Source: Protonemura montana
Taxonomy: Eukaryota; Arthropoda; Insecta; Plecoptera; Nemouridae
Direction: 5' to 3'
Assembly (NCBI GenBank): GCA_947568835.1
Contig: OX387609.1
Coordinates: 6,587,660 to 6,651,659, forward strand
DNA length: 64,000 bases
The notes under the pieces were generated by a model. That model ran no database searches and had not been told where the DNA came from. It saw only the letters and a list, made by a program, of their open reading frames with translations. A program made the position numbers and the translations under genes. Shown here in pieces: positions 1-64,000 of this stretch (positions are counted from its first letter, which is position 1; every line of letters starts with the position of its first letter).

Positions 1-362
1 TCGTTTTCATACTATTTATGGGTTTTCGTCAAGTTTTGTCTTTAAAACATAACATCCACGTGTTGCATATTTAGATTTACTTCTTTTCACTGTTATTTTC
101 TGTAGGCCAAATCAAGAGAAATTAGTTTCCGCCAATGCGTAAGAGAAATAATTTTTAATTCGTCTCGCCGAGCTCGGTGATTGGCTGGTAACTGCAAAAG
201 CGATGCAGTTTCGATGTCTACTCGAACATTTCGATCACCCACTCTGGGGCAAATGCCCTCTCACACCATTAGAACGTGCGGAGAGAGGGTTTGCATATTT
301 ATATCGCTTTTAAAGTGTGAATAGTTGGACATCCAGGGTGGTGTCGTGTCAGTAGCCATGCA

Positions 363-378
363 GGGGGGGGGGGGGGGG
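363..378. repeat. Poly-G run (16)
   Basis: Uninterrupted G run in AT-rich intron; one of six G/C homopolymers of 15 or more in the window. Confidence 0.95.
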
Positions 379-791
379 CTAATGAAGACAGACATTCGCG
401 TTGAATATGCTCGCTTTTTATCCTCTGTAGCTTTTTACTATGTAAAGCGTCCCCGCTTCTGTAACTAGAGTTGTGGTGGCGTAATACTACCGGTAATTCC
501 TATGCATGAAGGATCATGAATAATTTACACGTTCCTTCCAGATTTGTGCAATTTTGATGCTTTATTCGGGACAATACTAGTAAATCTATTTGGATTACAG
601 CTCTGATCTTCAACTCCAAGGGCTGGATCCACAGAGCAGAGTTAAAACGTAACCTCCGTACATTTGGGGGCCAATTTGTTGTCACTAAAGTGACTTGCCC
701 CGGCAAATCTGTAAACACTAACTGCGATTGGATTATTTGTGGATTTGGAGTATTTTGGAGTATTCCGCTGTTGAAAACGGTTTTTACCTAA

Positions 792-888
792 ATTTCCAAC
801 TATAAGTTGGATCTCTAACTCACAGAAACATCTGGATTTTACTGCATGTGATTGGAAGTCGCCATGGCAAAAGTTTCAACTAACACTT
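792..888 (+). repeat. D MITE copy 1 (fragment)
   Basis: Shares ccaactataagttggatctc, taactcacagaaacatctgg, actgcatgtgattggaagtc and gccatggcaa with the TIR-bearing copy at 40622. Its own inverted ends are not recognisable. Confidence 0.65.
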
Positions 889-984
889 CAACTAGGAGGT
901 GAGATTCTGGTTAAATGGTTTTTAAATCAATTTTTCGGTACCGTAACTTAAAGACGACGCACTTTATTTAGCTGAAGTCTGATT

Positions 985-1056
985 TGAATTGCAAACGCTT
1001 GCAATGCGCGGGGTATTTTATTTTTATTAACACTATAATCGTCTCAAAAATTGATG
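985..1056 (+). repeat. B retroposon, 5'-end fragment
   Basis: Carries the B-family 5' end (ttgcaaacgcttgcaatgcg, then ggggtattttatt, aacactataatcgtctcaaa, ttgatgc). It stops where the tRNA-like part would begin; only the inverted 5' arm remains. Confidence 0.75.
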
Positions 1057-1137
1057 CAATTTCTCAATTTCTCAAAAAGTGTTGAAAATAATAAAAAAAT
1101 AAGTACTTTGTTCCACTAAAGGTCAGCTGGCACAACT

Positions 1138-1152
1138 CCCCCCCCCCCCCCC
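1138..1152. repeat. Poly-C run (15)
   Basis: Uninterrupted C run. Close to the D and B fragments but not part of either. Confidence 0.95.
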
Positions 1153-1357
1153 GCTAAAAATATCACCCACACCATTGTTAGACCACCACTGAGCTCCATT
1201 CATCAGATCACGTCCTCGTTTGCATCTCAGTGTCCGACAATAATTGGAGTGTCAAGTCAGCCAAGTGAATGAACGAACTAGGATATGAGGTCATTCTACG
1301 ATACACAACGACCGCCGTGCTCGGTCACGCGGCCAGTCTCCGAACTACTAACATCGG

Positions 1358-1660
1358 GTTTATAGATTCAGTCAGAGACGCAGCGCGCATGTTAAACGGT
1401 TGGCGCGCAAATTACCGACCGAGAACTACAATATCGACGAAAAATAGTGGTTGCCCCGAGATGGAGCCACCGTGTTTTCTCGCAGATTACTCTTATTTGA
1501 GTCTGGGTTACGTTCAATTAATCTGCATTTATGCTTTTCTTAACGATTGCTTAACGGGTATCGATATTTGAAGTCGTAATTAGTTAATTGTAGCGATTTT
1601 AGAACGCCGTTTGGGTGGTCAATTGATACGTAATAGACGCTCGTTTGCTATTAGAACCTT
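1358..1660 (+). mobile_element. A-family MITE, copy 1
   Basis: Starts with the family terminus (tcagtcagagacgcagcg, catgttaaac). It contains the diagnostic core cgcagattactc, ggttacgttcaattaat and tatcgatatttgaa, and ends near gctcgtttgct. Non-coding. It produces a spurious 100-codon frame. Confidence 0.65.
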
Positions 1661-4600
1661 AGAGAAAAGTAAGGTAGAACTGTAAAAACTTTCGTGCTTT
1701 GTCTTAGAGTAACCATAAAGTTTTTGTCACTGAAAAACATGCTTCATTTTCGAACGGATGCTGTACTTGGTTTTGAACAACTTTGACGTGTCCGTGTCTT
1801 GAATCAAACCGTTTTTTTTTGGCCTGTCCCTAATTACTAAGGGCTTTTTCTCTACATACACAGTCTAGTAAAAAAAAACTGCCGAATCATTTCCCCGTTC
1901 TTGTTTTTCTCTGTCCAATATGTACCGTCACTTTGTCGTTCGGAAATTATTGTTATTTGAATGTTTTTACAGCTTTTCTTTTCAAACAACATTCGACTCT
2001 GTGCTATCCGTTAAAAGCAGTAATTAACATTCATTTGGCTTTTTGCTATATTCTTTTTTACTCACTTCGAACAAGAATTTCGACCGACCAACTATTCTAC
2101 TAGTGATTTTCAAACAATTTACTTCACATATCCTTTACATGAGAATTCCTTTGAATATATTTGCCGTCAAAAACCTCTTTCCCACAACAGATAACTCTCG
2201 AAGAGACGCTAAAAAAAAAACACCCATTCGCCGCAGCTATCAACAGAAATTAAATTTTACGACCTACACTTCATTCATAAACCATGTGTTTAAATTCTAA
2301 TTAATTTCACAGATGCGTTAATCTTTATTACCGATGGTTGACCCACGGGGCAGTCTGGCCCAGTGCAGTTGCACATAATGCATTCTTGGTGCAACCTTCA
2401 GGCTTGGCCTTTGACATCGACTGATTGCCAAGCGAATGGGAGGACTAGATTGCTTGAGTTGGCTTCAGCACTGAAAGCTAACTGACAGATGCGGAAATCG
2501 ACTGAAACTATTGATTTTATGAGCTTATCGTGGTTACTGATAAGGAACAATACGTAATATACTTAAAATGTCTACCAACTCATTTGAATATCGCATATTG
2601 AGCTCCCAAATGCACAAAAAACGCATTGAATACCCTTTTCTGCAGTGTTCAAATGATCAAAATATTACTTGTCGATTTTCTTTCCGGCTAGTAGGCTCCT
2701 TATCTCATTCAACATATTTCTGCGTGGGCTGCAAGCGCGCCTGGCGGTCGGTTTCCTAACTAAGCGAACGTGTTGATGTAATATCAGGGTAGGGTGCGAC
2801 ACTGTACGCGATTTATGCACGGCACACAATGGGCTATTTTTAACGTCGTCATTGACAGAGTCAATTAAAATATTGCAGTGTTGTGCGTCGGCGCGTGCTC
2901 GCTTTATCGCTTTCGTCGCGGCCGCTAGGAAAACGACAACAAACTTTGCGTTTTTTTTTTTAGGTTAGGATATTTTACGACCGTCTTTGACACTGAGTTC
3001 AAGTTATTTTGACTGCTTAATTTATCGCTCCTTGCTTCTAGGAGGTAACCGATTTGATTTTGTGTAGCTAAAAGTCTTAAGTTACGTTTCCAGTGACAAT
3101 TTCCATTGCTGCACTACCAAACAGTACCAATTAAAAATTAATCAAAGTCTCAAGATAACTAGAAAGTAGTCACAGCAACATCCTTTAAAGCGCTAAAACT
3201 GTTCCTTTGCATACCATTTTTGATCGCACAGAATCCATATTTGGGGATATATATGAAAGTCCATTCACCAATACGGTTAGATTTTCCTTCTCTGTTCTGT
3301 CCGTTTTACAGCCCATAAGTATTCCACCTTTCAGATCACTATTTCTAAATACCTCAACGCAGTAAAGACGCATGTTCAACAATTCCAAACCAGATTATTT
3401 AGAATTCCTCGGCCAAGAATGTCCTGCACCGTGCACTCTATCGCGTATCACACTGATTTCAGGGGTCACCGTTCCTGGCATTCGTCACATGCAAGGCTTC
3501 CCGTTCTAACCCCTGGTAGCAGCACTAATCCACCCCATCTCTCACGGCGGTCTGGAGTACAACATGTCTGGCGTTTCTAGTGAACGACCCAACTGATAAA
3601 TTCCATTAGACCACTTTGACTTCTCTCCTTTTCTGTCGTTAACTGACACCCTCGACTTGTTGGCGGGAGCCTGTTAACAGTTTTGCTGATGGCTCAGGGG
3701 GGATGCTACGCTATGCTGTAAATAGGGTGGTAATTAAGAGCGATTGTGCGCGATTGCAGGGTGTAGCAGGTTTTAGTCCATATGGGCACTTGACGTTACA
3801 GAAAGGTTACCCTTATAAAGCGCGTTGTTATGTTATTTTCGTGATTATCTTTTAAGTACCGACTTGACTCGAGTGGGATATATAGCCAACGTTAAGTGAC
3901 ATAGATATAACATTGAGGTGGGTAGCGTACAATTTGGAGGTTAACCAATATTCTGAATTCATTGCTACCATAAGAGCCAGCCCACAGAATATTATGTATC
4001 CATGGGGAACGGCAATTGCATTTAACTGCGTGATATTCAGCCCGATTTGTTTTTGTTATACTGAAATGTTGTTTGCAATTCGGATAATTTTCTGGCAATA
4101 ACTACGCTTAGAATTGTTTTGGAAGTGCCATTTTGACTCCCGTGGGCACTGCTTGTTGGCAACCGCCAACCAAATCACTGCCCCCTGGAATGTTTTCAAC
4201 GTTACATCTATCTGGCTGTCAGAATTTGTAATTTAAATGTGTCCAAAAATATTTAAAAACAATATCAGTCCGCTTTTTCGGCCAGATTTAATATCCGAAA
4301 GGTTCACGAATGAAATACATCGCTAGGCAACGTAAAATATCTTCTTGCAACGCCTCGAGGCACCATGGAAGCCCAATTCTTCAAAAAAATCCCTGCAGCG
4401 TGCCGCTGCGTCAATAAAACAATAACCATTGGCTCATCTTCAGCTCCAGTCTGCCAGCTGTGGTCGTAACAACCTAGCAACGCGTTCAAGATGGTATAAC
4501 TGGAGTAGGATGGGGACACATTCCACAGCACCTTAATCACCTTATTTCCCCCCCTCTAGCCGCACCGCTCCAAGGCGCGGTGTTAGCTACCTTTCGCTTT

Positions 4601-5455
4601 TTTTACACGCCGCTGCACTGCACTGCGTATACCTCGCAGGGGACTCTGTGAATACACACTCACGGCGGATTTGATCATGATCTTGCTGCTTTGATCATGG
4701 TCTTGCTGCTTTGTTAAGTTTCCAAGAGATGAATTAAATTATTCAAAGCACAGGGCTCTTCGCGACGGTATTTGACGTTTTAGTGTCACCCCTTAGGAAT
4801 TAATTGTTAGGAGTGGTATTTATTGACGGTTTTACGCTTTGTTTGACTCGGAAGTTTAATGTGCACCTGTGTTGGCGACAATTCTGTCTCGGTCATACCC
4901 TGCGGTATCGGAATGCGTGACGAACATGTTCGACTTACAAATGAATGAATGGAAGCAGACAGCAGGGCTGCCTACTTCACAAAATATTGTTGTAGTAATG
5001 GGCTCCAGCGTGGTATCTGGTCTCGTAACCTCCCACTTGAAGGAAGGTCATTCTTCTCCTTCTAGTAGCCCAGAGCGACGGAATAGTATTTTTGAATTGG
5101 GTAACACGGGGTAGCTAGGGCAGTTTTAACTGTGCAAGAAAGATTAATTTACATTCAGCCGTTTTCAAATTTATTGTTTTGTCCTATCTACAGACTAGCT
5201 CAAATAAGGTACTAAAATGGGAAATACTGCTCATTAAAAAATATATTTGAAGCATATTTGGAATTAGATTGTTACAGAATGTTTCAACATAAAAATGTGT
5301 AGGCATAAAATGTCAATTTTAGATCCATCATACATTTTTATTATTTATCTTGTAAGAAAATGGAAGAACCCATTCAAAATTCAATGCTTAAGTGCCTTTA
5401 TTGTCAATCATAACCCTCAATTGCCATGTGCTCATGCTTCCGTTTCGTTCGACAG

Positions 5456-5648
5456 GAACTGGAGTTCCATGGCGTGATGCGGTTCTACTTCCAAGACAGC
5501 GGGCAGAAGGTGGCGACTAAGTGCATCCGCGTGGCTTCGGACGCGACCTCCATCGCAGTCATCGAGACTCTGATCGAGAAGTTCCGGCCGGACATGCGGA
5601 TGCTGTCCATACCTGAATACGCGCTCTACGAGATACATGAGAACGGAG
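5456..5648 (+). CDS. AFDN: Afadin exon: first half of Ras-association domain 1
   Basis: Enters in phase 0 after the acceptor tcgacag, encodes ELEFHGVMRFYFQD... to ...LYEIHENG, and leaves in phase 1. The core motifs ATKCIRV and EKFRPDMRMLS match afadin RA1, the ubiquitin-like fold that binds GTP-loaded Ras/Rap. The donor is G|GTTGGT, weaker than the usual GTRAGT. It is fixed by the next exon, which supplies AT to complete the Asp before ERRL. In the family about 36 residues precede this exon; no such sequence was found in positions 1-5455. Confidence 0.95.
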
Positions 5649-8600
5649 GTTGGTAGCGCTGTGTTTCTGAGGTGGCAGTCGAAGCCATTGAGTTTATTTT
5701 TTCATAAAGTAAGTTTGCTACCTCTGTGATACTTTGATGATAAAGAAAAACCTACCTCAAGGCTGATAGCTGACTGAGTTATCATAGAAATCATTTAAAA
5801 TTATATGTTAATTAAAAGGTAATAGCAGATACTTTAAATAGTTAAATCAATGCAAAAAAAAAATCTAAAACTTTCTCAGGTGGGGCCTGACCCTGCTTTG
5901 AGCCATCTCCTAAAATACTGTTCTTTCATGGAAGTCACCCATGCCTACTGTTCATAGTTTTGGCAATATTGAATGCCAGATGGGATGTAAAGGTTTTTCT
6001 TGGTTATTCTGGATTAACTATATTTGTCGCACGTTTTTTGCTACACCCTACACTGCAAAATCGACAAGAATTTCAAGAGTTGTTTTGTTGTTTTGTTCCA
6101 ACAAACTAAGGTCCCGTCTTAATTATTTTCCGCTGTTTCCAGATGAACGGCGGCTAGCCGTAGAAGAGAAGCCGCTGCTGGTGCAACTGAACTGGCACAT
6201 CGACGACAGAGAAGGCCGGTTTCTTCTGCGGAGGATAGACGATGTCACAAACGTGAGTACGCCTAACTATGTAACAGAGCAATGACAGTGGGCAGAAACT
6301 CGGGTGAGAACTTTTGCTAATTAGAAACTCGATCCGGCACTTGTCTCCAGTAAATGGCTTAAAATTGGGAGTACTATATACTGACTCCGTCAGGCGGTCT
6401 CAGCATCTCCATGGCTACCAAACATTAAATCTACCATTGAACTTCCTATGCTAGGCCATGATATTCTCATGATATAGCCCTGTCAAGCAATCTCAGCATC
6501 TTCATAGCTGCTAAAAATCTCATACGCTTCATATTTTTTTAATTTTCAAAGTTTGGGACGTAAAATACTGTCCCAGAAAGATGGCACTGGCAGTACCAAA
6601 AGATACGTTGGTGCAAAGCAGTTTTTGTTTTAATATCACAACCAGTACAGAACCATCTATTGTAAAGACAACACATGTTGCAAAAATGGCTTTGGGAAAC
6701 GCTAGCAAGAAGTATGAGTCACCCTAGATCGTCATATTACACCTAGCTGGGTCTTGGCATGTTATTTAATGGCAAACAATAAAGGCTCTGCCTATTTGGC
6801 TGTGGTGTGCACAAAGTTTCATTGCTTGGAAATGTTTTGCAAACTTGGCAAGATGAGAACAGGCTTCAAAGTAGCAAACTTAACAAAATGATGGCCAATC
6901 ATGGTGTGCAATGTCAGCACTTCTTGACAGATAAATCATGCTAATAGCTCCGACTGGAACCACTTGCAGTTCAGTCCTTGGTTCAGAGTGGTCATAATAG
7001 TGGTAGAAATAATATCAACTCCTGTTAGTACAAATTTATTTCACAGCCTGTTTGTTAATATTTAAAGGTAATTTAAGACACAGAGCTTTCAGTTTTGAAT
7101 CACTTGCCAAACTATTTTTTTTTGGTATTTTTAGTCATCAAAATTATGTTTAATGAATGTGGTACATTTTAGGTTCATGATTGAACATTTTCGTACGAAA
7201 ATGTGAACACTTCGTAGTACCTTAGCTATTCTTGACGACATTGTAACTTGCATCCATTGGTCTGTGCCCCTGAATTGTTCAATACTGGAGAAATATGATC
7301 GATGAATGGGCAGTAAAAGAGTTGTTCCAGCCAATGTCTCATAAATGACGACCATCTTACATTTTCAAATGGATACAGAATAAATTAACCATCACACAGT
7401 ACACAGCGAGCTCCCACAACAAAAAGTTCTAACTATTCCGTTGTCTGCATTTCAGATGCCTTCCGTGAGCTTCCAAGGCGAGAACCAGAGCTTCCGACGT
7501 AAGCTTTCGAAGCGCGAGAAGAAGCAGCTGAAGAAGCAAGAGAAGCTCAACAAGCTCAAGGCCGACCCAATCATCGACGAGAACGACGCCGGCGTTGCAG
7601 AGAAATTATACACAGGTGCGTTGAGGTTGCGCTAAAATCTTGCCAACGAGCGAAGTCAAATTGCTGATTTTGCACTTTACATTTGTATCATATAAGTAGC
7701 GTTGCCAAAAGACTGGATAAGTACGTTTAAGAAAGAGTATGGAAAGGAGTAGCAAAACTTGTCTGTATATTGAAAGAACTAGCTATGCTTCAGTAAATTT
7801 GTATCTTATCATTTGAAAGAACTCATATTTTTTGTAAGTAATCTGTGAAGTGAAATGTCATTGAATTTGAACTGTGCAGATTTTTTAAGAAGAATGAACA
7901 GCGTCCTTCCCACACTAGATTTTCTTGATATGAAATTAAAGTCTGACATATTTGAAGAGGTAAACAGAATGCAACTTGACGGTGAAAAGGCTGGTCGCAA
8001 TAGATACACAGTTGTGCGACTTTTTGGCTACCTTATCTTGTTAAGTTAGAGTAGAAGAAAACTGCGTAAACAAGGCAACAAAGCCGATACGTCGTACAAC
8101 CTGCAACTATTGCAAACATCTGTTGCAACCTCAGTGCGTTGCATTCTTCCTTTCCTCTTCCCCATAACATTGACGTGAAAATATACTGCTTTTCACATCT
8201 TTACCTGGAGTTATCGAAACCAATCATCGTCCAGAAGCGCATTAACGTCTTGTATGGTTTTTACAGTCTTGTCCACTTTATAAAGTAACTGGCACAAGTT
8301 ACAAAACGTCGAGAAAAATTGGTAGTTATTGACTTGGTATTAAAAACCCAGTTAACATTTTTTCTCACATTTATGCCTCTCCATTCTGCAGAGCTGCCTG
8401 AGACGAGCTTCACGCGTTCCATCTCGAACCCGGAGGCAGTGATGCGTCGACGGCGGCAGCAGAAGCTGGAACGCAAGCTGCAGCAGTTCCGCTCGAAAGA
8501 CGGCGGGCCAGACACGGGCGGCACGCTCAAGATCTACGGCGAGGCGCTCTGTAGAGACGTTCCGTACAAGACACTGCTGCTCTCTGTCAGGGACTCGGCG

Positions 8601-11600
8601 CACCAGGTCGTCAAGGAGATGCTCAACAAGTACGGCCTCGAGAAGGAGCAGGACGCGCAGCAATTCTGCTTAGTGCAGGTACGAGCTCGAAGATTTAATT
8701 TCTTACATAAATCGGTATCGTGACGAATTCTAGGTACAAGGGGCTTGGAGATCGTTTTGGTTGAGTTTGGGTTAGGATTTTGGTTGCTAGGATTCAGTTG
8801 GGTCTGACTAGACTGCTTCAAACATAGCTTTACGTTCAAAAAAATTGCATATTTCTTTCGCCCAGTATAACAGTTTTGTAACACTAATTTAAATTAAAAC
8901 ACAATTTAGTTAAGATCTCACAGTTTCTGAACTGTTCTTGGATTTTTAAATCAGCAGATCACCTCGGCTTTATATATTAATTAAGCATATTTCTAGGGCA
9001 CAGTTTTGAAACCTTTTTTTATGCTTTTATTGCACAAGGGGTCACTTAAGTGTTAGCCAATCAGCTGCTTTGGTTTTCCTATTGTTCACCAGAAGTTTGC
9101 TTAGGGTAAGAGTGTCAAAGGACTGGTGGAAAGATGGAACGAGGTTGAAAAATCTGGTTGCGATGGATGCAGGATAGGAAAGGTAGGATGTTTTGGCTTT
9201 GTTGTCGTTTTCACATAGAGTAGAAGCGTTGAGTGTGCAGGTTATAGGTAGAGGCAGTACTTTAATGTTAAACTTTCTGCGCGAAAGATATCCGCCAAAT
9301 GACTACCTTACCGACAAAAATGCAGAGTACCGGAAAACCCCGTTTAGTAGAGCCACTGTAGTATGAAATTTAATTTCGATATTTCTCGTAGGTAACTCGC
9401 TTTTGAAAATCGTTACGTGTATTTCAACGGTTGAGATAAAAATTGATGGAGATCTTTTGAGCTTGAAAAGTCTCAAAAGCGAGTAAGACTACGAGAAATA
9501 TCTAAATGAAATTTCATTCGACAGTGACTCCACTAAACTGGGTTTTTTAGTACTCTGCATTTTTGTCGGTAAAGTAGTCATTTAGCAGCCATCTTTCACT
9601 CAGAAAGTGAAACATTAACGTTCTGCCTCTACCTATAACCTGCTCACTCAACGGTAGAAGAAAGTATTCACTCGACAGTTTATACCAGCTGTTAGTGCTA
9701 TAAATCTGGTTTGGAATGTGGATTTTTGCAAACTGGGACTAAATTGCACCTTATATATTGATCAACTTGGGCATAAACTCACCTTACTTTTATATTACAT
9801 GTACTTACGTTTTATTGCGACGACATGATCCAGCACAGTGCAGTATTTTAAAATATAGATAAAAAAATTTTGTTCAGCAAATGTAAGGATGGATGTTTAA
9901 AAAACACAATAAGATTGGTCTAAATTAATATACTTTCCGGTATACTAACCCGCTTTGGGATTTTATACAAATACCCTGCGTTTTGGAAGCGTTAGCAATT
10001 TAAATAAGGTTTCCCCTTTGAGATATTGCTTATTTGTATGTGGATGATTTGTTAGAATATGTGAATGAGATTTGACTAGTTAACTCATGCAATCGCCCCC
10101 TACTTATCCAGCCAAACTCTGACGCTCGCACCTAATGGTTTGCTGTTTTGGAATCACCGATTCTCATAAGATCATGAAAGCTACGCGACATTGTGCTGGG
10201 GCATTGGATGGGTGACCATCATACACATGACCAGGTCTGTTTGTGAGAGAGGTTGGAGGGATGAAAGTTAGGACAGCAACATCATTCGGTTTGCTTATCA
10301 ACCTCGCGACAGCATGGATTTGTGGAGGAATCCTGCTGTTCGTGTTGTACCGTCCTTCGGAAGGGACCTTAAGCCGGTGGTCACCTTGGTGCTATTTAAC
10401 AGAAGTATGCTACATGCTGGTACCCTTCTAGGCTAGGCTAGGCTAAGATAGGTTCATTATCACCCACTCATTCACCAACACCATTAGACCAGTGCCACAT
10501 GGCCTGCAGTAAAAAACAGTGCATCTTTAAACCTCACGAGTCAATCTGACGCTCGTGTCTCTCTATTTCCAGGTGAACACAGCGGTGCCGGTTGAGCAAA
10601 GTGACACAATCAACGGCGGCACCAACAACCGCGAGTATATTCTGGATGACGACGAGTGTCCGCTGGCCATCCTCATGAACCACCCGTCATCGCGTGGTGA
10701 GTACCACGCCATGATACTTAAGCAGGACCGAGTATTTTGCATTTGCTGTGCGTACTTGTAGAAAGGGTGCGATAAGGCAAGCTTAGGCTTCTTAAATTCT
10801 GTGCCTAAATTTGTCTCCAGGTTTGACACATAATTAACTTCAGTTATTGCATTAGAAGTATACATTTACGACAAACTTGAGTTAAAATTTTTTTACCTTT
10901 CTTATCTTTTAACATGGTTCTGTAACAAAGTGCCACTGTTCGGGGGTGAAAAGTAGTGACGTGGATAAATTTGCAGCGTTTCTTTTTATTCTGGTGTGAT
11001 ATTTTCTACGGCATGCGTAATGGCATGCGTGGTTGTTCAGAATTTTGTTTGTACCGTAATTGGCGGTGCCAAACAGAAGGGAGTTCTAGGACGAGTTACT
11101 ACGATGTACGAATCCGGCAGATTTCTCCAGCTGTTGGGTTCATAAACTACCAGCGACAATGCCAAAATTGAAATATACTGGGTTGGGACTTTGTTGTTTA
11201 TTGTCAATTATAAAACATTTTACATGTGATGGAGACAGTCAAGCCTTAAATACGATACAGTTACTTATAGTTACACGCCGCTGGAAGTAAAACAATTTCT
11301 AGGGTTATGGAATTTTTACATTTTTAAAGGGGAGGGAGATTTCATACTGATTTCATCTCTGGCAGCCATGAAACACAGTGAATAGAACGAATCAAACTGT
11401 TCAACTGCCTGGCTTTCCAGCTTACAGGCTTTCGATTTTTTTTTACAACTTTACCTCATATCTTCACTGGACATACATTAAATGAAGTAATTGAGAAATC
11501 ATATTATTAGCCATGATTTTAGTAAGGCAGGCAAGATGATTGAAATTCCACGATTAAATAACTGATTTCCTATTCGGTCATAAACTTGAACACCAAACTC

Positions 11601-14600
11601 TTTACAGCGCTACTCCTTTATCACCCTGGTTAGTGCATCACACACCACCTAGGTAGCTCCACTAGCCGCCCATCAGTTCACCTTCACCACCCTGATAGGC
11701 AATCCACTATAAACACCCCCACCCGCTGTCCACATAACACAGGGGGTGGTATTTATCATACGGTAGTTGATGCCAGGGGCAGGTTAAACGCGAAAGTTAT
11801 GGCCCAATGACCTTTGTCAGATGTTTACGATCTGCCTGCTTTGTGGTCTTTAATCTTTATGACACGAGTTAGATTGATGGGGGCGGTCATGGATTGTTAT
11901 TCCATTTAACGATATCAAAGGGAATTTTGACTAAAGACTGATGTTTCGCTGGCGGGTAAATTAATTGTTGTTGGGTGATAAGAAGTTTACGATGAGTTTA
12001 AAATTGAATTAATTGTTTTAATTAGGTTGGGTGGGCTTCGCTTTGCTTGTATTTCATGTGAGGTAATAGGTTTTCGTTCTGTTATGTCATGGGGAGGTTT
12101 TTGCGACTGAAGAGTTTATAACTTAAAATCGAGTTTGACGACACCATCAGGTCAATTGTTTACCTTTCTAAATTAAATTCAGGTTTATCAACAACAAGCT
12201 GCTAGATGAAGATTCTGTCTTTAAAAATTACTCAATCGATCTGCCCTGTATCCGAAACGTTTTTGAAATCTACGGCTTTCTTATTAAGCTGCTTTTTTAG
12301 GATGAAAAAGTCGTTAAATTATAAAAGTACGGACTAACGCAGTGGTAGTACACGCTAAAATAACATGAGTCAAATTCCACTCCAAAAGAGTCATTTTTTC
12401 ACTCTTTCGGAGTAGAAAAGCTATCCACCACAATGTGAGTCAAATTCACTCCTTTGAAAGTAAGAACTTAAATCACTCTTTCAAAGAGTCAAATATACTG
12501 ACACTAGAAAGAGTGATTTTCACTCCTTCGTGGTATGGGAATAGTCATTTCGACGATTGAAAGGAAGTGACACTAGGAAGAGTGATTTTCACTCCATTGA
12601 GGTATGGGGATCTTCATATTAAATATTGAATATACTGGAAATAATTATTTAAAAAAACATGTTTTTTTATTGTTGAAATACAAATAATCATTATCTAGCA
12701 AAGATATTAATATTGCCGGCCACTTGGGTTGGCTTATCTAGTACCACTTGGAGGATGCAATTATTTGATCCTATTGGTGCAGGTCAGCACAAGAATATAT
12801 CATCTCAATAAATTTAATTCAGTTATTTGTTTTTTCAGATAAATATATCAGAGATTGCAGATTTCAGACAATGCTGAATATTGTTAAATAATACAATCTA
12901 GTCCATAGATGAAATCGTATTGAAATTGCAAACGCTTGCAATGCGCGGGGTATTTTATTATTATCAACACTAAAACCGTCTCAAAAATTGATGCCCAAAC
13001 GGGAACTCGAACCCCGAACTCCATCTATGTGATAGGTGAAGATCAGGGTTCGAGTCCCGGTTTGGGCATCAATTTTTTAGACGGTTATAGTGTTAATAAT
13101 ATTAAAATCTAGTCCATCTTCTCTGCAATATCCAAATTAATGAGTGAGGCATGCAATCCGTCCATTGCCAGAAGGGACTTAATATCCATGTCATAGATTT
13201 GTGCTTCAATGAAATTATAAAAACGACTTAGTTAAGATGGGTAAGTGACACTTAAGACAAAAAAGGTTTTGAATAGTGTGTCAAAGGCCTTAACTGATGA
13301 AGTCCTGACTGGAATGCAGTGCATATCAGCAATGATAAAATAACTGCAGTTTTCGCTGCCTGGTGGCCCGACGTAGACGAGAGATGGCTGCAAATTGCTC
13401 TGGATCCTCGTTTTGACGAGATGCCCGATGTCTATCCCTGTCTGTCTGTACCTGAAAGAATACATTGCAGTCAGATTAGAGACGATTTTGACGGAGATCC
13501 TTCAGGTCGTGGACTTTTAAAATGATGCGGTGTACATACCTCAACGAATTGCACCAAGCTTTTGATAGAAACAGCTGTCGGTGATCTTTCAGTTGAGGCA
13601 CTGCTGCCGTCCTCACTGTTAGGGACAAATGGAAAACAATTAGCTCTATCACTGCGCTCTCTTGCCGTCGATATTCGTTGACATTCGAACAGTCTGATTG
13701 TTTTGAATGCTTTATTATAAAAAAAAGAATCGTATAAAAACCTCATAAAAAACTTTCTTTTGACCTATATAACTCATGCATTTTCTGCATAATAACAAAT
13801 AAATGTGTGGACTGTGGTGCAAGATTGAATTATTTTGGCCGTGTTTGGTAGTGAATAGTGACGAAACTGATCATTTGGCATACATTTCATTTCAGTACAA
13901 TTAACTAATAAGCCTCTATTATGCCACTGGTTTTATAATTTTAGTAAGAAAAATAGGGCTTACCTTTGATAGCGTCTGCCAACGTCTCGGAGACTCCATT
14001 CGCCACTAAATACACACGCAAGGTCTCGATGTCAAACTTTTCAACATCACCCATGACTTCGCAGAGGAACACCGATAGTGGGTGGACTCACATACCGCAC
14101 CGCGTAACGGACAAATACGTTCACTGGAAGACACTGTCGCGCGTTGTGATTCATGAATACTCGAACGCGCTAACCCAAAACACAGAAAGTGAGAGAGTCG
14201 TCCAGAGCGAGGTTGCTGACGCCTGTATTTCCCATGTGTTTTAGTACAGATATTATCTTTGTCAACGAATTTGGTCGCATAAGCAAGAAATAATCTATCT
14301 GCATTTGTCCGCTAATTCACTTTTTTGTGAGTTATTATCGCCCTTGTTAATGATTCAACGATCTCTGCCACTCATATAAAGAGCTAAATCTGCTCACTCT
14401 TTCTAAATGAGTGGAATAACAACTCTCCAAAGAGTCAATAAAACTGAAATTCACTCATGAATGAGTCAAAAAAGACGTGACTCTTTCAAAGAGTGAACAT
14501 TTCACTCATGTTTATTTAGAGTGTAGACTCTTCGGTAAGCCTTGTCATAGCCAGTGCCAGTCCTCAGTCCTAGGTCATAGCCAGTTCTAGGTTTAGGGAG

Positions 14601-17600
14601 ATTTGTCGTTGGTTTCTCCTTTCAAAGTCAAAATGTGGAGCAAAATAATTTGTTTCCTCGCGTAAGATTAGTAGCGACAGATGCTCGGGTTGCTTGCTCA
14701 CTGACACCTGGAAAACGTCGGTGAAAAACGACTCAAAGAAGGGGCGACGAAGTGAACAAGCGAAGGACAAATGCAGGAAAACCGTATCTCGTTTCCTATT
14801 TCTAGACCAATTTAGGCGATTTCTAACAAGAATACTTCTCTGAGAAAGCATTCGACTGAAATACGAAGCAATACCGTTTGCTTTTGTATAGCTAATTAGA
14901 GTTTTCTTTCTTCTCCGTACGACTTGGATGTCGAATCCGGGACTTTCTGACAGTAAAATGATACTAGTTTAGACAGTTAGTTCTGTCGTACAATAAACTA
15001 AATTAGTGCACAAGCTAAAGCTTAACAAAGCTAAAGTTTAGTCGTTCTAAACGACCAAGCTAAAGTTCTCGAAACAAACCACAGCGCATTTGCAATTCCG
15101 TTCGATTTCATATCCCAGAAAAAAACCAAATGTTTGTCTATACCCACTAAAAAAAAAAAAAAACTGTCGAAACCCTTTCATAAATCATTATCAGCTGTAA
15201 GTGGCGATGCGATCGCGGTGTTTTTCCTCCCCGACTTCCGGTAAAGGTCACATCCGGGGTTGACAGCTAGAATGCACCCAATACCTTGATAGGTATTCGT
15301 CGTCGCGGTGGAATTCTTTTATCTGCATTTAAATTCAAATTAAATAAATACCACGGCAGCTTGTTGACAGTTTTTTTATTGCTGAACTGGAGGCAATTTT
15401 TTTCTTGCAGTGCCAGTTTTCAAGAGGCACTTGCTTACTGAAAATAACTGTGCGAGCGTGTTTTATTTAGTTGGAACCCGGGTAGTTACGACCTGTAGTT
15501 CGGTTGTTAGTCAAACCTAGACGCAGGGCAAAACGGTAAGGGGTAACTAACGATGCTTTGAATGCACGAACGGATAAACACTAATTAGAAGCATCTCGTT
15601 TATAGTGGAGGTTTAATTTTTCCACAAACCAAGGAAAAATAAGAGGAAAAACATAGAAACGTATGAAACCGAATACATTTCTAGCAGTACTTTCATGCGC
15701 CCGTAGCTCTTTTCTATACCAGTTGGTCACGGTGATTTCAGAGATGTCTGAAATTACACTAAATAGCTTTTCCTTTAATCACCTTGCTTCAGTCGGATGG
15801 CTCGCGCTGCCAATTTACCTTAGGTTTAATTAATAACTCAGTTAAACGCGTAGATAAGTTGCCAATTACCGCTACGACCTGGCCTCTAAAACGTCATCCC
15901 CCAAACCTTGCATTGCAACCAGTTTGCATTGGTCACTTATAAACTCTAGCTGCATTTTGTCTAGACCTGTATTAGTTAGAAATTAATTAATGATTTAAAT
16001 AACTAATCGACAAGAGTTCGTCTTCGCGTGGACACGGCCCAAGTTCATGCCCCTCCGTTCACCCCCCTCATTGCTATACCGCGTGATGTTCACGATCGAT
16101 ATGGCCGAGGAAAATCGTTAGCTTTCACGTTTTCCTCCTGCCGTCGTCGCATTTTCATGCATTAATGATTTGCGTGAGTTTTCCTTTTTTTCCAACGCAT
16201 TTTCTCGCTGTTAGGCCACCTCTATGGTATAACGTAACATGAAATTACAATTTAATTATCTATCGATTTCCATAATGGTCTACGTTTGTGAGTGTGTGTG
16301 TGGAGCTATTTTTTTTTCCTTTTTTTTTACGTTATGTTTGCCGTTCCATATGATGCTAGGTGGTTAGACAGCTTGTTTCAGCGCTGTGACACGTGCAACT
16401 GGGGAGATATGCGAGCCGCTCAGTAGCTTTTTGCCAGTATCTACATGGTTTTTCGCAAAAAATGAATAAAAGGGTGAAAGCTTAATTGGCAAAAAATGGA
16501 CTCGATACACAATGCCATAATATATCGGGACAACGTTTCAAAATTGAATAGATTATGCTACAAAAAAAACCCTTCACAATGTGTTTGTTAGTAACTTTTG
16601 ACGTTTTACCATAGTTTTGCAACCATTCCCTCATCGACGCAAGCCGATATACCTAATTTTAAACACCTAAATCTGTGCCTAAACCTGTTTCCGTCTCTCA
16701 TCCCTCATTCGCGTTAGTCATCTCTCTCCCCGGCGAGAAAACCTCATCGAAACTTCTATATTTTAATACAATTAGAACACACAAGCAGACGTCAACTGTA
16801 AGTTTAACAAAAACAATTAACACTGCATTTAAACTTAAAGGCTGCTCTCGAACAAACACTCAGGTGAACACATCATTAACAATTACGCTGAGTGTAATTA
16901 GGTTTTGTGCACTCCGAGTCTAACTTTGTTTGTCGACTAGAATTCTGTCCGACGTTTTACTAACAACGTGGTGGTCTCTGCTCGAGACGGTAATCCCTGG
17001 TGGACGCCATGGCAAAGCTGCGCTACATTTCAATGTGAGAGTTTAAACTGATCGTGTAACAGTTGAGGGTCATTGAGGTTATGTAGGTTTAGTCGGAGGG
17101 TCAGCGTTTTTGTTTTAATTTCTGCTCAGCGAACGACTTGACAACACGTGGTTACGGTAATTGCTACTTGATGGCGCAACCTCTACAATTAAATAATTGC
17201 TACTCAAAATATCGTTACAGGTGTATTAGTAGTTGAGGTTAGCATTAATAAAGACACATTGAGCGTAAACCGGGCTTTAAATCGAGTTATGTGCGAGAAA
17301 TAATTAAATTAAATTTCTTAACACTCGAAATACGAGCATCCCACTTTTTTTGTCCGTAAAGTAGTCATTTGTTGGCCATTTTTCGCAAAGACAGCTTATC
17401 ATTTATTTTAAATTACTATCAACACTATAACCGTCTCAAAAATTTATGCCCAAACGGGGACACGAACCCCGATCTCCACCTATCACGGGTGTTGCTATAA
17501 ACCATTGAGCTAATTGGACACTGGCTTTTTGAGACGATGCTAGTGTATTTGATGAGAATGACAGTTCTCCAGTCCCCGTTTGGGGATCAATTTTTGAAAC

Positions 17601-20600
17601 GGTTATAGTGTTGACAATAATAAAATACCCCGCGCATTGCAAGCTTTTGCAACTTAAATAAGATTTTATCCGAATACAGCTTATCATTAGCGCTAAGGAC
17701 AATCCCCAGGATTAAAGACACATTTTTAAACCGAAGATCTGTTGTACAGCTCAATTTTTGCCAAAGTCAACACTCAACACGCTTGCCTATCGGCTGTCGG
17801 CTCTCTGTGCGGGAAGTTGGTTTACCAACGTAGATTTTGCCGCTGTTCCAAGTCAACATTGCTCTTGTAAATACTGCGCTAAGCCCGAAAAGTTAACGCA
17901 ACAATGTTTCAACAAGACGCAGTTCTCGAGGACTTTATTTTCCGTAAATGTTCTGCCGGCAGCAAGACTTTTGCTACCTAGAGGGATTGAAGTCGATACT
18001 CTTCGCTTGTGACTTTTTAAGTAGTTTTAGTTGAAACTTGACTCTGGTGGGGATAGTGCTCTGTACTTAAGAAGGATTGAGACGGTCTTTCGGTGGCCTA
18101 CAGATTATGGTAGTGCACACCATCTCTTTTACACAGCAATCGAACGTATTCCGCAAAAAGCGGATTAGCCGTTTCCCTCAAGACCGAAGAAAAAAATCAC
18201 TAAAATATTTATGTTGTAAGTCTAGCCTCACGGGACACTGCAAATTCCCTAAACCAAATCAAAAAAAAAAAAACTCTTCTGAACGCACAAAAAAAAAAAA
18301 AAAAAACTGCGATCTAGAACAAGAACTCTAGTGGATCCACCCACCCACCGTCCCGGCGCCTACCCCAATCCCAACGCCGTCGCCGCTCGTGCCGACGCTC
18401 GGCGTCGCGCATTCGACGCCCCAACGTCGCGACGCCAACATTGCAATGCACCTCCGCTAGACTCCATGTGCTCCTTGTGTTTACCGTCGCGACGTCGTAC
18501 CTTGATCTTGAATCATTGATGAAGTTCACTCGAGCTTGCTAGAGGGGGCGTGCGTGAGTGTGTGTGATATTTTGTGTGCGTGATTTGGAAAACTGCACCG
18601 ACATGGACTGGGGATTGAGACGTATGTATTAGTTTAATTTTGTGTCGTTTGTTAAAGTTAAATGGTTGGTAGAATTGATTGATTTGTGTTTTGTTTAAAA
18701 AGCATGAGTTTCCTATGCAACACTGAGTTGGCACGTGTGGTGCTGTTGTAGTAAACGCTTTCGCTTTTCGTTAACTTTTCTTTATTGCGTGGAAAGCCTC
18801 TTCCTATTCAGTAAGTTTTCTTGATAGAGACTTAATTCTTCTGACCGTAGAGAAGAAAATAGAGAAAGTAGGAAAGATATAGCGAGAAGGATTAGTTTCT
18901 GTAATGTCTCTAAGAGTTGAGCTACAACATTCTTTATATATACAGAAAGTAAAGCATCACAACACAACGAAAACGTCATTATTACTGCGCTAGCGATACA
19001 GGTCTACTCTTTGTGATTCTTGGTGCTCCAACAATAAAGTTTCCGCTGTACGGTTATTTTCATCCACGTAGATGCTATCGTTCACTGACATGCCTACACG
19101 GCCGAGCCCTTTTCATACGTTTTATCCATCAAATCCATAACCATGTCAAATAGATTCTTTTGTAGCTCTCTGTCGAATCAGAAGCAATGTTGACACAACC
19201 CGTGAGCTCGTTTTGTACCAACTGGGAAGTATAAAAGCAGGTTCCTCGAACTACGCGGTGCTCGAGATGTAAATGAGTGTCCTCGGCAACCGTCTCGTTC
19301 TCAAAGGTCACCCCATTCCATCGCGTAGGGGGATGCGAAACTAGGCGACCACAAACACACGAGGCTGTTTCGCTCTGTCAAAGGAATACCTTCAGACACT
19401 TCTCACGATATTTGATTACTCCGGCTTAAGGTCAAAGCGAGTTCACATACTAAACAATGTTAGGAGCGATGAACTAAATTACTAATATCGACTTCGCTAA
19501 ATAGCTTTGAATCTAGGTTCGATTGAATGCTGGCCCCACTGTTGGTTGTTGTAGATAACCTCACTAAATTCGACAGTAATAAAGCGTACCTATACACTGT
19601 TAAACACACGTAGATTTTGCTCGATGTAAGAGATAAAAACTAGTGCAGTCTGTCTTTTTTGTTCCCTTACCAACCGAGCTGAAATACGGTTACACATACC
19701 CTGTTACGGTACTAAGGTTCAGAATCGCAAAGTCTAAATAAAAATATATCTGCCAGTAACAACTCATCTCCATGGTTACAGCCAAGCAGATGCTTCAATT
19801 CTCATCTGAACCGCAAGAAATCTTTTTACCTAATGTCATTTCTTAACTCCTAGATAAAGTAGCAGTTAAGTTATTGCCATGGCAACAAGCAATCACAGAC
19901 AGTGAAAGTCAGCTGTTTCTGAGTGTTAAGAGCTTAAATCGGAGTTAAAAAAAATTGTAATACCGGGCCTAGCAGGTTGACACGGGTGTATTGAGTGCTT
20001 GTGGTCAACCCCCTGCAAAAGACGTCGCACGATGTGTGGAAACATTCCTATTAGGAATATAGAATACAATCGGTATTGCTATCCTCAACGTTGCTAGCAT
20101 TGATAAAGCATTTTACTCAGTAAAGGAGTATTGTGAAGAGCTGTAAAATTAATATATAATTGTTGTATTCTTTTATGTATGTTTCGCTGTATATATATGT
20201 AAGCATTGTATCTATTGTATATATTGATTGTATTCTGAATTGTAGAACTGACAATTTCCAATACTCTGGAACGGGTCAAAGGAAAATAAATAAATAAATA
20301 AATAAATAAATAAATTGAGTTTAAAGGTATAGCCAGAGGGCCAGCGTTATTGATAAGCTTTCTGCTGTGAAATCGAGCCGGCAACACGTGGTAAATGTAG
20401 CGTGGCCATCCAAAAGCGCTTGCGGCCGTCCTTTTTAACGAATGTATACAATGAATTAACACGACTTAAAATATCGATACTAAGTGTAGCAATCGTTGAG
20501 GTTAGCATTAATAAAGATTATTAGAGCGTAAACCGAGCTTGAATGCGAGTAAAAACGAATCGAAATGTGTAAACTATCGAAACGACGGTGATCCCACCGG

Positions 20601-20811
20601 GCAGCATCCTTCATTTTTACTATTTTATTTGACTTTCGGCGGTTATTTTTCGCGAAGACAGCTAAATATTAGCGCTAAGTTAGTGCTCGAAGGCACATCA
20701 ACCTAGCCTAAAGGCACAGCTATAAGACGACTCATTCTGAGCGCTATTAGCGCTTGTACACGATCAGATGTGGATAGTTTTGTCGGAAAGGTCATCCCTC
20801 GTGAGAGGGAT

Positions 20812-20845
<34 letters not shown>

Positions 20846-23800
20846 TGGGGGGGGGGGGGGGGGCTAAGTGTAATGCACACGGCATGCGTTATTGACGATT
20901 TAACTTTGACCGGCCGATGACAGTTTGTGGTACCACGTTATGCCGAGAGATTGCGGGGTTAATAAAGGCGGTCATGCACGAGTTTTCTAATGTTTAGCCC
21001 CCTTGTTGAAGAGTCTTGCGTTGTAATTTGCGACAAAAGACGAGAGATACGCGACACTTTTATACAGCTTTGAGACGTGTTAAAACTAAAATATGCAAGA
21101 ATCTTGAAAAGGTCAAATGAATCGGCGATAAATTTAGTTCTATCGTTCAATCAGTGGATTTGGTCGACTGGAAGTCTGTCGATAAAAGTGATTTGATTGC
21201 GCTGCCTTCTGAAACGGCGCTGACGATTTTATGTTGTATTTACTCTACTTTGATTCGATTTGACGACATTATTAAGTTAGGTGTAATTTGGTTTGGAGTT
21301 GCATATGAACACAAATCACAGAGTCTGTTTGTGTAGTTGTGACATGACTTCCGCCCGTCGCTGTGCTAGCTCGTGCCAAAACTCTGGTCGCCGCTAGCGT
21401 AAAGTTTTCGCGCGACATTTTTGCGAGTCTACCTTCTTCAACAACTGATCACAAATGCGCGATTTTTCCATCGTCACGTGTGAATTTCAATCGCAATGTA
21501 ACGAAGCCAGAAAACCGGCATCGAGACGTTTCCTTCAGCTTGAAAAGCTACGATTGCTGTGACGTCATATTCTTCTGGTCGCGTAGACGTTCCAAGCTAA
21601 GAGAGTATTCGTTGCCAGAGAGTGGCCAACCTCGCGTTGTTCCGATACTTCGTGAGAATCACTTAAATCAAGCATTTTGCTGAAAATTCGGTACGCTGCA
21701 CCAGGATTGTATAGCACATTTTACAATCTTCCTCCTGCACGTAGCACATTTGTTGCAGTTTCTCTCATTGAAACCACAGCCCCTGAAAATTACATATAGA
21801 CATTTTTTTTTTTATTTTCTCTTTATTTTTTGCTCTCCAAATCGCGGTTTTGTAAGGTTTGGAAAACTGGGTTTCTCCTCCTCCCTTCTAGGCAAGGCTA
21901 GGTTAGGTTAGATTAGATTAGGTTTGGTTAGGTTGGGTCAGCTTGGGTTTATCATAATCATTCACTGACGCCATTAGACCATAGCCACACGACCCGAAAT
22001 CAAAACAGTGCTCAACTCAACCCCACAAACCAATCAGACAACCACACCGCTTGACCTTCACAATTCAACCTTGGCCGAGACACACTTGAAGTCAATCACT
22101 CTACCACCATACCGATGCCCTCGTCCCTCCTCGTCATCACCCACGGTTCACGGCACTTACAATCGTATCGCTGTCACCTGGCCGCGACTGCCATGCATTA
22201 TTCAGAGGACGCTTGTTCGGGACATCCCTGCCAGGTCCAGACGCGGGATGACAGGGGGTACCAGTGTTGTGACGCGACCAGCTCATGTCATGTCACGATT
22301 ATGCTCGACTCGGTGCGTTTTGATAGGGTTTGATAGAGGGGGGGGGGGGGGGGGGGGGGGCAGTGGCGGATATTGGACTAGATAATAGGGTCTTGGGTAA
22401 TGGTGCTATCTAATGCAACGGTAGTTGGACTGCGCCGTGTGGGCAGGGTCACGTTGGAGGATGAGCACTGTGGGGCATGCGATTTTAAAGAGCGCGGCTG
22501 ACTTTTCTTCAGTATTTCTTTTCAATCTGGTAGAGAATGGTTAGTGTTAGTTCGTTGATTATAGCTGAAACATGATAAACAACCAAATATCACTTAAAAA
22601 TTGGGAAAACAGCCGGAGATGTAGTACCCATAGCAACATAATTTGCTAGAGACTTGTAAAGTTTATTATAATTCAGTAGGTGAATTCACTTAAAAGTTAT
22701 GCCGTAATACCATAGCGCTAATGTCTTCGCGAAAAATGTCTGCCAAAGAGCTACTTACCGGGAAAAAATTGACGATATTACTCGTTGCAGTCACCGTCGT
22801 TTGGAGAGGTTACTCGCATTTGAGACTGGTTTACGTTCAATTAATCTTTAATGATGCCAACATCGATGATCAATAATGATATTTTGAGATAAAATTATTT
22901 TCTCGGAAAGGTGTTCTATAAAGGACGGCCGCAAGCGCCATCGGGTGGCACGTAGCGTTACCACGTGTTACCGGCTCGTTTGTTCAGCAGAACGTTTAAC
23001 ATTAACGCTAGCTCTCTGACTTTACCTATCAATTTGATGATAATTCTTAGGCAAAACAGATCGGATTCTTAAGAGGGAAGTAGATTTCGTAATGGCAAAA
23101 GACCGTGCCTTACGAACGTATGTAATTGAGTCAAGACTCAACCATAGCAAACGAATGCGTTGAGAAAATCAATCGCCAAGTTGCACCATGTCGTAACTGA
23201 AGGGTGTGTCCCAGATAAACGGCATCATCATGAAGTCGTCATTAATTCGAGCAAACATCAATTGTCAGCTTAAAAAGCCGACCGCTGGCCGCGCCACTGG
23301 ACTATTTATGAGAGCGAATGTCACACTTGTCTACCTAGCTGTCTGGCTGGTTTCCGATGCGAAGTGAACGACGATCGATCCCACGGGAATATCGAGTTGG
23401 GGAACACTGGTGTGGGCCGTCATCGCCATTCCTCCAGGGAAATGCATTCCCCGACTCTTCCGGGAAATTGTCACTTGCGGATAGGAAATTGTGGGAACGG
23501 CTCGTCCGGAAATGAGTCTAGCACTGAATTGACCTGATATCCCTTTTGTTCAAATACACGAATTGAGTCCAATTCGTTTTTGAAAAAACATTTCTTTTTT
23601 TTTTAAACAAGTGCCATGTTTCTCAATTTTATTTTGAAGCTGGTTTGGGACAAAGACGGTCTTTTGTTTCTTACTTTAGATACTAAGCTATGTCAGTAGG
23701 TCTCTTATTAGAGACGACGACTGAGAACATCCTACTTTATATATACGTTTAACAACAACGAAACCATTCCAGTCTATTTCAAGATAATTGTTCTCCACGC

Positions 23801-26800
23801 GCCTCTTCTAACAATTCCGTTCTCTTCTGTGACAGAATTATTATCCAGCAGAGTTCATAATTTGTTAATCAAAGTCGATCCGAAACTTCGGCGAGTCGCG
23901 TTCTTGACGGTTCAATCTTAGAATAGCTGGAGAGAATGGTCCATTCGTAACAGTGCGGAACGAGAGTAAATGAAGTCTTTGATCCTTTCGTAAAACATTA
24001 GACGAACTAGAAGAACTAGACTGGCGCAGAAAGGGCGCATTCGTTTAATATTACAACAGTTTTGTTTGTGGCCTTTTTGGGCGAACGGCGTAGACATGTT
24101 CGATTCTTTTCTGTGTGTTTTTATCTGATCTATGTCAACATGACTGGCATTATAGGCATTGCTTGATGTCACGTATACAGAAATAGAAATGTATTAATTA
24201 GTCAAATTACTTTCTCGTCGAAAACGAGTGGGTATGTGTTACGTTTAAAAATTTCTATACCCAATTTCGACAAAAGTTGTATTTGAGGTGCGGTCAGATG
24301 TATTTCAAAATAAATCGGCAGAATTGGGATAATAATATTATTTTAAATAAGATAATAGCGAAATTCTTAAACAAAATCTCACATTTCTCATCTTGATTTT
24401 GTATGATTTTGGTTTCAGTAGCTCTAATAGCAAAAATGCGTTTCGAAAAACTTTGAAATTGGTGGTTATAATAAAACATAGACCCTAGACTGACAGTTTT
24501 TTCGATTCTAAGACAAAAAGGGTGTTAAGACAAATGCCACGGCGACTTTGAATCACGTGCAGAGAAATTCAGATGTTTCTCTATAGAAACCCAAATCAGA
24601 GTCAAATAACAGTCTGTTACTGGACACGAGTACCAACTGCATAAAACTACCTACACACGTTAATAATACCCAACAGAACTTTTGTTTCCAAACATGACGA
24701 GCACCAATAGGGTCTTACAACCAAATTGAAACCTCGTCCACTTTTCGACTGCGGCGACAAAACATGTTTCCAATTACGCGATTACGATCAGCTAAATGAT
24801 TCAACGAAGCCTCGAAACACACGCGTCACTCAAGTCTTCAGTGCTGCTCAGACGTCGTCGGGACCCACACGGTATACTCGCCCTTCCTTGCTTATCGATA
24901 GCACACCATTAGCTGGTCATAGTGAGTCCATTCGTTGCCTGAGAGTGGGCGACTCGGCGAGTCGTCGCCGCCATCTCTATACCAGTTCAACAAATACACA
25001 GTTCAGTTGTGTATTTACACTCATCACAGAAACATATCAGTTCAATCTCGCGCTTACAAGCTTGTAACTCGATGGATTATGAAAAAAATCAAGAATTTGT
25101 GGAATATAAATGTTTGCTAAAACGATTTTTTTTTTAGTTTTTGAGAGCACCTTTTAGTGATGGGCTAGCAGCCCTAGAAAGGACTTGGTTTTCCGAAGTT
25201 TCTGCAAAGCTCACTCCGCCATTTTCAGGGTGAGACTATATATCTATATGTATATATAATTGTTTCATGTACATTTTGTTGTAAAAACTGTGATTTATCC
25301 GGTTTTAAATGTTATTTATTTGTGGTAAAATCGTATAGGAACTAGCGTTGAAAAGCTAGTTTGGCGTTTGTATATTGGATGGGTGACCATCATACACATG
25401 ACCAGTTCTGTTCGGGAGAGAGGTTGGAGGGATGCAAGTTAAGCAACATTGCGCTGGGTCAGGTATTGGATGGGTGGCCATCATACACATGACCAGTTCT
25501 GTTCGGGAAAAAGGTTAGAGGGTTGAAATTTAGTACAGCAACTTCACTCGCCTTGCTTATCAACCTCTCGACAGCATGGATTTGTGGAGGAAACCTGCTG
25601 TTCGCGTTGTACCGTCCATCGGAAGGGACGTTAAGCCGGTGGTCCCCTTGGTGCTCTTCGACAGGAGTAGGCTACGTGCCGGCACCGGGTTTCCCCTCCT
25701 TCCTTCTAAGCTAGGTTAGGTTCATCATCATCATCATCATCCACTCATTCACCGACGCCATAAGATAAGTGCCACATGGCCAGATGTCAAAACAGTGCGT
25801 CGTTAAACACCACAAATCAATATATAAATTGCAATTGTAAGTAGTACGTAACTCTCTCGCCGTATGCAGCGCTCTGCACTAGTGCTTTTTTCCATGGTTT
25901 TCTTTCTATGCTAGTGCAGGGTAGTTATTTTGAAGATTTCTCAGCGAGCCGTTGAGTGGCTACTCGAATGAAGCATCCAGTAGGCAGCTTGCATGTGCAC
26001 TTAGAATACACTGCATTAGGTGGCCATGTCTGGAAGTGATTGTTGGCAGAACAACGAGTTTTCATGGTCTAATTGTGCCGGGTTTATGGAGCAAAGGTTA
26101 CGAGGTGGCTTAAGTTCGTACGTTTTTCAAGAAGTCTCTCTAAAAATAAGATTTTATTTTGCAAAAATCATGAATAAAAACTGTTTATATGGTATAGTCA
26201 GAGAGACAGTGACAATGTTGAACTGTCTTCCCGAAAAATGGCCGCCAAATGACTACTTGACCGATAAAAATTGAGGTTTCTTCGAGGCGGAACCACCGGG
26301 TGTTTATCTCGCAGATTACTCGCATTTGAGACTGGTTTACGGTCAACTAATTTCTGTATTAATGCTAACCTCAACGATTGATAAACGTGTATCGACATTT
26401 TGAAATTTAATTATTTAATTGTAAAGTTTTGTTAAAAAAAAAAAATACCGATGCAAGCGCCCTCGGGTGGCCACTTCCATTCGGGTGGCCACAAGCTAGA
26501 AAAGAAAATCGTCCGGGCAATGGCCGGAATCAGCAATCGCCAATCCTGCAGAGAGTTGTTTAGACAGCAGAAAATTTTAACATTAAGTGGCCTATACATC
26601 CTAGCAGTGGCTCTTTTTGTCTAGGACAACCAGAGCTTGTTTGAGGCACAATCCATGAGCATAATACAAGAGGCTCTAAAAAAAATAAACCAAACTGCCC
26701 ACCGTCTCAAGTCCTCGGACCAACTTCCCCTGAACCGGGGTACGGAAGTTTTTAATAGACTCCCACCTTCGATCACTTCCTGCGACTCTCGGAACAAGTT

Positions 26801-29800
26801 TAAGAGAGCGGTGAAAGATTTCCTTCTTACAAATGTGTTCTATAATCTCGACGAGTTTATGGACTGATACTCAATTTTAATTTGCGACAACGTTACCCAT
26901 TAGATATAATGTACTCTCACAGATGTAAATAAATAAATTACCACAAGTTGCCGGCTCGTTTGCTCAGCAGAAAGTTTACTATAACCGAAGCCGATACCTA
27001 TACACTCAATAGTTGTAAAATAAAGTCAATGCAGGCAAAATGTGTTGTAGAACCTATTATATATGGCAAGCTAATTGATCAAAACTTAATGTGGACGACG
27101 CTCATCTTCAATCAAAATAACAGTTTGAAGTGGTCAACTCGTAGACAGATTCAAAAACGAAAGTGTGTAGAAAATTTTCCCGCTTAGAGGAGAACGATAT
27201 TTGGAATCATTTTATTTTAAATTTAAATGTTCTAGAGATTCTGCAACTCCTATGCTACTACAACTCCTACTCCAACTCCAACTGCAACTCCAACTCCTAC
27301 TGCAACTCCTATGCTACTCCAACTCCAACTGCAACTCCAACTCCTACTGCAACTCCTATGCTACTACAACTCCTACTGCAACTCCAACTCCAACTGCAAC
27401 TCCAACTCCAACTGCAACTCCAACTCCTACTGCAACTCCTATGCTACTACAACTCCTACTGCAACTCCAACTCCAACTGCAACTCCTACTCCAACTGCAA
27501 CTCCTATGCTACTTCAACTCCTACTGCAACTCCAACTCCAACTACAACTCCTACTACAACTCCTACTGCAACTCCAACTGCAACTACAACTCCAACTACA
27601 ACTCCTACTGCAACTCCAACTGCAACTCCAACTCCTATGCAACTCCTACTCCAACTGCAACTCCTATGCTACTACAACTCCTACTGCAACTCCAACTCCA
27701 ACTACAACTCCTACTACAACTCCTACTGCAACTCCAACTGCAACTGCAACTGCAACTCCAACTCCTACTGCAACTCCAACTCCAACTGCAACTGCAACTC
27801 CAACTCCTATGCAACTCCTACTCCAACTGCAACTCCTATGCTACTACAACTCCTACTGCAACTCCAACTCCAACTACAACTCCTACTACAACTCCTACTG
27901 CAACTCCAACTGCAACTGCAACTCCAACTCCTACTGCAACTCCAACTCCAACTGCAACTGCAACTGCAACTCCTATCAGCCATGTTCTTTAAGTCTCCCC
28001 AGTAATGTTTCATGATCTTTGTATTTATTCAACCAAATTGTACGGGCTCCGAGTACCAAGGACCCGTTCAATCATTCATAAACGTGGGATCGTAGTGAGT
28101 GGGACATCCTTCAATAGCACGCCGTAATTAGCAAGGGGGAGGAAAAACAAAACGAGACACTTTTCCGGGAAACGGTTTCTAGGAAGGTGGGGCCACGTCG
28201 TTGTGCCCAAGGTTTTTAATGACACGCCAAATTGCGCTTTCAATTACGCGATCAAAGTTTTAAAAATGTGCCAACTAGTGTTTAAAGTTTATAAAAATTG
28301 TTAACAAATGTTAGAACATCGACTTACGGTCGATTTTGCTAATGCCGTTTGAAAATTTTTGTAAATTTCTTTCAGGGGTGATTTTAAACGACGCAATAAT
28401 TTGCTTTGAAAAACAGATTTGTTGATGATTGCAAACCATAACATTTCGAAAATTCGTGAAGAACTAGAAAAAAGTAGATTTTAACAATGTGTTTGCTACG
28501 AAAAGGAGTATTTGGTGACTTGGAAATAGTATACATGGGCTAACAACTCTTACAGATGCAAATATTGTTATAACCTACAACGTCTTTTCTTGATCATCAT
28601 CGAATTTCAATTCAAATTTGCATTTTTTTTCCAAACGTCCGCACTGAAGCATTTCTCAATATTGGCTGAACGGGAAAATCAAATTTACTTTTCAACTTCC
28701 CTTTAACGCCAATTCAGCAAAATGTGCACGATTAGAACTACACGTTGAGTTTTTACCTTTCAGAATAGGTTTATATTTGTGTTCTTTGATAATTTATTCG
28801 CTTTTTTTTATAGATGTTAATTTAAACAGAGAGATAAAATGAAACTATTTTACTAGGCTTTCTTAATATATACACTATGTGAAAATTCTATCCATGTTTG
28901 TCTTATTTTCCATCGGATTTCCGAATAATTTCGTAATTGCTGATATTTTTCCCCCATGAAAACATCTACCCCCAATTCTCCACCAATCTTTCACCACAAG
29001 CTAATACCCCCCCCCCCCCCCCCCCCCCCCACCGATGCATGATAACGAACCTAATCTGTTTTAATGTGGAACCTATGTTCCCGCGGGGCACCCAACCCCA
29101 CCCTCTTCGGATTCAACGTTCACCGATAACAAGGCCAGATAGCAAGTGATTAAATTACCCTCCCATACCCCGTTGTGCGATCACGCGAAGGTCATCGTAG
29201 GGCTAAACTGTCGTCCCTCAGGGGGGTAGACCCTCTCTGTACGGCATTACCTACCCTAGTTTCGATGGTGTGGGTGGTGAGACTTACGCTGGACTCGCGC
29301 ATGTACGTAGTATTTTTAATTTGTAATTACTCGCGGGTGATGTAGGTGGCTGATTGGACGTGACGTAGATTCGTTGGCGTTTTGCAGGCAATTAGTTGAT
29401 TTTTTTTTCTATTTTTATTTTAACTTGCTCATCTGCTTGGTCGCGGATGAAACTGGTCAAACATTGTCGGCTGTACATTAAGATTAAAAAGCGTCAAACC
29501 GAATGTATGTACTTATGTACCGCGTTTAATTTAGAAAAAGCCATGAACGTCATCAGGGTCTGAATCCATGAAACAGAGTCTTACGCTAACCTCCAGGGGT
29601 TGGATCCACAAAGGTTAACTTCGGAGTTAATAGATGATCTGCAATGGAACATAGCCGATCTTTTCAGAATTTCAGACCGAATGGTTTGCCGTGTTGGAAA
29701 CACCGGTTCTCATGAGATCACCGAAGTTAGCAACACTGTGCTAAATCAGGTATTGGACCTCTTGATAGCATGGATTTGTGGAGGAATCCTGTTGATCTCT

Positions 29801-32800
29801 TTGTACCGTCCTTCGGAAGGGACGTTAAGCCGGTGGTCCCCTTGGTGCTATTCGACAGGCGTAGGCTACGTGCCGGCACCGGGTTTCCCCTCCTCCCTTC
29901 TAGGCTTCTTAGGTTAATCATCATCCTCATCATCATCCACTTATTCACCGACGCCGTTAGACCGGTGTCGCAGGGCCCGTTGTCAAAACAGTGCGTCGCA
30001 AAACACCACATCACAAATCAATCAATCAGATGTTTGAAGGTTTGTTTCCATGGTATTGAAAAAATTTACCCCCAAATGTACTAGCTTTATGCTTAACCTC
30101 TGCTTTGTGGGATCCGACTCGTGGTTTATTCACCAAAAGACATCTATAAGTCAGGGTGTCTTCCCCCCGTGGGCAACCCCGTGCAGGCAGCACGATCGCT
30201 GCAACGCAGGTCGTCTGGTTCTAGTGCGGTGACATTGTTTAAATATTAAACAGTCGCGACGACATAATCGAGGAGATCCTCGCAACAATGAAGATCGTGT
30301 CGTCGCGATCTGTGTGTACGTGACTTTTGAAACGTTGTTCCCTTTCGCGGTCACCTTGGACCGAGTGCTCAAAACAAACGCACGGGTTGTTCTCTGTGTC
30401 GTTGGGATTATGCGAAAACAGTGTCTCGGCGCTAATGTTGAACTGTCTTCGCGAAAAAATGATAGTCGCCCAAAGATAATTACGTTTTGAATGCTAAGTA
30501 AAGGGCTACTAAATTTCCCGACGTTTCGCAACATTAACTAGTTACTTCTTCAGAGGTTTGAGCAGTCCTGACAATTTTCCGATAACAAAAGAACCACATA
30601 AAGTTATAACAATTACCTAGTTCAAGCTTCCTAAATGCATCTAAACCAAATAATCAGGGTCAATAACTTAAAAACTAATGTATTGTGTATTTTCTGAAAT
30701 AAGATCTCGAACGCATTGGCGTTTTTTAACTAACTAATTTTGTGTATGTATCTTAAAACTAGTGCTAAGGATATATCAAGTAGACATGAGTCTAAAAACC
30801 ATCATAATTATGTTATTTCTCCCAGATTACTCGCATTTCAAACTGGTTAACGCTCAATTCATTTTTATTTATGCTTACCCCAACGGTTTTTGTACATTTA
30901 TCGATATTTTTTGAATCGAGAAGTACAGATGCAAGCGGCATCGGGTGGTCACAGCCGTTACCACGAGTTGCCGGCTCGTTTGCTCATCAGAAACTTTAGC
31001 ATTGGCGCTGTTTAACTAATTGGAAATTCATGTAGAAATGTGACTTTTATACTAACGATAAACCAAGTCCATTTCTTTTTCGTCTCACATCTCGAGGCTT
31101 CAATTAGGAAGCAACCGAGTAACCAACCTATCTGCCATCGCCATCTCACGTGATCGCCAGCAATTGGGAAAGCCGGGCGGCGCGTTGACAAAAACAAAAG
31201 CGATTCCCCGGTCTGCTTGGTGAGAACACGTGATCGACAAGGTTGCGCGCGCGATCCGCTGTTTTTCTCGTTCCCAGAACGCTCGTTTGGTAGCGCTAGT
31301 TCGCGCTCGTAAATTTAATTCAATAAAATAGAAAAGTGCTTTTCTTGGTCTGTGTTTGCTAGATAAAGTATCGGCCTATCAAAAACAACCGACGAGTCTT
31401 TTAACTTATTTATCAAAGGTTTTCGAAATGGTTTGATGTCTTGAAAATCATTTATTGCGAAACGAAGCAACTCGTCGCGATTGGTGATCTCAATGCATCA
31501 AAACACCGATTCGAAAGGGGATTTAAAATTGAGCTCAAAATTGTTATTTCTCTCTCTAAAGCCCGTGTCTTATGAAAATGTGATGCGTTTATGAAAATTT
31601 GGTATCCGAAAATGTGGTTTGACAACGATTTTCGTGGCAGCAGATTGGAATGTGCCCTGTAGCATAAGTAAGGTTGGGTTAGGTTAAGTTAGCCTAGGTT
31701 AGGTTGTGTTTCACGGCGCTAAAGAGTCACTAGGTCATCAAGTATAATCAGTGTCATCGCTTATCATAGATGTCAATGTAATTTACTTTCAACCTTTACA
31801 TTATCCACGCATGTTGCGCATGCCTTAAAATTCGTGCAAAGTAGGTTATTCTAATTTCAAATGACTTGATATAGAAAGTGATACATATACATATACATAT
31901 TTTTCCATTCTGACACCATTTTCCGCCTACCGCCCACCAATTGCTTATACTCCGCGGAAAATTGACCCTCGCACATCCGGTGGGCGTGAAAACCTCGGGA
32001 GGAAGCTCGCGGAAAAGCCGCCACGTGCTCGTGACGGCTTTCCTCGGGTGTCACGTGACTGGTGACCACGCACACGGTACGCGCTTGCGCGTCCCCTGGT
32101 GGTTAGATTATTACCGTTCCATGCAGAGTCGATATGCCGCGTGGAAAATGAGTTTCAGTCGAAGAAAACCGATTAGGGAAAGAAGTTGCGTAGCTAAGCC
32201 GCGATCGTCGTCGATGGTGGACGTCGACGATTGTTTCAATTTTAAGGGGAGACAAATTTTAACGAATTTTAAGCGCGATTTTGTGTTTTAGTTTGCCCTG
32301 GATGGCAGTTTTTGCAATTTGTTTAGTTCGGGGAAGCAATTTTGCTTGAGCGAATAAATTGAGTAAACATTCGCGTACATAGGCAAGTTCACACGTACTA
32401 TTAAATGCATTTTTGGTGAAATTTTCAAGAATTTAATAGCTAAATCCGTGGCTAAATCTAATAGATTGGGGTTTAACCATTAACGATTGCTGTTCAGGGG
32501 TTTTTGGGGCCTGTACTCGCTGTTTGTAACGTTTCGTAACCTAAAATGGAGTTCAGCGAGTGGTTGAATTCGCGGTCGCGTAATGAGAAATACTTTTACG
32601 TTCGCTACTTGGTCTACGGCGTGATCGTCTCGTTCTTCGGCCTCCACCTTGTCAGGTTTTTCTTGCGTAAAGTGTACCCGTGATTCGGCCAACCGGCGAC
32701 ATGCATGGCCGTACTGGCGGTTGGCGTCTTCAGATCTAAAAAAAAAAATGGAGGCTCGATGACCGTTACTTTTGGGGAAATTTGAAATGTTACGTCGATG

Positions 32801-35800
32801 AGAAGAGAGCGACTTCTTCGCCATGATGGGTCTGTGGTCGCTCAAGAATGCACGAAGAAGAGGTCAGAAGTGCGAGATCTTACTAGGTTTGAAACTATAC
32901 TTTAATTATCTATTTATATGATCCCTTTTTTTTAAACACACCCCCGTTTTTTTTTTTTGTATCGACTTGATTTTTTTCCTGCGACGCATTGTAACGGAAT
33001 TAATAAATTAGTAGGGGGCTGCTTGTGTGTTTTGTTATTGATTGAGGTCTTGGATTGTTCAAACAAAAGGGGACAGTAAAAGTGTAAATCGAGGAATGGA
33101 AACTTGCCGATAGTTAAAAATGAAGCTACGATTCTTGAGGTGCCATAGGGGGTCAAGACAGTTAGCATTTTGATTGTTTTCCACGGTTACCACCGTGGAA
33201 ATGTATTTGAGTGCATTCTTTAGTATTTTGGCTTGACTTTAGAGTCATTTTTCTCTTTGCAACTTCAAATTTTGGCACAAAATTGTTTTTGATATTCATT
33301 CTTCGTTCTCATGAATTGATTCTTAACCAAACTAACGAATATGAGGAGGCTTAGACTGAGAGATGATTGCAAAATATGAAGTGCAGACCTTGGAAATAAG
33401 AAATAAGTGGGGGAAAACGCATTTATGAACCTTCTTATAATAATAATATTAATATCCCCCTATATATGGTTTGCAAATAGCCCCAATGTCCAAATACCGC
33501 TGCATCGCTCTAAGGTCTAATTCATTTCAAATGCGATATGACAGCAAATGCAGCCCGAAAACCTAGCGAAACCTGAAGCTCAATCCCAAAAACTATGTCA
33601 ATTTGGTTTAGAATTCACCATCGAAGAGTTTTGTCATCGACTAGCAAGCGAGTCGATTGAGAAGTTATCTCTCTGTGTGTGTCGACATGTGTTTTCCTCG
33701 ATGGGTGCTCGCTATCAGTCCGCCTTATCGGGCACCCATTAGTGGAGGGTGTCCCATAGCTGACTTGAAGCGGTTGATGACGTCTGTTAAGTCAGTCGAG
33801 TGTCCAACGCCTCCCGTGAGAACTTGATGGTACAATGCGGTTTGTAAATGGGTTTGAATGGCGCTAAGAGGGCTTGGGAATTCATGGTAAGTCTATTTAG
33901 AATGATACGTTGATATGGCAGGGAAAAATAGGTAGGTATCTCAAAATGTTTGGGAAAGTCCAAAAATTTCTCAAAGTTTCGTGACATACTAGTTACCATA
34001 CCAAAGGCGAAAACTCGACTGATTTGCTATCTCGTAGGAGAAACAAATTTAACATTTTCTTTAAGGGTTTGGGGTGATTGGTTTGATTGGATTAAGAAAG
34101 ACATCTTGTTTGGTATTGAACAAAAATATATTTAATTTAATTCTTAGTGAAGTTCTAAATAATTTATTAATGTTTCATTGTATATAAGTTAAAAGGGATC
34201 AGGGGTGAAAACTTTGCTGACTTGACAACCCCTTTCTTAAGAACCAACAAAGCCCTTGAGCTTACACTATCTTGAAATATGAATCAAGCTGGATCAAAAG
34301 AACGTTATCTACAAGCTAGAGTGGTTGGTCTCTAAAGACATAAACACATGTGTTTTGAAAAACATGTTACTTTCGAAATTGGTTTGGAAATTACTCAAAG
34401 TTTGCATGGATTCGATATTTTTGTAGGTTTTTTAATAATAATGGTCACAACTTTGTTTATTTCGGCCACTTCCAGCCACTTGAAATGATTTTGTACCTAT
34501 TTTTCCTTTTCATTTCGCCCGCACCTCATTTGCTTTCGCTTCCCATCAGCATTTCATCTTGGCTGCAGATACCTGAAAATGCTTTCACGCCTTTATTCAA
34601 TTCCGAGGCATAAACTAAATTCCCTCACCCGTGGTAAAAATGTCCGATGCACCGCTCTCACCGCTGGAATCACATCGCCTACGAAGTAAACTCGCCCATT
34701 CGACACAAAAGACCACGCGATACGATTTTCATTCCGTCTACGTCGACTATAATAGAAATTTTCCCGAATTGGGAAAGCCATTTCCCGATATAGAATCAGT
34801 ATCTCAACTCTATCAATGTTAAATTAGGTATCCGGTTCCTCTTATAGCCTCGGGTTGTGTGTCGTTGGATTAACTTAGCTCTTGAGAAGGAGAAGGAGAA
34901 AATCTCTTGTCCTCTAGGTACTTCAGTGTATTGGAAAGGTCAGTCGATGCAATAAAAAGAGACAAGAAAAGTCCACAGGAAACAAGGTTTTACAATTTGA
35001 TTCTGAATGTCACGTGGACTTAATGCGATCGTCAATTGTTAAAACACTCGTGTTCATCTTTTGAACCTATAGTCTGTTTCGAAGTAAGATGCATGCACTT
35101 AAGATACTGTTGAGATAGGACGTACGAGCTGGCCGATAATTCTAGTCTATACTCGTTTGTCCGAACTCAAACATTACTTTTACAATAAGTTGCTGTCAAT
35201 CACTAATCAACATGGAAATCTTGTAAGTTCTAGGTTTATCACTAGTATTTGGAAAAAATGTATGTTTTTTTTCTCCCAGTTACGATTACCGGAGAGTCCC
35301 ACGTGAACCACTAACCCCAAACAAACCATGTTACTAAATTTCATACGCCTTTTCTCTTTAACTGAATTACCTTGATTCTGGAGATTGCTAGACTACGGTT
35401 CTGCAAACAGTTGCACACAATAAGTTGCTGTCAATCACTAATCAACATGGAAATCTTGTAAGTTCTAGGTTTATCACTAGTATTTGGAAAAAATGTATGT
35501 TTTTTTTCTCCCAGTTACGATTACCGGAGAGTCCCACGTGAACCACTAACCCCAAACAAACCATGTTACTAAATTTCATACGCCTTTTCTCTTTAACTGA
35601 ATTACCTTGATTCTGGAGATTGCTAGACTACGGTTCTGCAAACTTGGTCTGCTAACCAATTCAACAGTAGCTAGCAGATTTTTTTTGAGCTTGCATAGCG
35701 ATCTTGTTGAAATGGTAAACATTTTAAAAATTCACTACCAATATTGTAGATGCCAATACTTAAAGAAACAGCAGTTTTTAAATACTGTTCATACTTTTAT

Positions 35801-38800
35801 CTCGTGCCTAGAGCGGTTCACGAACCCTCACCCCATCTCAAGGCGAAAGCGCATGCGAGTGCGTGTCGCTATTGAGCTTGTGCACTTCTCGAGAAGTGAT
35901 TTGCCAGATTTGAGAGCAGCAGACTAGAAATAGCTCCAGATCAGTTTACAATGGATTTACACGCGCGTGGACGATTCTCACCTACACACAATTCGCGCTC
36001 GAGTTCGAATCTAATTTCGCGATGAATTCAATTCTATTTTCACCCCTGGCGAACTGAGATCTAGATTGACAATTTCTATTATTAGCATCTTATCGCAATT
36101 TAGTTTTATGACGTACCTACCCAGCATGCACCTGCAGAGGGTATGAAAAGCGATTCAACGTGTTTTGACGTAGATTGGCACAGATATAGTCATTGCGTTC
36201 CCTTAGGCTAGAAAGTAAAATAAATTGGAACTCGTCCGAGAGATGGCGTTACAAGCAATTGAGTCTGCCTCGCGCTGTCGACCGTCGCTCTCAGCATCGT
36301 AATCGGGTATCAGTATCCTCGCCGTTAATGTACCTACCCTTTAACAGATTTCTAAACAAGCAAATTTTTGTATATCTGTTCAATCGTTACCTGTTAGCAT
36401 TTGTCCTGCAAGGAGATATCTATATTTGGACTATACCTGTAGTTTTGACATCAACAATTCTGAGTGAAAAACAAGATGCCAGAAGGTTATTGTCACTTTC
36501 GACTGTTCATCTAATTATATAGATCTCAAGTAAGAAAGTCATAACTGGGTAAAAAGTACTAACAATTATGCACCTTCCATGCTTCTCACGAGTTACCACT
36601 TTCTCAAGGTGACTTCAAGGTTAAATTTCGCTAGTTTTCCTACAATAATTTAGCCTTGGTTTGACCTTGATTTCCCTGCGATAATGCCAAGGTTGTTCCT
36701 TTGTTCAAGACACCGGCCATTCTGGTATCACAGCACTAATGAGCAGGTGCGCTAAAACTATGGAAAATGAAAACTGTCAAAAGTAATAGCCCCACGTCAT
36801 TTCATATTCCATGCTCGCGCGGCAAGCAATGATAAAAATCACCTATTAATAGCAGTGCCATTGTTTTCAAGCCCAAACATACAGATCATGCTGGTAGATA
36901 TTATTAATCTACAAACACAAAAAAAACAAGCGCCACAAATCGATGGACTAAATTTTATAATTTGAACACTGAACTGAGAACACCGACTCAGTTAAGTTTC
37001 GCCAAAAAATGCGGGCAGTGGAACGATTTAAGTCGGCGGTTTAGTCTCTGACATAGCCTTTGACGCGCTGATGCTGTTCTACAAGCCTGTACATTCACAT
37101 ATTTTTAACAATCTGTCCTTCATGGCAGTTGTAATGGTATCGAAACTGCCTTTAGCGGAACGGTCACCCACCTACCAAAAAGTGTTGCTTAACCTCGCTT
37201 AAAAAAAGCAATGCCTATCTCGCGCCATAGTTATATTGTATTTGTATTTATTAACGTTTCTATTTGCTCTTACATCAAGTCTTTGGTTCTATGGAAATAA
37301 CCCTTTTTTTTGGAGCTTTAAAAATTTGTCGGGGTGTCCAAAAAAAAACATATTCATAAAAGAAAAAATATATTTATAAATGTCATTCAAGGTCAGTTCA
37401 CCACTGTCTCCACATTTTCGAACATGAAATACACTGAACTGGACATGCATTAAAAGAAAAGAAAATAAAAGAGCAAAACAGCCACGTGACATTGTTTATT
37501 TAACGCAACAGTTGGTAGTCGTATTCGACCAGATTTCATGTAGTGATTTGTTGAAATATTCAACGTCTTTTATATGCGTTTTCAGCGACTACCGTTCATA
37601 CATGTAGATGGTGTTTTATTGCATATTTATTCTCGATTGTCACGATTCACGTGTTCATTTAATGTTAATTGTTAATGAATTTATTTAGTTTTATGATAGC
37701 CGATGTGATATCGGGCTCGTTGTTGGAGAGTGAAATGCAGTGGAAGGTTGATGACGATTGAATTCGGCCTAGATTTTTAGTTTTTTTTAATTGTGATTTG
37801 TTTTGGGTGACCTTCGCAGGGTGTTTTTTTTTTTTTTTTTTTTCAGGTTATGTTTATGTATAAAAAGATTTTATCATTGCCTGCGGGTAATAAATTCGCA
37901 TGCATTTAAGACCAAATTTTCAATTATTTTCATATTTTCATCTAGGTATATAGGAAAATTTCCCAAACAGAAATCCTTGCAGACCGGAAAATGTCAGGCC
38001 AAATTAAATCTGATTCATATGCACACGACCCGTTAATTTTATCTAGCAACTCGCTTGTACAAGAGTTAATCCATTTTTTACCGTAATTCCATGCTCAAAC
38101 AGCTGATTAAAATCAACGTGTTCACTCTCAGAATGTCACAATAATTAATGAAATAGCAAAATTAAACCCGGATAATGAGCACTGCATACCTGTAATTGAA
38201 CACCCGTTGGCACCCGTTGGCAATCATCAAGCCCTGTTACCCTTATAGTTAAAAACCACCCCAAACCAACACTCCCCAACGCCACCAGCTAAACGGAATA
38301 ACGTGACACGAATAAATTTCACGCCCCTTCCCAGCATTTGACACTCCAACCTAGATTATTTTAAAATAGTTGACGACGACGTTCCATTTTGTTTGTTCGC
38401 ACGGCATCGTAGAGAATGCATGCTGCGTATACGCACTTCTGGAACATGTGTGTCTAGTTTCCCTAAAAATGTCAACCAATTTACACGTGGTATTGGCACC
38501 CGTTGTCGCTTTGCCCCTTACCGAGTGTCTGTTTATTTTCGGAGCTGTTGTTTCACTTAAATTTGTCGCATTCTTAACTAGTAAACAAGCATACACTTTA
38601 AATGATGCCTGTAATGACTTCAATGGCGCTCGCTTTGTTTCAAATTGTTGACATTTCTGATGCTAATTTTTTCCGGTTTTTTTGTTAAAAAATCAATTTA
38701 TCCGATTCGAAAATAGACACATTGATTAAGTATGTTCTGTTGAATTAGGTTCGCGCTAAAAATACATGCCATGCAATGTTTTTCCCAGATCATGTGGGGG

Positions 38801-41800
38801 GGTATAATTTCATGAATTGTTAAAAATGACTGGGCTTGTGAAATGGGATGTTCAACCGTACCCACAGGTATTGGAACGAAATTGATGGCATTGCCTGGTG
38901 AACATATTGAGAATGTAATGAGGGAAAACTAAACACAAATTGACTTATCGATTTTGAGTTGTTAACGACGCAAGGATTTTATTGCATCACATGTGTGTCC
39001 TACCTTGCGTCCGCAATCAGGTCCCGGGCAAAAGTCAATAAAAGATGGAAATCATATTATTATTATTACTATATATTTTTTTTCTATTGAGTGTTCCCAT
39101 TTGCTCGGAATGTACGTTTAATAAATCTACCGATAAAAGCCGCTATGCACCCTGATATCAAATGCTACCCGCTATAATGATTCGCTGAGGGACGTGGTAG
39201 CTCTAAATGTGGCCATAAAATGCCATAGGTACTGGAATGTAATAAAGTACGGGCATGTCGTAAAGCGGTAATTCGTCGCTGTGTTTTTTTCAAAGTCATT
39301 GCCGAAAGCGCGAATATTTTCATTTTTATTGCAAAACTGATTTTATTGTTTCTTTTCAAACGAGATGGAAGAACACTTTTATATCTCGAGAAAAAGTTCA
39401 GGTATTGGATTCTTAAAAACTGCTGAAATTAAAATAAATTTACGTTTGACTTAACAAATAGTTAAATGTGTTTCAACTGTACCTATTCCGAAGGAGATGA
39501 GTTTGAATAACAAAACAAATTTGATAGCGTATCCAAAAATTGGCAATACTCAGCAACGTATTTTAGTACCTAACCAGAAAACATTAAAACTTTGAACAAT
39601 GCATGTCATGAAACCGATTCAAAGTTAATTTTCGCCCTCGACACGTCAATCCACTCTTTTTTACTATCTAATTTATGACCACAGTTCCCAAAGTTAAGCA
39701 ACAGGCGTGATTTTGGGAGAGATAACAATCGCTACTCAAATGCACCATGGTGCGGTGTCACCAATATATCTACCAGCTGCCTGCATCGTAACTTCCACCC
39801 AGCAGCACCCTGCATTTCTACCAGTCGCACTCTCGAGCGCAGAGACTACGGGTTCCGATATCTAGTACAGTGTTCCGTAGTCGATGTTAGCTTACCAGGA
39901 AGACAGGAATAGGCCTGGATAAATGTCGAACTTGAGTTTGGAAATCTAATTCGTGTTTTGGGTGCAATTAGTGAAGTTGTGGTGTTGGCCTGGAAGTGTG
40001 TGTGTGTGGAAATAGGTGTGGTTGTGGGAATAGTTTGATGGGGACAAAAAGTGTGTCACTGGGATTTCGTGACGAGATGGATTCGCCGCAAATAATCATT
40101 TACAAAAAATGCAGCTATCAGATGTTACAAAGTAAGATGCGTTTGTTATGTTGACATTGAGCATATTAAATATATTTCTGATTATAGGACATTCAAATTG
40201 TTTTGCTGAGTGCAAAACATGGACAATCCGATTTTTGGTTTGCCGAGTTATTTTTGAGGATGAAATGGTTGATCGTGACTGGATTACGGACTGTCGATCT
40301 AAATGTGAACCTCTGAAATGAAATAGTTTTGATAGTTTACTAGAAATGTAAATTGTGATATCTTTTGTAAACCGCTGGTTTAACGAAGTGGCTTGCAAGT
40401 TAAACCTAAACCAGCCTAAGAGCTAATTAGGTTGAACGCAGTGAAGTTTGAATGCGGGCGTGGTAGCCTACTCATGTGAATGAGAGGTAAACTATGTTTG
40501 CATGCCACATTACACCTTATACCTGGGATTAAACAACTTAAGTTGCGAACGACTTCCAAAATTTGATCTTTGATATTTTGGCTTTTATAAAAATCAGCAT
40601 GCTTGTGAAAACGGAGCCGACTAAGGTCGGGTTTGACCAACATTTCAACTATAAGTGGACCCCTAGCTCACAGAAACATCTGAATTTCACTGCATGTGAT
40701 TGGAAGTCGCTATGGCAATAGTATCAACTGTCAACATGAGTTTTGGTCAAACCGGACCTTATTAGCTTAGCTAGTAAAACTTTTGGTTTCAGAGTCATTC
40801 TTGTCCTGTTCATTTACAAGTTTCGATTTTTCTGCAATATTCGTATCGAAGTAACGATGAAAGCTGCTAAATTTTTGGTCGTCCATAGCAAGCCTCTGAG
40901 CAAACCTGATCGACTCGTACCACTTTACTTGTTTTACAAATCTTACGGGATCCGTCCCGTTTTCCAGACCAAAGTGTCAGAAAATGCAGGTATTCCCAGC
41001 GTCACAGCAAACAAAAAAAACGCTTGAGAGTTTCTGGATCCACTGAAAGCCCACTGAAAGCCCACTGAGAGCAAGTCATTACCAAGACACTGTTCTGGGA
41101 GTGAGTCTCAGAACTGAACCAGAATTGTGCTTGCCATTGCTTTTCCAACACAACCTTTTATAGCGACAAGCACCCAAGCACTTATAGTTCAGTCTTACAA
41201 GATGAAATCGTTATGTCGAACATCATCGAACGTATTTTAACCCTTCCCTGGTGCAGACCAGTCAAAAACGCAATTAAATAATGAAAAAACTCTATTTCTG
41301 CAGAAAATTTTGTCACCATGGTCCATGCCATCACGATTCACCTTTCTCAACGTGTGTGTTTTGTTTGTCACTGCAGGCTCGATCATGTTCCACGTGCGCC
41401 GACGACCGGCAGACTACCACCCCAGGAAGCGCAAGAAGAAGCTACAAGGAAAGTGGAGCAAAGGAAGCGACCTCAACGAGTACCGCTACGAAGACTCTTC
41501 GTCTTACAATCTGCCTTTCTTCCTCGAACTGAATCCTGGTAAGATTTTTAACACAAAATAAAAATAACTGCCCACCCTGCGAAGCGGACATTTGTGTGCC
41601 CGGATAGCTCAGTTGATAGAGTACCTACTTAATGAGCAATTGAGAGGTCTCGGGTTCGTATTCAGGTTCGGTTGCACATTTTTCTAGTCTAGCTTTCTCT
41701 CCATCCTTCGCTTGCTGGTTTCAGCTCCCATCAGGAAAACCAGAAAACTCTGCAAAATGCATATTGTTTGATTGATGAAGTTTCCTCTAGCTCAGCAGAC

Positions 41801-44800
41801 TACAACTAGGTTTCGTCAGTAAGAGCATTGAGTTTAAAGGTAAAATCAAAGAGGCAGTGATAATGTTAAGCTTTCTACTGAGATTAATTTGAGATTTTTC
41901 TAAAGACAATAAACCTTTTTTAGTGTTAACCAAACGTTTAATAAATCGATATTTTGAGTCGTTATTATTTTATTTTTGAGGTATGTTAAGAAGAACGGCC
42001 GCAAACGCCATCGGGTGGCTCCTACCGTTGCCGGCTCGTTTGCTCAGCAGAAAGTTAAACGTTAAAACTGGGAAACCTACATAAACGCAACGTTACAATG
42101 ATAGACATTAGGCGCTCAAACAAAAAGAAACACTACTTACTTTTAATGAAATGAAAATAGCTCCTCATTTGGGAAGTTTGGGAATAGGGTAATAAATCCC
42201 AATACTCCGTCGTTGTTTTGAAATACATAAGTTTTCAGATTGTCGAATTAATCAATGGAAAACCTTCTATACCGAAATAGAAAGTGATGAGAAAACAGAT
42301 AGGGAACCAGGCGGCATGCCTTGTGCTGCAGACACATGTATTTTGACGGACATAGTCTGGTTTTAAATGACATGGCCCTCGAGGTCGACCTTGCAGCCAC
42401 CCCCCTCATGGGAGACAACATGGGTGCAATTATCATATGTCACCTGTCGAATTTGCCGAGAATGTGGACTACACCTGACAATAGCCCGCCGGTAAATCGA
42501 TCTTGGGCAGGAGACGCTCAAATTTCCTACCGATGAGACATGTTCGTGGGGACTTGAGTTTGAAAAGCGAAGGGAGTGAAGTTTTTAGCATGAATTATGC
42601 ATCTTCGTTTGTCAATGGAGGCCGGGGATAAGTTGAATTTGCATTTGTAATTTTGGATCGTGAATCATTGACGTCGAACGAGGCGCTTGCAATTTTCTCC
42701 AAACAAATGGTCTGGAAATTTGTGTTCCACTTTTAAATTTTCGATCGAGCCGAAAAATAAACTTTCTGCTGAGCAAACGAGCCGGCAACACGTGGTAGCG
42801 GAAGGTGCCACCCGATGGCGCATCAATCAAACCTCATCAATCAAAATATCGATACACTTATATCAATCATTGAGGTTAGCATAAATATAGATTTATTGAA
42901 CGTAAACTAGTCTCAAATGCAAGTAATCTTCGAGACACAAAACGACGGCGACTCCGTCTAGTAGCACCCTCTTTTTTGTCGGTCAAGTAGTTGTTTAGCT
43001 GTCATTTTTTCACGAAGACAGTCGTGGTTCGCCACCTGGAAGTGTGACAGAACAATTTCAGGTAGTTTTTCTGTCCTTGTATAGTTTCTTTTTTACTCCA
43101 TCTCAACTCGGAGTTAAGATAAATGGCCAATCGTTTTCATAGCACAGCTTCAAGCATCTAAATATCTTAAATTTAAATATCACCCTTAAAATTATTTTAA
43201 GGCCTTTATTTTAAACGCCCTGGAAACTCGCTCGAAGATTGTCATTATTTTAACATGTGAGAAAGTACCTCACATTGGCGTGTTTTCTTAATGCATAACG
43301 AACGCGTTCTGAAGACGGTTTTATCCACTTACCTTATTGGCCCATTTGTTCGATTTATTCGTCGGGTACCCACACAAAACGATGTGTAGCGGACACAAAT
43401 TGATCAATTTTCGCGGACATATCGGCATCGATAGAAGAGTCCAGCGATACCGTTTCATGCAGACATTATGCGGGGACGCCTCTTCAGCTCGTTGGACACT
43501 CAAGATAATTGTTTTGATTCCAATTCGCGTTCATGTTGGTCCGTATATTGATTTCCGCGCATGACAGTTGCTAAAATAGTTTACGGGTCTAGACGTGAAT
43601 CTGATATCAGTGACGTCCGGTGTTGGTTGAATATGCAACTTGCCAATCATTTACTCGTAGTGTCACAGGAGTGTCGGTTTTGTGTTCGCTCTGAAATTTG
43701 AGGCATGATCGCGTGTAGGCGAGGAAAAACGGATTAATTTTTAAAATTTGTTACACATGTTGGACAACAAGCTGAAATTTTCAGAATATGTTCAGGACAC
43801 ATTAGAGCAGCCCCTCTTAAAATTTTCCCGAAAGTTTTTCTTCGGAAGTTAGCCAAAAAATTAACAAAACCAAAATAAAACGTTTTGAAATTATTTATCG
43901 CCATTTTTAAGCACAGAATGTTACAAAAGGTGTCAAATGATGCGCCTTAGTTAGATCAACAAAACCAACTGTTCCATGTGTTTTCCGTTCCATTTGCCCT
44001 AAAGTTTTTATTTTGCGATGACAACTCCGACCACGGCATGGGAGGTATAACATATTTTTTTGAATTCAAATTCTTTGAAACCCAAAATGTCTCTGGTTCT
44101 AGAGAAAATTCTGTTTTTCCTATAGGGATTCTGTAGATTTTATCTTTTCTAACAATATTAGGGTTTTGCGTTATCTTTTTGGATTGATTCTATCATTTCA
44201 ATGCTATGTCATCATTTTGATTTCTCCAGCAACAATCAAAAACCGCCTATCCACCTCTAAAAATTTAAAAGACACCCACTATAATATTGAGAACCTTGTA
44301 AAATTCCCATGGGAACCAGTATCAGTTCCTGTGCCCCGGTTTCACGCCACCACCCATCACGTCAAATGCGTCGCCGCCGCAACTTTCGCTTGCCAGAACG
44401 CCCTCCGCGTGTCAAGACATCGGCCCCTATTGATGCGCATCAAAGTTTCAATTGCAGTTGTCCCATGTGCTTCCATATCGACCAGCCGCACGCTCATTAC
44501 GAGGCAAATCGTCGTCCATGCATGTCAATTCCTCATAGCACAACGACGTCGGTGTTGCCTGAATTATTGATGCACTTGCAGACTGCAGTGCTTGTTAGGT
44601 GTTATTGCCTATTTTTTTTTTAGTTTTGTTCGTTTCGATTGCCGCTCAATTAGCCTCTAGACTGCTGACTTTTTGCTGCACAACTGGACAGAACAATATT
44701 TACTTTATGGATGGCAATAATCAATCCGTGTTGGTTTGTGCTAGTTTAAACAATGGGGCAGCTGTCAGTTTGTGTTTCATGCTGGTTACTTTACTTCGTT

Positions 44801-47800
44801 TGTAACTGCAATGATGGGCAGGCGCGTGCGTTTAAGTCACTTTTTAGGGCGACCTGACTTTGTAGTTGAAAACCAAAGTGGTGTCAATGTTGACCTTGAG
44901 GCTAGGCAACGAAATCATGAAAGTCTTCGATTTACAATAAATTTAAAAATGTCTATTCTTTGGCTACCGCAAACCCAAAGTTAAAAATAGCAGAGCAGTG
45001 ACCGGCTATCACTGCTCTCAAGGTCGTATGTTGGACAGATGAACCATATTAGGAAAACTCTGTGAAAGATATGCTTGTGGTGAATCAATTTGTAGTAAAC
45101 ACCTGAAAGTTTTGAATACTCTTGAGCTACCTGCTTGTTTGTTTTCTACAAATACTGATTTAAAAAAATGCAAGCAAGTCTGTTTTAAGAAAATTATGCT
45201 ATTCTGCATTTATTGTGAATTCTGCTTATTTCTCGTTCTTCTCCATTTATGGCTTAGCGAAGTTTGCCATAATCCTGAATCCTCAATCGGAGCCAAAACG
45301 ACCCTGTTTGCTTAAATCAAAACACCAAAAACAAAAAAATATTAAAAAGCAAACAAACTCAACTTTGCGCTTTTCTGCAGACGGCTCGGACATAACAAAT
45401 GGCGCGCCTAAGCGGCACCTGCTGCGGCCGAACGTCACTGAGGTGGGCTCGGAACGACCCAACAGCGCCGCCAACGGACAGTCGCAGTCGCAATCGCTGC
45501 AGCTGTTCGGACCAAACGTTCAGCCGCGGCACTGCGTGGTCGCTCACACGGACAGCATCGTCACGGTTACGCCATGCAGCCGCGATGCCGAGACCTATGT
45601 CAACCAGCAGCGCATCTACGAAACCACCATCCTGCAGGTCTGTTGACGGGATTTTTGTTTCTGTTCACGTGTTTCGAAACGTACGTTCCTTCATTTTGTA
45701 TGTTTTTAGCAGTCTTTTGGTTAGATGGTTCGTGGTGGTGGCAGCTATGCACAATTTGCGCTTTTGTCTGTATTTTAATCAACCGTACTTGCTTTGGTAC
45801 GTCAATGCAGATAGGTCTTCCGTTCATAACGAGTATTAGGTTTGCTTAAGGCAGCTAGCGATAAATTTGTGATGAATAACTCATGACTTAAAGTTTGTTT
45901 TGCAAATTGAGTGACTTAGCAATGGTCTGGGGTTGACCAGGCACGTATCATTCGCTCAAGCGGAGTATCCAGACGCTTGAATTATTAAAACCACTGAAAT
46001 ATTAACCGCCAAGAGTAAATACAAAATGATGCTATTTACATACCTCATTATTAATCGCCCGTTAAATTGAATACGTCTCTTAGCCTTTGTGTTTCTGAAA
46101 CTTCTACAGAGATTTGTTACGAATTAGTTAATTTTTAAAGTTGGTTTCTACCTTTAAAGCTTATTGGGAGATCTGAAAAGTTTTCTGTAGTCCTCAAATC
46201 GATTTGAAATTAGTAAAATATGCAGCTAAGTACAGTTCAAGAAGTAGTCATGACTTCTGTCTACACGTCTAGCTTTGTTTCTCGATTCTTAGCCATTTCT
46301 TTTGAACTATTTACTTTGCAAAGTTGTCCTGCAATGTACTTTGTCCGATATCCGGCGTGTTAACACGATGTTTATTAATGCATCACTAAACTGAATATGC
46401 ACGGAGATGAGAAATATGCAAATGCAGTTGAATAATTTACTGCTTCAGTTTATTTATCTCATTGCATATTGCATGCACAGAGTCCCTTCTTAATATGCAT
46501 TCTGTGATTTATAAATTTACTCAGAAATGTTTGATTGCATTTCCCCGAGCGGAAGGTAGCTTGGTTGTGACCACACCACATGGTACTCACTGATTATAGA
46601 AAAGAAAAAAAATCAATATACGTGAAGATTGCAATCATATTCCTGGTTTTATTTTCCTGTGCTCATGCATTTTACTTATTGAGTTACAAATAAACATTCA
46701 AACAAAGATCGCATTACACAAGATTTTTTGATACACAAGATTTAACTTTGATTGATAGCAAGTTAGCATGCTGGCCAATGCCCGTTTTAGCGCGCTAAAA
46801 ATAGTAAATCCTTTTACAAAAAAAAAATATATATACTTTTTAAGGCTTTTTGACTTGTAATTTAATTTTGATCAATGTTTACCCTGTCTCTTTGAATGCC
46901 AGCGCAATGCCACCTTTCGCAAGTCTTAATCCGGTGGAGTTGTAAAGTATTGTCAAGTATTGCAATCATGCCAGCTCAACAATTTGACCGGATTTCTAAT
47001 TTTTATTCTTTGTTACATACCATACACACATTATCATACCCGTGGTAACATACAAAAGCATACCAAACGTGAAATCTACCATTGAACCTCTTATGCTAGG
47101 CCATGATATACCTGTGGTAACATAAGATAGCAGAATTGAGAAGCTCTGTCAAGCGATCTAAGCATCTCCATGGCTACCAAACGTTGAATTTACCATCGAA
47201 TCTCATATACTTGAAAGTTTTTTTGTTTTCAAAGTTAGCAACCAAAATTACCTTTGAAAACTGTAAGTATAAATCTAACTCTCCATTGGTTTTCCATCTC
47301 AGAACGGCGCTGTGGTCAAGTTCGGCCGCATCCACAGCTTCCGGTTCCTGGATCCGAACCACGACCCGGACCGTTCGCGGCAGCGACACGACTCGGCACG
47401 CCAGGCCATGGACTATTCGTACGACCGGTAAGCACCGGCGTTCACTTCCTGGCGTTAGCACCTGAGTTATGTTAGCGCTCGCGTTTTGTTAGCGCTCACC
47501 TTGACTGAACAGCGGTGCCTTGTTAGCATTTTATTTATCTAGAAGGCACTAATTCATTCGTGTAGATGACATTTACAGCTTTTCTTGAAATGCCAAAAGC
47601 TGTGAATTTGATAACATTTAATTTCATCGATAGAAAAAGGATGGTTTGCACTTTTCAACAGAACCTGTGTAGCAAACTGCATGTTGGAACACTTTTGAAA
47701 CTTTTGGTTTAAAGCCAACATCACAGGGTTCTTGCAAAGTGTGCAATACGCTCTTCTTCTCTGGTTGTGACTAGTCCAGTTCTGTTTTACTTTCAAGCAC

Positions 47801-50800
47801 AGTTTTACGAATTTGTGTTTTACCGCATCTTATTGATCGTTCATTCTTAGTACAATACTGTTGCGTTTGTACTGACGTTCTGGTTTTTTTCACACGTTTG
47901 TTGTGCCGTTTTGAATTGTGTTTCTTACACGATAACACGTTTCCTGTCTTACGTCACGTTCATTTATCGTTTGTCACGTTGCATTGTTGATTCACTGTGC
48001 AAAATTTTCCCAACGCTACAACAAGCTTATCAATTAGCAAATTAGGTTTATTTTAAATCCGTTTTGTCCTGTATTGTTTCTTGCAATACCTGATTTGGGG
48101 TCGTTTTTCATGTTTTACAACTCGCATGTAGATGGCCAGCACCCTATTCGACGAGTGTGGTGAATTTTGCTCACAATTGTGCTTTGTAGGCAGTTGTCCA
48201 TGCCAATAACATATCAATATCTCCTAAGAGCTAGTTAAGGCTCAAGACTGTGTAGTTAAAACAAAAGTTCTTCTTTATCGAGTTTTTTTTTTAATTAATT
48301 TCACAGTATTTGACAGTCAATAATCAGCACATTCACCTCTAACCATCTCGTGAGCTACCGGTGAAAACAAAAACCGACCCCAAATCAACGTTGCTGCACA
48401 TGCCCCGCCCCTCACACTTTTTTCCCCACCCTCCCACGGTCGTGCAGCCAATCGCAGCGTGGCGATGACTCGACCGCGACCCCCGCACGGCAAAGCCCCG
48501 GCCCGTCGGCCCAGAACTACGAGACAACTTTCGACGTCGACGGCAACGTGGAGACTGTGTCGACCTCGTCGCTAGGCAACAAGGACGACGCGCGCAGTCA
48601 GAGGTCGATCGCAAGCAGCAATGGAAACAGGTCGGTATTGGCCCCGCCCCTTTGGCAGGCTGGAGGATCGAAATTTTGTCGATCTTAACTAATCGGAGAG
48701 AGTGACAGCCTTGTTGCAGCAAAATCGTTGAATTGCAATGTTTTGCTAGGCTCGTTCCTCTGTGAGGAAACAGAATTGAGCTCTTGTTATTATACTTCTC
48801 TCCCATGGCCTCTCGAACGCTTTGCTATGTGCACAGTTTGTTTTGCTTGTTTTTCAGTCGTGAGTTTATTTTTTGTTTCGTTTTTGCTTGTTTTTTGTTT
48901 TTATGATATGGATAGCTGGTAGCTTCAGTAGAAGTTGTTCAAAATACAAGAAACAATATAATTTTCTGCATGTGTACTTAATATATTTAAAAACCATCTG
49001 CACTATTGTACAGAATGACTTATTCATAGCTTGAAAGTGGTGGCCTGTATTAAAAAAAAAAAAATTGCCAGGATTTAAAAAATACATAAAGCAACATTTC
49101 ATATGTTTGCTTTGACGCTTTTGCCTCTCTTCACTTATATTTGTACAATACAAATGGTGGCTCTAAAACCACACTCATCCAGAAACTCCGCTGATTCCAT
49201 CAAACCCTAACCGTATATCCCTGCCGCTCTCGCACAGACTGTCGTCAAACTACGAGCGCTACCCGCGCGGCACGGACCCGATCCTGCCCGCCGTGCTCGA
49301 GTTCCGCGAGGAGACTGAAGAAGCTTTCATCCACGCCGTGGTCACGGACCTAGACCCGGCGGCACCTTCGTTTAAGCTCGCGCCCGCCTACTGTCTCTAC
49401 CTTGTGGCTCGGTATCGAGCCTCGACGCACTACAGGCCCGAGCTGACGCCCACCGAACGAGCTCATAGGCTCACTGGGCTTATGGCCAGGGTGGCTGCCA
49501 TCATACACAATGTCATACAGGTACGTTGTGGTGATAAGCCTTTGAGTTGTGTTTCTGCTTTCGTAGACGATAATATAGGGAATATTGATTACAAAAAATA
49601 CGGCAGATTTTGGGGCAAAGGGATCTAAGGGGTTTCCTGTTTCAATTTTATGGGAGAAAACATAAATTTTCTTTCAATTTTAGTGAGTAACTTGGAATTA
49701 TTATTCTGTGTGATGCTTTGTAATATGCACAGATTATGTTTGGCTGAATAATTTCAACTGGGTTTAGTAAATTAGTTAAATTATTTTGTATTGCAGCTAT
49801 TTCCTCGTTTTTAGGATAAGAACTACCAAAAAAAGTCCTGACACTCAGCCTTTTAACAACATTTCTCTAAACGAGTTAATTGCCAAGATAGCTGTGTGTC
49901 GGCCATCCTGAAAAAAAACCTTGTTTAGTTCAAAGCTAGGTTACCTTAGCTCAACCCAACAATCAACAACAAAATTTAGTGAATTGATTCCCTGGAGGGT
50001 TTTATCACAGAAATGGTATTTGCTTCATGCCAGTGACGCTATCACTATCTTTTTTGAAATAAAATTCTGTGCCATCATCCTCATCATCGCCCACTCGATC
50101 ACCAAAGCCATTAGACCAGCGCCTTAGAGCCCGTTGTGAAAACAGTGCGTCGTTAAACACCACTAATCAGTGCTATTCATTGAATTGATTAAAGTGGTAG
50201 TTAGCGAGAAAAATTAGTTGTTTGTTACTGAGCATTCAAAAACCCAGTTGTAAATAGTTTTTGCAATGCCCCCTGATCGCTGCCCGCAGGAACGCTACCG
50301 CGACGGCAAGCTGCTTGCGTTCTGGACAGCGAACGCCTCCGAACTGCTTCACTTCCTGAAGTGCGACCGCCACGTGTCGGCATTCACGTTGGATGCGCAG
50401 GACATCCTGGCCGAATGCGTGGAGGTGGCATTCAGAGGTCTTGTGGCGTGTTTGCGTGCCGATCTCGCAGTTGCCATGCCGCGGTTCCTGGCGGCGGCGG
50501 CCGCAGGGGAACACCCGGACGATGCCGAGTCGACTGGATCGGTGAGTTGGGGAGGAATTGTCTTGATTTTATTTGTCGGGAACACTGATAACCTCCCAAA
50601 ATTGGTGTCCAAATGGGGAGTCAAACCCAATTCTCGAACCGCGAACTACGAACCTCGGGCAACACCTGCGAAAGTGGAGATCGGGAATCGAGTACCCATT
50701 TGGTCATCAATTTTGGGAAGTTTCAAGTGTACCTTATTATCAAAAATTATTTTACTATCATTGGGTTCAATGTTTTGGACTTGAAGTAGTTAAAAAAACT

Positions 50801-53800
50801 GCTGCAGGAGCGTGTTATTATCACAATCTTAAGAGTAGAAGGTTTTTATTCAGAGAATACTAGTTTCATGATCAGCTGTGTTATTGAGACAAGATTAAAT
50901 TGCAAATAATGCCATCTATCAGAAAAGTTCATGAATTTCAGCTTGTAGGCAAGGGGAATCCCAGGGATTGGGGGAATGTTATTTATTCCAGGCTGGAATA
51001 TTAATATTTTTATAGGGGGTACCTGTGACGACAGTATTTACATTTTAAGAATGAGTAAATTAAATGAAAACAGAGATCACAGCAGAAAAGCAGTGCAAGA
51101 TCACACTATCGGATGGGTATGTTTGATTTCGATTTGTCCCACTGACGAACGTCTCTCGTTCTATGCAGGTGCTGCACGTTTTGACGATGGTGATGGCGCT
51201 ACTACGACGGTGTCGGGTGAACGCAGCGCTAACCATACAGCTGTTCAGCCAGCTGTTCCACTACATCAACATGTGGGCATTTAACAAGGTGAGTTTGCTA
51301 CCGTTACCATAGTAACTTATATTTCTGCATCGCCACTCTTTTGCATTTGCATTTTTGCATTTGTAAAGGAAGGAACCACAGTATGCAACATAATGACAGT
51401 TAATTTTTAAATCAACTTATGAAATGATGGTATTGGGTTACCTTGTTTAAAGTTTTCTGTACTGTCTATAAGGTCTAAGAAAAACCTTTCTGTGGTCACC
51501 ATTTTAGTTACCGTTAGGACAACAGCTTTATCCATCTCTCTTTTCAACTCTTGTCAGTATTATCAAGTGGAGGAGTCCTGTTGTTAAAACTGCAGCATCT
51601 TTGTAAAGAAATTTCATTCCAATATCTTCCTAATCTCTACCTGTTTTTGAAGCCATGCCCCTGAATCTCTAATCAACGCTAACAAACGTATCTCTCCCAC
51701 AAGGTGGTGACGTCCCCAAGCCAGGGTGGTCCGTGCTACTGCACGCGAGCGTGGGGCTTGCGTTTGAAGGGAAAGCTGGCGCAGCTCGAGGTCTGGGCCG
51801 AGAGGCAGGGCTTGGAGTTGGCCGCCGACTGCCATCTAGCGAGGATCATACAGGCAGCACACTTCTTGCAGGTACGTTATAGGAAGTTCAAGCTTTAAAA
51901 CCGGGTACAATGGTGAACTAGAAGAGATTCTGGCAATACTGTCCCAGTATTTGTCAGCGTCATGGGAAGCCACGATGAGGAAAAGAGAAATTCATTGCAC
52001 TTTGCGACCATTCTTGGTCTCTAGCCAAACTAGGTTTCATTCCGATATTCTTAATTTTAATACGCTGACATTAGCAATTTGTTCAGTCCAGCTCAGTTTA
52101 TTCCGCATGCTTATAATTTATTTGGTTCTTAGTAAAATTGAGTAACCCTTGATTGCAGGCACCAAAGTACAGTCCAGAGGACATGGCCACATTGAGCGCG
52201 ACTTGCTTCAAACTCAACTCAGTGCAGCTGCGCACATTGCTGCAGCGATACCAGAAGGCTCCCGAGGAACCGCGGGTTGCACACGAACACATCGAACTAT
52301 TGGTGAGTGTAGATCACGTACTATTTCATCACCTGCCTGGGTACACCTCTCTGATAGGACACTACAAGAATTTGTTGCTTGCCTTGCTGGTTTAAGGCTT
52401 TTTATTCCCATTGAAATACCTGGAACAGGTTGCTTTTTGCATTTATGGTGATTTTATTTCCTAGATTAGAGACCAGCACCAAACAGACTGCATTTCATCC
52501 TAATAATAATATACTGTCACCTACTGATTTCAATGCTACATCATTGGGTTTATAGGTGAAGTCAGTTTCAGCGCTAATGTTGAACTGTCTTCGCAAAAAT
52601 TGTCGACCGAATACTAAATAATGGTCTCACAGATATGTTGTCACTGTTATTTCAAGTGTAAAGAACTATAATTTTGTTATTTTTTGTAGATTACTCGCAT
52701 TTAAGACTTGTTTATGCTCACTTCGTTTTTATTGATGCTAACCTCATATGCATGCATATGCATGTATTAATATTTTTAGTCATAATAATTAAATTATAGA
52801 GGTTTGTTAAAAAGTACGGCCGGTACTGTCTACAAATGGTATGTCTAATGGTTTAAGCCACTCTAAGTCACAGCTGCTACTTCTTGAACAGCCTCGTTCT
52901 AAATAGGCAGTACCTTTATCGTCTGTTACAATTTCATCAATCCCGCCGCTATAGGTTGGTGAGAACGTTGCGGACGAAGTGGCTCGCTCCGACGGCCGCG
53001 AGCCGCGACTAGAGGAGGACTCGGAGCTGCAGCTGCCGTTCCTTCTGCCCGAGGACGGCTACACGTGCTACCTGATCCGTGGTGTTCCCGACGGACTCGT
53101 AGAGTTCCTCGCTCCGCTCAGCCACGCAGGGCTCTGTCGAATGGCGGCGCAGCCAACGTCTGGCGGGCTCTGGACCATATACATGCAGAATGGGGTGAGC
53201 AATGTCACATTATCAACCCATAAATGTGTCCTAGAATCAGGTCTATGCAAACAAATTAATTGATATTAAGCTAATAAAACAAAAACAAATGAATCGATCG
53301 CGAGTTCTTGCAATACGAAATCATGAATGAAACTAAATAAGAATTTTGTAAACAATTCTGTGTTTTCCAAGCAAAAGGAAGTAAAACAAGGCCAACTAAA
53401 ACTAGCCGCTTCATAGATTCATCTCTAAAATATGCTTTCAATATTCTTATTCCTAATATTCCTATTTGTCTTAACTAAAATTTTTCTAAGAATGTAATCT
53501 GTTATGACAAATCTATCAAGCAGATAAGGTCCAATGGTAGATTTAACTTTTGGTAGACTCTTGGCTGCTGAGATCATTTGACAGAGCTTCTTAATTCTGC
53601 TTTCTTATTTAACTGCAGGTGACAAATGTAGCATTTGGTCTGGGATAGAAAGGTAACCAAACGAATCAAATCATCTCATCTATGTAGATTCTAAAGTCAC
53701 TACAGAGTAGACTATGTGCCAGCAATGAGATTTCCTTCTTCCAGTTCTTGATCAGAGGTATCACATAAACATCTGATGTCACAACAATAAACGTCGCAAA

Positions 53801-54024
53801 TCAACCGACGCACTCACGCTGTCAGACGCTACGAAACGGAGAACTGCCCCTGTTAGTAACGTTCCAATTGTTGTGTTTGCTTCCAGGGTCGAAGTCCAAG
53901 CGCGATGAGCAACCGGTCGGGGCCGTTCATGCTGTCGAGCCACGACCTGCAAGCGCCAGATTTGCAGGTCATCAAGCTCAACAAGTCCAACAACGGCATG
54001 GGCCTGAGCATCGTAGCAGCAAAG
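5456..54024 (+). CDS. AFDN: Afadin/canoe, partial: 16 internal exons from RA1 to the start of PDZ
   Basis: Afadin is a cytoplasmic scaffold at adherens junctions. It links nectin tails (through PDZ) and Ras/Rap GTPases (through two RA domains) to F-actin and alpha-catenin. Joined exons: 5456-5648, 6143-6252, 7456-7615, 8392-8678, 10573-10696, 41377-41538, 45381-45637, 47303-47427, 48448-48630, 49238-49520, 50290-50541, 51169-51288, 51704-51871, 52159-52302, 52955-53194, 53887-54024. They give 982 uninterrupted codons with agreeing phases. Domain order seen: RA1, lysine-rich linker, RA2, FHA, acidic/serine linker, DIL, first PDZ strand. Hallmarks are EFHGVMRFYFQD, PETSFTRSISNPE, ILDDDECPL, QLFGPNVQPRHC, QGLELAADCHLARI, LPFLLPEDGY and NGMGLSIVAAK. 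This is the classic afadin order, so the assignment is very safe. The family's N-terminal exon and everything after PDZ strand B are outside the window or unseen. Confidence 0.97.
6143..6252 (+). CDS. AFDN: Afadin exon: second half of RA1
   Basis: Acceptor tttccag, donor AAC|GTGAGT, phase 1 in and phase 0 out. Encodes DERRLAVEEKPLLVQLNW then HIDDREGRFLLRRID. The EKPLLVQLNW strand and the DDREGRF turn are diagnostic of the end of afadin RA1. Confidence 0.95.
6386..6520 (+). repeat. C repeat copy 1
   Basis: ggtctcagcatctccatggc, taccaaacattaaatctacc, attgaacttcctatgctagg, ccatgatatt, then a second partial start gtcaagcaatctcagcatct. Shared with 47035-47210 and 53510-53625. Confidence 0.65.
7456..7615 (+). 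CDS. AFDN: Afadin exon: basic linker between RA1 and RA2
   Basis: Acceptor tttcag, donor ACAG|GTGCGT, phase 0 in and phase 1 out. It opens with an ATG, but this is internal and not a translation start. The middle is a dense basic stretch (RRKLSKREKKQLKKQEK), the afadin linker related to vertebrate LSKKEKKEKKKREKE. The end (DAGVAEKLYT) leads into the PETSFTR motif of the next exon. The linker is predicted to be helical and charged. Confidence 0.93.
8392..8678 (+). CDS. AFDN: Afadin exon: PETSFTR motif and first part of RA2
   Basis: Acceptor ttctgcag, donor CAG|GTACGA, phase 1 in and phase 0 out. Encodes ELPETSFTRSISNPEAVMRR, then the basic MRRRRQQKLERKLQQFRS helix, and then RA2 beginning GGTLKIYGEAL. 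YKTLLLSVRDSAHQVVKEML and KYGLEKEQD are the beta-2/alpha-1 part of RA2. Strong family match and clearly GC-rich third positions compared with the flanking introns. Confidence 0.96.
9227..9653. mobile_element. F element: 427-bp fold-back palindrome with 7-bp target duplication
   Basis: The two halves are inverted copies of about 180 bp each around a loop of about 65 bp. Left arm landmarks: cgttgagtgtgcaggttata, ccgccaaatgactacc, accgacaaaaatgcagagta. The right arm is their complement (tactctgcatttttgtcggt, aaagtagtcattt, tataacctgctcactcaacg). It is flanked by direct repeats GTAGAAG (9220-9226, 9654-9660). The arms share blocks with the A-family termini (taatgttaaactttctg, gccaaatgactac), so the families are related. 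A duplication of 7 bp points to a cut-and-paste DNA element; it has no ORF. Confidence 0.85.
9958..10020 (-). repeat. B retroposon, short diverged 5' fragment
   Basis: On the - strand it reads aaccttatttaaattgc then taacgcttccaaaacgcagg and gtattt, a diverged version of the first 45 bases of the B element. No tRNA part is present. Assigned by similarity to the copies at 12907 and 17404. Confidence 0.45.
10136..10545 (+). mobile_element. S SINE copy 1: 5S rRNA-derived head, just upstream of an afadin exon
   Basis: Head cgattctcataagatcatga, then ggcattggatgggtgacc, matching the internal-promoter half of arthropod 5S rRNA (GGTTCTCGTCCGATCACCGA ... TTAGATGGGGGACC). Body cttcggaagggaccttaagc, cggtggtc. 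Tail ccattagaccagtgccacat, ggcc, aacagtgcatctttaaac. It ends about 28 bp before the exon at 10573. Confidence 0.8.
10573..10696 (+). CDS. AFDN: Afadin exon: middle of RA2 (ILDDDECPL motif)
   Basis: Acceptor tatttccag, donor CGTG|GTGAGT, phase 0 in and phase 1 out. After a variable loop (VNTAVPVEQSDTINGG) it encodes YILDDDECPLAILMNHPSS, equivalent to vertebrate IILDDDECPLQIFREWPSD. A 30.7 kb intron follows, by far the longest in the window. A degenerate 5S-headed SINE ends only about 30 bp upstream of this exon. Confidence 0.94.
10762..12348. other. Start of the 30.7-kb afadin intron, nothing assigned
   Basis: AT-rich. No repeat family of this window, RNA gene or coding bias was seen between the RA2 exon and the E element. 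Confidence 0.5.
12907..13105 (+). mobile_element. B retroposon (tRNA-bearing inverted-repeat SINE), inserted in element E
   Basis: 199-bp insertion flanked by perfect 12-bp direct repeats AATCTAGTCCAT (12895-12906 and 13106-13117). The left arm (gcggggtattttatt, aacactaaaaccgtctc, gatgcccaaacggga) is the reverse complement of the right arm (cggtttgggcatc, agacggttatagtgtt). A pol III B-box (GGTTCGAGTCCC) lies on the + strand at about 13048, with a second, inverted copy at about 13008. The duplication length fits LINE-mediated retroposition. It sits inside the 2.2-kb TIR element, so it is younger than that element. Confidence 0.85.
13109..13453 (-). pseudogene. E element downstream ORF remnant
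   Basis: Acceptor ttctttcag at 13454. The frame reads RYRQTGIDIGHLVKTRIQSN, LQPSLVYVGPPGSENC, SVKAFDTLFKTFFVLSVTYP, then one in-frame TAA, then LSRFYNFIEAQIYDMDIKSL to KMD and TAG. The AFDxLFKxFFVLxVxYPxxLxxFYNF pattern resembles uncharacterised ORFs carried by transposon-like repeats in fish and invertebrates (recalled, not searched). The stop and the missing middle make this copy inactive. Confidence 0.5.
13964..14054 (-). pseudogene. E element first coding exon, SAM-like N-terminus
   Basis: ATG at the 14054 end. It encodes MGDVEKFDIETLRVYLVANG then VSETLADAIK and stops at donor G|GTAAGC, phase 1. The pattern of a short hydrophobic helix, NG turn and second helix resembles the start of a SAM domain. 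The link to SAM is by eye only. Confidence 0.45.
14526..17072. other. Intron stretch with no assigned feature
   Basis: Low-complexity A/T runs (15150-15165, 16311-16328) and a short GT run (16288-16302). No coding bias and no member of the repeat families found. Confidence 0.5.
17073..17696 (-). mobile_element. A-family MITE, copy 2, interrupted by a B retroposon
   Basis: Begins ttgaggttatgtaggtttag, tcggagggtcagcg and runs through ctgctcagcgaacg, aacacgtggt and aggttagcattaat to ttcgcaaagacag. The terminal tcattagcgctaag resumes after the 272-bp B insertion. One 13-bp segment is duplicated by that insertion. Confidence 0.8.
17404..17675 (-). mobile_element. B retroposon, longest copy, inserted in an A-family MITE
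   Basis: 272 bp flanked by perfect 13-bp direct repeats ACAGCTTATCATT (17391-17403 and 17676-17688). Read on the - strand: a 5' arm, a spacer of about 60 bp, a tRNA-like unit with A-box-like TAGCTCAATGG and B-box GGTTCGTGTCC, and a 3' arm that is the inverse of the 5' arm (about 55 bp). The tRNA unit can form an acceptor stem (GTCCAA with TTGGGC), an anticodon arm with a 7-base loop and a T arm. The amino-acid identity of the parental tRNA is unclear. Confidence 0.85.
18331..18602 (+). promoter_or_regulatory. CpG-rich segment, possible internal promoter or 5' UTR
   Basis: GC-rich block with many CpGs (ccgtcgccgctcgtgccg and similar) bounded by poly-A tracts on the left (about 18260-18305) and by the candidate start at 18603 on the right. 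No TATA box is obvious. Open frames on both strands through the block are probably a by-product of its composition. Confidence 0.25.
18603..18621 (+). other. Candidate alternative first coding exon in the long afadin intron
   Basis: An ATG in good initiation context (ccgacATGG) opens six codons, MDWGLR plus one base, and stops at a strong donor, C|GTATGT. It leaves in phase 1, the phase required by the next afadin exon at 41377. Splicing would give MDWGLR-R-SIMFHV and an afadin lacking RA1 and most of RA2. The preceding 270 bp are CpG-rich. A phase match has a one-in-three chance of being accidental, so this is suggestive only. Confidence 0.25.
18640..20094. other. Intron stretch, mostly unassigned
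   Basis: Apart from the D fragment at 19868-19930 I see no repeat or gene. Open frames are short and lack third-position bias. Confidence 0.45.
19868..19930 (-). repeat. D MITE copy 2 (fragment)
   Basis: Reverse fragment: attgccatggcaacaagcaa, tcacagacagtgaaagtcag, ctgtttctgagtg, the complement of the D core. Confidence 0.5.
20095..20314 (+). repeat. Probable LINE 3' untranslated end with (aaat)n tail
   Basis: AT-rich sequence ending aactctggaacgggtcaaag-like (atactctggaacgggtcaaa) followed by about eight aaat units. The simple tetramer tail next to a unique-looking 3' UTR is typical of Jockey/CR1-type LINE ends. No coding part is visible. Confidence 0.4.
20315..20680 (-). mobile_element. 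A-family MITE, copy 3 (near full length)
   Basis: Cleanest full-length copy. The left terminus is ttgagtttaaaggtatag, ccagagggccagcg, and the right end is cgcgaagacag...attagcgctaag. The two ends are imperfect terminal inverted repeats (CAGCGTTA..AAGCTTTCT against TTAGCGCTAA..CTGTCTTCGCG). It starts immediately after the (aaat)n tail of a LINE-like 3' end. Confidence 0.75.
20812..20863. repeat. Poly-G run (33 G, AT, 17 G)
   Basis: The longest G tract in the window. It can form several stacked G-quadruplexes. Its complement yields a spurious poly-proline frame. Confidence 0.95.
21869..22038 (+). repeat. S SINE copy 4, 3' part only
   Basis: Begins gggtttctcctcctcccttc, tagg and continues through a TTAGG-like expansion to attcactgacgccattagac, ccat and caaaacagtgctcaactcaa. 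The 5S head and body are absent. Confidence 0.65.
21895..21947. repeat. Interstitial TTAGG-like repeat
   Basis: ggttaggttagattagatta, ggtttggttaggttgggtc: degenerate TTAGG/TTGGG pentamers, here inside the tail of an S SINE copy. TTAGG is the arthropod telomere unit. Confidence 0.6.
22338..22360. repeat. Poly-G run (23)
   Basis: G run about 300 bp downstream of an S SINE tail; it creates a spurious glycine tract in one frame. Confidence 0.95.
22713..23033 (+). mobile_element. A-family MITE, copy 4
   Basis: From tagcgctaatgtcttcgcga through gttactcgcatttgagactg, gatattttgaga, ggccgcaagcgccatcgggt and ccggctcgtttgttcagcag to aacgctagctctctgacttt. All family blocks are present in order. Confidence 0.75.
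23034..25367. other. Intron stretch, mostly unassigned
   Basis: Contains the D fragment at 24525-24585. The 113-codon frame at 24726-25067 has no recognisable domain or consistent codon bias. Confidence 0.45.
24525..24585 (-). repeat. D MITE copy 3 (fragment)
   Basis: Reverse fragment: aatgccacggcgactttgaa, tcacgtgcagagaaattcag, atgtttct, the complement of the D core. Confidence 0.5.
25368..25822 (+). mobile_element. S SINE copy 2 with duplicated 5S box-C segment
   Basis: The block tattggatgggtgaccatca, tacacatgaccagttctgtt occurs twice (about 25372 and 25464). The second occurrence is preceded by aagttaagcaacattgcgct, gggtcagg, the 5S A-box region. Body cggaagggacgttaagccgg, tggtcccc, a (cat)n run at about 25727, and a tail gtgcgtcgttaaacaccaca. 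Confidence 0.8.
26185..27009 (+). mobile_element. A-family MITE, copy 5, interrupted by a LINE fragment
   Basis: Left part tatggtatagtcagagagac, gttgaactgtcttcccgaaa, aatggccgccaaatgactac. Right part ccggctcgtttgctcagcag, aaagttta and a terminus cctatacactcaa that mirrors ttgagt..ggta at the other end of the family. A 445-bp LINE piece is inserted at 26496-26940 with a 7-bp duplication, CCACAAG. Confidence 0.8.
26496..26940 (+). mobile_element. LINE 3' end (non-LTR retrotransposon), 5'-truncated, inside an A MITE
   Basis: Encodes LEKKIVRAMAGISNRQSCRE, LFRQQKILTLSGLYILAVAL, FV, an in-frame TAG, then NRGTEVFNRLPPSITSCDSR, NKFKRAVKDFLLTNVFYNLD. This is the characteristic C-terminus after the reverse transcriptase of Jockey-like LINEs. 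It ends in taaataaataaatta and has a 7-bp flanking repeat CCACAAG. 5' truncation and an A-rich tail are typical of target-primed insertion. Confidence 0.85.
27240..27975. repeat. Hexamer-type minisatellite (aactcc/aactgc/tactcc)
   Basis: About 735 bp of variants of a 6-bp unit: caactc, ctactg, caactg, tacaac. Larger blocks recur, such as tcctatgctactacaactcc. No stop codons arise in several frames, so open frames of more than 230 codons here are artefacts of the repeat. Confidence 0.9.
27976..29682. other. Intron stretch with no assigned feature
   Basis: AT-rich, with only the poly-C run at 29007-29030 noted. Confidence 0.45.
29007..29030. repeat. Poly-C run (24)
   Basis: C run in otherwise featureless intron sequence. 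Confidence 0.95.
29683..30029 (+). mobile_element. S SINE copy 3, best-preserved 5S start
   Basis: Opens ggtttgccgtgttggaaaca, ccggttctcatgagatcacc, gaagttagcaacactgtgct, closely following 5S rRNA positions of roughly 10-70. The box-C part is shortened (caggtattggacc). Body and tail are intact, ending ccacatcacaaatcaatcaa. Confidence 0.85.
30423..31012 (+). mobile_element. A-family MITE, copy 6, split by an unassigned insert
   Basis: Left end ggcgctaatgttgaactgtc, ttcgcgaaa. The middle and right end resume at about 30823 (cagattactcgcatttcaaa) and run to gccggctcgtttgctcatca, gaaactttagcattggcgct. Between about 30475 and 30822 lie roughly 350 bp not seen in other copies. Confidence 0.7.
31669..31710. 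repeat. Interstitial TTAGG-like repeat
   Basis: taaggttgggttaggttaag, ttagcctaggttaggttg: degenerate pentamers not associated with a recognised SINE. Confidence 0.55.
31960..32105 (+). promoter_or_regulatory. CpG-rich stretch with palindromic GTCACGTGAC E-box
   Basis: Contains GTCACGTGAC (32050-32059), a perfect ten-base palindrome matching the CLEAR/TFEB-type and bHLH E-box core, plus a second CACGTG at about 32022. It lies some 490 bp upstream of the 45-codon ORF. A transcription-factor role is inferred from the motif alone. Confidence 0.25.
32546..32683 (+). CDS. Candidate small membrane protein, 45 aa, nested in the afadin intron
   Basis: Complete short ORF, ATG to TGA, with initiation context ctaaaATGG. 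It encodes MEFSEWLNSRSRNEK, then a hydrophobic helix of about 20 residues (YLVYGVIVSFFGLHLV), then a basic end (RFFLRKVYP). That layout is a single-pass membrane micro-protein. About three quarters of its codons end in G or C, like the afadin exons and unlike the surrounding intron. An AATAAA signal lies at 33002-33007, and a CpG-rich stretch with E-boxes lies 450-600 bp upstream. No family is recognised. It could be a real nested gene on the same strand as its host, or a chance ORF. Confidence 0.4.
   Translation: MEFSEWLNSRSRNEKYFYVRYLVYGVIVSFFGLHLVRFFLRKVYP
33008..40621. other. Intron stretch, mostly unassigned
   Basis: Holds the 227-bp tandem duplication (35182-35643), a 16-bp perfect palindrome CACTTCTCGAGAAGTG (35883-35898) and a T22-type run at about 37822-37843. 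Near 39688 a short aagttaagcaacaggcgtg could be a 5S-derived remnant, but it is too short to call. Confidence 0.4.
35182..35643. repeat. Tandem duplication of 227 bp (8-bp spacer)
   Basis: 35182-35408 and 35417-35643 appear identical by eye (acaataagttgctgtcaatc ... cggttctgcaaac) and are offset by 235 bp. The spacer is agttgcac. Either a very recent duplication or an assembly duplication. Confidence 0.9.
40622..40761 (+). mobile_element. D MITE copy 4, complete 140-bp element
   Basis: Terminal inverted repeats of 19 bp with one mismatch: TAAGGTCGGGTTTGACCAA on the left and TTGGTCAAACCGGACCTTA on the right. The core matches three other fragments in the window. No ORF. A non-autonomous cut-and-paste element. 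Confidence 0.8.
41377..41538 (+). CDS. AFDN: Afadin exon: end of RA2
   Basis: Acceptor cactgcag, donor CCTG|GTAAGA, phase 1 in and phase 1 out. Encodes GSIMFHVRRRPADYHP, a lysine-rich segment (RKRKKKLQGKWSKG) and YNLPFFLELNP. This corresponds to vertebrate ILVFQLKRRPPDH through LPYLVELSPG, the last RA2 strand and the lead into FHA. It restores the frame exactly across the 30.7-kb intron. Confidence 0.95.
41598..41675 (+). pseudogene. tRNA-like sequence (tRNA pseudogene or SINE head)
   Basis: gcccggatagctcagttgat matches the 5' half of many animal elongator tRNAs, with A-box TAGCTCAGTTGA, and a B-box-like GGGTTCGTATTC follows. The anticodon stem does not pair and the acceptor end is degenerate. 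It is therefore not a working tRNA. Lies 60 bp downstream of an afadin exon. Confidence 0.6.
41829..42066 (+). mobile_element. A-family MITE, copy 7, internally rearranged
   Basis: Starts ttgagtttaaaggtaaaatc, aaagaggcagtgataatg, ends ggctcgtttgctcagcagaa, agttaaacgttaa, and keeps ggccgcaaacgccatcgggt. Most of the left interior is missing or diverged. Confidence 0.6.
42766..43022 (-). mobile_element. A-family MITE, copy 8
   Basis: Reverse copy: aaactttctgctgagcaaac, gagccggcaacacgtggtag, cccgatggcgc, atcattgaggttagcataaa, tgaacgtaaactagtctcaa, ending in cacgaagacagt. The terminal approximately 30 bp on both sides are not clear. Confidence 0.7.
43023..45380. other. Afadin intron, remainder, no assigned feature
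   Basis: The two overlapping frames at 44166-44623 look like composition effects. No domain or splice-consistent exon seen. Confidence 0.4.
45381..45637 (+). CDS. AFDN: Afadin exon: FHA domain, first part
   Basis: Acceptor cttttctgcag, donor CAG|GTCTGT (weak), phase 1 in and phase 0 out. Encodes DGSDITNGAPKRHLLRPNV then TEVGSERPN, a serine/glutamine spacer (NGQSQSQS), and LQLFGPNVQPRHCVV followed by VTVTPCSRDAETYVNQQ. These are the FHA phosphopeptide-fold strands of afadin (IQLFGPGIQPHHC and VVTVTPRSMDAETYV in vertebrates). Confidence 0.95.
45638..47034. other. Afadin intron, no assigned feature besides C repeat downstream
   Basis: AT-rich. No gene or repeat family member until the C repeat at 47035. 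Confidence 0.4.
47035..47210 (+). repeat. C repeat copy 2, about one and a half units
   Basis: aatctaccattgaacctctt, atgctaggccatgatatacc, tgtggtaacataagatagca, gaattgagaagctctgtcaa, then agcatctccatggctaccaa again. The restart shows an overlapping tandem arrangement. Confidence 0.65.
47303..47427 (+). CDS. AFDN: Afadin exon: end of FHA
   Basis: Acceptor ccatctcag, donor CCG|GTAAGC, phase 0 in and phase 2 out. Encodes NGAVVKFGRIHSFRFLDPN, matching vertebrate SGMKVQFGASHVFKFVDPS, and then an Asp/Arg-rich tail. The upstream intron carries a C-family repeat ending about 90 bp before the exon. Confidence 0.93.
48448..48630 (+). CDS. AFDN: Afadin exon: linker between FHA and DIL
   Basis: Acceptor cgtgcag, donor ACAG|GTCGGT (weak), phase 2 in and phase 2 out. 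Low-complexity Ser/Asp/Arg linker with the recognisable block NYETTFDVDGNVET, equivalent to vertebrate VQETTFDLGGDI. The rest (SSLGNKDDARSQRSIASSN) is poorly conserved and probably disordered. Because entry and exit are both phase 2, the exon could be skipped without shifting the frame. Confidence 0.9.
49238..49520 (+). CDS. AFDN: Afadin exon: start of dilute (DIL) domain
   Basis: Acceptor cgcacag, donor CAG|GTACGT, phase 2 in and phase 0 out. Encodes LPAVLEFREETEEAFIHAVV then YCLYLVARYRASTHYRPEL and TPTERAHRLTGLMARVAAII. This aligns with vertebrate ASIEFRESSEDSFLSAII and PTYVLYMACRYVLSNQYRPD. It is the entry into the helical DIL/cargo-binding-like domain. Confidence 0.95.
50072..50170 (+). 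repeat. S SINE copy 5, tail only, in an afadin intron
   Basis: ccatcatcctcatcatcgcc, gccattagaccagcgcctta, gagcccgttgtgaaaacagt, gcgtcgttaaacaccactaa. A 3' fragment between two DIL exons. Confidence 0.7.
50290..50541 (+). CDS. AFDN: Afadin exon: DIL domain
   Basis: Acceptor gcccgcag, donor TCG|GTGAGT, phase 0 at both ends. Encodes LLAFWTANASELLHFLKCDR then FTLDAQDILAECVEVAFRGL. The hallmark AFWxANASELLxFxKxDR is conserved in afadin and class V myosin DIL domains. An Ala-rich stretch (LAAAAAGEH) replaces the vertebrate LDDPEENS loop. Confidence 0.95.
50583..50738 (+). repeat. Diverged B-type tRNA palindrome in an afadin intron
   Basis: Inverted arms acactgataacctcccaaaa with attggtgtccaaatgggg, and their complement near 50690-50735 (acccatttggtcatcaattt, tgggaag, aagtgt). 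The middle carries tRNA T-arm-like sequence (gagatcgggaatcgag). It is the same architecture as the B element but a diverged subfamily. Target duplications were not resolved. Confidence 0.5.
51169..51288 (+). CDS. AFDN: Afadin exon: DIL domain (LLRRCRVNAALTIQLFSQLF)
   Basis: Acceptor ctatgcag, donor AAG|GTGAGT, phase 0 at both ends, 40 codons. Encodes LLRRCRVNAALTIQLFSQLF and HYINMWAFNK, almost identical to the vertebrate segment and the most conserved part of the domain. Confidence 0.96.
51704..51871 (+). CDS. AFDN: Afadin exon: DIL domain (QGLELAADCHLARI)
   Basis: Acceptor cccacaag, donor CAG|GTACGT, phase 0 at both ends, 56 codons. Encodes VVTSPSQGGPCYCTRAWGLR then LEVWAERQGLELAADCHLAR. 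The second half is nearly invariant in afadins. The first half has diverged from vertebrate LVTDPDSGLCSHYWG but keeps its length. Confidence 0.94.
52159..52302 (+). CDS. AFDN: Afadin exon: end of DIL core
   Basis: Acceptor gattgcag, donor TTG|GTGAGT, phase 0 at both ends, 48 codons. Encodes APKYSPEDMATL, SATCFKLNSVQLRTLLQRYQ and KAPEEPRVAHEHIELL. It matches vertebrate NSTCFKLNSLQLQALLQNYH and APDEPFIPTDLIENV. Confidence 0.95.
52568..52828 (+). mobile_element. A-family MITE, copy 9, 3'-truncated, in an afadin intron
   Basis: tcagcgctaatgttgaactg, tcttcgc, tagattactcgcatttaaga, ttgatgctaacctcat, ending near aaaaagtacggccgg. The right terminal inverted repeat is not present. It lies between the afadin exons at 52159 and 52955. 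Confidence 0.65.
52955..53194 (+). CDS. AFDN: Afadin exon: C-terminal end of DIL (LPFLLPEDGY)
   Basis: Acceptor gctatag, donor GGG|GTGAGC, phase 0 at both ends, 80 codons. Encodes VADEVARSDGREPRLEEDSE then LQLPFLLPEDGYTCYLIRGV and GLWTIYMQNG. Equivalent to vertebrate ADELARSDGREVQLEEDPD and LQLPFLLPEDGYSCDVVRNI. A 3'-truncated A-family MITE lies in the intron about 130 bp upstream. Confidence 0.95.
53510..53625 (-). repeat. C repeat copy 3, reverse
   Basis: Complement of the C unit: caatggtagatttaactttt, ggtagactcttggctgctga, gatcatttgacagagcttct, taattctgctttcttattta. Lies in the intron between the afadin exons at 52955 and 53887. Confidence 0.6.
53887..54024 (+). CDS. AFDN: Afadin exon: pre-PDZ linker and first PDZ strands
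   Basis: Acceptor gcttccag, donor AAG|GTAGGA, phase 0 at both ends, 46 codons. A variable linker (GRSPSAMSNRSGPFMLSS) is followed by VIKLNKSNNGMGLSIVAAK. GMGLSIVAAK holds the carboxylate-binding loop and strand B of the PDZ domain that binds nectin C-termini. The family continues with a G-x-G-x-D-K-LGIYVK strand; no exon encoding it was found in the remaining 10 kb. Confidence 0.94.
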
Positions 54025-57000
54025 GTAGGAACGAAAACCAAATCTTGAGGTGGTGGTCGACTTGAAAACTACGTAACTGAAGAACTGATCACTGTTTTTT
54101 TGGTGGGTAGCTACGGAAAGTAGCAGATAGTTCCTGAGAACTGGTAAATGCTGTCTCAAGAAAGACACGACTGACACTAAGACGCGAAAGACTCTACGAT
54201 GGTCCACAGTGCTTTTCCTAGCTCTTAATAAAGAACTGGCCAGTCTTAATCTAACCTTGACCTTCGAGAATTTAGTTTCAGCCTTAAACTTTGGCAGTTT
54301 GACATACCTGTGTCTGCTTTTTACATTTATTTGATTATGTCAGGAATTATAAGGTGAATGGCGTAATTTTTAACTTCAGTCCTTCAAAGCTATGCTGAGG
54401 TTATATGTGATAAAGGATTCTTATTACTGTTGATTGTGCAATCTTTTTTGTGCAAGTATGTTGATGGAATTTATTTGATTGATTAGTATGTTTCATTTCT
54501 TCTTAAATGAAAGCTTCCCCCCCCCCCCCCCCCCCCCCAGCCGAAAATTGCAATAATATCTGAATAGCCAATAGCTAAATTACTAAACGAAAGAGCTAAA
54601 TGAAATGGTGGTTAGGTGGGAGGAGGTTGTGAGGGAAAGTATAAATGCTCATGTTGATTTATTATTTTCAAAGGTACATTGCCAGAAAAAGGGCTTGTCC
54701 AAACCAATTATAAATATTTTGTCACATTTATAAATTATTTATTAAGATAGGGGGACTTTTTGAAAGTATATTTCACTCCATCACATGATTTTACTTTCAG
54801 ATCAGATTATTTTGTATTCAAGAGTCACAAAAAAAAAAAAAGTCTTTCTGTACCTCTCTGAAATGAATCATTACACATACACGTGGTTTTGGTTTAAAAC
54901 TCCTAGCATTGTTTGCTTAGAATTTCGATTCGTAGAGGTGTGGCCACTATTGTCCACTCACTGCGTTCTTGACATTTACACTTTCAAAATGTTTCCATTG
55001 CCTGTAGCAGCACTAGAGATCGTTCCAAAGTCTTCTGCTCAACACAAGGTTTGAATTAGCATTAATTGGACATTTCAGAACGGATAATACCATTTAAAAC
55101 TGTCGTAATAGACAGGAATCTGAAAGTCTCTATAGAATTGGCTCATTCATTTGATTTCTGATCACGGCCCTCCCAAGTTGCAAAGCAAACATGTCAAGTG
55201 TCAAGCAAATTTGCCAACAAAAAGAGTATTTTATTGCGTTTTATTTCGTTGTCCGCTTTGACAGGGCGAGGTGATTTGCTTTCAGTCGTCTAGAGTAATT
55301 CTGCCAGTAATTCGCTGCTCTTTATTGACGAAATTAAACAAGTATTCTGCTAGCTCACGTTACTCTGATGTCCGCTAGGCTTGTAAAATTACTAAAATCG
55401 GTTTCGCAACTATATGTATGTTTGTAACGACTGGAATGCCCTAGGATTTGTTGCATTATGTTACGCATTTTATTCGTTTGCATTCCTGCCGCATTTGGGT
55501 CAGAGGCTTGCTATGCAAAGTGAGGATTTTGGTTATTTTCCACTACAAAGCAATGCTGGGTAGTATAATGCTGGTATATGTATTTTTCCACACCACATGG
55601 GGGCCAGGGTAGGTTCAACATTAAGGGATTTTTACGTATTAAAATTAATTTTTGTGCGTCCAGCAGTCTTTGGGACAACAAATAAAAATATATATATATA
55701 TAAGATTTCAGCCAGAGCGCACGTGGCGTTTTTATCGACCCTAAAATAGCTTTGGAATTTGCTCAAAACCTGACACATTTCTTTGATTAAAAAGCTGCCA
55801 TTTTTGAACGAAACTTCTGATTCAAACGTTCCTTTTTTTTTTGACGGCCCAATATTCTAGGTGCTAGGGGTCAAAAAATCTCAATGCTATTCGTATGTGC
55901 TATGTATTTTCTAAGCGTCTACGCGAAAAAAAAACGTCAACGTTGATCATTTTGGCTCGGGGTCGTGACAAAATCGAAATTTCGCAAGTTATCTCTTAAT
56001 TTATAATTAGATAACACAAATAAGTGGTAAACTTTAATTCAAAGTGGTAATGACCCTTTGAAAATAACTAGTTTTGGTTATGAACGTACGAACTAGTATC
56101 ATTGCTTGAAAATCACATCTTCATTCCAGATGCGATCTTTGGCGGAAATAGCTAAACAATTTGTTTAGTGAATGTGTATATCGACTAAAACGTCACGTCA
56201 GTTTTTAGTGCATTCATGCACTTTTCTGCATCTCGATATTTGGTCAAGAGTTGAAAGTAAACAATCATAAACGACCGAAACGATCACGAGCTTGATCCAG
56301 CCAACAAGCAAGTCGGCACGTTCCCCGACCGGTGGTAGGTAATATATACCTTTCAAGTCGACGGCCACGACACACGTCGGTAATCAATTTGCCAACCGAA
56401 TTCCGACCCCCGGCGGCCCGCAATCGCGGTCGCTAAACTCGGCGCACGCTTGCGCAGAACAAAAAAAAAAACACTCAACTCTTTGATTACCAGTCCCTCC
56501 TAGAGCCATGAAAAAAAAAGCTGTCGAGTGATCTAGATCGCCACTGGTCCACCCACACGATAAGGAAACGATCTACATAGAATGCATTCGAGACGCCATT
56601 GTTGTCGCAGATTGTCCCCCACCCCCCAGCCCAGTCGGTTGTAAAGCACGTGACATTTGACCTCGCCCACGCCCCGTTTATCACGAGCAGGCAATCACGT
56701 TGCCGTGGCGAGATCCATGGAGATTAGTCGGTCGAGTCGTCGTGGAGAGCTGTGGTTGGATGGAGAGTGGTCGACCACTTGCTTGAACGCCATTTTCTAA
56801 GAGCTAAAATCGTTAAAAATGCTCCGAAACCACAACTCTCTCCTTGCTTTCTGATTTTCTAATCACCTTTTCAACACATTTTGGAATCTTCTAATTAGAA
56901 CGATTAACAATGACGGTTTTTGGCATGTGTTTTCTCATAAGATAGCCGCTTTCGAAGTAGTATTTGACCCTCCAATGCGACCAATCTTGAGCCTAGCCAT

Positions 57001-57779
57001 GAGCACAACAATGTAAGTCGACTTTTCACGAGACTGGTCGCCATGGAGACTGAAGCGTTTTACTGTGTTGTCTTGCGTAAAGCCGTCGAGTGTGCCGGCC
57101 AATGGCCCTATGAAAACCAGACGAGCTGCACGCCGGCGCAGATGGTATCGCGGGACTGTCAAAACGTGGACGTGACACCGTGGCGGGTTGGACGCGGCGA
57201 AATGCGAACCCCTATGCCACATGCCGAGTGCGGTCAGTTGTCAATTCGCTGGGTTGTGACTGTAAATATTTCAATGTTGCATATAAATGCATTGTATCGT
57301 TCTGCAAGGCCAGCCCGAGTTGCATTACATGCATTTCATTGCATTTCATTTTGAAAATGAACTTACATTTGCTCAGTTCTAGAGAGTCCTCAGAGTACTG
57401 CGGTCAAGAGTCAGATTAGACATTTTTGGGTAAGGAAACTTCTGGGAAATGATTTCTCAAGAAGGAACCTTTCTCTGTTCATTAGTGGGGCTTAACTGAA
57501 CGCCTACTTTGTATTCTTGCAAAGTTTTGCAAGTTTTTCGGATGTGATTCGAGCAAATTATCATCCCCAAATTGTCAATTCTACCGCGTGATATACGACG
57601 AGTCGAGCGTCAAGGCAAATAGCTTATACTTTGAGCTAGTGGGTGCTGAATATTGACACCTCTTCATTTCTTAAACTTTTTGCCGGCTAGATGAGAATGA
57701 GGTAAGATGTCAAAGAATAGCTTCTCATCTCGTCTGCATTTCACTAGAAGAAACTTGCAGAATTGTAGTCCTCGACCTG
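54025..57779. other. Sequence after the last visible afadin exon
   Basis: Searched by eye for the missing PDZ strand (LGIYVK-like) in all + frames and not found. It contains the poly-C run and a short (ta)n at about 55690. Treated as the start of a long intron. Confidence 0.45.
54517..54538. repeat. Poly-C run (22) followed by AG
   Basis: C run followed directly by ag, which looks like a splice acceptor with a pure-C tract. The sequence after it (ccgaaaattgcaataatatc) has no coding character. Confidence 0.95.
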
Positions 57780-58075
57780 TTGGAGACGTATTTAAAAGTC
57801 TAAAGCGTCGAGCGCCTATTCTCGCGATGCAACGCAGTGTAGCGCCCCGTATACACGAGTCTGTCGCGCGCAAGGCCCGTCGCCGGGAAGGGGAAAGTGG
57901 TCTCGGCCGCCACGGCGCGAAGTCTGCACGCGGCCCCACGAGTCTACCAGTAGCCGCGTGCCTCGTGCGAGCAACGGTCGTCGTCGCCCACCGCACATTC
58001 GCCGCTTGTGGTTGTCAGAAGGCCGGCGCGGTTGAACGAATCTTGGTTCTGCAGAGATGGTCTAAGAGTCATTGA
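57780..58075 (+). promoter_or_regulatory. CpG-rich island-like stretch upstream of the unrecognised exon
   Basis: This stretch is strongly enriched in CpG (repeated gcgcg, gccgcc, cgtcgtcg) against an AT-rich background. It ends about 300 bp before the 58373 exon. Open frames on both strands overlap here but resemble no family. It could be a promoter or 5' untranslated exon of a nested gene. Inference only. Confidence 0.25.
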
Positions 58076-58372
58076 AAAAAGTGTTGTTACCTCTTTGATG
58101 TGGACATTAAGGTTGTGGTACGTGAGGGTGGTTGCGAACGCTTTTAAATGACACACTTATAGTGTTTAACAAAAAACAGAAATTGGTGTCTGCTGACGAC
58201 TTTGTTTTGTCTGTGATTTGTGTTTTTACTTTTTGACGATGATTCCGTAGTTCTGAGTTACGTGTTGCGTGCGTGACCAATATTGTGTGAACCTGCGGAC
58301 AACAAATGCGTTGGCCAATTTTTCAAAAGTGAATCGTGAACAAGAACAGCTTTCAAAATTAGTACTTCCAAG

Positions 58373-58822
58373 AACTTCAACTGCCCGCTGACTCCGTTTC
58401 TGGGCAAGTCGTGCGAGCTGACCAGAAGCTCGCTGGTACCGACGCTGAACCCGGACAGGATGCGCTACGGCGACCGTGCCAAAGTCACCCCTTTGCGGGT
58501 GCACAACGTAGACCCGGGCCGACCGCAGCAATACCCGAGCAATTATCCGGGGGCACCGCCACCCTTGCAGCAACAACACGTGCTTTCGGTCCGGCCACAC
58601 TACCCTGGGGTATCCCAGCAGCAGATGCAATATCAGAATAACAGACAGAGGCCGCAGGAGTATTACAACCAGTACTCGGTGAACGTGCAGAACGGCGGTC
58701 ACCAGCAGCCGTCGTCGGGCAATGGGCAGCGGAAGCAGCCTTTGTTGATGGTCAAGCCTATTTTGAGACAGGATATTAATGGATATTATGAGGAAAGCGG
58801 GCACGACGGGCAGAATGTGAAG
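58373..58822 (+). CDS. Unrecognised coding exon candidate, Pro/Gln/Tyr-rich, 150 codons
   Basis: I do not recognise this protein. The frame is open from 58340 to past 58822. Third-position G/C bias starts sharply at AAC (58373), just after the acceptor-like ttccaag. The exon ends at a good donor, AAG|GTAAAT. It begins NFNCPLTPFLGKSCELTRSS, continues VTPLRVHNVDPGRP, and then becomes Gln/Pro/Tyr/Asn-rich (QQYPSNYPG, YYNQYSVNVQNGG). With this acceptor both ends are phase 0, compatible with the preceding afadin exon. Joining the two would, however, replace the rest of the PDZ fold with unrelated sequence. It may instead belong to a gene nested in this intron, or start at the internal ATG at 58460. 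Real coding status is likely; ownership is open. Confidence 0.55.
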
Positions 58823-61800
58823 GTAAATCGGGGAAGCATTGTTATACTTGGGGGCGGGTATCTAATCTACATGTCACACTGGTCTTTTTTTTCATGTTGG
58901 ACGTGAAATCCGGATGATTTTACCGAATTTTTCTTCGCGACTTTGTTGCTCCTTCGGTTGTATCCCCAAATCTTTCCGAACCAACTAATCACACAATTGT
59001 TTGTGATCACAATTTGGCACATTTGGATATTTGGAGGTAATCTGTCGCAAATCATGACTTCTTAGCGATGCGCCCTGCATTATGGCGCAAGCGCGAACTT
59101 CATGTAATTCTTGTGGAGGAGCCGTGCGGTGGCGGCAATAAAAAGAGAGACTAGTTTCGGTTTTTTTTTTACGATTACCACGGCCATTAAATAATCTTCC
59201 GAATGATTGTTTTATTGCTGTTTTTTCTCGACGTGCTAGTGTTGGAGTGGAGCTAAACGTCGTCGCGCTCTCTCAACCTATAAAACGGTTGATTGAAACC
59301 CCATCTAGTAGGTCTTCTAATCGCATGCAGTCGCCGGACGTTGTCAATGTAATGCGGTTTATTTGTTTTCAGTCTTGTGCCATTACACCAATCAGAGGGA
59401 ATAAAATTAAATGTTTTCATTTTTTTACTGGTCAACTGAGGAGTAATTGGCATTTTATTTTGATAAAAAACCGGATCTTTAATTGAATTTTTCGATTTAG
59501 TCTCGGGATATTCTTGCCGACGCTACAATATCAAAGCCTTGACCGCCCATGGACGTGACACGAAACAGTAGTCAGAAAGCTGCTTGCAGTAAGCGTAAGA
59601 TTAGAGTGGACCATTTTTCATCAACGCTGCATGATTATCAGCTAGTTTTAATTTAATGAAACGGAATTTTGTTTCTCCGCACTGGTTGTTCTGGAGTCAT
59701 GGCCGTTTCACATATATCGGTGCTGGAAGGTTAGAAATCCATCGCCAGGGTGCGTTAGCGTCGCCACGAGTGATTCCCGATTAGGACATAGAGAACTTTT
59801 GAGCGATGACCGCCAATTTTTCGGACGAGCTTCACACCAAGTTAGCTTGCTAGTGAGGGAAATAATGCAAATTTTTCTCTCCTCCCGAAAAGGTTCGCAT
59901 GGCCAATTTAAACCAATGATAAACTATCCGTGTAAATCTGCCTGTGGTCGTTCCTCAACCCCGACCATCCACAGCCTGACATGGTAAACAGAAGTCACTA
60001 CTGCGTCAGCACGGAGCGTGTTTTGGTCCCGTCGCCGTGCCCCGGGGGGCAGTCGTGTCTGGCGCATGGTGCATCTGCCGTCGGCAGACGAAGACCACGC
60101 GAAGATACACGTCGGTCGTGACTGGCGATGACTCACCACCGGTCGGTCGGTCGGTCGGTCGATCGGATGGATGACAATCGGATTAACTTTGGGACAAAGG
60201 CTGCTGCTGCAGAAGCGCTACCTAGAGCGGACGTGAACGATGGACCTGTGGCGTGCTGGCATGGGTAGCAAGCAAGGTAGTGATGGGGGTGCAACACTGG
60301 AGAAAGAGGTGAGGGTGACCCAAGTTGACCATGCCGTATTGGTGTAGAGAAAAAGGAATTTTATTGGTTGGTTATTTGTTGGTTGGTTGACGAAATTGCC
60401 GAATTCTGTGTCTATTTTACGAATACGATAATTTCTATCATATTCATGTTTCCCGGACAGCTCATATACCGATATTAGGTAGTCTAGCAGCCCATTCGGT
60501 AAATGCAAGCCATGTTTTATCATTCTCTCTCTACTGAGACTTCGAGAAGCTAATTATAATGCAGTGTTTTTCACAACCACGGATATTTCCTGCACAGATG
60601 TTCCACCCTGGGCTAAAATTTTCACGGCGCTAAGGTTAGTTTTGACCTATTCCAATAGATGGCGTTATTCACAATTTGAATTTTGTCTGAAACATCGAAA
60701 CAGTGTTATCTCTTTTCACCATTCCTCTCTCTTTCTATAGCGATGCTAACGCGCTCTAGTGACAGAGGTCTACACTAATGGCAGCAATTTTTTTTTGAGT
60801 TATGGCCACCCATCTATAAGTATCACTGTATGGTGCTGCCATAGAGATGTGAATTAAAGGTTCTTAATAATTCTTGAGTTAGCTTTTTGAAGCTTCTTAC
60901 CCCCCTCTTAAGAGGAATGTCGCTAGCCCTTTGCTGACATGACCCTTGCGCCACTGGTGTGGCGTTCTGTGAGCGCTACATTTACATGCCCCTTTAATAA
61001 TAACAATAATGGAAGCAGTCTCAAGGAGCAAGCTCCGGTCTTTTTGAAGTGATGGCTGCTAGAAATATCATAGGATAATACTTCATTAGACCTCTTTAAA
61101 ATTTAAATGTCCTGGACTTGACTTTTTTTTGTGGGAGGATTTGAATGAAGAATGGGTCTGATTGTGTTTGTGTGACTTTTTTATCGGAGTTAAATGTTTC
61201 GGTGACGTGAATGATACGGAAAACGGAACTTTTCGAGGAGTATTTTGGATCCAGTTTCATAAAAGTAGATTATGTTTAGTGTGAAGGTAATATCTACATC
61301 GATTTAAAATATCTGTAGGCGTGTTATATAATAGCTGTCACTTTTAGAATACCAGAGAATGTCTCGGCTCGATCTCTCGCCTTTAATCACTAGCATTTAT
61401 AGATCTGTGACTTCAGTACCTAAAAACTCCTGTGATGGAAGACGGCATTACACCACAAATCATTTTCTAATTTTTGTTTTAGCAATTTTGTTAGGAAAAA
61501 AAAAAGTGCGTTATGCAAAATAACCACGAAGCCCGTTTCACTTCAAAGTTCAACGTTCAAGTTCACGCGAAACTTCTAACACCAATCCGAAATCCATTTC
61601 TAAAATCGCCCGCCAAATTTTCTCAGTGTCCATCAAAATCACTTAGCTTGGTTCGATTTGCAAGCAAACATGAACACTCTTAAAATCCGATACGATTTTT
61701 CTTCCCACTTCCACAAATAAATAGATGTAATGTACACCCTTCAGCTCTGCTAGATAATTTTAATATAAAAAGCTTACAACGTGGTTCAAAGTGTTTTCAA

Positions 61801-61931
61801 GCGTTTTCTATAGCTTTACCATGCACCTAATTATTAATTAACAATGAATTAAGAACGCTTTTAAATTAACAAATTTAAATAAATACATAAAACGGGGTGT
61901 TGAAGGTGAATTTAAAATTTGTGCTATCGAT
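58823..61931. other. Downstream non-coding stretch
   Basis: No continuing exon for the 58373 candidate was recognised. A GC-rich patch at 59990-60170 ends in the (GGTC)n run; its open frames match nothing known. Confidence 0.4.
60141..60166. repeat. (GGTC)n microsatellite
   Basis: About six ggtc/gatc units in a locally GC-rich patch (60000-60170) that shows no recognisable gene. Confidence 0.85.
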
Positions 61932-62790
61932 TAGCACCTAAGAAATTTGTATTGTTAGTTTGTTATCGACCTCCAAAATCTGTGGTAAATATATTCCTAG
62001 ACAGGATTGTACAAATGCTAATGTTGTTAAGGAAATTGTTTTCAACGGATACTTTAATATTGATTTGATCGATGTCAGCAATGGTAATTCTGCTAAAGAT
62101 GCTGTTGCTGAAGCGAACTGCAAGCTTGTAACTTTGCACCTACGAGAATAACGAAAAGAAAATGTGGTGCTTCTTCAACTATAATTGACAATGTAATAAC
62201 GAATAGTACCTACAGATGTCACATTTCTGAAAAATTGCGGTCTTGGGCTAGCAGATCATCTCAGCCAGATGGTATTTATTCAGAAAGACAAGAATATATC
62301 ACTCTCCATGATAACAAAATACGTACTGTTAGTTTAAAAGGTCATTCGAACTAAATAATGTAGATTTTTTTGCATCTCCTGAGCGAGATGAATTGGGAAC
62401 CAATTATCAACACGAACGAGGTCAACGATGGCTTCCTTAAATTTACTCATACATTTAACGATTGTTTTGATGATGCATTTCCACGCGTGCAAGTTCAAAT
62501 AAAAAATGTCAGTGCATTTCGAATTAAAGCCATGGTACACTAATGAACATTTAAATTCAAGCCAAAAGGTGTTATTCCTCTACCAAAAATGAGAGCTACT
62601 GGCAATCTTATGGATAAACGAGTACCTACACTAAAGTGCAGAAATGGTATGAGAATGACCTGAAAAAGGCAATCAAAAATGATAATAGCAAAATATTCTC
62701 GAAACTGTAGTTACCACTGGGTCATTGATAACATTTGCAGATGACACAACACAACTTGATGTGGAAACAAAAAGACAATCGCTGATAACA
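61932..62790 (+). mobile_element. Decayed LINE: APE endonuclease part and RT FADD motif
   Basis: Endonuclease signs spread over several frames: VCYRPPKSVVNIFL, YFNIDLIDV (the GDFN-type motif), NFAPTRITKRKCGASSTIID, NVITN, and LGLADHLSQ. Later comes a fragment like FDDAFPRVQVQIKN, then a jump to SLITFADDTTQLDVE, the reverse-transcriptase catalytic motif. Multiple frameshifts and at least one internal deletion make it clearly dead. The order fits a Jockey/I-type element. Confidence 0.75.
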
Positions 62791-62792
62791 GT

Positions 62793-63046
62793 CTTTTGAG
62801 ACTTTTCATGCTCAAAAGATCTCCATCAATTTTCACCTCAACCATTGATTTACACGGAACGATATTCAAAAGCGAGTAACCTACTAGAAATATCGAAATT
62901 AAATTTCATACGACAGTGGCTCTACTTAACGGAGTGTTCCGGTACTCTGCATTTTTGTCGGTAAGGTAGTCATTTGGCGGCCATCTTTTAACGCAGTAAG
63001 TTTAACATTAACGTTCTGCCTCTACATATAACCTGCACACTCAACG
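62793..63046 (-). mobile_element. F element, single arm plus loop (half copy)
   Basis: Matches the left arm and loop of the 9227 fold-back in inverse orientation: cttttgagacttttcatgct, caaaagatctccatcaattt, catttttgtcggtaaggtag, tcatttggcggccatc, ending cctgcacactcaacg. The other arm is absent, so it cannot form the long hairpin. It abuts a decayed LINE. Confidence 0.75.
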
Positions 63047-64000
63047 ATGATACATTACACGGATAACGATGTATAACCAAGCCGTGAAACCATATTCCGG
63101 TAGACCACACTGTTTGAAAGTAGTGAATCTTGCCATCTCACAAGCGACACTTGCAGAAAGGAGAAACATAGAGAAGTAGGAAATGAATTTAATTGCAACG
63201 GTACTTACACACCGCTAAGATAATGAGGAAATCTGCAGTAATGTATTCCACAGCATTGTATGGTCTGATAACGATTGGCAAGTTGGTGTGCTCGCCCAAC
63301 TATGTAGGCTTTAGTGAATGCCAAAAACTTGGCTATAAAAACGCGTTGGTTATCCCTTTGGGTACAATAACTCTTTGGTCATGGATTTGTAAGTCAGTAT
63401 TTGCTTCTGTAGCAAGTAAGCTGGCAGAATTAATTGATTGGGCTGTTTTCCAAAGTATTGCATTGAATAGAAATTATATTCATGCTGTCTACCTGATGGA
63501 AAGGGGTGAGGGTAGGTACGTGAACTGGCAAAACAGGCTAGATGGTAAAGTCGAGAGTGGCTAAAATATTGACACCTAATCATGAATCGAACAAAGACCC
63601 TCATAATTGCCAGTTGAAAACATGCAATATTAATTCATATGTGTTTTTGGGACTTACCATACATGCTCTACTGGCTACAGCGAGCACACGAGCTAAAACA
63701 TTCGACTACTAGGCACTGCTCCAGGGATACTTTCATTATTTTATCTCCGTGACTCGGAGTTGCATGACTCTTAATTGACTTGCCGTTGTTTTGCTTCGAG
63801 GAACCGTTTTTCGAATTCTTTTCACGTATTTTTTGAATAAAAGTAGTTTCGGTTGCTTGCGGAGTAGCTTTGTCGCTATGCAGAGAAACTTTCTGCTTGC
63901 GAAAATCATCAGAATATTCATGCAGACACTCGGTGTTTGTTTATGCATTGGAAGCACTTCCCTAAATGACTTAGCATCGAGAACGATATTGTGTATTTGC
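63047..64000. other. Right end of window, no assigned feature
   Basis: A 123-codon frame at 63193-63564 has mixed hydrophobic content but no third-position bias, splice context or known motif, so no gene is called. Confidence 0.35.

What the first reader, a model, noticed from the sequence alone, without database searches (positions are those of the whole stretch)
17404..17675. tRNA-bearing retroposon with its own 3' end inverted at its 5' end
Two copies (17404-17675 and 12907-13105) carry a tRNA-like pol III promoter, yet both ends are inverted copies of each other over about 55 bp, including the T-arm and the acceptor sequence gtttgggc. They have 12- and 13-bp target duplications, which fits retroposition and not cut-and-paste. 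Ordinary SINEs lack terminal inverted repeats and ordinary MITEs lack a tRNA promoter and long variable duplications. A fixed 5' inversion (twin-priming-like) that became the master copy would explain it. The RNA would close into a hairpin joining its two ends. A third, diverged palindrome (50583-50738) suggests more than one subfamily.
Basis: partly seen in the sequence, partly recalled or inferred. Interest (0 to 1): 0.72.

Follow-up and report, generated by a model that had tools for sequence, protein, structure and literature searches.

The report
SINE-like retroposon inserted from both sides
A short tRNA-bearing jumping sequence in an animal genome carries an inverted arm in about two thirds of the insertions sampled, apparently because both cut DNA ends start copying its RNA, whereas such inversions are almost never seen in the human Alu element.

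Summary
In detail: both window copies are palindromic, carry a tRNA-like stretch and lie between 12- and 13-bp target duplications. The family is abundant (2509 places for one 39-nt tag, up to 3 mismatches) and probably recently active.

I reconstructed a 331-nt unit (H-S-tRNA-X-T). Of 41 insertions taken in list order, 27 carry an inverted arm. Inside breakpoints differ from copy to copy (82 distinct ordered pairs of 87), while the outer ends mostly fall at two RNA sites, the X-end (AATAATAAAA) and the T-end (CATCCTAA). So the inversion is remade at insertion, as in twin or dual priming, and not inherited from a master copy.

Published 5' inversion rates are about 18-31% for L1 and about 0.02% for Alu; here about 66% (exact interval 49-80%).

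The target is symmetric (A at -3,-2 on one side; T at +2,+3 on the other), as if both strands were nicked at one motif, which could explain the rate. Arms of one insertion disagree at two variable sites in 18%: more than mutation predicts, less than two random RNAs would. No partner LINE was found. New variant of a known kind.

The parts
17391..17403 (.). target duplication of copy 1, left (ACAGCTTATCATT)
   Evidence: repeat D1
17404..17571 (-). copy 1, X-ended arm: unit 282 back to 117 (X, tRNA, part of S)
17446..17520 (-). tRNA-like module R
   Evidence: ARAGORN
17526..17546 (-). short inverted match to X inside S (older, apparently fixed inversion)
   Evidence: pair I2, 21 nt, 86% complementary to 17422-17442
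17568..17675 (+). copy 1, T-ended arm: from unit 223 to the T-end (the match runs on to 17680, into the target duplication)
17676..17688 (.). target duplication of copy 1, right
12895..12906 (.). target duplication of copy 2, left (AATCTAGTCCAT)
12908..13028 (-). copy 2, T-ended arm: unit 205-325
13031..13105 (+). copy 2, X-ended arm: from unit 204 to the X-end (the match runs on to 13108)
13106..13117 (.). target duplication of copy 2, right
962..1057 (-). T-ended fragment without an inverted arm, from unit 239, 90% identity
9969..10013 (+). T fragment, unit 278-322, 87% identity
50566..50744 (.). old palindromic relative, unit 281-212 inverted and 193-280 forward, about 76% identity, both ends at the X-end

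Best explanation
A non-autonomous, tRNA-bearing (SINE-like) retroposon with a 331-nt unit (H-S-R(tRNA)-X-T) whose usual way in is two-sided target-primed reverse transcription. The two target strands are nicked about 13 bp apart, apparently at the same short motif (TT^NTT; the target pattern is shown, the enzyme is inferred). Each nick leaves a primer. One starts copying at the T-end of the RNA (CATCCTAA), the other at the A-rich X-end (AATAATAAAA), 49 nt upstream in the unit. The two cDNAs meet and are joined at a variable place, giving an inverted arm and a forward arm inside one target duplication (architecture shown, chemistry inferred). The T-arm of the tRNA is a frequent stopping point. 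The breakpoint is remade each time, so inversion is a product of insertion and not a trait of a master copy. That the RNA holds more than one unit, or that two RNA molecules serve in some insertions, is inferred from arm and unit differences and is not settled.
For: Inverted arm in 15 of 23 T-anchored and 13 of 20 S-anchored list-order places, 27 of 41 distinct insertions. Outer ends: of 123 parsed elements (query-biased) 75 T/X twins, 3 T/T, 0 X/X, 7 T/other, 2 X/other; all 13 twins of the S-anchored sample are T/X (12 plus L132). The whole twin lies inside one duplication: 48 of 74 T/X twins have one with score 9 or more, null 0.8%. Breakpoints: 82 distinct ordered pairs of 87; 32 of 87 joints overlap by 1-5 nt. 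No shared ancestry among same-breakpoint copies. Symmetric target: A at -3 in 33 of 48 and -2 in 36 of 48; T at +2 in 27 of 49 and +3 in 32 of 49; background 0.293. Arm discordance 8 of 45 (site 231) and 13 of 71 (site 269), mutation expectation 2.4%, independent draw 48-49%.
Against: Only 5 of 23 simple T-ended and 2 of 8 simple X-ended copies have a clear duplication, so simple copies may have other histories and the rate may be misjudged either way. No helper LINE identified. X has TTTTT just after the tRNA, a likely pol III stop (own reading), so how the full RNA is made is unclear. The old copy at 50566-50744 looks X/X, and 3 of 123 are T/T, so mixed ends are not strict. Both arms usually contain the same RNA stretch, which simple twin priming on one single-unit RNA does not predict. 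The bases next to the nicks (first and last of the duplication, and -1, +1) are affected by how the duplication was found; only -3, -2, +2, +3 are clean.
Confidence: 0.77

Rival explanations
1. A fixed 5' inversion became the master copy, and the palindromic RNA itself is retroposed; differing breakpoints are loop deletions made when reverse transcriptase skips across the hairpin.
For: Five groups of copies share a breakpoint, for example L005, L011 and L012. S carries an older inversion that is part of the consensus.
Against: 19 distinct breakpoints in 25 copies of one layout, and same-breakpoint copies share 0-1 derived letters. Copies with X on the left and T on the right and the reverse, short and long arms, and uninverted copies of the same unit all occur. 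In the list-order samples the arms have many different lengths.
Confidence: 0.07
2. Snap-back: a single cDNA folds back on itself and copies its own sequence, so the inverted arm is a copy of the forward arm.
For: Copy 2 is almost a perfect palindrome with 3 nt between its arms.
Against: Most twins have arms with different inner ends; the left arm starts at X and lacks T; arms differ at the two variable sites in 18% against 2.4% expected by mutation.
Confidence: 0.04
3. About the template: a circular or ribozyme-made multimeric RNA (retrozyme-like), moved by a Penelope-like element, rather than a linear SINE RNA moved by a LINE.
For: Constant T-TA-H head-to-tail joint, 99-100% identity over 152-155 nt in 40 of 41 rows; copies of up to about 1.6 units (L071, L046).
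Against: No ribozyme family at E up to 1 in L030 and L046. Units in one insertion differ at site 269 in 6 of 17 comparisons, unlike a single-unit circle. Only 10 GIY-YIG matches at E up to 0.1, one over the cut-off.
Confidence: 0.1
4. A MITE (DNA transposon) that captured a tRNA.
For: Palindromic copies with inverted arms.
Against: Duplications vary from 9 to 18 bp; the two termini are different sequences; breakpoints vary inside; 36 of 123 parsed elements have one arm only.
Confidence: 0.02

Closest known systems
tRNA-derived SINEs
   Same: Short, non-coding, tRNA-like module, dispersed with target duplications of variable length.
   Different: The unit closes on itself (T-TA-H), the tRNA lies inside and not at the 5' end, two-thirds of sampled insertions are inverted, and no LINE with the same tail was found.
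Twin priming of human L1 (PMC12016303 and PMC2912911; passages and one section seen)
   Same: Two cDNAs in opposite orientation inside one target duplication; joints with short overlaps; template stretch sometimes present in both cDNAs.
   Different: 18.4% (germline) and 21.9% (somatic) or 30.9% of L1 insertions, against 27 of 41 here; start sites here are two fixed places; germline Alu 0.02% and 1 of 5554.
Dual priming, proposed for primate L1 (PMC2837659; passages seen)
   Same: Two RNAs, one at each nick, would give inverted arms from different templates, as 18% arm disagreement might mean.
   Different: Proposed there as an untested alternative for 39 loci with 5' poly(T); here the arms are long and carry variable sites that can test it.
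Metazoan retrozymes (PMC7229834; passages seen)
   Same: About 300-bp unit, tandem register, duplications longer than 4 bp.
   Different: No hammerhead or other ribozyme match; tRNA module; inverted arms.

Membership tests
tRNA-derived SINE | tRNA-like pol III promoter module | tested here: met
   ARAGORN, and in 4 of 5 related loci; Rfam tRNA model in L030 and L046. Promoter activity not tested.
tRNA-derived SINE | tRNA at the 5' end of the element, body and tail behind it | tested here: not met
   Best copies with intact tRNA are preceded by S and often H.
tRNA-derived SINE | target duplications of variable length | tested here: met
   9-18 bp, median 13, in 58 of 119 elements
tRNA-derived SINE | 3' tail shared with a helper LINE | tested here: inconclusive
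   None of 16 stretches next to LINE-like reverse transcriptases (15 downstream, one upstream by mistake) ends in T; they were picked from 150 scored of 1781 candidate places.
Insertion by twin priming | two opposite cDNAs of one element inside one target duplication, breakpoint variable | tested here: met
Insertion by twin priming | both cDNAs from one RNA molecule | tested here: inconclusive
   18% arm discordance at two sites, between the expectations for one RNA and for two random RNAs
Metazoan retrozyme | hammerhead ribozyme | tested here: not met
   no such match at E up to 1 in L030 and L046
Penelope-like element partner | many GIY-YIG endonuclease copies in the genome | tested here: not met
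   10 matches at E up to 0.1, one over the cut-off; a diverged nuclease could escape this model
MITE | target duplication of one fixed length and equal inverted ends | tested here: not met

The most novel reading that the evidence does not exclude
Two-sided priming is the normal, built-in way in for this retroposon: an endonuclease that cuts both strands at the same motif (TT^NTT, about 13 bp apart) makes two equal primers, and the RNA offers two start sites 49 nt apart, so that an inversion is the standard product. A share of insertions joins cDNAs of two different RNAs or units, which would be direct evidence for dual priming.
Probability: 0.48. Interest if true: 0.74.

Novelty: new variant of a known kind. 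Interest (0 to 1): 0.62.

Why it matters
[quoted passage not shown] A family with a two-thirds inverted share in the lists sampled, two start sites and a symmetric target gives a natural data set for that question: does the sequence at the second nick set the rate, and is one RNA used or two? It also warns that repeat finders may file such a family as a MITE, since each copy is a palindrome with its own arm lengths.

Tried and rejected
Fixed inverted master: rejected on breakpoint diversity and lack of shared letters. A joined tRNA+X+T query was meant to test for an ordinary SINE that starts at the tRNA; its 40 scored places matched at 96-99%, but the copies did not begin at the tRNA, which is how S and H were found. 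The duplication lengths printed are meaningless, since the wrong left boundary and orientation were used. Snap-back, MITE, retrozyme and Penelope readings: see rivals. Folding of copy 1 (z -8.92 and -8.93) only restates the palindrome. A within-genome control on the 5S-like repeat was dropped: its 91-bp spaced copies and the partial query would hide inversions. No control on the inversion rate of other retroelements of this genome was made. Paper searches that bear on SINEs with inverted ends or frequent inversion (listings seen only) showed no such family to me; the library holds open-licence papers only, so this does not show that none is in print.

Counting notes. The T-anchored sample is the first 23 of 648 exact places (20 new loci plus L039, L049, L064, already held); the S-anchored sample the first 20 of 2509 (exact matches are listed first). 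Both lie almost wholly on one contig (C1), and exact matches favour young copies. L064 and L106 are in both, hence 41. L132 (81% identity) fell below the filter and was counted as a T/X twin. L039 counts as not inverted, although its duplication lies 12 nt further out with what looks like a remnant of X' between; L131 may hold a 10-nt X' arm and counts as not inverted. Twins of the T-anchored sample other than T/X: L100 and L105 (T/other), L108 (X/other, a 19-nt arm). One search prints 25 of 25 T/X twins, a number that I had typed in; the right one is 24 (12 + 13 - 1 shared). One search leaves out elements under 45 nt, under 86% identity or within 20 bases of a locus end, and one copy of a local duplication (L009). 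The 123 elements, the arm comparison and the breakpoint counts lean on query-selected loci. I first wrote the motif as TT^STTT; the base after the nick is not clean, so it is given here as TT^NTT, and I lowered two odds slightly for that.
Full report
Setting. The window is G000:C12:6587660-6651659 of a 258-Mb, 34-contig assembly with no relatives on hand and no file. COX1 from contig C34 reads openly under the invertebrate mitochondrial code; that it looks arthropod is my own reading of the protein, and the species is unknown.

Family. An alignment of 28 copies close to copy 1 and of 30 copies found with a tRNA+X+T query gave a unit of 329 nt plus TA: H (1-104, origin unknown), S (105-166), R (tRNA, 167-241), X (242-280, ends AATAATAAAA) and T (281-329, with a TTGCAA inverted pair and the end CATCCTAA). 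T is often followed by TA and H: 40 of the 41 rows listed match this joint at 99-100% over 152-155 nt, dispersed over the contigs (40 of 2194 candidates scored). Such identity suggests recent activity. The S tag occurs 2509 times with up to 3 mismatches in 39 nt, the backward control 0 times; 31 nt of T occur 648 times exactly.

Architecture. Insertions were parsed against the tandem unit. Pieces that touch the target begin mostly at the X-end or the T-end. Of 123 parsed elements 75 are two-armed T/X, 3 T/T, 0 X/X, 7 T/other, 2 X/other; 25 are simple T-ended, 9 simple X-ended, 2 simple other (a query-biased set). Two list-order samples were not chosen for inversion: 15 of 23 T-anchored and 13 of 20 S-anchored places are two-armed, 27 of 41 distinct insertions, exact interval 0.49-0.80. 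All 13 of the S-anchored twins are T/X, while its seven simple copies end at T (3), X (3) or elsewhere (1); if each side were drawn evenly, 13 of 13 mixed would have a chance of about 1 in 8000 (own arithmetic). The T-anchored sample cannot show X/X.

One event, made anew. Target duplications with score 9 or more flank 58 of 119 elements (0.8% of mismatched pairs): 48 of 74 T/X twins, 5 of 23 simple T-ended, 2 of 8 simple X-ended; length 9-18, median 13. Inner breakpoints form 82 distinct ordered pairs among 87; 32 joints overlap by 1-5 nt, 5 by more, 4 are flush, 46 have gaps. Among 25 copies with copy 1's layout 19 breakpoint pairs are distinct, and copies with the same breakpoint share 0-1 derived letters, as other pairs do (mean 0.33). 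So the inverted copies look like end products and not masters.

Where copying stops. In the biased set 35 of 79 T-ended arms stop at unit 220-239, the T-arm of the tRNA; in the T-anchored sample 5 of 23 (L091, L093, L096, L097, L105). A folded or modified tRNA that blocks reverse transcriptase would explain it; that is inference, and the numbering of A58 (unit 226) is recalled.

Target. With the T side on the right, the bases before the duplication are A at -3 in 33 of 48 and at -2 in 36 of 48, and those after it T at +2 in 27 of 49 and +3 in 32 of 49, against 0.293. These positions lie outside the matched duplication. Positions -1 and +1 and the ends of the duplication are shaped by the way the match was found; the duplications themselves tend to begin with A and end with T. 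On the nicked strands both sides read TT^NTT. The two nicks thus seem to follow one rule, and both may leave ...TT-3' ends that can pair with AA at the T-end or with the A-run of the X-end. This symmetry is my proposed reason for the high rate.

Template. If one RNA gave both arms they should differ only by later mutation (2.4% at a two-letter site); two random RNAs would differ in 48-49%. Observed 8 of 45 (site 231) and 13 of 71 (site 269), both 18%. Consecutive units on one strand differ at site 269 in 6 of 17 comparisons. So more than one unit or RNA seems to be involved at least sometimes; multimeric RNA and dual priming remain open. In L034, L035, L042, L049 and L054 one arm ends a little downstream of the other's start site, as twin priming on one long RNA predicts; in others, such as L084, L086 and L087, the arms overlap.

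Comparison. Published 5' inversion rates: L1 18.4% germline and 21.9% somatic, Alu 0.02%, SVA 0% (PMC12016303, passages); L1 639 of 2068, Alu 1 of 5554, SVA 4 of 477 (PMC2912911, section 8). Dual priming was proposed and left untested in PMC2837659 (passages). Metazoan retrozymes (PMC7229834, passages) share unit size and tandem register, but no ribozyme was found here. The helper is unknown: 16 stretches beside LINE-like reverse transcriptases do not end in T (L124 was cut upstream by mistake, and L122 holds a separate array copy of the family), and GIY-YIG matches are few.

Verdict. Observation confirmed; interpretation partly supported: the arm comes from two-sided priming, but anew at each insertion and not from an inverted master. 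A new variant of a known kind, with a mechanism that can be tested.

Noticed in passing
window 10134-10281, 25373-25532, 29680-29756; L030 268-387; L046 676-795; L043 1-874: A second repeat family, 5S rRNA-like by Rfam in L030 and L046, whose copies in several loci are spaced by 91 bp in tandem.
   Followed up: partly
L057 1602-1757 and 1866-2702; also L051, L055, L062: Some copies of the studied family hold tandem arrays of a 52-nt piece of the tRNA module (3.0 and 16.1 units in the two opposite arms of L057), perhaps by reverse-transcriptase slippage between similar A-box and T-loop letters.
   Followed up: partly
L057 1-976: A 26-bp satellite, 37.5 units, directly upstream of a family copy.
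   Followed up: no
window 35182-35643: A 235-bp tandem duplication, 2.0 copies at 100% match.
   Followed up: no
window 50254-50560: An open stretch just before the old palindrome that looks to me like part of an afadin-type protein (own reading of the translation, not searched).
   Followed up: no
G000:C4:5760925-5762262 and G000:C34:3504-4841: COX1 appears on the small contig C34 and, with the same score, on the large contig C4, with a further partial copy at C4:5776811-5777755: a recent nuclear copy or an assembly join.
   Followed up: no
G000:C15:2035591-2035867 and 2039399-2039675: Two copies of the family with the same matches and the same flanks 3.8 kb apart, so a local duplication and not two insertions.
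   Followed up: partly
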